A stretch of 36,092 nt of DNA from Zhongshania aliphaticivorans (GTDB lineage: Bacteria > Pseudomonadota > Gammaproteobacteria > Pseudomonadales > Spongiibacteraceae). The notes under the pieces are model-generated. The model did not search any database. It was not told the origin of the DNA and saw only the letters and a program-made list of their open reading frames with translations. Position numbers and translations under genes: made by a program. Within the stretch, counting starts at the first letter, position 1, and each line of letters begins with the position of its first letter. This document shows positions 1 through 36,092 of the stretch, one piece after another. The DNA lies in the NCBI RefSeq assembly GCF_902705855.1, contig NZ_CACSIJ010000012.1, positions 60 to 36,151 of the forward strand, in the 5' to 3' direction.

Positions 1-419
1 CGGGTGTCGGGTGTTTGGATTAACCCCTAATTTGACAGAGAAGTTGAGCCATGTGCAGGCAAAAAGTAAAGTTTTCTCGGTACGCCTCCCCGTTACTAAA
101 GGGGTTTTAGCTATAGCTCGTAATAAGGGTAAAACGTCAATCGCTGAATCGGTCAAACTCACATTCAGCAGCATTGCGTTCACAAATTCTGGAGAGATTC
201 CGTCAAGCAATTGATTTTTATTGATATATGACTATGCTCAGAGCCTAGGTATTCCACATAGAATGCAGGATGCACACAAATAACGAGATCATGTCAGACT
301 TATCTCCCCCCTGATTCAAATAGAATTCTGCTCAAGCACCTTAAGGCTTAGGCTCACTATGTACACGAGTTATAAAACGCAACGCATTTAAATTTACTGT
401 TCTATAGGGCCTGCAAATC
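1..419. other. Left-edge region without an assignable gene
   Basis: No recognisable gene starts and ends here. On the minus strand a frame stays open from 231 to the window edge after a TAG at 232-234. Possible starts are TTG at 210 and ATG at 174, and it contains the segment EFVNAMLLNVSLTD. It could be the first part of a gene continuing to the left. A plus-strand frame (11-214) is open as well, so openness alone does not decide. The first 14 bases are two copies of CGGGTGT. The remainder up to 419 shows no clear promoter, RNA or repeat and would form the upstream region of the thioesterase pseudogene. Confidence 0.3.
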
Positions 420-826
420 ATGAGTGACTTGTTTGAGTTTGGGAAGACAATATTGGCGAGTCAGCCTTTCAGCGCCATGCTCGGTACTGAGCTTGAAATA
501 TTTGCACCGGGTACAGCTGCTTACGCTGCTTGTGCGTGATGAGTTGAAACAGCAACACGGGTTCGTTCATGGCGGTGTTGTCAGCTACCTTGCCGACAAC
601 GCATTAACATATGCGGGTGGTTCTGTTTTAGGTGATTCAGTTACTTCCGAGTACAAGATCAATTGCCTACGCCCCGCTCTGGGAGAAAAACTAGTGGCTA
701 AAGCTACGGTATTGTCTTCGGGTAAAACCCAGGCAGTTTGCCAGTGTCATTGCAATTGGCGACGACGGTGAACGCACAGTTGCAGTTGCCCAAGGAACCA
801 TCAACAAGTCGAATCAAAAGATATAG
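420..826 (+). pseudogene. PaaI/hotdog-fold thioesterase, broken by two frameshifts
   Basis: Three consecutive reading frames must be joined to restore one protein. ATG 420 reads MSDLFEFGKTILASQPFSAM and is cut at TGA 534-536. The next frame carries RDELKQQHGFVHGGVVSYLA (from about 538) up to about 735. A third frame reads FASVIAIGDDGERTVAVAQG and ends at TAG 824-826. The HGGVVSYLADNA block is the signature of PaaI-type acyl-CoA thioesterases (family knowledge), and the summed length of about 135 residues fits that family. Both breaks shift the frame in the same direction, consistent with single-base insertions or sequence errors near 515-525 and 735-740. As it stands the gene is non-functional. 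It has no functional link to the flagellar neighbours. Confidence 0.75.
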
Positions 827-920
827 CCACCAGCACCTGTATATGGCCGATGGCTGCGGGACATGCAGTAACCAGATACTGGCGATCCTGTTAAAGGCTC
901 CAGTGGTGTAAGAGAGTTGC

Positions 921-953
921 AAGGCAAGACCGGCATAATGCCGCTCCTGCCTT
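921..953. terminator. Nested hairpin between converging genes
   Basis: AAGGCA (921-926) pairs with TGCCTT (948-953), and CGGCA (931-935) pairs with TGCCG (939-943) around a TAA loop. The two stems are separated by a symmetric 4+4 internal loop. It lies just beyond the lipoprotein stop (970, minus) and about 95 bases past the thioesterase pseudogene end (plus), so a bidirectional terminator or a REP-like element is the simplest reading. There is no long T tract on either side, so the terminator call is tentative. Confidence 0.35.
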
Positions 954-969
954 AGAGAGTGATTCCGAT

Positions 970-2289
970 TCAATCACGAATAGTCACTGTCGTTTTCCAA
1001 ACAGTTCCAGCTTTTGTTGCTTCGTTTGAAAAGCTGTTCGAACCTGGATAATGGAGACGAGTCATAGTGAATTGCCGATTGTCTCTATCAACGCCACTAT
1101 CGTATCGATTCAAATCTTTGGCTGTGCAAGAAGGAAACCCTGGGCACGGGAAGCTCGAATCGCCTTCCGTGGATTGCTGGGCATAAGTGTAGGTATTCGT
1201 CTCGGACCGTCCCTGCTCACAAGTGCCTGCGTGTATGGTGTCAGTTCCAACTTGCACGAAATCATTCTCCCTAAAGGTCAATACATACCCCGCAGCATCA
1301 TCCTCCGTACAATAGCTGGCAGTAATAACCATATCAGCCTTTTCTCCAGCAAGCTCAACGCGATAGTCTTCAAACGCCATGTAGTAACTAGTAACCCCTG
1401 CATTATTTACAAATGCCGTGGCATATTCACTTCCCATAGGATGTTTGATCGTAATCGAATACTCCCCATCCTCATAGGTTCGATTCAGTTCGGCAAAGCT
1501 GCATTCCGTGTCCCCACATCTCAGCGGATTGCCAGGGCGCGACATGAAATTGGCTACACTTAAAACTTGGTTTTGGTTTTGAACGACACAAAAGTCATCA
1601 ACGGATTCAGGTCCCACGATAGTCACGCTCCCATTAGAGAAGCTATAAGTTGCGTAAAGATCTGCATCTGGGCATCGACTACTTTTTATACGCGCATAGA
1701 CTTCTGTTCCAGCAAGATCTTTCTCGGAACCGTCGAACTCTTCGCCAGCAAAAGATATTTCAACATGAGCAGTTGCTTGCGCAACAGTAGGTAGACCACC
1801 ATTAGAGTTTAACTGCACGAATGAATTTACATCTGCGTCATTGCCAAAATCGTCAGCGCTTTGATTGAAATTTAAGGTGGCCGTGACGTCAGGCAGGTTG
1901 ATAGTAGTCAGATCACCATCAGTGTCTGCCGCCATGAGGGTACGAACAATATTAATCGCTTTATCTTGGTTATCGTTATCTTCGATAAAGTCAAAAGGAG
2001 TTATTATGCTTGAACCATCTACGGCATCAAAGGCTTGACCAAAAAGGGTGAAGGTTATTTTCTCACCTTCAACATACTCGAATTCTCCATTTGAGTTAGT
2101 TTTGCCACTTTTTGTTGGAGTACTGAAATCCAAGCCTGCAACCGGAGCATCAATAAAAACGCCAGTTTTGGTAATAACTGGATTGTTATTGCCTCCGGGC
2201 TCAGACGAATCGCCTGAGCTTGAGCCTCCACCGCAAGCCGTCAGTAATACAATAGAGGAACAGTACAAAAATTTAGTAACACAGTTCAT
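970..2289 (-). CDS. Secreted lipoprotein of unknown function
   Basis: This 439-aa protein begins with a lipoprotein signal peptide, MNCVTKFLYCSSIVLLTACG, with lipobox LTAC and the lipidated cysteine at residue 19. A low-complexity Gly/Ser/Asn linker of about 20 residues follows. Residues about 43-130 (GVFIDAPVAGLDFSTPTKSG onward, including NSNGEFEYVEGE) resemble a module that recurs at the N-terminus of marine gammaproteobacterial lipoproteins; this is from memory of the family. The rest is acidic and cysteine-containing (eight or more cysteines beyond the lipobox, for example SSRCPDAD, RPGNPLRCGDTECSF, CPGFPSCTA), which suggests disulfides in the periplasm or on the cell surface. No catalytic motif is recognised. 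ATG 2289 has AGGGA upstream. It is probably monocistronic, lying beyond the flagellar cluster end. Confidence 0.75.
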   Translation of the reverse strand: MNCVTKFLYCSSIVLLTACGGGSSSGDSSEPGGNNNPVITKTGVFIDAPVAGLDFSTPTKSGKTNSNGEFEYVEGEKITFTLFGQAFDAVDGSSIITPFDFIEDNDNQDKAINIVRTLMAADTDGDLTTINLPDVTATLNFNQSADDFGNDADVNSFVQLNSNGGLPTVAQATAHVEISFAGEEFDGSEKDLAGTEVYARIKSSRCPDADLYATYSFSNGSVTIVGPESVDDFCVVQNQNQVLSVANFMSRPGNPLRCGDTECSFAELNRTYEDGEYSITIKHPMGSEYATAFVNNAGVTSYYMAFEDYRVELAGEKADMVITASYCTEDDAAGYVLTFRENDFVQVGTDTIHAGTCEQGRSETNTYTYAQQSTEGDSSFPCPGFPSCTAKDLNRYDSGVDRDNRQFTMTRLHYPGSNSFSNEATKAGTVWKTTVTIRD

Positions 2290-2814
2290 ATTTAATCATC
2301 CCTAAATAACCCATTTCTAAGCGAACAGTCTCCTATCCAAGCTTTCCTGCTCGAACATCGTTTGTGGATTTAAGATATTTACCCAAATGACCGCTGAGCA
2401 CTATAGCCTGATGGCTAAGATATAATCAAAATTCCTTTTTTCATTATGATTCAATCCATTGACGCTAACAATGTCACGGTGAGCGAAAAATGTAAAATAT
2501 CAACTACCTTTCTTTAAGGCTTGTAATTTCGCGACCTGAATAGGTAGGAGTGATATGAACATTGAGCATACATAAAAACCTAAGGCTTTCATTAGGTTTC
2601 GTATTACGACTGCCCGCCAATTATCAAAAAACTGCCATGCTATGGGTTAATCTACAGACGAGGGAGCGTGGAGCGTGGAGCGTGGAGCGTGGAGCGTGGA
2701 GCGTGGAGCGTGGAGCGTGGAGCGTGGAGCGTGGAGCGTGGAGCGTTTAAAAGTAAAAACCTAGGCTCGGAGACAGGCAAGCGTCAGACTTCCGACACCC
2801 GACTCAAAAAAGCC
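2290..2814. other. Intergenic region holding a heptamer repeat tract
   Basis: This 525-base gap separates the lipoprotein start from the fliK stop. It contains the 12-copy GGAGCGT tract at 2663-2746 and a single TCCGACACCCGAC segment (about 2790-2803, plus), whose complement matches the CGGGTGT repeats at the window's left edge. Frames passing through the repeat encode only the repeat peptide and are not taken as genes. No clear terminator for the fliE-fliK transcript was found. Confidence 0.5.
2663..2746. repeat. Perfect tandem repeat, 12 x GGAGCGT
   Basis: The 84 bases are twelve uninterrupted identical copies of the 7-base unit GGAGCGT. Because 7 and 3 share no factor, all three plus-strand frames read the same heptapeptide cycle (ERGAWSV) and none contains a stop. 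Perfect identity between copies points to recent slippage expansion, so copy number may vary between strains. The tract is intergenic, about 70 bases past the fliK stop. Confidence 0.97.
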
Positions 2815-4086
2815 CTACGCATAATAATCCACACCACTACCATTCACCGAAATGCTTGCAGTTAAAGCCTGCTCATCATCAGCAGCCCCGTTAGTGTCGA
2901 TGTTGTTTTGAGCTGTATTTCCACGGCCATTATTATTGGCGTTTGCGCGCTCTTCGGCAGATTGCCCAGCAAACTGCTGACCGTTATTTGCCGCAGAACC
3001 ATCATTTAAGTTTGGGTTGTGAGTAACCTTTACTTCTTCCAACTTCAAGCCTTGATTTTCCATACCGCTATGCAAGCGCGGCATCATTTTCTCTACTAAT
3101 TCGGACGTGTCTTTATTCTGGGCCTGTATTTGCACCGAGGTACTATCACCGTCTACCGATAATTGGACATGGATGCTGCCCAACTCCGCTGGGTGAAGCT
3201 GCATGGTGGCCGTGTGTACACCACTGCCCGCCATCCATGAAATTCGGGCAGACATTGCCTGAGTCCAGGCCGGATCAGTCAGGGCATTTTGAGTCACGGC
3301 GAATGTCACCGGTGCTTTTGGCGCAGCATTGTCTGACGCCTTTAGTTGTGAGCTAGCAGAAAACTCCAAGCCAGTTTCAGCCTCTGTCACAAGCTCAAGC
3401 GACTGACTCGCGGTCTTAACTGTAGGAGCCACAACAGCACTAAGCTGCATTGCGGTGGCGAACCCTGTCGTCGGTTTCGCTAAATCTCCAGCCGTTGTGG
3501 CCACGGTATTCGCCTGTAATTTCGCTTCTGCATTTTTATCATTGCTGGCTAACAAAGATGGGGGCATATCCCCTGTTTCATCACCCGCTTGAACATCAAT
3601 GCCAACGCCATCTCCAATGCCAGCTTGAGTATTCAACGGAGTCACAAGCGCCCCGCTACTTGGTAAAGGCGACGAACCAAGCAAAGTCGATTTTCTAGAC
3701 CAGTCAATTTGCGACTGCTGCCAAGTAACAAGTACTTCGCTTTCATCGCCGTCTTGTAACAGAGAAGCCTCATTTACATTTTCATCTATAAGCGGCAATT
3801 CCTCGCCGCTTATACGCGCATTCTTTCCGCTAAATCCCACGTCGGCTAGCGAATCAGAAAATATATCTATATCAGCGCTAAGTTGATCATTAGTCGAGGC
3901 ATCAATCACCCCCATATAATCTATCGCTACAGCACGTTGCGCGGTGCCAAGCAGCGTATTGAAGGGTGTATCTGCCTGAGCCTCACCATCAGCTCTAGCG
4001 CTACCGGAGCCGCCAGCAACAGTGCTTTGATTCACTTTCGCGCCAGCATCCATTTTTGGCAAGGCCGGACTAATACCGTTCTGCAT
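2815..4086 (-). CDS. fliK: FliK, flagellar hook-length control protein
   Basis: FliK is a secreted ruler that measures the hook and then switches the export gate from rod/hook to filament substrates. This 423-aa protein has a long, poorly conserved acidic/Ser/Ala N-terminal half, as expected for a ruler. Its C-terminal domain is of Flg_hook type, with the core MQLHPAELGSIHVQLSVDGD and then VEKMMPRLHSGMENQGLKLE, followed by a disordered Asn/Gly-rich tail. It is the last gene of the fliE-fliK run, 134 bases after fliJ. I chose ATG 4086 (MQNGISP) with an AGG nine bases upstream. ATG 4122 and TTG 4140 are in-frame alternatives with poorer ribosome sites. Identity is firm and the start is uncertain. 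Confidence 0.88.
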   Translation of the reverse strand: MQNGISPALPKMDAGAKVNQSTVAGGSGSARADGEAQADTPFNTLLGTAQRAVAIDYMGVIDASTNDQLSADIDIFSDSLADVGFSGKNARISGEELPLIDENVNEASLLQDGDESEVLVTWQQSQIDWSRKSTLLGSSPLPSSGALVTPLNTQAGIGDGVGIDVQAGDETGDMPPSLLASNDKNAEAKLQANTVATTAGDLAKPTTGFATAMQLSAVVAPTVKTASQSLELVTEAETGLEFSASSQLKASDNAAPKAPVTFAVTQNALTDPAWTQAMSARISWMAGSGVHTATMQLHPAELGSIHVQLSVDGDSTSVQIQAQNKDTSELVEKMMPRLHSGMENQGLKLEEVKVTHNPNLNDGSAANNGQQFAGQSAEERANANNNGRGNTAQNNIDTNGAADDEQALTASISVNGSGVDYYA

Positions 4087-4220
4087 GATTGATGACCTAT
4101 TTCCTACGTCAAGTAATGTCATTAAGGTCAATGAATACAATGACCTTTTGAGGAATTTTTAAAAATTCTTCTGCTATTACACGATGATTTTAATTCTTCA
4201 ATAATAACTATGAGCAATGT

Positions 4221-4682
4221 TTATGCCATTGCATTACTTTGTCGCATAGACCAAACAAAGCGTTGGCTACTTAGGTCATCGGCTAAGCGTTGCTCCGTTG
4301 CTTCTGCCTGACACAATTCTTGATGAAGATAACGCTCGGTGAGTTTTTGCATACTCATGGCGCGCCGACGACTGTCCATCCAATGCTTGCGGGCCTCATT
4401 CATGAGTAATTCAGCCTTGCGTATAATTTCGCTTTGCTGAGATATCGCAGTAGACAATTTGGCCATAAAAGCGCGAGATTCCTGCAGACGACTGATATCT
4501 AAATATTCACCGCTCACCTTGCGGCTGGCATCAGCGTATTCTTGATAATATTGTTTTAATTCTGCTAATTTTTGTTGTTGGGCTTCGCAATGCTGCTGAC
4601 TTTTCGCGAATTTATTAGCTTGTTCCTGCTCTTCTCGTTCCGCAAGACTATTGACGGTTTGCATGCGTTTGGATTTTTTCAT
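4221..4682 (-). CDS. fliJ: FliJ, flagellar export chaperone/ATPase stalk
   Basis: FliJ is the small coiled-coil protein that sits in the centre of the FliI ring, links it to FlhA and escorts chaperones. The 153 residues are almost wholly charged helix: heptad-like stretches such as LAEREEQEQANKFAKSQQHC and MSMQKLTERYLHQELCQAEA, with Gln, Glu and Lys in excess and few hydrophobic blocks. This and the position directly after fliI support the call; FliJ sequences are weakly conserved. Start ATG 4682 has GAGG seven bases upstream. A TTG six bases earlier would overlap that site and is rejected. Confidence 0.9.
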   Translation of the reverse strand: MKKSKRMQTVNSLAEREEQEQANKFAKSQQHCEAQQQKLAELKQYYQEYADASRKVSGEYLDISRLQESRAFMAKLSTAISQQSEIIRKAELLMNEARKHWMDSRRRAMSMQKLTERYLHQELCQAEATEQRLADDLSSQRFVWSMRQSNAMA

Positions 4683-4727
4683 TGTCAAACCTCGTGAAAA
4701 CCTAAGCGAAAATTTTAAGTCGTTGCC

Positions 4728-6068
4728 TTATTCTTCTAGCAACACATTTAACTGATCTAAAGAACTATCAAAGCCTTCTGACTCGTCATAAGGCTGCTGC
4801 AAAAACTTCACCATTTTTGGCCATACCGATACCGCCTCATCTAAGCGTGCATCGCTACCACGCTGGTAGGCACCTATCGTGATCAAGTCTTTATTCTGCT
4901 GATATAAAGAATACATCTGCCGAAAGTGGCGAACCTGATCTTGATGGCTTTTGTCTGTCACATCATTCATTGCGCGGCTCACTGATCGCTCAATATCTAT
5001 CGCCGGAAAGTGCCCTGCATCGGCAAGTGCGCGTGACAACACCACATGTCCATCTAAGATTGCTCTGGCTGAATCCACAATCGGATCGTTCTGATCATCG
5101 CCTTCTGCAAGTACGGTATAAAATGCGGTAATTGAGCCGCCACCTGCGGCACCGTTACCCGCTCGTTCTACCAATGCTGGCAAGCGCGCAAATACCGATG
5201 GCGGATAACCCTTGGTAGCGGGTGGCTCACCGGTAGCCAGTGCAACCTCACGTTGAGCTTGAGCGAAACGGGTAAGAGAATCCATAAGTAGTAACACCTG
5301 CTTACCCTGATCTCGGAAGTGCTCAGCCACCGATGTTGCCAACCACGCACCGCGCATCCGCATAAGTGGCGGGTGATCGGCTGGAGTGGCAATCACTACC
5401 GCTCGCTTCATATCTTCCGTACCAAGAATACTATCTATAAACTCTTTTACTTCACGACCACGCTCGCCAATTAAGGCCACAACCACAACATCGGCTTCGG
5501 TAAAGCGCGTCATCATACCTAGCAAAACACTCTTACCAACGCCGCTGCCCGCGAATAAGCCAAGGCGCTGACCGCGACCAACGGTTAATAATGAATTTAT
5601 TGAGCGAACACCAACATCTAATGGCTCGCGAATTGGCTGCCGTAATAAAGGGTTTATCGGCACTCCAGAAATAGATCGGGTTTCGCTGCACTGCAAGGGG
5701 CCGCGCCCATCAAGCGGTTTTGCGGCGCCGTCTAAAACCCGACCTAACAGGCCGTCGCCAACAGGAAAATCTGAGCCTTTCGCAATGGGTATCACACGGG
5801 CGTTAGGCATAACACCACGCAATTCTCCGGTAGGCATGAGCAGAATTTTATCTGTTGCGAAGCCAACTACTTCGGTTTCTAACCACTCGCCATCAGCCGC
5901 CTCAACCAAGCAATAGCCGCCTACCGGCGCTTTACAACCCACCGCCTCTAACATAGTCCCTACCACACGTTTTAATTGTCCTTCAACAACAGGGCGGTCT
6001 GATCCACTAAGGCGCTGACGATACTGGGCGAACTTAGCGGTTAAAGGACTATGGTCAGATGGTGTCAT
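4728..6068 (-). CDS. fliI: FliI, flagellum-specific export ATPase
   Basis: FliI is the cytoplasmic ATPase of the flagellar type III export apparatus, related to the F1 beta subunit. The 446-aa length is typical. Walker A is AGSGVGKS at residues 173-180, [10 protein letters not shown] follows at 201-210, and Walker [18 protein letters not shown] begins near 258. The later [20 protein letters not shown] block is also characteristic of the family. It lies between fliH (its negative regulator) and fliJ, 42 bases after the fliH stop. ATG 6068 is preceded by AGAGAAG. No odd residues were seen in the nucleotide-binding motifs. Confidence 0.98.
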
Positions 6069-6110
6069 TCGCTTCTCTTTATTATGGTGAGCTAGGTATA
6101 CCGTCTACTA

Positions 6111-6821
6111 TTACGTAGACGACAATTCAGACTGCTCACCGAGCATTTCGGCGGTAATACGCTGCATACGTGTTTCTAGTTCTTCGTCAATTCTGGAGCA
6201 ATCATTGCTGATCCGACAGCCACCACGGCTAACTGCCTGGTCTTCCAGTAACACCCAAGAGGAATCGATGGCTTCTCCCCGTTCTTCGGCCAAGTTCCGT
6301 AATACCTCTACATCAGCAGGGTTAAGATAGATATTTAAGTCACCACTACTCACAGGCAAGGCCTCTATAGCTTGGTGTACTAAATTTTCTATTAACTCCG
6401 GCCTAACGCTTAATTCGTGTCGTAAAAGTTGACGAGACAAGCTCAATGTCATCGAAAACAACTCTCTCTCTAACTCGGTATCAATCCATTGCTTAGGCTC
6501 ACGCAAAGCTGCCATCGCCAATTGCAACTGCTGGCTTTGCTCAGCAAGAATTCGCGTAGCCTCAGCCTGCCCCTCGGCCAAGCCTTGCTGATAGCCTTCG
6601 TTTTTCGCATTTTCACGGGCAAGTGCCAGTTCGTTCGCTAACTCGCTTTGGACTGATGTATCGTTTTTGGGGGTCGATTGATTAGCCACTGCATTGCTGA
6701 CTCGCGGCGGCACCCAGCTTTTATAGGCAGGCGCCTCACTAGATTTAAGCAGCTCTGGTTCCGCCGCGATAAGCTCGTCTGAAATTACCCGGGGATTAAA
6801 GACCTGAAACACATCTGCCAT
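6111..6821 (-). CDS. fliH: FliH, flagellar export ATPase regulator
   Basis: FliH forms a dimer that binds FliI, restrains its ATPase activity and anchors it to the C ring. The 236-aa protein has a variable N-terminus, a central helical stretch beginning ELANELALARENAKNEGYQQ with the GxxxG-like spacing typical of FliH (GYQQGLAEGQAEA), and a C-terminal domain with DLNIYLNPADVEVL and RGGCRI, as in the FliH/type III stator family. Start ATG 6821 (MADVFQVFNP) has AGAGG five bases upstream. A GTG six bases earlier lies in that ribosome site and was rejected. It is followed by fliI. Confidence 0.94.
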   Translation of the reverse strand: MADVFQVFNPRVISDELIAAEPELLKSSEAPAYKSWVPPRVSNAVANQSTPKNDTSVQSELANELALARENAKNEGYQQGLAEGQAEATRILAEQSQQLQLAMAALREPKQWIDTELERELFSMTLSLSRQLLRHELSVRPELIENLVHQAIEALPVSSGDLNIYLNPADVEVLRNLAEERGEAIDSSWVLLEDQAVSRGGCRISNDCSRIDEELETRMQRITAEMLGEQSELSST

Positions 6822-6866
6822 GACCACCTCTTATTGCGACTTTCGCGTTAAAACTTTTTTCAAACT

Positions 6867-7886
6867 TTATACGTAGTCATCATCGCCACGACCTAAATCA
6901 ATCTGACCGGCGTCTGCCAATTTTCTCGCCACTGCCAAAATATCTTTCTGTGCGGCTTCAACATCGCTAAGTTTCATAGGACCACGTGAGTCCATATCTT
7001 CTATGAGCATTTCTCGGGCGCGCTTAGACATATTGCCCATTATTTTTTCTTTTACCTGCTCGTCTGCACCCTTGAGCGCCAGCGGCAATACGTCTGAGCC
7101 GACTTCACGCAGCAGTAGCTGTATGCCTTTGTCAGGAATATTCACGAGATTACCAAACACGAACATAAGATCTTGTATGCGTTCAGACAGGGTTTGATTT
7201 TCTTTAGCGACCGCCTCTAGTATCCGCGTTTCGGAGTCTGGGTCGAGGCCATTCATAATACCGGCGACCGTCATAGCCCCGTCGATTTTGCGATTTTTAA
7301 ACGTCGCCGTGACTGACAACTTTTTCTTGAGAACGGCCTGCAACTGACGCATGGCAGATTGCGGAATAGTTTTCATATTCGCTATGCGCAATACAATGTC
7401 GTCTTGCAATGCGGGTGGCATTTGCTTGAGTACTGCCACCGCCTGAGCCTGATCCATATGCGCCATGGTAATAGCAATAATCTGTGGATGTTCATCTTGC
7501 AGCATATGCAGCAAGGCTTCTGGCTCTAACCAACGCAGCGAACTCATTTCTTGAGTTTCTTCATCACCTAAAACCCGATCCGCCAAGGTTGTGCCTTTTT
7601 GATCACCCAAAGTTGAGGTAAACAATTTGCGAACATAACCCTGCACCCCAACACCCAGCGATGTTTCTTGATGCAATGCACTACGAAAATCGTCAACCAC
7701 GGCCTCCGCCAAGCGATTGTCTACACTGCGGATAGACGCCATTGCCGTTCCAATTCGCTCTACCTCGTAAGGCTCTACAAACTTCAATACTTTAGACGCC
7801 TGCTCCTCGCCCAGCATCAGTAAAAATAAAGCCGCCTTCTCGCTTCCATTACCGCCGGAGTTACTCGCCATTTCAGGATTTGCCAT
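6867..7886 (-). CDS. fliG: FliG, flagellar motor switch protein
   Basis: FliG is the C-ring protein that joins the MS ring (FliF) to FliM/FliN and contacts the stator to produce torque. The 339-aa length is standard. The N-terminal domain contains KAALFLLMLGEEQASKVLKF. The middle domain has the EHPQ motif (LLHMLQDEHPQIIAITMAHM), and the C-terminal torque helix carries the charged block MSKRAREMLIEDMDSRGP. The start ATG 7886 overlaps the last codons of fliF by 14 bases, implying coupled translation of the two interacting proteins. ATG 7871 is a possible alternative start just past the fliF stop. Confidence 0.98.
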   Translation of the reverse strand: MANPEMASNSGGNGSEKAALFLLMLGEEQASKVLKFVEPYEVERIGTAMASIRSVDNRLAEAVVDDFRSALHQETSLGVGVQGYVRKLFTSTLGDQKGTTLADRVLGDEETQEMSSLRWLEPEALLHMLQDEHPQIIAITMAHMDQAQAVAVLKQMPPALQDDIVLRIANMKTIPQSAMRQLQAVLKKKLSVTATFKNRKIDGAMTVAGIMNGLDPDSETRILEAVAKENQTLSERIQDLMFVFGNLVNIPDKGIQLLLREVGSDVLPLALKGADEQVKEKIMGNMSKRAREMLIEDMDSRGPMKLSDVEAAQKDILAVARKLADAGQIDLGRGDDDYV

Positions 7887-9504
7887 TTTCTTCTGCCACC
7901 CATTTTTTCATTACTTGAGCAACTCGTTGCGGATTCTCGTCCACCACTGAGCGCACCTCGGTCATCTTGTCTTCAAAACCCATACGTCCGGCCATTGGCG
8001 GTGCACCTAGCGCCGCAATAGCTGGGTGTAAGACCTCGCCACTCACTCCGTCTGTACTACCATCAGGCAGCGCACGTGGCGCTGCCTGCGCGCCATTAAC
8101 TTGAGCTTGCATTAGGCTGCGCATGCCTGGGCGCAAAATCGCAAAAATAATAAATAACACCCCAATTCCAACCAGAGATTGCTTAACCAAATTTGCAAAC
8201 CACGGTAGCTCCCAGAATGCAGGTTCGCTCATGTCCATCTCGGCACTTTCTACCGGTCTGAAATCGGCAGATACCACGGTGACTCGATCACCGCGCGCCG
8301 CGTCAAAACCAATCGCATCACGTACTAACAAATTCAATTTCTCAAGCTCTACCGGCGACACCTCGACAGTGGCAGCGTTACCCTGTTCATCGGTACGTTG
8401 ACGATTAGCCACGACAACAGCGACCGAGAGACGACGCACCATACCCGTCGGTGTAGATGAGTGATTTAAGATCCGCTCTATCTCATAATTACGCACAATA
8501 GATCGATTGCCAGCTTCTGTTTTGGCGTCTTCCGTCGTGGCGGCAGCACCTGGCGGCTGATTACTTAAGGCACCCGGAATACCGCTGGCATTGGCATTTA
8601 CATTGCCTCCGGTCTGCTCATTTATTTGCTCGCTGCGTACAACCTTGCTGTCTGGACTCCAGCTTTCACGACTTTCTTCTACACTCGAAAAATCGATGTC
8701 CGCCGCAACTTTAACTCGGACCTGCCCCGCATCTGCTAAGGGCCCAAGTAATTCCTCAATACTTTGTTGATATGACTCTTCGATACGTTGACGATACGTA
8801 AATTGGCGAGAACTAAGGCCTAAATCATCCTTCTCACCTTGATACGACAACTGCTGCCCCTGTTGGTCAACCACCGTGACTTGCTCCGGCGCTAAACCGC
8901 TAATACTAGACGCGACCAAATTCACAATCGCACCAACGTTTTGCTTATCAATTACGCTACCAGGAAAAACATCCAACATAATTGATGCACTGGCAGCCTT
9001 GCGGTCACGCACAAATACCGATTGTTTAGGAATCGCCAAGTGAACTCGGGCTTTGCGAACTTGATGCATACTTTCAATTGTTCGTGCTAGCTCTTGCTCT
9101 AAGGCATAGTGAAATTTCTTAGACTGCATGAATTCACTCACGCCAAAACCTTGCTCCTGCTCTAACATCGCCATACCTGAACCGTCACGCATCACCCCCT
9201 GACCGGCCAGTTTTATGCGGGCATCGTGCAGTTGCTTTGATGGCACCATGATAGAGCCAGTACTGTCTTGAATCTTATAAGGGATACCCGCAGCGGTAAG
9301 TGCGTCCACTACACCGGCTGCGCGCTGCGGTTCCACATTGGCGTATAAGGTACGGAAGTCGCTACCTTGCGACCACATCACTGCTGCGACACCTACGGCA
9401 ACACTCGCCGCGATTCCCACCAGTATCAACAATTGACGTAGTACATCGTTACTCGCCAGCTGAGCCAATAAATTGGCGGTCGGATTTGCTTTGGTTTCAG
9501 CCAT
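7873..9504 (-). CDS. fliF: FliF, flagellar MS-ring protein
   Basis: FliF builds the membrane-embedded MS ring that nucleates the basal body. The 543-aa protein has an N-terminal membrane segment (residues about 23-45, LLILVGIAASVAVGVAAVMW), the YscJ/FliF ring-building domain with LARTIESMHQVRKARVHLAI and PKQSVFVRDRK, a second ring domain, and a second membrane segment near 433-457 (VGIGVLFIIFAIL). The C-terminal FliG-binding tail is at about 510-543. ATG 9504 has GGAG seven bases upstream. It begins 39 bases after fliE and overlaps fliG. Confidence 0.98.
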   Translation of the reverse strand: MAETKANPTANLLAQLASNDVLRQLLILVGIAASVAVGVAAVMWSQGSDFRTLYANVEPQRAAGVVDALTAAGIPYKIQDSTGSIMVPSKQLHDARIKLAGQGVMRDGSGMAMLEQEQGFGVSEFMQSKKFHYALEQELARTIESMHQVRKARVHLAIPKQSVFVRDRKAASASIMLDVFPGSVIDKQNVGAIVNLVASSISGLAPEQVTVVDQQGQQLSYQGEKDDLGLSSRQFTYRQRIEESYQQSIEELLGPLADAGQVRVKVAADIDFSSVEESRESWSPDSKVVRSEQINEQTGGNVNANASGIPGALSNQPPGAAATTEDAKTEAGNRSIVRNYEIERILNHSSTPTGMVRRLSVAVVVANRQRTDEQGNAATVEVSPVELEKLNLLVRDAIGFDAARGDRVTVVSADFRPVESAEMDMSEPAFWELPWFANLVKQSLVGIGVLFIIFAILRPGMRSLMQAQVNGAQAAPRALPDGSTDGVSGEVLHPAIAALGAPPMAGRMGFEDKMTEVRSVVDENPQRVAQVMKKWVAEENGKS

Positions 9505-9543
9505 GATGATTCTCCGGCATTTCTCTTACGCTAATCGCTGCCA

Positions 9544-9894
9544 TTACATCGACATCCTCATCACTTCTTGATAGGCATCCACAAACTTATTCCGCACTTC
9601 TACCATGGCTTTAAAACTAACTTCAGACTTTTGCAGATTAACCATCACCTGCGTCAAACTAACGTTGTCATCACCACGTTCGAACGCTGCCGACATGGCA
9701 CCTGCATTTTTCTGAGTTTCATTAACCGCATCAATAGACTGCTTAAGCATCGAACCAAAATCGACTTTCGGCGTAGCACCAACATTAATTGCGCCAAGGC
9801 TATTAACATCGCCTTCTGGCCGTGCAATCGCCGTCTGGTCGCGGAGCGAGCGAATTTGGGTGAGAATCTGATCTACTTTCATATCCGACATCAT
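9544..9894 (-). CDS. fliE: FliE, MS ring-rod junction protein
   Basis: FliE is the first exported rod component and the adaptor between the FliF ring and the rod. The 116-aa size fits, and the C-terminal half carries the conserved pattern VNLQKSEVSFKAMVEVRNKF followed by VDAYQEVMRM. The start ATG 9894 has AAGGAG six bases upstream, and that ribosome site abuts the fleR stop codon (TAAGGAG). fliE therefore very probably shares the fleR transcript, starting only 8 bases after it. In many relatives fliE has its own sigma-54 promoter; none was seen in the tiny gap. Confidence 0.97.
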   Translation of the reverse strand: MMSDMKVDQILTQIRSLRDQTAIARPEGDVNSLGAINVGATPKVDFGSMLKQSIDAVNETQKNAGAMSAAFERGDDNVSLTQVMVNLQKSEVSFKAMVEVRNKFVDAYQEVMRMSM

Positions 9895-9902
9895 TCGTCT
9901 CC

Positions 9903-10901
9903 TTAACCTGCGATATAACTTTGTTCACGTAGACGCGCCAATTTGTAACGCAAAGTACGTGGACTAATACCGAGGATTTCGGCTGCTTCTTTTTTCGACC
10001 GACCAGCTCTAAGTGCATCGCTGATCACTCGACGCTCCTGATCTCGCATATAACCATTAAGCACACCACTACTGTCAGTAGAGATATGATCTTCAACGCT
10101 AGATCGTGGCGCGTCCATGCTATAGCACTCGTCATAATCACTGATAAAACTCAAGCCGGTTTCAAACTGAATATCGCGATCAGTAATGTGGTCTTGCTGA
10201 CGAAGTATCAACGCGCGCTGAATCACATTATCTAGCTCTCGTACATTACCTGGCCACGCGTAGCCGAGCAGCTTATTCACGGCGTCTTCGCTTAACATCG
10301 CAGCGGGATCGATCACACTACTGTCGCGACTTAGAAAATACTGCGCCAAGGGAATAATATCGCCACGACGATCCGCAAGACTGGGAATAAACAAGGGGAA
10401 AACATTCAAACGGTAAAACAAATCTTCGCGGAAATCGCCGTCACGTACCGCAGCGCGAACATCGCGATTACTGGTAGCAATTACCCGGACATCCAGTTTC
10501 AATGTCTTGCGACTACCCAAGCGCTCCAATTCACGCTCTTGCAATACTCGCAACAATTTACTTTGCAGACCAAGATCCATCTCAGAAATTTCGTCTAGTA
10601 ATAAGGTGCCGCCCTGCGCCTGTTCAAACTTACCCGTATGACTATTAATAGCGCCGGTAAACGCACCCTTCTCATAACCAAACAACATTGCCTCTAGCAT
10701 GTTTTCTGGAATAGCAGCACAGTTCAGGGCAATGAATGGCCCATCAGCTCGACTTGACTCTGCATGAATATAACGAGCGTACACCTCTTTACCTGCGCCG
10801 CTTTTACCACTAATCAATACTGTGGCCTCGGTCTTTGCCACTCGAGCGGCTAATTCCCTAACCGATTTCGATGCCTTATCAGCCACTATCAAATCAGCCA
10901 T
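9903..10901 (-). CDS. fleR: FleR/FlrC-type sigma-54 activator lacking a receiver domain
   Basis: This is the class III flagellar activator of sigma-54 promoters (332 aa). Walker A is GKSGAGKE (32-39), the sigma-54 contact loop GAFTGA is at 79-84, and Walker B GGTLLLDE is at 97-104. The C-terminal Fis-type helix-turn-helix includes [20 protein letters not shown]. The match to Pseudomonas FleR is clear across the AAA+ core (for example [16 protein letters not shown]). Known FleR/FlrC proteins carry an N-terminal receiver phosphorylated by FleS/FlrB. Here only about 31 residues precede Walker A, so phosphorylation control is absent. ATG 10901 is chosen for its strong GGAGG eight bases upstream. 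Longer in-frame readings lack a ribosome site and are not receiver-like. The start overlaps the stop of the 58-aa ORF. Confidence 0.93.
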
Positions 10902-11070
10902 TTTTACGACCTCCAACAACCACAACATTATTCGCAGCCATACTCTTTGCGACCAATAGTTCGGCAGATAGCCGTTGTGTGGCATAAATTACTTCTTGAT
11001 GACAGAGATCTAAATAGCGACTACTTAAAGCCGCATCAAAATTACCGTTCTTGTTGTTGTCTCTGTTCAT
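10894..11070 (-). CDS. 58-aa small protein in the fleS position, coupled to fleR
   Basis: A short frame from ATG 11070 to TGA 10894-10896 encodes 58 residues: [20 protein letters not shown], then a helical middle ([20 protein letters not shown]) and an end [10 protein letters not shown]. Its stop overlaps the fleR start by eight bases (ATGGCTGA), and the fleR ribosome site lies inside it, so the two are probably translationally coupled. It sits downstream of a good sigma-54 promoter (11107-11122) with an AAGAG-type ribosome site. It occupies the exact slot of the histidine kinase gene fleS in Pseudomonas order. I recognise no family. It could be a small regulator of FleR, a leader peptide, or a leftover of an ancestral gene. 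The coding call rests on context, not homology. Confidence 0.6.
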
Positions 11071-11106
11071 AACCGTAGACTCTTAATTATTACCTACGAA
11101 CAGTAA

Positions 11107-11122
11107 AGCAATCGCCATGCCA
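11107..11122 (-). promoter_or_regulatory. Sigma-54 promoter for the small ORF-fleR-fliE operon
   Basis: Read on the minus strand, the site is TGGCATGGCGATTGCT. GG (-24) and GC (-12) are separated by exactly 10 bases, with TGGCA and TTGCT matching the sigma-54 consensus. A start point near 11096 would leave a leader of about 26 bases before ATG 11070. This places fleR and fliE-fliK under a sigma-54 activator, presumably the FleQ-type protein encoded just upstream. Confidence 0.82.
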
Positions 11123-11413
11123 TTAAAAATAACCCTTAAAATACAACACCTTACAAAACAAAAAAGATGTTATGACGGTTTTTTGGCGGGTGTATTTTTA
11201 GAGATTTATAAATTCTGAAAATAATATTTTTTTCTTATACAAAATAATGATATTAATTTTAATACGCGAAGAATTCTGCAAACAGTTTTTGCATACCGTA
11301 GAATTATGCGTATAAAATTACGAAAATAAGGTAAGAGAAGAAATTACGTCTGCTTTGCACAAAGCGTCTATATTTGGCTAAGGGTTATTATTATTTTAAT
11401 TGGCTTACTAGTA
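11123..11413. other. AT-rich intergenic region between fleQ and the fleR operon
   Basis: A strongly AT-rich stretch with A and T runs, following the fleQ stop at 11414. It contains the nested palindrome at 11262-11313 and a small palindrome GCTTTGCACAAAGC at 11352-11365. No reading frame of note was seen. It probably holds the fleQ transcript end and regulatory sequence upstream of the sigma-54 promoter, such as an activator or IHF/H-NS site. The roles are inferred. Confidence 0.45.
11262..11313. promoter_or_regulatory. Nested palindrome upstream of the fleR operon
   Basis: Three concentric inverted repeats share one centre region: ATACGC (11262-11267) with GCGTAT (11308-11313), AATTC (11272-11276) with GAATT (11301-11305), and TGCAAA (11277-11282) with TTTGCA (11288-11293). 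A 7-base bulge, TACCGTA, interrupts the right arm. It lies about 140 bases upstream of the sigma-54 -24 element, a usual distance for enhancer-binding proteins. A fleQ transcript terminator or an RNA structure is also possible. Confidence 0.45.
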
Positions 11414-12511
11414 TTACAATACGCCAAGCTTCTTCATTTTTTCTGCCAATGTTGTACGTTGCAATCCGAGCAACTGGGCCGCGCGGGTTATTACCCCATC
11501 TTCTTTGCGAAGTGCTTCAGAAATAAACCACTGTTCAATATCTTGCAGATACGATTTCAAATCGATGCCGTCTGCGGGGAGTGGTGGCTTGCCATTGCTA
11601 GACTCGACCGAAAATACCACCTCAGAGTCTTCTTCATGAGAAGGACGGGCTAGTAATGAGGTCATCAGTGCATCTTGATCTTCACGCTCTTCGTCGGCAT
11701 CGAGATCAACTACACCCATAGTGCGAAATTGTTTCGGCAGATCATTCATACTCACCAGCTTACCGCTATGAGTAATAGCGAGGCGCTCCATCAAGTTTTC
11801 AAGTTCGCGAATATTACCCGGCCAACCGTAAAGCTTTAAGGCCCGCATAGCGCTGGCAGAAAAACGTGGCGTGCGCATACCTTTGGCTTCAAGCTTTTCC
11901 ATAAAGATCGACATCAAGGTCGCCACATCTTCCGTGTGCTCACGTAGCGCTGGAACTTCGATAGGAAATACATCTAGGCGATAAAATAGATCTTCGCGGA
12001 AAGTACCCTCTTTAACCATTTCTTCAAGATTGCGATGCGTTGCCGCCAATATGCGAACATTGCAACGTTTTGTCTCGTTACTGCCAACACGTTCAAAACA
12101 ACGCTCTTGTAAGACTCGCAACAATTTAACCTGCATCGGCAAACTCATATCGCCGATTTCGTCTAAAAATAAGGTACCGCCTTCAGCCAATTCAAAGCGC
12201 CCCTGACGGGTCGCAATAGCCCCGGTAAACGCGCCTTTCTCATGGCCAAACAGCTCGCTCTCAAGTAGATCGGCAGGAATGGCACCGCAGTTCACGGGAA
12301 CAAAGGCTTTGGTAGCACGTGGCGATGAGTCGTGAATACGGCGGGCCACAACCTCTTTACCACTACCAGATTCACCGCGAATAAGCACTAAGGTGTCGAA
12401 TGTCGATACCTGAGAAATCAATTCATCAAGATCGCGCATCGCTGGTGACTCCATCGTCTTCTTGGCAATCAGATCGTAACCATCAGAGATCAATTTATTA
12501 TTCTGCTGCAT
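11414..12511 (-). CDS. fleQ: FleQ/FlrA-type sigma-54 master activator lacking its N-terminal domain
   Basis: This is the class I master regulator type (365 aa). Walker A GESGSGKE is at 46-53, GAFTGA at 93-98 and Walker B GGTLFLDE at 111-118. The core (VPVNCGAIPADLLESELFGH) and the C-terminal helix-turn-helix ending LLGLQRTTLAEKMKKLGVL closely resemble FleQ. Pseudomonas FleQ is about 490 aa with an N-terminal FleQ domain. Here an in-frame TGA sits 18 bases before ATG 12511, and only 254 bases separate it from fliT, so the domain is truly absent. The LFRS motif that binds c-di-GMP before Walker A in FleQ is not visible (YDLIAKKTMES instead). The ribosome site is weak. It probably activates the flgB, flgA and fleR sigma-54 promoters. 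Confidence 0.9.
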   Translation of the reverse strand: MQQNNKLISDGYDLIAKKTMESPAMRDLDELISQVSTFDTLVLIRGESGSGKEVVARRIHDSSPRATKAFVPVNCGAIPADLLESELFGHEKGAFTGAIATRQGRFELAEGGTLFLDEIGDMSLPMQVKLLRVLQERCFERVGSNETKRCNVRILAATHRNLEEMVKEGTFREDLFYRLDVFPIEVPALREHTEDVATLMSIFMEKLEAKGMRTPRFSASAMRALKLYGWPGNIRELENLMERLAITHSGKLVSMNDLPKQFRTMGVVDLDADEEREDQDALMTSLLARPSHEEDSEVVFSVESSNGKPPLPADGIDLKSYLQDIEQWFISEALRKEDGVITRAAQLLGLQRTTLAEKMKKLGVL

Positions 12512-12765
12512 TGAAGGTCCACTCGTTCAATGAAAATAGCACCCGAAACGTCTGTAAATGGGGCTCGAAACAATGCGTAAAGTGATGAATGCATTGCCAG
12601 TGCTGCTATGATGCAAAAAAAATGGCGGTGATGGGTATACGGGAATGTCCTAGGTTACTATTTTTCAGCAAGAAGATCGTGCAGGGGAATGTAGCGGAGA
12701 TGAGGCCATTTACTCATGGCATACAGCCTACTTATCGATAAACGCAATACATGCGTGGGAATGTT

Positions 12766-13113
12766 TTACACCGAGCTGTTGCTTAAATAGCGATCTACAT
12801 TGCGAATATTACGGCAAGACTGATTCGCTTCCTGCGACAAGGTGCCACGCTGGCGATACAACATGTCGGTCACGTCTTTATCTACCAGCAGCATGCTCTC
12901 AATTGCACTAGCAACGGCACTACTCTCAGCCGGACTGCAGGGCATTGCAAAAAATTTATCAATCATTGAACGGCGACGACGCTGCTCGCTAAGCGCCCCA
13001 GCCCAATCGTTTTGTTCAGCCAGCTCACGAATCTGCTCAGTAAGCATAAGCAAGGCCTGCAAACTCTGCTGCCTGACAGTAAGTGCGGTCGAGATATTTT
13101 CAATATTATTCAT
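12766..13113 (-). CDS. fliT: FliT-like flagellar chaperone
   Basis: A 115-aa, mostly helical protein directly after fliS, in the position of fliT, whose product is the export chaperone of the cap protein FliD. Features are a helical N-terminus (LQALLMLTEQIRELAEQNDW), the ERR/QRRRRSMIDKFF-type turn found in FliT proteins, and a helical C-terminus. FliT sequences diverge strongly, so the call rests on size, fold character and position. Start ATG 13113 has AAAGGTGG four to eight bases upstream. A TTG 30 bases earlier is rejected. It is followed by 254 bases without a gene before fleQ. Confidence 0.75.
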   Translation of the reverse strand: MNNIENISTALTVRQQSLQALLMLTEQIRELAEQNDWAGALSEQRRRRSMIDKFFAMPCSPAESSAVASAIESMLLVDKDVTDMLYRQRGTLSQEANQSCRNIRNVDRYLSNSSV

Positions 13114-13191
13114 TATCCACCTTTGAAGTTGCTCCACCCGCAACCTGCGCGCCGCAGGCAGAGCAAAACTGAATCCAGCACAACGCCATTC

Positions 13192-13629
13192 TTACATCGT
13201 TAATGAAGCCAAACCGTTACTCATCGCTTTCTCACTCTGAAGACCATCAGGTATCGCATCCCATGCTTCTTTTAGCTCGCGCAATAGTGATGAAACCTCA
13301 TCTATACCGGCAATATCATTATTTATGTTTGCCAGTAAAAGACGCCGATTCATATAATCATACAAGTTTTCTAGGTTATCACTCATTGCGGGATCAATAT
13401 TGTGATCTAAACTCATCCGCAAACCATCAATTATCGACATTGTTCTATTTACCGCGTTAACCTTTTGCGGCACATCACGGCGTTGCATATGCCCCTTAGC
13501 GATTGCGAGACGATCAAGCGCGCCATCCATTAAAAGCTGAATTAAGCGGTGTGGACTCGCCGCCGACACCATAGATTGTGCACCTACTGATGCATATGCT
13601 TGAGTCGCCCTACCTGCTGAATAGCTCAT
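13192..13629 (-). CDS. fliS: FliS, flagellin export chaperone
   Basis: FliS binds the C-terminal helix of flagellin in the cytoplasm and prevents early polymerisation. The 145-aa protein shows the family layout: AYASVGAQSMVSAASPHRLI with the conserved PHRLIQLLMDGALDRL, and later NLENLYDYMNRRLLLANIN, the LYDYMNRRL motif being diagnostic. ATG 13629 has AGAGGA six bases upstream. A 7-bp hairpin sits just before that ribosome site. It lies between fliD and fliT, the usual order of the filament-assembly block. Confidence 0.96.
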   Translation of the reverse strand: MSYSAGRATQAYASVGAQSMVSAASPHRLIQLLMDGALDRLAIAKGHMQRRDVPQKVNAVNRTMSIIDGLRMSLDHNIDPAMSDNLENLYDYMNRRLLLANINNDIAGIDEVSSLLRELKEAWDAIPDGLQSEKAMSNGLASLTM

Positions 13630-13642
13630 ATTATTTCCTCTT

Positions 13643-13662
13643 GATAAGCCCCTTTGCTTATC
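13643..13662 (-). promoter_or_regulatory. Hairpin in the fliS leader
   Basis: GATAAGC (13643-13649) and GCTTATC (13656-13662) form a perfect 7-bp stem with a 6-base loop, ending about five bases upstream of the fliS ribosome site. It could modulate fliS translation or mark the 3' end of a processed fliD message. No long T tract follows. Confidence 0.4.
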
Positions 13663-13732
13663 CTAATTGACGACTTTTCGGCGTTTTTCTTTAGCGTTTT
13701 ATCCGCGTACTTATACGTATATAGCCGTGAAA

Positions 13733-15130
13733 TTAAGAATCTTTATAAACTGAACCAGGTAAGTTGGCTAACTGCTGACTAAGAAAATCACCCGTGGCAT
13801 TTAACTGGCCCAGCAAACTATCTAAGGCACTAAACTGAGCTTGATATCGCGCCTCAATACTCGCAATTCGCAAATCTAAGGCTTCACGCTGGCTGGCAAT
13901 ACGATCCACCTGACTCGACAAACCATCGGTACGATTTGCTAATACCCCATTACTACTTGTGAGATCGCCGATCAGGGTGTCTAGGCGAGTGGCATAGCCG
14001 TTCTCTCCAGAAAAAATTCCGCTTAGATCCTCAAAATCCGAATCGATAATGTCATCCAATTTACTCGAATCAATGACTAGCTTACCTTTATCACCCGTCG
14101 TCACACCAATTTCAGCTAGAGAAGCTAGCTCACTACCCAAACCACCAACAATCGTCCCCATTTCTTGGCGCAAACGGTTTGCAACACTTCGCATCGCAGA
14201 GTCGCCCTGAAGCAAACCCGCTGTATTTGCCTCGGGGTCATAAGCAGTCAAATCGTTAATCGTGGTCATTAGGGAGTTGTAGTTCTTCACAAAACTTTCA
14301 ACTGCTTTTTTAACGACCCCAGTATCTTGGGTGATATTTAAGCTAAATACATCACCTGGTGATGCCTTAAGTAAGTTAAACGAGACGCCCTCAATCATAT
14401 CGTCAACTTTATTGGTTGAACTAGTTTGAGTGAAACCATCCACAATCACTATTGAGTCCAAAGCCTCGGTCTTTTCCACCATACTACTCAGCTGATTTTC
14501 CAATCCGGTATCAAAGGCTAGCTGACTAAGGTTACCCGATGCACCATTAACGACGCTGATGTTAATGGCATTTTCGACACCCGTCTCCGTTGCAGAAAAC
14601 ACCAAATGAGCACCATCTTGATCATTAACAATAGAGGCACTGACACCACTATTATCCTCTGCCGAATTAATGGCATCTCGTATAGCTATTAAGGAGTCTT
14701 CGCCTTCAGCAAGGGTGATAGAAAACGCCTCGCCATTCACGCTCACCGTCAGTTCACCACTCCCGACACTGGTATCACTGTCTGCATATGCTTGAGACGC
14801 AATTTTATGGCCAGACGCAAGCTGCTCGACCTGAACAGAATAGCTCCCTGCAGAAGCACTCGTTGTAGAGCTAGCGGAAAATATGGTGGAATCGGATACC
14901 GTCGTCGTATGTTTAGAAAATGTATCTGCATTCTTGAGCGTACTAAGGCTAGACTGAAAATTAGTTAACGAGGATTTCAGTGATCCAAATGCAGAAAGCC
15001 TCGCCTGAATAAGCGATTCTTTAGAATTTAATCGCGTTTCCACGGGGCTGCGTTCGGCGGCAACCAATTGCGACACGATACTATTAATATCAAGCCCAGA
15101 ACCAATTCCTGACGCGGTTACAGATGCCAT
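13733..15130 (-). CDS. fliD: FliD, filament cap protein (HAP2)
   Basis: FliD forms the pentameric cap at the filament tip that inserts flagellin subunits. The 465-aa protein has the standard N-terminus GIGSGLDINSIVSQLVAAER, a central variable region with Ser/Thr/Asp-rich beta segments, and the C-terminal coiled region VDRIASQREALDLRIASIEA followed by RYQAQFSALDSLLGQLNATG, matching FliD_C. ATG 15130 is preceded by AGGGA. The gene lies between flaG and fliS as in Pseudomonas. No distinct promoter was found in the 150-base gap from flaG. Confidence 0.97.
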   Translation of the reverse strand: MASVTASGIGSGLDINSIVSQLVAAERSPVETRLNSKESLIQARLSAFGSLKSSLTNFQSSLSTLKNADTFSKHTTTVSDSTIFSASSTTSASAGSYSVQVEQLASGHKIASQAYADSDTSVGSGELTVSVNGEAFSITLAEGEDSLIAIRDAINSAEDNSGVSASIVNDQDGAHLVFSATETGVENAINISVVNGASGNLSQLAFDTGLENQLSSMVEKTEALDSIVIVDGFTQTSSTNKVDDMIEGVSFNLLKASPGDVFSLNITQDTGVVKKAVESFVKNYNSLMTTINDLTAYDPEANTAGLLQGDSAMRSVANRLRQEMGTIVGGLGSELASLAEIGVTTGDKGKLVIDSSKLDDIIDSDFEDLSGIFSGENGYATRLDTLIGDLTSSNGVLANRTDGLSSQVDRIASQREALDLRIASIEARYQAQFSALDSLLGQLNATGDFLSQQLANLPGSVYKDS

Positions 15131-15280
15131 ATCAATTCCCTAGCGCTACAGCAGCAATAAGATTTAACCTCTTTTACTACGCAGCCGGTTAAAATATAAA
15201 ACGTATCAATTAAGAGCCAAAAATACTATTTTTGATAACAAGCTCTGCCTATTCTCACAACAATGCAGGTATCGCGCCAA

Positions 15281-15766
15281 TTAGGCTTGATCCTCAATCA
15301 AACTGCCGGTTCCTTCAATAAAGACCCGCGCAATATTCAATAATTCTTCTGGTGGTATTTGTCTAATCACCTCGCCTGACTCAGCGTGAATGACTTTTAA
15401 AACAGTTCGTCCCGTGTCTTCATCCACCGAAAACTCAAGGTCTCGCTCACGATCTTTAAGTATTTCATTTAGTTTTGCGACGGCTTGTTCGGTGCGCTCA
15501 ATATTCCCTGGCGTACCCAGTTCAGTAACCAATGCAGCAGCAAGTCGGCTTAATTCGCTACCGGAACTCGGTTTCGAAAACTGCACCGCGCTTACTTTTT
15601 GATCTAACGACACCGGCAATCTCGCGGCATAATTCGTCTGCTGAGGCAAGGCATTGCCGGTCGCAGAACCAGCAGCCAACGCCTGACCATGAATGCCGCT
15701 TACTGTTCCGACAACGGTCTTAGCAAGACCCCCGGCAGATGTCTGTACGTTTACATTTATGTCCAT
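15281..15766 (-). CDS. flaG: FlaG family protein
   Basis: FlaG proteins lie next to flagellin in polar-flagellum clusters and affect filament length; the biochemical role is not settled. The 161-aa protein has a disordered N-terminal half and a conserved C-terminal domain, DLEFSVDEDTGRTVLKVIHA then GEVIRQIPPEELLNIARVF, which is the family signature. It starts at ATG 15766 with an AGG-type ribosome site. It follows the fliC terminator, so transcription may come from read-through or from its own unrecognised promoter. Confidence 0.95.
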   Translation of the reverse strand: MDINVNVQTSAGGLAKTVVGTVSGIHGQALAAGSATGNALPQQTNYAARLPVSLDQKVSAVQFSKPSSGSELSRLAAALVTELGTPGNIERTEQAVAKLNEILKDRERDLEFSVDEDTGRTVLKVIHAESGEVIRQIPPEELLNIARVFIEGTGSLIEDQA

Positions 15767-15812
15767 AATTCAACCTATCACCCTTTCAAACAGCCATTCG
15801 GAAAACACAAAT

Positions 15813-15828
15813 AGGGCCATTTGGCCCT
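15813..15828 (-). terminator. Second fliC terminator hairpin
   Basis: On the minus strand AGGGCC and GGCCCT form a 6-bp GC-rich stem with a 4-base loop, followed by TATTTGTGTTTT, a T-rich tail. It lies 31 bases past the larger hairpin and upstream of flaG. Together they look like a tandem terminator after fliC. Confidence 0.6.
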
Positions 15829-15858
15829 TAAGTCTCTCCCTTTAACTCCCTTTTAGGG

Positions 15859-15896
15859 CCGAATAATCCTGCGCCCTAAAGCGCAGGATTATTCGG
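15859..15896 (-). terminator. Strong hairpin after fliC
   Basis: A 16-bp perfect stem (15859-15874 with 15881-15896) with a 6-base loop CCTAAA lies 8 bases beyond the fliC stop. In the fliC direction no pure T tract follows directly, so it may act mainly as a 3' stabilising structure or with the second hairpin at 15813-15828. Strong 3' structures are usual after highly expressed flagellin genes. Confidence 0.8.
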
Positions 15897-15904
15897 GTTT
15901 TAGC

Positions 15905-17392
15905 TTATTGCAGCAGACTTAAGGCAGCCTGTGGAAGCGAGTTAGCCTGAGCGAGGATGGCAGTACCAGCCTGCTGGAGAATCTGCGCCTTCGTCAGGTT
16001 TGCGGTTTCCGCGGCAAAGTCAGCGTCTAGAATCCGACCACGTGATGCAGACAAGTTCTCAGAGATTGTCTGTAAGTTAGTAATCGTAGACTCGAAGCGG
16101 TTTTGAATCGCACCAAAGTCACTACGACGATCACTAACTGTGGTCAGTGCCGAATCAATCCGACGAATCATGTCGTTTGAGTCAGCGACCGTCAGTACAC
16201 TACTGCCAGACAAGCTACCTGATACAGCAGCGTCAGTTAGCCCCGCAGTTGTTGTGGCCGCAGTACCTGTAAAGGTGACTGCCTCATTAGCGTAGATGCT
16301 AAAAGTACCGTCTTCGTTTGCTTCGGCGGTGCCGTTGCTACCAAGCGCAGTATTAATCGCTGTCACAAGCTCTTCAGTAGATGCGTAGGTACCATCGGCA
16401 ACCGCCACCGCGTCAGCGTCACCAATTGCAATGCTAAAGTCACCGTCAACCGTCAAACCTCCTGCCACAGCGGCTGTCAGATCAGTACCATCTGTTCCAA
16501 CACCACCAGCAGGAAAGGTCGCTGGTGCTGTTGTAGAGTCAGCAACAGTATCTGGATCAATATCATAACCAGAGTTTGAGACTTCAGTACCAGCACCAGT
16601 CAGAGCACTAGTAACGGTGACATTATTGCCATCGTTTGTGACTACAAAATCAGCCCCTAAACCTGTCGACAAATCACTCACTAACGCATCTATATCGCCA
16701 GTATAATCTGCATTTAATGCCGCGGTGTTATCTTCTGTCCCATCTGTAAATGAGACCTCGATACCATCAGTGCCGCTTAAGTCAACCAACATACTGCTCG
16801 CATCAAAGGTAAATGAGCCTGATGTAGCTGCAACCTCATCGCTGCCAGCCAAACTTACTGACGTCGCCGATGCCGTTGCACCCACTGAGTCAAGACGCGT
16901 GCTAGAAGAGAGGTCAAGACTAATTGTCTCGCCTACATTGGCACCAATCTGGAACTGGGCATTACCAAACGAACCATCTAAGATCTTACGACCGTTAAAT
17001 GAAGTCTGTGAAGAAATACGATCAATCTCAGACAAACGTTGCTGAACTTCCGCATCAAGTGCGTTGCGGTCAGAATCAGAGTTAGTCGCGTTAGCTGACT
17101 GTACCGCCAACTCACGAATACGCTGTAGGTTGTTGGTCATTTCATCTAATGCAGACTCACCGGTTTGCGCTAGTGAGATACCATCGTTAGCGTTACGTAC
17201 CGCCTGGTTTAAACCATTAATTTGGGTTGTGAAGCGCGTAGAGATCGCCAAACCTGCGGCGTCATCTTTCGCGCTATTAATACGCAGGCCAGTAGAAAGG
17301 CGCTGCAGTGAAGTGTTCAATGTTTCTTGCGACTTTTGCAAATTACGCTGTGCATTCAGTGACGCAACATTGGTATTGATGCTTAGTGCCAT
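15905..17392 (-). CDS. fliC: FliC, flagellin
   Basis: Flagellin is the filament subunit. The 495-aa protein has conserved N-terminal D0/D1 ([39 protein letters not shown]) and C-terminal D1/D0 ([20 protein letters not shown], ending QAALSLLQ). The central region, about residues 170-400, is rich in Thr, Ala, Gly and Asp and is the surface-exposed variable part. Start ATG 17392 has AGGAG seven bases upstream. A TTG-type extension of six codons is rejected. Only one flagellin gene is in the window. It is isolated transcriptionally, with two sigma-28 candidate promoters upstream and tandem hairpins downstream. Confidence 0.98.
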
Positions 17393-17482
17393 GGTAAATC
17401 TCCTTTCCACTCTATGCGGTATAAAGACAAGTGTCTTTGATTAAGCACCAGCCTAAATGGCTGTATTTTGCTTTCACCCCAT

Positions 17483-17509
17483 ATAACGGAGTTTCAAGGA
17501 AGATCTTTA
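17483..17509 (-). promoter_or_regulatory. Candidate sigma-28 promoter of fliC (proximal)
   Basis: On the minus strand the site reads TAAAGATC-N11-TCCGTTAT, compared with TAAAGTTT-N11-GCCGATAG at flgM in this same window. The -35 box matches at 6 of 8 bases, the CCG core is kept and the spacing is exact. The leader would be about 84 bases. It is the better of two candidates before fliC. Confidence 0.5.
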
Positions 17510-17539
17510 AGTTTATTTAGTAAGTAGATGTACGCATTT

Positions 17540-17566
17540 GAGTCGGTATTAAGCATCTGAACTTAA
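17540..17566 (-). promoter_or_regulatory. Candidate sigma-28 promoter of fliC (distal)
   Basis: On the minus strand the site reads TTAAGTTC-N11-ACCGACTC. The -35 box resembles the sigma-28 consensus and the CCGA core is present with correct spacing, but the last three -10 bases differ. It lies 17 bases beyond the lpxR stop and would give a leader of about 140 bases. Confidence 0.35.
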
Positions 17567-17582
17567 CGGCAAATAGCGCCTT

Positions 17583-18551
17583 CTACAACTTATAGGCAAA
17601 GGTTAAACGTCCAAACTGCGTCAAATCCTGCAGTTCACTGTTCACTATATCTAGGTCGCTCAAGGCAAAAGTTAAAGAATATCGTTGTAGGGAATAGCGA
17701 ACGCCAACGGTAGCTCCCAACCTACTATGTTCATACTTTATAGAACGACTATCACGAAAGGTGTTTCCATCGGTATAGATTTGATTGAATATATATTCCA
17801 AGTTTAAGCCGAGATATAGATTCCAACCGACACCAATTGCCCGTGGATTTGTAATTCTCGCACTATCTAGTAGCGTTGTGCCATATGAGCTCGCCAGCTG
17901 TGTTCCGTAACGAAGAAAACCGCCAAGATTTATTCCGCTGGAAATTGTTCCTATATTAATCTCATTGGTGGCGATAAAATCCCAATCCATACTATCAGCC
18001 ACCCATAAGCGCCTCGCCCTGCCTCGGTCAAATTGAAATACTAATTCATTCTTAATCTGAGTATCCCAGCCTTGCGGCTGATCTGATGACAATAATTTAT
18101 GAATGACTTTCTGCGAATTCTCTGCCATAGAAAGAGGCCCAACGAAGCCGAGAGACGTACTTACTTTTTCCACATACTTATCTGCGAACAACAGGTAGCT
18201 ACTATTGACAAAAAGCAAGCCAGAGTATGGCAGTTCGTCTTCTGGAGGGTTCGGTTCTGATATATTTTGAGGCGTTATCATCGACTGCCCCACCGAGAGA
18301 ATGCTAACTGCACTACTAAAATGCTCGTCAGAAATAGTCCACATTAATGGCCTCAACAACCATGTGGCCTTAGGATGCCGCCCGTCATTTCCTGTATCGT
18401 AGAGAGACAAATACAGTCCATTGGTATAGCCGCCGTCGCTACCCACAAAAAAATCATTATCAAAAGCAAAGGACACCCAGTCTGTCTCTGCACGCACAGA
18501 AAAAGCCAAAGACCCAAGGATAAGAAATAGACCACAAACAGATAAGCGCAT
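17583..18551 (-). CDS. lpxR: LpxR-family lipid A 3'-O-deacylase (DUF2219)
   Basis: LpxR enzymes are 12-stranded outer-membrane barrels that remove the 3'-acyloxyacyl chain of lipid A. From ATG 18551 the protein is 322 aa with signal peptide MRLSVCGLFLILGSLAFSVR and cleavage near AETD. Family hallmarks are FAFDNDFFVGSDGGYTNGLY (Asn32, Asp33, Thr43, matching catalytic/Ca-binding positions of known LpxR), VGPLSMAENSQKVIHKLL (His151) and GWD at 161-163. It ends in a beta-strand with terminal aromatic/hydrophobic residues (FGRLTFAYKL). An upstream GTG at 18620 is rejected, since it would bury the signal peptide. The ribosome site is weak. Its place between flgL and fliC is unusual for the family. 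Confidence 0.82.
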   Translation of the reverse strand: MRLSVCGLFLILGSLAFSVRAETDWVSFAFDNDFFVGSDGGYTNGLYLSLYDTGNDGRHPKATWLLRPLMWTISDEHFSSAVSILSVGQSMITPQNISEPNPPEDELPYSGLLFVNSSYLLFADKYVEKVSTSLGFVGPLSMAENSQKVIHKLLSSDQPQGWDTQIKNELVFQFDRGRARRLWVADSMDWDFIATNEINIGTISSGINLGGFLRYGTQLASSYGTTLLDSARITNPRAIGVGWNLYLGLNLEYIFNQIYTDGNTFRDSRSIKYEHSRLGATVGVRYSLQRYSLTFALSDLDIVNSELQDLTQFGRLTFAYKL

Positions 18552-18909
18552 AAACACCGTATTACATATACCGCCAAGAAAGCGTTGAACTGACAGTCGA
18601 TAAAAATTATTCCGCCCCACGCAATACCCGACACCATATACTACTCAAAATCGTAGCAGATGACGGCCAGCAGCCATGGCAAAAGATATGAGTAATATAC
18701 CACTTTTAAGAAATTCAGCACCGCACTGAATTCCAAAACGGATACTTATGAAGATACACCTAGAGGTTTTAGTGTAAGCAACGATGAGGGTATATATGGT
18801 ATTAACTCGAAGAAAGTCCCGACGTGGCCATCCCTAATTTAAATAGCCGAAAATCAAAAGCCTAAAGCGCCAGCGTCGCCAGATCTAATGGACCGTCACC
18901 ACTCCCTGT
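18552..18909. other. Intergenic region between flgL and lpxR
   Basis: This 358-base gap lies downstream of flgL and upstream of lpxR (both minus). It holds one hairpin at 18712-18732 and probably the lpxR promoter, but no convincing -35/-10 or sigma-54/sigma-28 site was found. No short gene is supported. Confidence 0.45.
18712..18732 (-). terminator. Possible terminator after flgKL
   Basis: AATTCAG (18712-18718) pairs with CTGAATT (18726-18732) around a 7-base loop. In the direction of flgL transcription the stem is followed by TCTTAAAAG, a short T-rich tail. It would separate the flgKL message from lpxR. Confidence 0.35.
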
Positions 18910-20103
18910 TTATATGTAATTAAACAACGACAAGCCCTGAGTTTTAGCAAACGCTTGCTGCGCAGCCTGCAATGCCGTTTGCTGCTGGCTAAACCGAGAG
19001 ATGGCTTCAGCATAATCTAAATCATTAATCATACTTAGGTTTTCGGATATTTGCAGACTCGCGCCATCGTTAATATCGACTTGGCGTTGCAACGATTCCA
19101 TTCTTGAACCGATATTCGATTGGATTTGAATTAAATGATCTAAGGCTCGATCAAAGCCGCTAAGGGCCGTATTTATCTCGTTGTGTTGTGCCGCTCGCTG
19201 GGTTTGATCGTTGCGCGGAGTTTCTAAAGATTGGGCGAGAGCTTCAACCATTGAGAATATATCTTGTCGACCTGACGGCGCCAGTGCAAATTCGTCTCCA
19301 GCAGCGGGGTTCCCTTTTATGCTAACCGCCATTCCGCCAACAAGAATATCGCCACCGCTTAGGTAGTCTCCACTATCAATTATCGCGCCGCCGTCATCAA
19401 CAATGTCGTATTGGCTAGTACTACTAAACCGAATCGTGACATTGTCGTGATTAAACGCTTGTACATCCGCCACGCTGCCAGCGCTGATAATCCCCGTTCC
19501 GGCATTGGCACTTGCGGCGCTGGCAATAAACTTACCATTGCCATTAAGCATCCCCATGAAGACCTCTGAGCCTGGATCACCATCGGCCATCCGACGTGAG
19601 GGTCCAATTTGCAACTCTCGCCGACCATCATCGCCGTTATAAGTATAGCCGTTTGTGGTTTTAGAGAATGGTGCAACGTCTTCTTGATAACCCGCAAAAA
19701 TAAAATGGCCGCTACTATCTTTGGTATTAGCGTAGCTCACTAAATTCTCTAATTGCTGACGCAATTCCGAGGCGATTGATAGGCGCGATTCGTTACCCTG
19801 AGAATCATTGTTAGCTTGAATAGTCAGCTCACGAATACGCTGGACTACATCTATACTACTATCGACAACACCCTCTTCTAAGCGAAGGCGACTATCTAGT
19901 AAATCGGCATTACGCAAATACTGTGTAGTTTGATCTTGGGCACGATTTAACTCAAGGCTACGCACTGCTCCAACAGGGTCGTCAGAAGGCGTTAATAGAC
20001 GCTGTCCTGTCGACAGTTGTTGCTGAGTTGTTGCCAGTTTAGCTTGCTGATTTAGCATGCTAGTCAGACTATTACTGTACATTTGACTACTTGAGATTCT
20101 CAT
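18910..20103 (-). CDS. flgL: FlgL, hook-filament junction protein (HAP3)
   Basis: FlgL is the second junction protein between hook and filament. The 397-aa protein has flagellin-like N- and C-termini: MRISSSQMYSNSLTSMLNQQ with LSTGQRLLTPSDDPVGAVRS, and a C-terminus NDLDYAEAISRFSQQQTALQ ending QGLSLFNYI. The middle holds a variable insertion with an FlgK-like fold (NGYTYNGDDGRRELQIGP). ATG 20103 has GAGAG upstream. It follows flgK after 56 bases and ends the flgB-to-flgL run. Confidence 0.97.
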   Translation of the reverse strand: MRISSSQMYSNSLTSMLNQQAKLATTQQQLSTGQRLLTPSDDPVGAVRSLELNRAQDQTTQYLRNADLLDSRLRLEEGVVDSSIDVVQRIRELTIQANNDSQGNESRLSIASELRQQLENLVSYANTKDSSGHFIFAGYQEDVAPFSKTTNGYTYNGDDGRRELQIGPSRRMADGDPGSEVFMGMLNGNGKFIASAASANAGTGIISAGSVADVQAFNHDNVTIRFSSTSQYDIVDDGGAIIDSGDYLSGGDILVGGMAVSIKGNPAAGDEFALAPSGRQDIFSMVEALAQSLETPRNDQTQRAAQHNEINTALSGFDRALDHLIQIQSNIGSRMESLQRQVDINDGASLQISENLSMINDLDYAEAISRFSQQQTALQAAQQAFAKTQGLSLFNYI

Positions 20104-20159
20104 TTCATCGCTCTCAATTATCTACGCCTGTATTTACTTATGGTCGCCACGCTAACTAT

Positions 20160-22049
20160 TTAGCGAAACGCGCCCATTAAAGCCTGAAATAAATCATTTG
20201 CCACACTGGCGGCCTGCGCCGCGGCTTGATATGCCTGTTGAAATTTTAATAAATTAGCAGCTTCTTCATCTAAATTAACACCAGAGACAGACTGATGATT
20301 ACTCAGCGTTTGATTCAACAAATTTTCTTGTGACTGGTAGTTGATCTGCGCACTGCGCGTGGCTACAGCAATATCACCAACTAAACCATTCACAGTATCT
20401 TGAATACTAGCACTGCCACCATTGAGTACTTTACTGCTTTCTGCAGCAGCCATTTTTAACAAGTTTCGGTTGTCACCGATCGCATTGGTGTTTGCAGTAA
20501 TACTAAATTGATCTCCTGCTACTGGAGAACCACTAATAACAACTTTATTACCGTTGATCGTAATATCGGCCCCAGATGTAAAGCTATAACTCCCCGCACC
20601 ATTTATCTGGTACGTCGTTGCCGATAAGAATTGAACATCTATTGGATCTAGTAAATTAGGGTTATTACTATCAACCACATCGGTTTCTGATATTTGTCCC
20701 GAACCAATATTATTTAAATCAGTAGAGCTACGAGTTGCCGCCGCTGCCGCGATACCCGCTGGGTCAGTCATCACGACATTTAATTCGTCCGCCGCGCCTT
20801 TGGTAGAACGCAGTAAAAACTGGTCACCGACCGCCGCAGCGGAAGTCAAACTCAACGACACCCCGTCAACAATAAACGGATCTATTGCACTACCACTACC
20901 AGTAACCGATGTAAGCTCAGCGCCGCTGCTTTCGTCATAGAATCGCCAGCCGCTGCCATCTAAGCGAATAAGGGTATTACTGCCGGTCAGCGCCGACACG
21001 TCAGTTACCTCAGCATTAAATTGAGCATTACTACTATTATTCTTACTCCGATACACATCTGGATCTGGAACTGAAAATATATCCCCCCCCTGCACGCCGT
21101 TTAAATCCATTCCGGAGCGATTAAGACTATTTAGGGTATCGGCTATAGCCACGGTAAGGCGGCCCAATTCATTGTTGGTATCGCTAAGCACACCGTCTCG
21201 AAAATTTAAGGTGCCGCCCAAGCTACCACCGCGCAAACTATCGCTAATCACAGCGGGGTTACCGCCAAGATCGATGGCGACTTCTATACGGCTTGGATCA
21301 AATTCATTCGCCACTGCACGCATTGAGATTGCCCGATCCCCCAGCACTAACGCTTCGCCATTGCCAACAAATACGCTTATGCTGCCGTCGCTTTGCTCTA
21401 CCGAGGTGGTACCTACAAGCTCGTTAAGCTGCAGTAATGCTTGATCGCGCATGTCCAGTAAATCATTTGCTTCCGTGCCAAACTTACCCTGGGTTTTGCT
21501 GATTTTTAGATTGATGTCTGCAATTTGTGCACTGAGATCATTAATATCACTTACAGTTGCTGTAATACGAGTGTTTACGTCACGATCTAAGCTAGCCATC
21601 TGCGATGACATATCGGCAAAGCGATCACCCAAGCCCTGTGCCTCAGCCAGCATCAGCTGCCGAGCTGAGATTGACGAGGGATTATCTGCAACATCCTGCA
21701 AGCTATTATAAAAACGCGATAGCGAGGCGCTTAATCCAAGTTCGGTGTCAGCCAAGGTATTATCTACTTGGCTAGTGAGTTGATAATACGTATCCGCCTG
21801 AGAGAATGCGGCTTGAGAGTAACGTAACTGGTCTACTGTAAAGCTGTCGTATACGCGACTTATCGACGATACTTTAACCCCAGAGCCAACGGTGATGCTC
21901 CCAGACTGCTGGGGTATACGAGTGGCAAAATCAACCCTCTGGCGGCTATAACCCTCGGTGTCCGCGTTGGCAATATTATGACTGGTGGTTGCCAAAGCCC
22001 GCTGATATGAAATCAGTCCCGACAATGCATTACCTAACATATCACCCAT
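20160..22049 (-). CDS. flgK: FlgK, hook-filament junction protein (HAP1)
   Basis: FlgK caps the hook and forms the first junction zone. The 629-aa protein starts MGDMLGNALSGLISYQRALA with the conserved SHNIANADTEGYSRQRVDFA, and ends with VNLDEEAANLLKFQQAYQAA and a short Ala-rich helix, as in the family. The centre is an expanded variable region. ATG 22049 has AGGGG seven bases upstream, and the gene starts 10 bases after the flgJ stop, so it is in the same operon. Confidence 0.97.
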   Translation of the reverse strand: MGDMLGNALSGLISYQRALATTSHNIANADTEGYSRQRVDFATRIPQQSGSITVGSGVKVSSISRVYDSFTVDQLRYSQAAFSQADTYYQLTSQVDNTLADTELGLSASLSRFYNSLQDVADNPSSISARQLMLAEAQGLGDRFADMSSQMASLDRDVNTRITATVSDINDLSAQIADINLKISKTQGKFGTEANDLLDMRDQALLQLNELVGTTSVEQSDGSISVFVGNGEALVLGDRAISMRAVANEFDPSRIEVAIDLGGNPAVISDSLRGGSLGGTLNFRDGVLSDTNNELGRLTVAIADTLNSLNRSGMDLNGVQGGDIFSVPDPDVYRSKNNSSNAQFNAEVTDVSALTGSNTLIRLDGSGWRFYDESSGAELTSVTGSGSAIDPFIVDGVSLSLTSAAAVGDQFLLRSTKGAADELNVVMTDPAGIAAAAATRSSTDLNNIGSGQISETDVVDSNNPNLLDPIDVQFLSATTYQINGAGSYSFTSGADITINGNKVVISGSPVAGDQFSITANTNAIGDNRNLLKMAAAESSKVLNGGSASIQDTVNGLVGDIAVATRSAQINYQSQENLLNQTLSNHQSVSGVNLDEEAANLLKFQQAYQAAAQAASVANDLFQALMGAFR

Positions 22050-22059
22050 GACTTACCCC

Positions 22060-22506
22060 TTATTTACTGTAGGACTTATCGGCCGACAGACTAAAATCTT
22101 GAATACTGCGTTCGATACCACCGAGTTGCTGCAAGCGATTGCGCAGCGCCAAACCTTCACCGCTAAGCGCCATAGCGTCGTCGGAGAGTGATTCTGAACC
22201 TTGACCAGCGGGGCCTTGTATTTGTTTTACGATGGCATCTGCCATGCCTATGCCGCCCTGACCAGACAAAGTTACCGACAACTGGCTGTCGAGCATTTCT
22301 TCGTACATGCCGACACTACTTTCAGTAAACAGACCACCTTCAGGTACGGCAGCCCGCATGCTCTTTAGCATCATTTGCAAAAATAGCGCTTCAAACTGCT
22401 TGGCAACCGGCTCAATCGCTTCTTCTGGCGAGCTTTCGGCGTCGCGACGCAATGACGCTAAGCCCGAGAAGTCGTGGTAATTACCTGCTGCTTTAACGTC
22501 CATCAT
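22060..22506 (-). CDS. flgJ: FlgJ, rod-binding domain only
   Basis: FlgJ caps the growing rod. In enteric bacteria and Pseudomonas it also has a C-terminal muramidase domain that opens the peptidoglycan. This 148-aa protein holds only the rod-binding part: EAIEPVAKQFEALFLQMMLK then SMRAAVPEGGLF and MYEEMLDSQLSVTLSGQGGI. A Ser-rich helical tail follows and no glucosaminidase motif is present. The next gene, flgK, starts 10 bases on, so there is no room for a lost second domain. ATG 22506 or the adjacent ATG 22503 (better spaced from GGGGG) may start it. Confidence 0.95.
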   Translation of the reverse strand: MMDVKAAGNYHDFSGLASLRRDAESSPEEAIEPVAKQFEALFLQMMLKSMRAAVPEGGLFTESSVGMYEEMLDSQLSVTLSGQGGIGMADAIVKQIQGPAGQGSESLSDDAMALSGEGLALRNRLQQLGGIERSIQDFSLSADKSYSK

Positions 22507-22529
22507 GAAGCCCCCATTGTTATCAGACT

Positions 22530-23663
22530 TTAAATAACCAAAAGCTCAGCGCGCAAAGCGCCAGCCTGATCTAAGGCTTCAAGAATGGCCACCAAGTCAC
22601 TTGGCGAGGCCCCCACATTATTAATTGCCTTTACGATGTCTTCTAAGGTCACGCCAGCGTCTAGCAAAAACATCCGCGAGCCGCTTTCTTGCACAGCGAT
22701 ATCTGATTTTTGGGCGGCAACCGTTTCGCCGCCACGAGAAAATGCGCCTGGCTGAGACACCTCAACACTTTCCGAGATCGACACAGTTAATGAGCCATGA
22801 CTTACCGCCGCTGGCATAACCCGCACATTTCCGCCGATAACAATGGTGCCAGTTCGCGAATTAACCACTACCCTTGCGCCCGCTTCAGACGGCGTTATCT
22901 CTAGACCTTCGAGCATAGATATAAATGTAACACTGCGGTCAGCATTGCTTGGCCCTAGAACTTTTACCGTAGCAGAGTCCATCGCGCTTGCCGTGCCTTC
23001 ACCAAATTTTGAATTAATTTCTTCTGCCAAACGACGAGCAGTCGTAAAATCTGATTTTTTCAGATTCAGCATAATTTCACCGTTAGCTGACATCACGCTG
23101 GGGGCCGCGCGCTCAACAATGGCCCCATTGGGAATACGGCCCGCACTGGGAATATTTACCGTCACCCTTGATCCATCGGCACCAGACACACCCAAACCAC
23201 CCACTAACAAACTGCCCTGAGCAACCGCATAAACCTGCCCATCTGCCCCATTCATGGGTGCCATTAACAAGCTGCCACCGCGCAAACTAGCCGCGTTCCC
23301 AATAGAAGAAACCGTCACGTCTATGGTTTGACCGGGCTTAGCGAATGCGGGCAAACTGGCATGCACGGTCACTGCAGCTACATTCTTTAATTGCGGATTA
23401 ACGTTGTCTGGCACCCTTACACCAAAGCCCGTCAACATATTGCGAATACTCTGAATAGTGAATGGAGCTTGGCTGGTTTGATCACCCGTGCCACTTAGTC
23501 CCACCACTAAACCGTAGCCAACCAATTGGTTTTCGCGCACACCAGCAACATTAACTAAGTCTTTAACTCGCTCGGCATTGGCCGCAGGAATCGTGCAACT
23601 AAGCATCAATGCCACCACTGCAAGTACTTTGCGAAAATGTGTAACGCGATTTATTACCAGCAT
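22530..23663 (-). CDS. flgI: FlgI, P-ring protein
   Basis: FlgI assembles the periplasmic P ring around the rod. From ATG 23663 the protein is 377 aa with signal peptide [20 protein letters not shown]...ANA, and the mature start [20 protein letters not shown] is highly conserved. [32 protein letters not shown] and the C-terminal [20 protein letters not shown] confirm it. A TTG 15 bases earlier overlaps flgH and is rejected; GAGG lies nine bases before the chosen ATG. Export is by Sec. Confidence 0.97.
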
Positions 23664-23674
23664 ATTGGCTAACC

Positions 23675-24379
23675 TCAAAAGGGCGACAGTACAGACTGAA
23701 ACAAACGTCCCAGCCAGCCCATAGAATTTGCGTCTGCCAATGCACCTTTACCACTGTAGGTAATGCGCGCATCAGCCACTTTGTACGATGGCACTGCGTT
23801 GTCGGCACCAATATCTTCTGGGCGCACAATGCCTTTAATGCGAATAAATTCTTCACCTTGATTTATGGTTACCCACTTTTCGCCGCGAACTCGCAAGCTG
23901 CCATTACGCAGCACTTCAGACACGGTAACGGTAATGCTGCCGGTCAAACTATTACTTTGACTGCTGGTGCCCTGCCCCGAGAAATCTTGATCTGAAGACA
24001 CACCGGAATTGACGATGGGGACGCCGTTGTGGGTTACACCACGACCAAGTAAGGTCACCGTGGGGATAGCAAGATTGCTCTCTTTACCCGTTGCGGTACT
24101 TGACGATTTTGAGGCATCGGTTTTTTCTTCTAGGTTAATCGTAATAATGTCGCCAACTTGGCGTGCGCGACGATCAAGAAACAAGCTCATGCCGTAACCG
24201 GAGCGATAAATCGAGCCCATATTACTAACGTCTTCCGTTACCGCCGTCGGTGCAGCCGATTCATAATCCGCAGACTTATCTTTAGGAGGTGCTGAGGCAC
24301 AGGCCGACATCAGACTAACAAGCGTTAGCGCTATAATTGTTTTTACGAGCCGCATACTTATTACTGAGGTGTTGATCAT
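23675..24379 (-). CDS. flgH: FlgH, L-ring lipoprotein
   Basis: FlgH forms the outer-membrane L ring. The 234-aa protein has a lipoprotein signal ending LMSAC with the lipidated cysteine at 27, and family blocks [40 protein letters not shown] and [20 protein letters not shown], then [15 protein letters not shown] 24379 has GGGA upstream. ATG 24355 (MRLVKT) would give a shorter, also plausible signal peptide. It ends at TGA 23675, 11 bases before the flgI start. Confidence 0.97.
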
Positions 24380-24426
24380 GTCAATCGTCCCGTTTGCCCT
24401 GCTAGCATCAGCCTTATGGGTATTTA

Positions 24427-25212
24427 TTAGAGATTGTTATTTACGTATTGCATCATTTGGTCACTGGTCGCGATAGCCTTGGAATTCATTTCGTAGGCGC
24501 GCTGGGTTTCAATCATATTCACCAACTCTTCAACCACATTAACATTTGATCCTTCTAAGGCACCTTGCTGAATACTGCCTAAGCCGCTCAACCCCGGTGT
24601 TCCCGTTTGCGGCGCACCACTGGATGCAGACTCCATATATAAATTTTCGCCACGTGCTTGCAGGCCAGATGCATTTACGAAATCGGCCAACTGAAAGCTA
24701 CCCAACTGTACTGGCGAAGCATTACCTGCCAGCACCGCGCTCACCACACCGTCTGATCCCACCGTGACACTTAAGGCGCCCTGCGGAACGGTAATACCTG
24801 GATCAACAATATTGCCGGTATTGGTCACAATTTGGCCTTGGTCATCTAACTGAAATGAGCCATCGCGAGTATATGCCGCAGTGCCATCTGGCATTTGTAC
24901 TTGGAAGAAACCACGACCGTTTATCGCTACATCCAATGAATTATTGGTTTGAGTCATGGTGCCCTGAGCAAAAATCTTTTCAGTGGAAACCACCCGCACC
25001 CCGGTACCTACGTGCATACCGCTTGGAGAACGAGTTTGCTGTGATGTCTGCCCACCAACCTGACGCATATTTTGATATAGCAAATCTTCAAAGGACGCAC
25101 GGTCGCGTTTAAAGCCGGTGGTATTGGCGTTCGCCAAGTTGTTACTGACCACCTGCATACGCGTTTGCTGAGCGTCGAGTCCGGTTTTGGCAACCCAAAG
25201 TGATGAATTCAT
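24427..25212 (-). CDS. flgG: FlgG, distal rod protein
   Basis: FlgG forms the distal rod, the drive shaft through the P and L rings. The 261-aa protein is of standard length and has [40 protein letters not shown], the rod-specific [13 protein letters not shown] region, and the C-terminal [20 protein letters not shown] with [22 protein letters not shown] 25212 has AGGA seven bases upstream. It follows flgF after 12 bases. Confidence 0.98.
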
Positions 25213-25224
25213 AATTAATTCCTC

Positions 25225-25968
25225 TTATTCCATGCGCAGCAAACGGCTGCCTGATTCGGCCATTGTGTCGGCGGTACTCATGACCTTAACTTGCATTTCA
25301 AACTGTCTTGCCAATGCAATCATGGTGACCATCGCGTCTACCGTATTTACATTTGACGACTCTAAACTACCCGCGCTAATTCTAATTTCGGCAGACGTTT
25401 CCGCCACGCCGCCATTGCGCATGCGCATTAAACCGTCGTTACCTTTTTCTAGATCTGCCGGTGCCGCATCGACTAAACGAATTCGATCGACAGTGGCAAT
25501 AGATTCTGGCCCTTGACCAAGTGGCACGATGGAAACGGTGCCGTCTTCGCCAATCATCAAACTTTCGTGTTCAGGTATCGCCACTGGGCCGCCATCCCCC
25601 ATTACCGGCTGGCCTGCCCCGTTAAATAACATCCCGTCTGCGCTAATTCTAAAGTCACCACGACGTGAATAAGCTTCGCTACCGTCGGCGGCCTGAACTG
25701 CAAACCAGCCTTGGTCACCGCGAATAGCGACATCCAAATCACGCCCCGTGGTGGTCACAACACCGGTAGAAAAATCACTAGCCTGTCCTTCAAGAACAGG
25801 ATTAAAACGGGTTTCCATACCAGGGCCGGCAACCTGACGGGACAGCAAATTTTGAAAGTCACCACGAAAGCCCGCCGTGCTCACATTCGCCAAGTTATTG
25901 GCGTTAGTTGCCTGCGCTTGCTGGGTGCTTTTAGCACCCATCATGCCGATGTAAAGTAACTTATCCAT
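25225..25968 (-). CDS. flgF: FlgF, proximal rod protein
   Basis: FlgF is one of the proximal rod subunits. The 247-aa protein has MDKLLYIGMMGAKSTQQAQA, NANNLANVSTAGFRGDFQNL, a family-specific middle, and the C-terminal rod/hook tail ESSNVNTVDAMVTMIALARQ FEMQVKVM. ATG 25968 is preceded by GGGAGG. It lies between flgE and flgG with short gaps of 34 and 12 bases. Confidence 0.97.
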   Translation of the reverse strand: MDKLLYIGMMGAKSTQQAQATNANNLANVSTAGFRGDFQNLLSRQVAGPGMETRFNPVLEGQASDFSTGVVTTTGRDLDVAIRGDQGWFAVQAADGSEAYSRRGDFRISADGMLFNGAGQPVMGDGGPVAIPEHESLMIGEDGTVSIVPLGQGPESIATVDRIRLVDAAPADLEKGNDGLMRMRNGGVAETSAEIRISAGSLESSNVNTVDAMVTMIALARQFEMQVKVMSTADTMAESGSRLLRME

Positions 25969-26002
25969 AAACCCTCCCGATCAGTCTGTGCTTGTCGTAT
26001 GA

Positions 26003-27220
26003 CTATCGGATATTAATAATGGCTTGCGTTACCGCATCCGCCGTGGAGATCATTTGCGTGTTCGCTTGGAAGTTTCGCTGCGCCGTAATCATTTCGACTA
26101 GCTGAGAAGTCAAATCAACATTGGAGCTTTCCAATGCGCCAGACTGGAGTAAACCAAAATCTGATGAGCCCGCTTCACCGACTCGGGGACTACCAGAGGC
26201 ATAGGTTTCTGCCCAAGAGGTATCACCCTGTTGCTGTAGACCGTTAGGGTTTGAGAAGCTCGCCATAGCAACTTTACCCAGCTCTTTAGACTGACCGTTG
26301 GTAAACCGTGCAGATACAATACCGGTATTACCTACTTCGATACCCGTTAAACGCCCAGTTGTATACCCATCTTGTTGTAAGTTATTAACCCCAAACTCGG
26401 CCCCATATTGAGTAGTCGCCGTATAATCAAAATTTAAGTCTAGGTTAGATGCGCCAGTACCGGGATCGTATGATGGGTAAGTAATGACACCAGAAGCTGG
26501 GGTTTGCAATTCACCCGCGTCACTAAACACCATTGGGTTAGGACCACCTACCGCATTGTTATCAACATACAGCTGCTGATTCCAGCTATTCGCCGCGGCG
26601 TCCTTCACAAAATACATGGTTGCGGTATGTTGAGCACCCAATGAATCGTATATAGTCATTGAGGTCGCATGGTTATAGCTCGTTGGCACCGAAGGGTCGA
26701 AGGGCGTCGCAGAAGGCACAGGTGCATTCGCAGGCAAATTAACACCAATATCACCACTCGCCGTACCTTTGGGAGCATTCTCAGACACTTCCAACTGCAA
26801 ATCACTTAATGAGCCGGTAGAAAACCCACCAGTACCGTTAGGAGGAAATACCTGTAAACGATCAAGGCTGTTATTCACCACGTAGCCGTCACGATCGACA
26901 CTAAATGCCCCTGCGCGCGTATATGTCACACCGCTGGAGCCTTTCATGGTGAAAAAGCCTTCACCAGAAATCGCCAAATCTAAATTGTTGTCAGTAAAGT
27001 CGATATTCCCCTGGGAGAATTCTTGGGTGATGGTGTTCAAACGAACACCCGCGCCAGGGGTTGTCTTAGTAACATCATTGTTAGATGTTGCATAAACATC
27101 GGCGAATGCAGCGCGCGACCCTTTAAAGCCTGTCGTATTTACGTTGGCAATATTGTGTGCGGTTACATCAAGATGTGCCGATGCGGCGTTTAATCCACTC
27201 AGTGCAATGCGAAAGCTCAT
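26003..27220 (-). CDS. flgE: FlgE, hook protein
   Basis: FlgE polymerises into the hook, the universal joint. The 405-aa length is typical. The N-terminus is MSFRIALSGLNAASAHLDVT with AHNIANVNTTGFKGSRAAFA. The D1/D2 middle contains SMTIYDSLGAQHTATMYFVK, the FlgE-specific block, and the C-terminus ends ESSNVDLTSQLVEMITAQRN FQANTQMI. ATG 27220 has AGGAG nine bases upstream. It follows flgD, whose product is the hook cap. Confidence 0.98.
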   Translation of the reverse strand: MSFRIALSGLNAASAHLDVTAHNIANVNTTGFKGSRAAFADVYATSNNDVTKTTPGAGVRLNTITQEFSQGNIDFTDNNLDLAISGEGFFTMKGSSGVTYTRAGAFSVDRDGYVVNNSLDRLQVFPPNGTGGFSTGSLSDLQLEVSENAPKGTASGDIGVNLPANAPVPSATPFDPSVPTSYNHATSMTIYDSLGAQHTATMYFVKDAAANSWNQQLYVDNNAVGGPNPMVFSDAGELQTPASGVITYPSYDPGTGASNLDLNFDYTATTQYGAEFGVNNLQQDGYTTGRLTGIEVGNTGIVSARFTNGQSKELGKVAMASFSNPNGLQQQGDTSWAETYASGSPRVGEAGSSDFGLLQSGALESSNVDLTSQLVEMITAQRNFQANTQMISTADAVTQAIINIR

Positions 27221-27276
27221 AGGGCCTACTCCTAGTCTACATACTTCTATTTAAGGTCAAACGGCGTTATTACCGC

Positions 27277-27942
27277 TTAACTAATTTCAATAATTTTTGA
27301 CATACTAACGGTGCCTAATCCCTGCACCTGTATCTGCGGAGATCCTCCGGCTGCCGGTACACTGACGCTCAATACTTCGCTACGTATTTCGGTGGCCGCG
27401 GCTTCCAAGGTATTTCCATTTAAATAATTTGCGCGAATCTGATATGTCCCAGGCGGTATACGCTCGCCATCTAGGCCCACACCATTCCATTCAAAATTTA
27501 CTGCACCCGCACTCTGCGGGCCGAGCGGAACCTTACCAATGACCTCGCCGCTGGGCGCAAGAATTTCGATATCTAAAGCCGTAGTACTCGTTGGTAAATT
27601 CACCTGACCTTTCACATTGCCACTTGATGGCAACGCGGCAAAATCAGTTTCTAACAACACATCTTTACCAATCAATGACGATGCATCTAGCAATTGCGCG
27701 GAATATAAAGACTTGGTTAAACCTGCCAAATTTTCATTCATTTCACTAATACCGCTGACCGATGTTAGCTGCGCCATTTGGCTAATAAACTCAGTATTAT
27801 CAGTGGGCTTAAACGGGTCTTGGCTTTTAAGCTGTTGGAGCATAAGCGTCATAAAATCATTTTGATCTAACGACGAGGCATCTTTTTTTGCCTTACTCGC
27901 GGTGGTCTGCAACTGCAGGTCTTCTAGGGTGCGAAGTTCCAT
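27277..27942 (-). CDS. flgD: FlgD, hook-cap assembly protein
   Basis: FlgD is the scaffold at the tip of the growing hook. The 221-aa protein has the conserved N-terminal part SLDQNDFMTLMLQQLKSQDP and PTDNTEFISQMAQLTSVSGI, then a FlgD Ig-like/tudor region with APSGEVIGKVPLGPQSAGAV, FEWNGVGLDGERIPPGTYQI. ATG 27942 has AGGA nine bases upstream, 13 bases after the flgC stop. Confidence 0.97.
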   Translation of the reverse strand: MELRTLEDLQLQTTASKAKKDASSLDQNDFMTLMLQQLKSQDPFKPTDNTEFISQMAQLTSVSGISEMNENLAGLTKSLYSAQLLDASSLIGKDVLLETDFAALPSSGNVKGQVNLPTSTTALDIEILAPSGEVIGKVPLGPQSAGAVNFEWNGVGLDGERIPPGTYQIRANYLNGNTLEAAATEIRSEVLSVSVPAAGGSPQIQVQGLGTVSMSKIIEIS

Positions 27943-27955
27943 AATTTACGTCCTA

Positions 27956-28354
27956 CTACTGACCGAGCTGCAATGCACGCAGCATGAGTGTTTTAGTGGT
28001 TGAAAAAACTTCGGCGTTGTTTTGATACGCTCGTGACGCAGACATCATATTGGCCATTTCTTCCATAGTATTAACGTTAGAGCTGTAAATATAACCTTCA
28101 GCATCTGCTTGTGGATGGCCGGGTTCATAACGCTTAGCAACCGGTGCATCACTCTCGACCACACTTGTAACAGCAACGCCAATAACTTCGCGCTGTTGAT
28201 CCATAACGGTTGCAAATACCGGTTGACGTGAACGATAGGCGCCCTCTTCGGTGCCACTCACGGTGTCAGCATTCGCCATATTGCTAGCGACGGTATTTAA
28301 TCTAAGCATTTGCGCATTCATAGCCGATGCGGCGACACTCAATGGATTAGCCAT
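27956..28354 (-). CDS. flgC: FlgC, proximal rod protein
   Basis: FlgC is a proximal rod subunit. The 132-aa protein has AASAMNAQMLRLNTVASNMA, GAYRSRQPVFATVMDQ, and the signature YEPGHPQADAEGYIYSSNVN then TMEEMANMMSASRAYQNNAE. ATG 28354 has GGGAGG nine bases upstream and lies 3 bases past the flgB stop, so translation is probably coupled. Confidence 0.98.
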   Translation of the reverse strand: MANPLSVAASAMNAQMLRLNTVASNMANADTVSGTEEGAYRSRQPVFATVMDQQREVIGVAVTSVVESDAPVAKRYEPGHPQADAEGYIYSSNVNTMEEMANMMSASRAYQNNAEVFSTTKTLMLRALQLGQ

Positions 28355-28357
28355 AAT

Positions 28358-28777
28358 TTAGCGACCTCCCTGCAAGATTGATTTCATACCACTGAAGCGA
28401 CTCCCCAAGAATGACAACGTGGCTTGATAGCGCATGGCATTGTCGGCAAACTCCGCCTGCTCCACATGGGTGTCGACGGTGTTACCATCTTCCGAAGGCT
28501 GAGTAGGCACTCTATATTTAAGATCCATCGACAAAGCATCCGCACTGACATCGGTAGCTACCTGCATATGTCCACTATTTGTAGTGCGCATCGCCAACTG
28601 GGTAGATTGAGTAGCTGCGGCCGACTGCGACAACACAGCTTTAAAATCTATGTCTTGCGCCTTGTAGCCAGGCGTATCGGCATTCGCTATATTTGTAGCA
28701 AGCACTTCGTTGCGCTTGTGACGCACTTGTAAAGCTTGCTCGTGTATCCCTAGCGCTTTATCAAAGTTAATAGACAT
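28358..28777 (-). CDS. flgB: FlgB, proximal rod protein
   Basis: FlgB is the most proximal of the Flg rod subunits and the first gene of the large flgB-flgL operon. From ATG 28777 it is 139 aa: MSINFDKALGIHEQALQVRH, NEVLATNIANADTPGYKAQD, and the C-terminal DTHVEQAEFADNAMRYQATL SFLGSRFSG. In-frame codons further upstream (to 28891) run into the sigma-54 promoter and are not coding; ATG 28789 is a close alternative start. The ribosome site is modest. The promoter at 28875-28890 leaves a leader of about 86 bases. Confidence 0.97.
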   Translation of the reverse strand: MSINFDKALGIHEQALQVRHKRNEVLATNIANADTPGYKAQDIDFKAVLSQSAAATQSTQLAMRTTNSGHMQVATDVSADALSMDLKYRVPTQPSEDGNTVDTHVEQAEFADNAMRYQATLSFLGSRFSGMKSILQGGR

Positions 28778-28874
28778 TTTTAAACCCATTCTTTCTAAAG
28801 TTTTTATGGCCGCCGCCGATGTATTTAATGGCCTTGGCACATATCGGCTTTCATCGCCGTGTACTAACGAGCAA

Positions 28875-28890
28875 GGCAAGGCTCGTGCCA
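28875..28890 (-). promoter_or_regulatory. Sigma-54 promoter of flgB operon
   Basis: On the minus strand the site is TGGCACGAGCCTTGCC, with TGGCACG and TTGC fully matching the consensus and 10 bases between GG and GC. It is the best sigma-54 match in the window. Predicted start is near 28863. Confidence 0.9.
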
Positions 28891-29042
28891 AAAATTTTAA
28901 TTCAATATTTTCAATAACTTAAAAACCACTTTCTTTGATGATGCCAAAAATACGGCGCTAGTTTTCCATAATCGGCAAAATTCCGGCAGGCCTTATCCTC
29001 CGTATAAACCCTTATATTTTCCGTTAAGAAACGTCTCAACAC

Positions 29043-29058
29043 TGGCATAGCCATTGCT
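29043..29058 (+). promoter_or_regulatory. Sigma-54 promoter of flgA
   Basis: TGGCATAGCCATTGCT, with GG and GC separated by 10 bases. It is very similar to the fleR-operon promoter (same TGGCAT and TTGCT). Predicted start is near 29069, leaving a leader of about 30 bases before flgA ATG 29100. Confidence 0.85.
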
Positions 29059-29099
29059 ACCTCTAAGCAAACGACAAAACTTTGACGTCTTATACGATT

Positions 29100-29810
29100 A
29101 TGAAAAAACAAAGAATTCACTTTGCACTTTTACTTGCTGCCTCGATGCTCAGTGTCGTCAGTCCGCCGCTTGTGGCCGAGGGAATGGAAAATCATGCGCG
29201 GATAGCTGAAACCGCTCGCGCCTATATCGCTAGCCGCCACCCCTGGCAACAAATGAAAACTAAGATTACTGTGCAGTCTTTAGACCCCCGAACTAAACTT
29301 GCTCAATGTCCGGTCAAGCTCGAAGCATTTTTATCTGCTGGCGCAAAGATAAAGCGCCGCACCACCGTCGGGGTACGCTGCTCTGGTGGTAAGCCTTGGA
29401 AAATTTACTTACCCGTCACTGTGGAAGCGTTTGCCAAGGTGATGGTGGCGCGCCATCCTATCGCTCCCAATACCGAAATAAGCGAGCGGGATATTAGTTG
29501 GAGTCAGCGCGACATCTCGGCGCTGGGCTATGGTTACTTGCGGTCCTTGGGTGATCGCGGTGGCTATCGCAGCCGTCGCAGCATTGCCCAAGGAGCTGTG
29601 CTTACACCAAACATGGTTGAAGCCAGTAGCATTATTAGCAAGGGCCAGCGCGTGCAGCTAAACAGTAGTACGGGGCCGATTGCGGTAAGCATGGTGGGAA
29701 TCGCCTTGCAGAATGGTGCGCTGGGCTCACGAATATTGGTTAAAAATCTCAATTCCGGCAAGCAGTTAGAAGGCGTAGTGGAATCAGAAAATATTGTGCT
29801 GCTTAATTAA
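29100..29810 (+). CDS. flgA: FlgA, P-ring assembly chaperone
   Basis: FlgA is the periplasmic chaperone that helps FlgI polymerise into the P ring. From ATG 29100 the protein is 236 aa with signal peptide MKKQRIHFALLLAASMLSVV...LVA. The C-terminal SAF-like domain is typical: VMVARHPIAPNTEISERDIS, RSIAQGAVLTPNMVEASSII, KGQRVQLNSSTGPIAVSMVG. Two mid-protein cysteines (QCPVKL, VRCSGG) could form a disulfide. A TTG 18 bases upstream is rejected. The flgM promoter overlaps its stop codon. Confidence 0.95.
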   Translation: MKKQRIHFALLLAASMLSVVSPPLVAEGMENHARIAETARAYIASRHPWQQMKTKITVQSLDPRTKLAQCPVKLEAFLSAGAKIKRRTTVGVRCSGGKPWKIYLPVTVEAFAKVMVARHPIAPNTEISERDISWSQRDISALGYGYLRSLGDRGGYRSRRSIAQGAVLTPNMVEASSIISKGQRVQLNSSTGPIAVSMVGIALQNGALGSRILVKNLNSGKQLEGVVESENIVLLN

Positions 29811-29834
29811 AGTTTTAGCACTGGCTGCCGATAG
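29808..29834 (+). promoter_or_regulatory. Sigma-28 (FliA) promoter of flgMN
   Basis: TAAAGTTT-N11-GCCGATAG is a near-perfect sigma-28 promoter (consensus TAAAGTTT-N11-GCCGATAA). Its first three bases are the flgA stop codon TAA. Start is predicted near 29841, 30 bases before flgM. flgMN can thus be transcribed from this promoter as well as by read-through from flgA, the usual feedback on FliA. Confidence 0.93.
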
Positions 29835-29870
29835 CATTGGCATAGACATAGCAAATACGAGGATTCTGAC

Positions 29871-30167
29871 ATGGTCGACCGATTAGATGGCTCATCACTG
29901 AGTCAGCTCCGCAAATTAGATGGCGGGCGCGCTGGCGACAGCAAATCAGAAGGCGTCGGCGCCAATACAGCGCCAGCCAACAATGCACCGCCTATGACGG
30001 AAACGCCTTTAATGGAGCGTACTCGCGGGCAAATTAATAGTAGCGACGGCATAGACCGCCAGAAGGTTGACGCTATTAAAACGGCAATTCGCAATGGCGA
30101 ATTTAATATTGACGCCACAAAAGTCGTAGAAGCGATGATACATATGGAATCACTTACAGGCGCGTAA
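29871..30167 (+). CDS. flgM: FlgM, anti-sigma-28 factor
   Basis: FlgM holds FliA inactive until the hook is finished, then is exported. The 98-aa protein has a disordered N-terminal half rich in Gly, Ala, Asn and Pro, and the sigma-binding C-terminal helices IDRQKVDAIKTAIRNGEFNI followed by DATKVVEAMIHMES. ATG 29871 has GAGG eight bases upstream. Its stop overlaps the flgN start (TAATG). The sigma-28 promoter upstream gives autoregulation through FliA. Confidence 0.96.
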   Translation: MVDRLDGSSLSQLRKLDGGRAGDSKSEGVGANTAPANNAPPMTETPLMERTRGQINSSDGIDRQKVDAIKTAIRNGEFNIDATKVVEAMIHMESLTGA

Positions 30168-30610
30168 TGACGATGACGGAACTCAACGATGTAATTCGAC
30201 ACATTCACAAGCACGCAGGCGAACTTGAATCGCTCTTGCTTCGTGAGGCCAGTAGCCTTAAGCAGGCAAATTCCGCCGAACAAATTGAAGCCGTGGCTAT
30301 CCAAAAAATGGATTTAGTACAGACCTTAGATCAACTAGCTGCACGCAGAAAGCAGTTAATGCAAAACACTTCCGATGCGCTTCCTACCGACGATACTGCC
30401 GAGCGAAATGATTTGTGGCAGGATGCCCTCGCTATCTTGTCTCGCTGCCAGATGCTAAATAATCAGGCTGGTGCTGACATTGCTGTGCAATCACGTTACA
30501 AACAGCGGGCATTAGAAATTCTCGGTACCACCCAGACTGGCACCCCACTTTATAGTGCCAAGGGCGCTCCACAGTATGCCGGTGCGAAGCAGGCGCTGGG
30601 TAAAGCTTAA
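30167..30610 (+). CDS. flgN: FlgN, chaperone for FlgK and FlgL
   Basis: FlgN binds the junction proteins before export. The 147-aa protein is largely helical (HIHKHAGELESLLLREASSL; QIEAVAIQKMDLVQTLDQLA), and its C-terminal part has LSRCQMLNNQAGADIAVQSR, resembling the N-Q-x-G-x-x-I block of FlgN family proteins. Start ATG overlaps the flgM TAA by one base, so translation is coupled. Its stop overlaps that of the acetyltransferase on the other strand. Confidence 0.92.
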   Translation: MTMTELNDVIRHIHKHAGELESLLLREASSLKQANSAEQIEAVAIQKMDLVQTLDQLAARRKQLMQNTSDALPTDDTAERNDLWQDALAILSRCQMLNNQAGADIAVQSRYKQRALEILGTTQTGTPLYSAKGAPQYAGAKQALGKA

Positions 30611-31212
30611 TCGATATGTCTTAAATCTAACTCCATATAAAGGTGGTTATCTAGTACTTTGTTATAGCTCATATTTCTTTGTATCACCTTGAACCCCATT
30701 TCCTGATACAAACGAAACGCATTGGTATTTTTTTCGGCTACATCCAAACTTAAATAGCGATAACCACCCTCCCGTCCTTTTTTCATCATGAAATTAATCA
30801 TTTGTGCTGCAATTCCCTTACCGCGACTGTCGGCCCTTACCGCTATATGACATAAATATAAGCATGCTTTACGTGGTGCTTTTACTAATCTCAACTCAAA
30901 GATCAGGCCTTTTAAAATCCCTCGCACACCATAATGTCTAAAAATCGCTTTGGCATTACCTAGAAATGTAGCACCGTGACTAGCCGCGTCGAAACTACCT
31001 ATACTTGCCATCACTTCACTGCCGAGGTCATAAACGAAATGATGGCGATGACTAAACATAGTTCGATTTTTAGCAAATTCTGCATTCAGAAAATTGATAA
31101 CCTCCGGCCCATGACTACGACTAAAAATATACTCAAACGCTACCGGTCCAGAAGACAATATCAAAGGCGCTATTTGTGAGGCATCACGACTCTCTGCTTT
31201 GCGTATCGACAT
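30607..31212 (-). CDS. GNAT-family N-acetyltransferase
   Basis: A 201-aa GNAT fold enzyme that would transfer an acetyl group from acetyl-CoA; the substrate is unknown. Motif A, with the acetyl-CoA pyrophosphate loop, is LCHIAVRADSRGKGIAAQMI (residues about 120-139, R/Q-x-x-G-x-A pattern RGKGIA). Motif B is NTNAFRLYQEMGFK (162-175). ATG 31212 has only a weak AGAGA upstream. It converges on flgN with overlapping stop codons and diverges from zwf. It is not part of the flagellar or sugar pathway as far as the sequence shows. Confidence 0.88.
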   Translation of the reverse strand: MSIRKAESRDASQIAPLILSSGPVAFEYIFSRSHGPEVINFLNAEFAKNRTMFSHRHHFVYDLGSEVMASIGSFDAASHGATFLGNAKAIFRHYGVRGILKGLIFELRLVKAPRKACLYLCHIAVRADSRGKGIAAQMINFMMKKGREGGYRYLSLDVAEKNTNAFRLYQEMGFKVIQRNMSYNKVLDNHLYMELDLRHID

Positions 31213-31268
31213 TCTATTTCTCTAACTCAGTGGTTCAGACTGTCTTTATATAGCACGTCACGGTCACA

Positions 31269-31381
31269 AAATACTGCTTAAAAATGTGTAACAGTGGTAT
31301 TAAAAATTTTCTAAAACCACTATGCTCAAAGACAGCTAAGGCAAAGTTTCCCGTAAATACTGCCCCAGCCCGTCAGTATTT
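31269..31381 (+). promoter_or_regulatory. Leader region of zwf with repeated and inverted motifs
   Basis: AAATACTG occurs at 31269-31276 and 31355-31362 and inverted (CAGTATTT) at 31374-31381, the last two forming an 8-bp stem with an 11-base loop. Between them a 29-bp imperfect palindrome (31293-31321; arms AGTGGTATTAAAAA and TTTTCTAAAACCACT) matches at 12 of 14 pairs. These may be operator sites for the zwf-pgl-edd operon and perhaps the divergent acetyltransferase. None matches the HexR operator as I know it. A function is inferred only. Confidence 0.4.
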
Positions 31382-31421
31382 GCTCGAAATTTTGTCATCG
31401 GTCCCATCCACAACCACGAGT

Positions 31422-32888
31422 ATGGCGATGACCAGCACAAAATCTTCTCAGCTAGTTATTTTTGGTGGCACAGGCGACCTTGCGCTGCGAAAACTGCAGC
31501 CAGCCCTGTATAAGCTGCAGCGCGAAGGGCTAATGAACGATGTGTGCGCCATTATTGCCTTAGGTCGCGGCGACAGTAGCGACGCCGATTACCGCTTGCT
31601 CGTACAAGAAAAGATGCGCGAATTTCTCCCCGCCCACTTTTGGGACGAGCGGCACTGGGAAACCTTTTCTGCCAAGCTGCACTATATTAGCTTAGACGTA
31701 AATAGCCTTAAGGATTATCACAATCTGGCTGATACCATTCATAAACACCCCAATAGTCACGCGGTATTTTATTTGGCCACCTCGTCGACGCTATATACCA
31801 GCATTTGCAGAAACCTTCATAGCATCGGCGTGGTAACCGAACAGTCTCGTGTCGTGCTCGAAAAACCCTTAGGGCATGATTTAACAAGCTGCACCGAGAT
31901 CAATCACGAGGTTCTGCAAGTATTCCCTGAGCGTAATATTTTCCGCATTGATCATTATCTAGGAAAAGAGACCGTTCAAAATTTATTGGTTCTGCGATTT
32001 GGCAACGCACTATTTGGTCCGCTGTGGAATAGCCAATATATCGACAATATTCAAATTACCGTAGCAGAAGAAATTGGTGTGGAAGGTCGTGGTGATTTCT
32101 ACGCCAAAACCGGCGCCCTTCGTGACATGGTGCAAAATCATATTCTGCAATTACTGTGCTTGGTCGCGATGGAGCCCCCCGCCAACTTACGCGCTGACAC
32201 TATCCGCGATGAAAAAGTGAAGGTACTACAAGCCCTACGTCCCATCACCGCCGACAATGTAAAATCAAAAACCGTGCGCGGCCAATACACCGCCGGCGCC
32301 GTAAACGCCGCGCCGGTCTCGGCATTTTTAGATGAAACTGGCTTTGAAGACAGCAATAACACCGAGACATTTGTCGCTCTGCAAGCTGATGTGCACAACT
32401 GGCGCTGGGAAGGCACACCATTTTATCTACGCACCGGCAAACGCTTGGCTCGACGCTACTCTGAAATTATCGTTGAGTTAAAAAAACATCCCTTCAGTTT
32501 ATTTGAGGGCGATCCCAACGACCTTCCCAATAAATTAGTGATTCGCCTACAGCCGGAAGAAAACATCACTCTATACAAGGTGAATAAAAAGCCGGGCCTC
32601 GGAAGGCAGATGAAATTGGAGCAAGTTGAGTTAAAGCTCGACGCCGACTTACATAATCAATTACAAGCTCACGAAGCCTATGAACGCTTATTGCTAGACG
32701 TGCTAGAGGGCGATCAAACCTTATTTATGCGCCGCGATGAAGTTGAGGCCTGCTGGGCTTGGGTCGACAGTATTATCGACGCATGGCAGGCCGCAGGCAT
32801 TAAAACCAAATCCTACGCCGCCGGTACAATGGGGCCAAATTCATCACTGGCCTTACCAGAGAAGCACGGCAGGAGCTGGCATGAATAA
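31422..32888 (+). CDS. zwf: Glucose-6-phosphate 1-dehydrogenase
   Basis: Zwf oxidises glucose 6-phosphate to 6-phosphogluconolactone with NADP or NAD, feeding the Entner-Doudoroff and pentose phosphate routes. From ATG 31422 the protein is 488 aa, the usual length. The nucleotide-binding motif is GGTGDLALRKLQPAL (from residue 15), EKPLGHD is at 147-153, and the active-site RIDHYLGKETVQNLLVLRFG starts at 175. The in-frame 46-codon extension to 31284 crosses the palindromic leader and is rejected. The ribosome site is weak for ATG 31422; ATG 31428 is an alternative. Its stop overlaps the pgl start. Confidence 0.97.
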   Translation: MAMTSTKSSQLVIFGGTGDLALRKLQPALYKLQREGLMNDVCAIIALGRGDSSDADYRLLVQEKMREFLPAHFWDERHWETFSAKLHYISLDVNSLKDYHNLADTIHKHPNSHAVFYLATSSTLYTSICRNLHSIGVVTEQSRVVLEKPLGHDLTSCTEINHEVLQVFPERNIFRIDHYLGKETVQNLLVLRFGNALFGPLWNSQYIDNIQITVAEEIGVEGRGDFYAKTGALRDMVQNHILQLLCLVAMEPPANLRADTIRDEKVKVLQALRPITADNVKSKTVRGQYTAGAVNAAPVSAFLDETGFEDSNNTETFVALQADVHNWRWEGTPFYLRTGKRLARRYSEIIVELKKHPFSLFEGDPNDLPNKLVIRLQPEENITLYKVNKKPGLGRQMKLEQVELKLDADLHNQLQAHEAYERLLLDVLEGDQTLFMRRDEVEACWAWVDSIIDAWQAAGIKTKSYAAGTMGPNSSLALPEKHGRSWHE

Positions 32889-33576
32889 CAAGCCCACATT
32901 AATATTGCTACCCAATCGCGACGAGCTAGATCAGCTACTGAGCAAAGACATCGCCAAGATATTAACTACCGCCCTGCATAATCACGGTAGCGCAAGTTTG
33001 GCGGTTTCGGGCGGATCAACCCCTCAAAACATGCTAAGCCTTCTTGGCCAAGCACCGCTTAACTGGCCCCTAGTACAAACTTTATTGGTAGATGAGCGTT
33101 GGGTAGCCAACAATCACGCCAGCAGCAATGAGGCCATGCTACGAAAAACCTTACTCAAGGGTGCAGCAAGTACCAGCCAATATTTACCACTCAAAAACAA
33201 CGCTGATTCAGCCGAAAATGGACAGCATCCACTAGAAACTGAGCTCGACGCGCTAGCTTGGCCCCTGAGCCTAGTTCACCTGGGCATGGGTGAAGATGGG
33301 CACACCGCATCTTGGTTTCATGATGCACCGGAGTATCAATCCTTATGCGCCGCCCACACCCAGCACTGCTTTGCGGTACAACCGAGCAGCGCACCCTACC
33401 CTCGGATTACGCTATCGCCAAATGCTGTTTTCAATAGCGAAAAAATTGTGATTCACATTACTGGTCGCGCCAAGCGCGAGGTACTAGAAAAGGCCTTGAG
33501 CCAGAACGCCGACTATCCAATTTCTATGGTCTTGCATCAACAGCAAGTGCCAGTCGATATTTACTGGGCACCGTAA
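32881..33576 (+). CDS. pgl: 6-phosphogluconolactonase
   Basis: Pgl (DevB type) hydrolyses 6-phosphogluconolactone to 6-phosphogluconate. The 231-aa protein has [40 protein letters not shown] and the active-site [20 protein letters not shown]. Start ATG 32881 overlaps the zwf stop by eight bases and has AGGAG six bases upstream, inside zwf. The stop overlaps the edd start by one base, so all three genes are translationally coupled in pathway order. Confidence 0.97.
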
Positions 33577-35411
33577 TGAGTACAGCATCTAAAACCGTCC
33601 TCCACCCCGTAATCGCCAGTGTTACCGAGCGAATTCGCGCGCGAAGTATTGCCAGCCGCGCTGCCTATTTAGAAAAATGCCAAAGCATGCGCCGCAAAGG
33701 TACCCAGCGCGGGCAGCTTTCCTGCAGTAATTTAGCCCACGGTTTCGCCGCTTGCAGTGGCGAAGATAAAAACCGCATTCGCTTAGAAGAAGCCGCAAAT
33801 ATTGCAATTGTCAGCGCCTATAACGACATGCTGTCGGCCCATAAACCACTGGAGTATTTCCCCGACCTTATCCGCGAAGCCGTTTCTGAGCTTGGCTGCA
33901 CCGCGCAATTTGCCGGCGGCACACCGGCGATGTGCGACGGTGTCACCCAAGGCGCAGAGGGTATGGAGTTAAGTTTATTTAGCCGTGACACTATCGCCAT
34001 GAGCACCGCTATCGCCCTCAGCCATAATATGTTCGATGCGGTTTTATGCTTAGGTGTGTGCGACAAAATCGTCCCTGGCCTGTTAATTGGCGCGCTGAGC
34101 TTTGGTCACCTGCCAATGATAATGGTACCCGCCGGCCCAATGTCTACTGGACTCAGTAACGACGAAAAAGCCCGCATTCGCCAGCTCTATGCGGAGGGCA
34201 AGGTTGGCCGCGAGGCACTTTTAGACGCCGAAGCCAGCGCCTACCACGGCGAGGGAACCTGTACCTTTTATGGTACCGCCAACAGTAATCAGATGCTGAT
34301 GGAGGCGATGGGCTTGCACGTACCTGGTACCGCCTTTGTTCCACCCAATGGCGCTCTGCGTGAACAGCTCACCCGAGCCGCCGCACAACAGGTTTGCAAG
34401 ATTACCGCCCTCACACCAAATTACACGCCGCTATGTGATGTAGTAGATGAACGCAGTTTAGTTAATGCTATTGTTACCTTGCTTGCGACCGGCGGCTCCA
34501 CCAATCACAGCATTCATTGGATTGCGATTGCCCGCGCAGCGGGGATCATTATTGACTGGCAGGACTTTGCAGAACTGTCTGAAGCCACACCCCTGCTTTG
34601 CCGCATTTACCCAAATGGCAAAGCAGACGTGAATCACTTTCATGCGGCGGGTGGCACAGGTTTTATTATCGCAGAGCTACTCGCCGCAGGCTTACTTCAC
34701 GCTGATGTGAATACCGTGTGGGGCAAAGGTTTACAACATTATAGCCAAGCCCCCAGCCTTGCCGGCGGCAAATTGCATTGGCAGCAAAGCCCACCTATTA
34801 GCGCCGATGATACCGTCTTACGACCTAGCACTGAGCCCTTCACCCCCCACGGCGGCATGGAGCTTCTCACAGGCAAACTGGGGCGCAGTATTATTAAAGT
34901 ATCTGCGGTAAAAGCAGAACACCGCTATGTGAAAGCACCCGCCGTGATATTTGATACTCAAGAAGCCCTGAAGGATGCTTTCGATGCAGGAAAGTTAGAC
35001 CGCGATTTTATCGCCGTGGTGCGCTTTCAAGGTCCTAGAGCAAACGGCATGCCGGAGTTGCACAAACTCACTCCCTATTTAGGGATTTTGCAGGAGCGCG
35101 GTTTTAAGGTCGCCCTCGTCACTGACGGGCGCATGTCGGGTGCCTCGGGCAAAATTCCGGCGGCAATACATCTGTGCCCCGAAGCATACAGCGGCGGCCC
35201 CATAGCGAAAATTCAAAATGGCGATATGCTGATATTAGATACCGAAAATAAATTATTAGATGTATTGATATCAGAAGATGAATTACAAAAGCGGGAGGCG
35301 GCACTCTATCAACCAACATTTGCGAGCGACAATTATGGTCGCGATTTATTTGCCGGCCTACGTGCCAATGTCAGCACCGCAGAAGAAGGTGCGGCAACAT
35401 TCTTACTCTAA
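33576..35411 (+). CDS. edd: 6-phosphogluconate dehydratase
   Basis: Edd dehydrates 6-phosphogluconate to KDPG, the committed Entner-Doudoroff step, using an iron-sulfur cluster. The 611-aa protein belongs to the IlvD/Edd family: [60 protein letters not shown] and [20 protein letters not shown] are all present, with the cysteines in MCDG, GVCDK and GTCTFYGT expected as cluster ligands. The C-terminal half has [20 protein letters not shown]. It starts within the pgl stop (TAATG). It ends four bases before the eda stop on the other strand. Confidence 0.98.
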
Positions 35412-35415
35412 TATC

Positions 35416-36036
35416 CTAAGAAGAATACAGGCCTTTAAGCATCGCCAGAAAGCTCTCGCGGTCTTTTTTAAGTGCGACTTCACTAGGTACAATCCAACTA
35501 CCGCCAACACAGGCAACAGAATCTAAGGCCAGATAATCATGGTAATTTGCTTGAGAAATACCACCAGTCGGACAAAACGTTACGTCGGGGAATGGCGCCG
35601 ACAGTGATTTCAATAAGGCAACGCCACCAATAGCCGCGGCGGGAAAACACTTGAATACTCGATGCTCCTCGTTCATCGCCGCCATTAATTCACTGGCGGT
35701 TGCGATTCCCGGAATGTAGGGCGTTAAGGTTTTTCTCGCCAAGATGGATAGTTCTGCAGAAAAACCTGGACTGATAACAAAGTCGGCCTCATCTGCCGCC
35801 CGCAGCATTTGACGACGATTAATCACGGTGCCCACACCGATCTTCGCAAACGGCATACAATCTTTAAATATTTTTACCATCTGCCATGCTTGTGAGTGAC
35901 GGAGCGTCACTTCTACAGTAGGCACTTTCGCTTCGGCAAATAGCTCGGCGCAAGCCTGCGCATGCTCAAGGGAGTTAAAATGAGCAACCGGCATAACCGG
36001 CGCAGCTCGCTGTAAAATTCTCAGCGCATCGTTCAT
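35416..36036 (-). CDS. eda: KDPG aldolase
   Basis: Eda cleaves 2-keto-3-deoxy-6-phosphogluconate to pyruvate and glyceraldehyde 3-phosphate, completing the Entner-Doudoroff pathway. The 206-aa protein carries the Schiff-base lysine K129 in RVFKCFPAAAIGG, with E42 and R46 in VEVTLRHSQAW and the GVGTVI strand near 67-72. FCPTGGISQANYHDYLAL holds the phosphate loop. ATG 36036 has GGAG seven bases upstream. It is transcribed towards edd with only four bases between stop codons, so it is outside the zwf-pgl-edd operon and has its own promoter, mostly beyond the window edge. Confidence 0.97.
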   Translation of the reverse strand: MNDALRILQRAAPVMPVAHFNSLEHAQACAELFAEAKVPTVEVTLRHSQAWQMVKIFKDCMPFAKIGVGTVINRRQMLRAADEADFVISPGFSAELSILARKTLTPYIPGIATASELMAAMNEEHRVFKCFPAAAIGGVALLKSLSAPFPDVTFCPTGGISQANYHDYLALDSVACVGGSWIVPSEVALKKDRESFLAMLKGLYSS

Positions 36037-36092
36037 AAATCACTCCGTATTTTTACAAGGATCAATTCGATAAGACAGCTTTGTGCGACGAC

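Follow-up and report, generated by a model that had tools for sequence, protein, structure and literature searches.

Introduction

The closest described systems to the locus analyzed here are FleQ-FleS-FleR of Pseudomonas and FlrA-FlrB-FlrC of Vibrio; among activators without an N-terminal domain, PspF and HrpR-HrpS are under partner-protein control. Burnham et al. proposed that polar flagellates broadly couple rod and hook transcription to MS-ring/rotor assembly via FleSR-type two-component systems, and the same paper describes the Xanthomonas flagellar system as having no flagellum-associated two-component system (PMC7064773). Helicobacter pylori FlgR, according to PMC3930126, is without the DNA-binding end and has a receiver and a kinase.

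We analyzed a stretch of 36,092 nucleotides from Zhongshania aliphaticivorans (the window), whose AAA+ and HTH proteins are orthologous by tree to those of Pseudomonas and Vibrio. The locus also shares with these systems its place between fliS/fliT and fliE, sigma-54 promoter-like sites, and the presence of FleN and FlgM. In contrast to them, the cascade of this genus has no FleQ/REC domain, c-di-GMP signature, FleS or FleR receiver, and it carries an extra small ORF before fleR, which is tightly joined to fliE. Like PspF and HrpR-HrpS, the two proteins are sigma-54 activators without a regulatory domain and are presumably controlled by level and partner; however, they group with flagellar regulators, and identification as PspF was rejected because TIGR02974 scored 268.6 (FleQ) and 249.9 (FleR) bits against a cut-off of 443.55. 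Xanthomonas resembles the genus in being polarly flagellated, in having FlhF/FlhG and in lacking a checkpoint kinase of the FleS type, whereas the genus has kept a FleR, receiver-less and with the small ORF encoded just before it. FlgR of H. pylori is likewise a flagellar sigma-54 activator without one terminal domain, but in FleR of the genus it is the receiver end that is missing, and the HTH is kept.

Results

fleQ (11414-12511, minus strand) encodes a 365-aa AAA+ sigma-54 activator with a Fis-type HTH and without the FleQ/REC domain. As the initial annotation had stated, the protein is short, with Walker A beginning after 45 residues, and a Pfam search found no N-terminal domain; the domains identified were Sigma54_activat, AAA_lid_14 and HTH_8. 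PF00158 scored 240.4 bits and PF02954 (Fis-type C-terminal HTH) 43.8 bits, GAFTGA was present, and PF06490 (FleQ/REC domain) was not found in the protein. A genome search with PF06490 returned two matches, which by reading are an NtrC-like and a FixJ-like regulator. The short open frame was present in all 18 genomes of the genus (361-427 aa from stop to stop). The residue table, covering 71 of the 80 named loci, revealed that the LFRS linker, N186 and E330, which like R334 are c-di-GMP residues of FleQ, were each found in 0/18 genus genomes, R334 in 5/18 and R185 in 18/18; K180, R260, R300, R363 and I374 were all present in 18/18. Judged from these alignments, the REC domain and c-di-GMP signature of FleQ are lost and the ATPase residues are invariant. 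In a quick tree (22 of 71 named rows; Q_G024 and N_L140 dropped because they had no Walker A pattern match), FleQ of the window's family grouped with FleQ and not with FleR (FleQ side 100).

The FleR-like ORF as called spans 9903-10985 on the minus strand, and the true start of fleR is likely the ATG at 10901, since an equivalent Met occurs in 18/18 genus genomes and the preceding stretch is not conserved in frame. From this start, fleR (9903-10901, minus strand) encodes 332 aa with AAA+ and HTH regions; the protein begins MADLIVAD, GGAGGT lies just 5', 32 residues precede Walker A (from residue 33), and GAFTGA is at residue 80. Its Pfam domains are Sigma54_activat, AAA_lid_14 and HTH_8, and a receiver with a phospho-acceptor Asp was absent. 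The short frame (316-386 aa from stop to stop) was again found in 18/18 genus genomes, and 104 of 108 near-invariant FleR positions were kept in at least 17 of them. These results uphold the earlier description of FleR as receiver-less and of both proteins as retaining the AAA+ core (Walker A, GAFTGA) and the HTH; what had been described as a single case is instead genus-wide and graded across the family. The closest solved structure to FleR is 4qhs, a flagellar regulatory protein C chain (E 9.1e-98), and a quick tree of 35 of the 80 named rows placed FleR of the family with FleR, its gene adjoining fliE. Both quick trees put the family's two proteins close to L093, a MAG locus with a short FleQ, at support values of 88 and 82 (not starred), which makes a horizontal origin for the flagellar cluster no more than a lead.

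Among 14 matches to PF00158 in the window's genome, the 8 strong ones were FleQ, FleR, a second FleQ-like protein (FleQ2) and five other regulators whose open frames span 463-490 aa, none of which matched FleR at E 1e-85. A qualification is FleQ2 (G000:C1:401474-402445), a protein of 446 aa with a degenerate N-terminus and non-flagellar neighbours. FleQ2 was rejected as a full-length FleQ: its N-terminus is longer, but it has no PF06490 match, and the c-di-GMP signature was absent in the 10 of 18 genomes in which it was read. All 18 genus genomes carry both FleQ2 and a second FleN (FleN2), whereas the cut-offs used yielded neither in the 3 genomes of the sister genus; the two lie away from the flagellar cluster, and FleN2 adjoins a second FliG/FliM/FliN set. 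FleQ2 might account for some of the missing control, which counts against the explanation favored below.

The claimed absence of FleS was borne out. The best match in the window's genome (E 5.0e-22) was to generic kinases, compared with E 8e-69 to 9e-102 in nine other members of the order, and 0/21 family genomes had a FleS-grade match (best 4.9e-23; completeness 70% in G020, 84% in G003 and 89% in G019). Among order relatives, 7/17 were without a FleS-grade match, four of these also without a FleQ match, a further point against the favored explanation. In the sister genus, 2/3 genomes combined a short FleQ and the absence of FleS with a FleR receiver, whose phospho-quintet was DDDSK in G019 (receiver intact) and DSEAK in G018 (degenerate). 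Because of these intermediate states, the losses look stepwise, and the order of dismantling was apparently kinase first, receiver decay next and receiver loss last. Short FleQ and receiver decay also recur in other lineages.

Comparison of 113 FleR loci revealed an intact quintet in 86/87 FleS-bearing loci vs 1/26 FleS-less loci; the 80 named loci are those matching the window's FleR best, not a random sample. The exceptions were L115 (FleS-bearing, receiver mostly missing, on a draft contig) and G019, which keeps its intact receiver without FleS, an observation that we count as contrary. For this count, 117 loci were scored, L097, L099 and L122 were left out as lying at contig ends, and G149, whose FleS-like fragment of 251 aa scored 67.8 bits, was tallied separately. 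FleS counted as present when its match exceeded 75 bits, and the weakest accepted match was that of G029 (82.9 bits).

Upstream of fleR lies a sigma-54 (-24/-12) promoter-like site (11108-11122, minus strand; TGGCATGGCGATTGC, one mismatch to TGGCACGNNNNTTGC), and a site with at most two mismatches was found 5' of fleR in 20/20 family genomes examined. The window contained 17 sites at this threshold against 13.3 expected, and 13 of 100 shuffles reached as many; since this count is not significant, support for the promoter comes from its conservation. Its spacing to the start of the small ORF was 47-55 nt in 17/18 genus genomes and 72 in G004, and in the sister genus the promoter lies 54 and 56 nt from the assumed start of receiver-bearing FleR.

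Counted from the first base of the promoter motif, the small ORF (10894-11070, minus strand; 58 aa and stop) begins after 52 nt, and its TGA lies across the region in which fleR starts. A counterpart 51-64 aa long was present in 18/18 genus genomes and 0/3 sister-genus genomes, and the ORF begins where receiver-bearing FleR begins in the sister genus. Measured from the fleR start, the end of its stop codon falls at -1, +4 or +8 in all 18, and the Shine-Dalgarno stretch of fleR lies within the final codons of the small ORF. Coding tests, from which the last four codons were excluded, gave a pS of 0.53 vs a pN of 0.24 over six disjoint pairs, with codon alignments guided by the protein alignment, which favors low pN; differences at codon positions 1, 2 and 3 numbered 79, 75 and 142 out of 328 each, and synonymous change was too saturated for dN/dS in 5 of 10 pairs tried. 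These patterns indicate that the small ORF is under purifying selection at the amino-acid level.

In the small protein, a single Glu (E26) is invariant and the central segment is conserved; identity to the window copy ranges from 13% to 72%. Only single-member matches were obtained in Pfam (best E 0.056) and PHROG (best E 0.0081), and profile comparison with FleR receivers and FleS gave probabilities under 1%; no relation to the lost receiver was detectable by sequence. A model built from ten counterparts recovered the other eight with E values no better than 0.38 or missed them, so it is chiefly position and frame geometry that support their orthology. A profile of eight distant members gave weak matches (E about 0.05-5) among 41,951 frames; these frames, positioned by reading as FliT/FliD, were taken to reflect helix-like composition and not homology. 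The small protein is probably helical: a single-sequence AlphaFold model shows a long helix running through residues 3-55 (mean pLDDT 86), although a run without an alignment says little about the fold.

fliE (9544-9894, minus strand) starts 8 nt past the fleR stop and is followed on the same strand by an ORF that by reading is fliF-like (7873-9504), so fleR is probably within the MS-ring operon; the gap to fliE was 8-25 nt in 20/20 family genomes. Upstream of fleQ is a fliT-like gene (12766-13143, minus strand; PF05400 27.2 bits, just below the Pfam cut-off of 29.5). The first of two ORFs for rod genes (28358-28891; flgB by position) carries at its 5' end a perfect sigma-54 motif (28876-28890, minus strand) that is a likely FleR target; the true flgB start is probably downstream, since the Pfam match covers the protein only from residue 49 onward. 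The later checkpoint is kept as flgM (anti-sigma-28; 29871-30167, plus strand). FleN was found in 18/18 genus genomes (E 3.6e-92 to a P. aeruginosa FleN chain), with an adjoining FlhF-type gene in the window's genome, where FliA (by reading) and RpoN are also kept. All neighbouring flagellar genes checked were open.

Discussion

With the phosphorylation and FleQ-domain inputs gone, as the initial annotation had it, control must come from elsewhere; to this we add that the recognised partner FleN is kept and that the c-di-GMP signature is also lost. In P. aeruginosa, too, FleQ REC does not serve as a phosphorylation input (PMC10723142), and FleQ here has therefore lost the REC dimer together with the contact between REC and AAA+. 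The same paper reports that REC is required for FleQ activity in P. aeruginosa (PMC10723142); a REC-less FleQ must thus work differently, which counts against our explanation.

On balance, we lean toward a polar-flagellar sigma-54 cascade whose upstream signal-input layer was removed stepwise, with a phosphorylation-independent FleR on which a small partner acts. FleQ, restrained by FleN, would fire the promoter at 11108-11122, and one transcript would yield the small protein, FleR, then FliE, FliF and FliG. FleR would be active without phosphorylation, so that co-synthesis from one operon would replace the MS-ring/rotor checkpoint normally read by FleS. The small protein, made just before FleR, would take over from the lost receiver by acting on FleR, most likely either to restrain it stoichiometrically or to aid assembly, and FliA/FlgM would retain the later hook-completion checkpoint. 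A more specific form, which we put forward tentatively and at somewhat less than even chances, is that a response-regulator gene was rebuilt as two: a new protein of ~58 residues, expressed from the former start site and coupled in translation to the AAA+ activator, would gate FleR in trans, giving the genus a rod/hook switch without phosphorylation, c-di-GMP or an MS-ring checkpoint kinase.

The frame geometry at the fleR start, the embedded Shine-Dalgarno stretch and the fast divergence of the small protein would suit a constitutive FleR for which level alone matters, the small ORF serving as a leader for translational coupling and its product having no function in trans. We regard this as rather unlikely, because the constraint extends to amino acids beyond an open frame even without the last four codons, and because E26 is invariant and the central segment conserved.

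Input in trans from an orphan kinase/receiver or from the FleQ2/FleN2 pair, which is confined to the genus in our comparison with the sister genus, appears improbable. VemR in Xanthomonas has a direct link to FleQ. It is reported to be a stand-alone response regulator in sigma-54 flagellar control (PMC6637908; PMC9218911) and so offers a precedent for such input; however, FleR lacks the receiver on which a kinase would act, and FleQ2 and FleN2 are remote from the flagellar cluster, FleN2 beside its own switch-protein set and FleQ2 devoid of the c-di-GMP signature where read. Hidden frameshifts, which could have concealed N-terminal domains, and assembly artefacts were ruled out, since the same short frames occur in all 18 genus genomes, including the single-contig G004, G011 and G015. 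Nothing beyond the missing domains speaks for such an artefact or for a flagellar system in decay, and the strongly conserved AAA+/HTH regions and open flagellar neighbours make this reading scarcely credible.

The genus keeps FleN and the activator and has lost the checkpoint kinase, and the sister genus holds intermediates, so that two questions become testable: whether polar flagellation needs the MS-ring/rotor assembly checkpoint, for which the genus is a natural test, and how a two-component pair gets dismantled. The small protein is a candidate for a new class of sigma-54 activator partner.

Anatomy of FleQ and FleR

The initial annotation had described short FleQ and FleR ORFs with intact Walker A and GAFTGA motifs, and these ORFs exist as claimed, with both motifs found in each protein. 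The fleQ (11414–12511, minus strand; 365 aa) and fleR (9903–10901, with the conserved start used) genes each encode an AAA+ sigma-54 domain, a lid and a Fis-type HTH, and no Pfam domain was found N-terminal to AAA+ in either product. A longer mechanical fleR ORF reaching 10985 was set aside, since its extension is not conserved in frame. At 3.95 Mb in 18 contigs, the assembly is nearly complete (completeness 100).

Comparison of open-frame lengths in 38 genomes, the window's own and its relatives, revealed short frames for FleQ (361–427 aa) and FleR (316–386 aa) in all 18 genomes of the genus, which rules out an artefact. Two of the three sister-genus genomes had FleQ frames of 355 and 401 aa, and two had FleR frames of 455 and 465 aa; no FleQ match was obtained in the third (G020, completeness 70%). 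Among order relatives, FleQ measured 461–558 aa in 11 of 13 genomes with a match, the exceptions being G034 (370 aa) and G036 (375 aa, near a contig start), and FleR measured 469–541 aa in the 12 with a match. In an order-wide sample, FleR was matched in 174 of 293 genomes, and frames below 400 aa, among the matches listed, came only from the genus (12 rows) and G149 (353 aa). In this sample short FleQ is commoner than short FleR, again among the matches listed (G158, 390 aa; G233, 382 aa; G095, 394 aa; and some others), a few of the rows sitting near contig starts.

The remaining FleR is under strong constraint, since 104 of 108 reference positions (at least 95% conserved among 84 FleS-linked FleRs) keep their residue in at least 17 of the 18 FleRs of the genus. 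In all 20 family genomes examined, fliE lies 8–25 nt downstream of fleR, which leaves fliE scant space for a promoter of its own; in loci with FleS this gap varies widely, and some gaps are small too. The flagellar cluster also contains an LpxR-type (PF09982) outer-membrane protein gene (17583–18620).

Loss of FleS and of the FleR receiver

The reported absence of fleS held across the family: a FleS query from the order relative G025 gave strong matches in nine other order genomes (8e-69 to 9e-102), and the best match in the 21 family genomes was 4.9e-23, none being FleS-grade; the top matches there were mostly portions of longer kinases. No gene lies between fleQ and fleR in the two sister-genus loci read. 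FleS-grade matches were also missing in 7 of 17 order relatives (G022, G027, G029, G033, G034, G035 and G037). Four of these (G022, G033, G035 and G037) also lacked a FleQ match at the cut-off used, and in G029 a divergent kinase of 322 aa is encoded between fleQ and fleR.

Receiver loss is graded. One sister-genus genome (G019) has a canonical-looking FleR receiver without FleS (quintet DDDSK), another (G018) has a degenerate receiver (DSEAK), and FleR of the genus has none. The quintet (acidic-Asp-Asp-Ser/Thr-Lys) was scored in 117 FleR loci; with three loci cut by contig ends left out and G149 (short FleS-like fragment, no receiver) counted apart, 113 remained. It was intact in 86 of 87 loci with FleS versus 1 of 26 without (Fisher p 9e-23, uncorrected for relatedness), and with FleS-less loci hand-collapsed to eight lineages (1/8 intact) and the FleS-bearing side not collapsed, p was 6e-9. 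Beyond the family, the lineages without FleS are G027 and G034 (genome-wide search), G158 (within the fetched 12 kb), and L168 and L143/L155 (within the available stretches). On a quick FleR tree, receiver-less FleR represents three changes: the genus, L143 with L155, and G149. The G149 locus (L195, G149:C171) is the reverse oddity, retaining a 251-aa FleS-like fragment beside receiver-less FleR.

The shortening of FleQ can be separated from the loss of FleS, because L093, G233 and G095 combine short FleQ with FleS and an intact receiver. Two short-FleQ loci from other families carry an extra 185–192-aa gene between fliT and fleQ (L214 4283–4861; L213 7281–7838), which the window does not have. 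In the FleQ and FleR trees, the family's proteins group weakly with named MAG loci (nearest for FleR, L093) and not with the order's own, a hint of horizontal origin.

A conserved small ORF ahead of fleR

All 20 family genomes examined have a sigma-54 promoter-like site upstream of fleR (no more than 2 mismatches allowed, searched up to 700 nt). In the genus it lies 203–259 nt before the receiver-less gene; in the sister genus its distances to the point where the receiver-bearing gene is assumed to start are 54 and 56 nt. Between site and fleR, all 18 genomes of the genus have an ATG-started ORF of 51–64 codons (10894–11070, minus strand, in the window), starting 47–55 nt (72 in G004) from the first base of the promoter; from the agreement in spacing, it starts where the sister genus's receiver-bearing FleR starts. 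Measured from the fleR start, its stop codon ends at −1, +4 or +8, and the ORF stays beside fleR even where fleQ is not adjacent (G009, G012, G015). Six disjoint genome pairs gave pS 0.53 and pN 0.24, with 79, 75 and 142 differences at codon positions 1, 2 and 3 (each out of 328). A model built from the 18 sequences found one copy per genome of the genus, by construction, and none in the three sister-genus genomes, an absence not by construction. Database searches returned no convincing family match for the small protein and no link to receivers or FleS; single-sequence AlphaFold predicted one helix.

FleQ inputs and other cascade members

In P. aeruginosa FleQ numbering, K180, R260, R300, R363, I374 and R185 are kept in all 18 FleQs of the genus, R334 in five, and the LFRS linker motif, N186 and E330 in none. 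The c-di-GMP signature is common, not universal, in 71 named FleQs (N186 in 57, E330 in 60, R334 in 65, LFRS-like linker in 49). According to PMC10723142, the P. aeruginosa c-di-GMP site is lined by R144, R185 and R334, the AAA+ part contacts FleN, and the REC domain is phosphorylation-incompetent yet required for activity. With the LFRS linker, N186 and E330 gone, FleQ of the genus has probably lost c-di-GMP control too, and with REC absent it must oligomerise without REC contacts.

FleN orthologues occur in 18/18 genomes of the genus and 3/3 of the sister genus; in the window's genome fleN adjoins an flhF-type gene (PF00448) and, by reading, fliA. FlgM is encoded within the window, and the genome has one RpoN.

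A second FleQ-like activator, FleQ2 (G000:C1:401474–402445; L086 9472–10812), is present in 18/18 genomes of the genus, with a degenerate N-terminus that is absent in G004 and G010; it forms a separate group in the FleQ tree, and its neighbours are non-flagellar and mostly conserved in the 10 genomes read. Outside the flagellar cluster, a second switch-complex set (G000:C1, about 217.6–224.3 kb; L207 7600–14347, the one locus analyzed with Pfam) comprises FliG, Hpt, FliM, FliN, a 188-aa protein, a second FleN-like protein (FleN2), a CheY-like receiver and an Hpt protein; the stretch read showed no export apparatus. Similar sets were seen by reading in L208, L209, L212 and partly L210. FleN2 is in 18/18 genomes of the genus and was not found in the three sister-genus genomes.

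Proposed mechanism

Sequence comparison establishes the anatomy and how it is conserved, the graded loss, and selection on the small ORF. Searches of a largely open-access literature on FleR/FleS, FleQ, FlrC and receiver decay in general gave, among the papers listed, none that describes such an arrangement in its title or the opening of its abstract; the cascade itself matches the known one, and its input layer does not. PMC7064773 describes a checkpoint that in P. aeruginosa is read by FleS and that in V. cholerae is read by FlrB. In the genus, FleQ, under FleN, would fire the promoter ahead of fleR, unphosphorylated FleR would be active, its production together with FliE/FliF/FliG would replace the FleS-read checkpoint, and the small protein may act on FleR. 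Phosphorylation-free FleR action is plausible, because constitutively active FlrC supports V. cholerae motility (PMC3930126).
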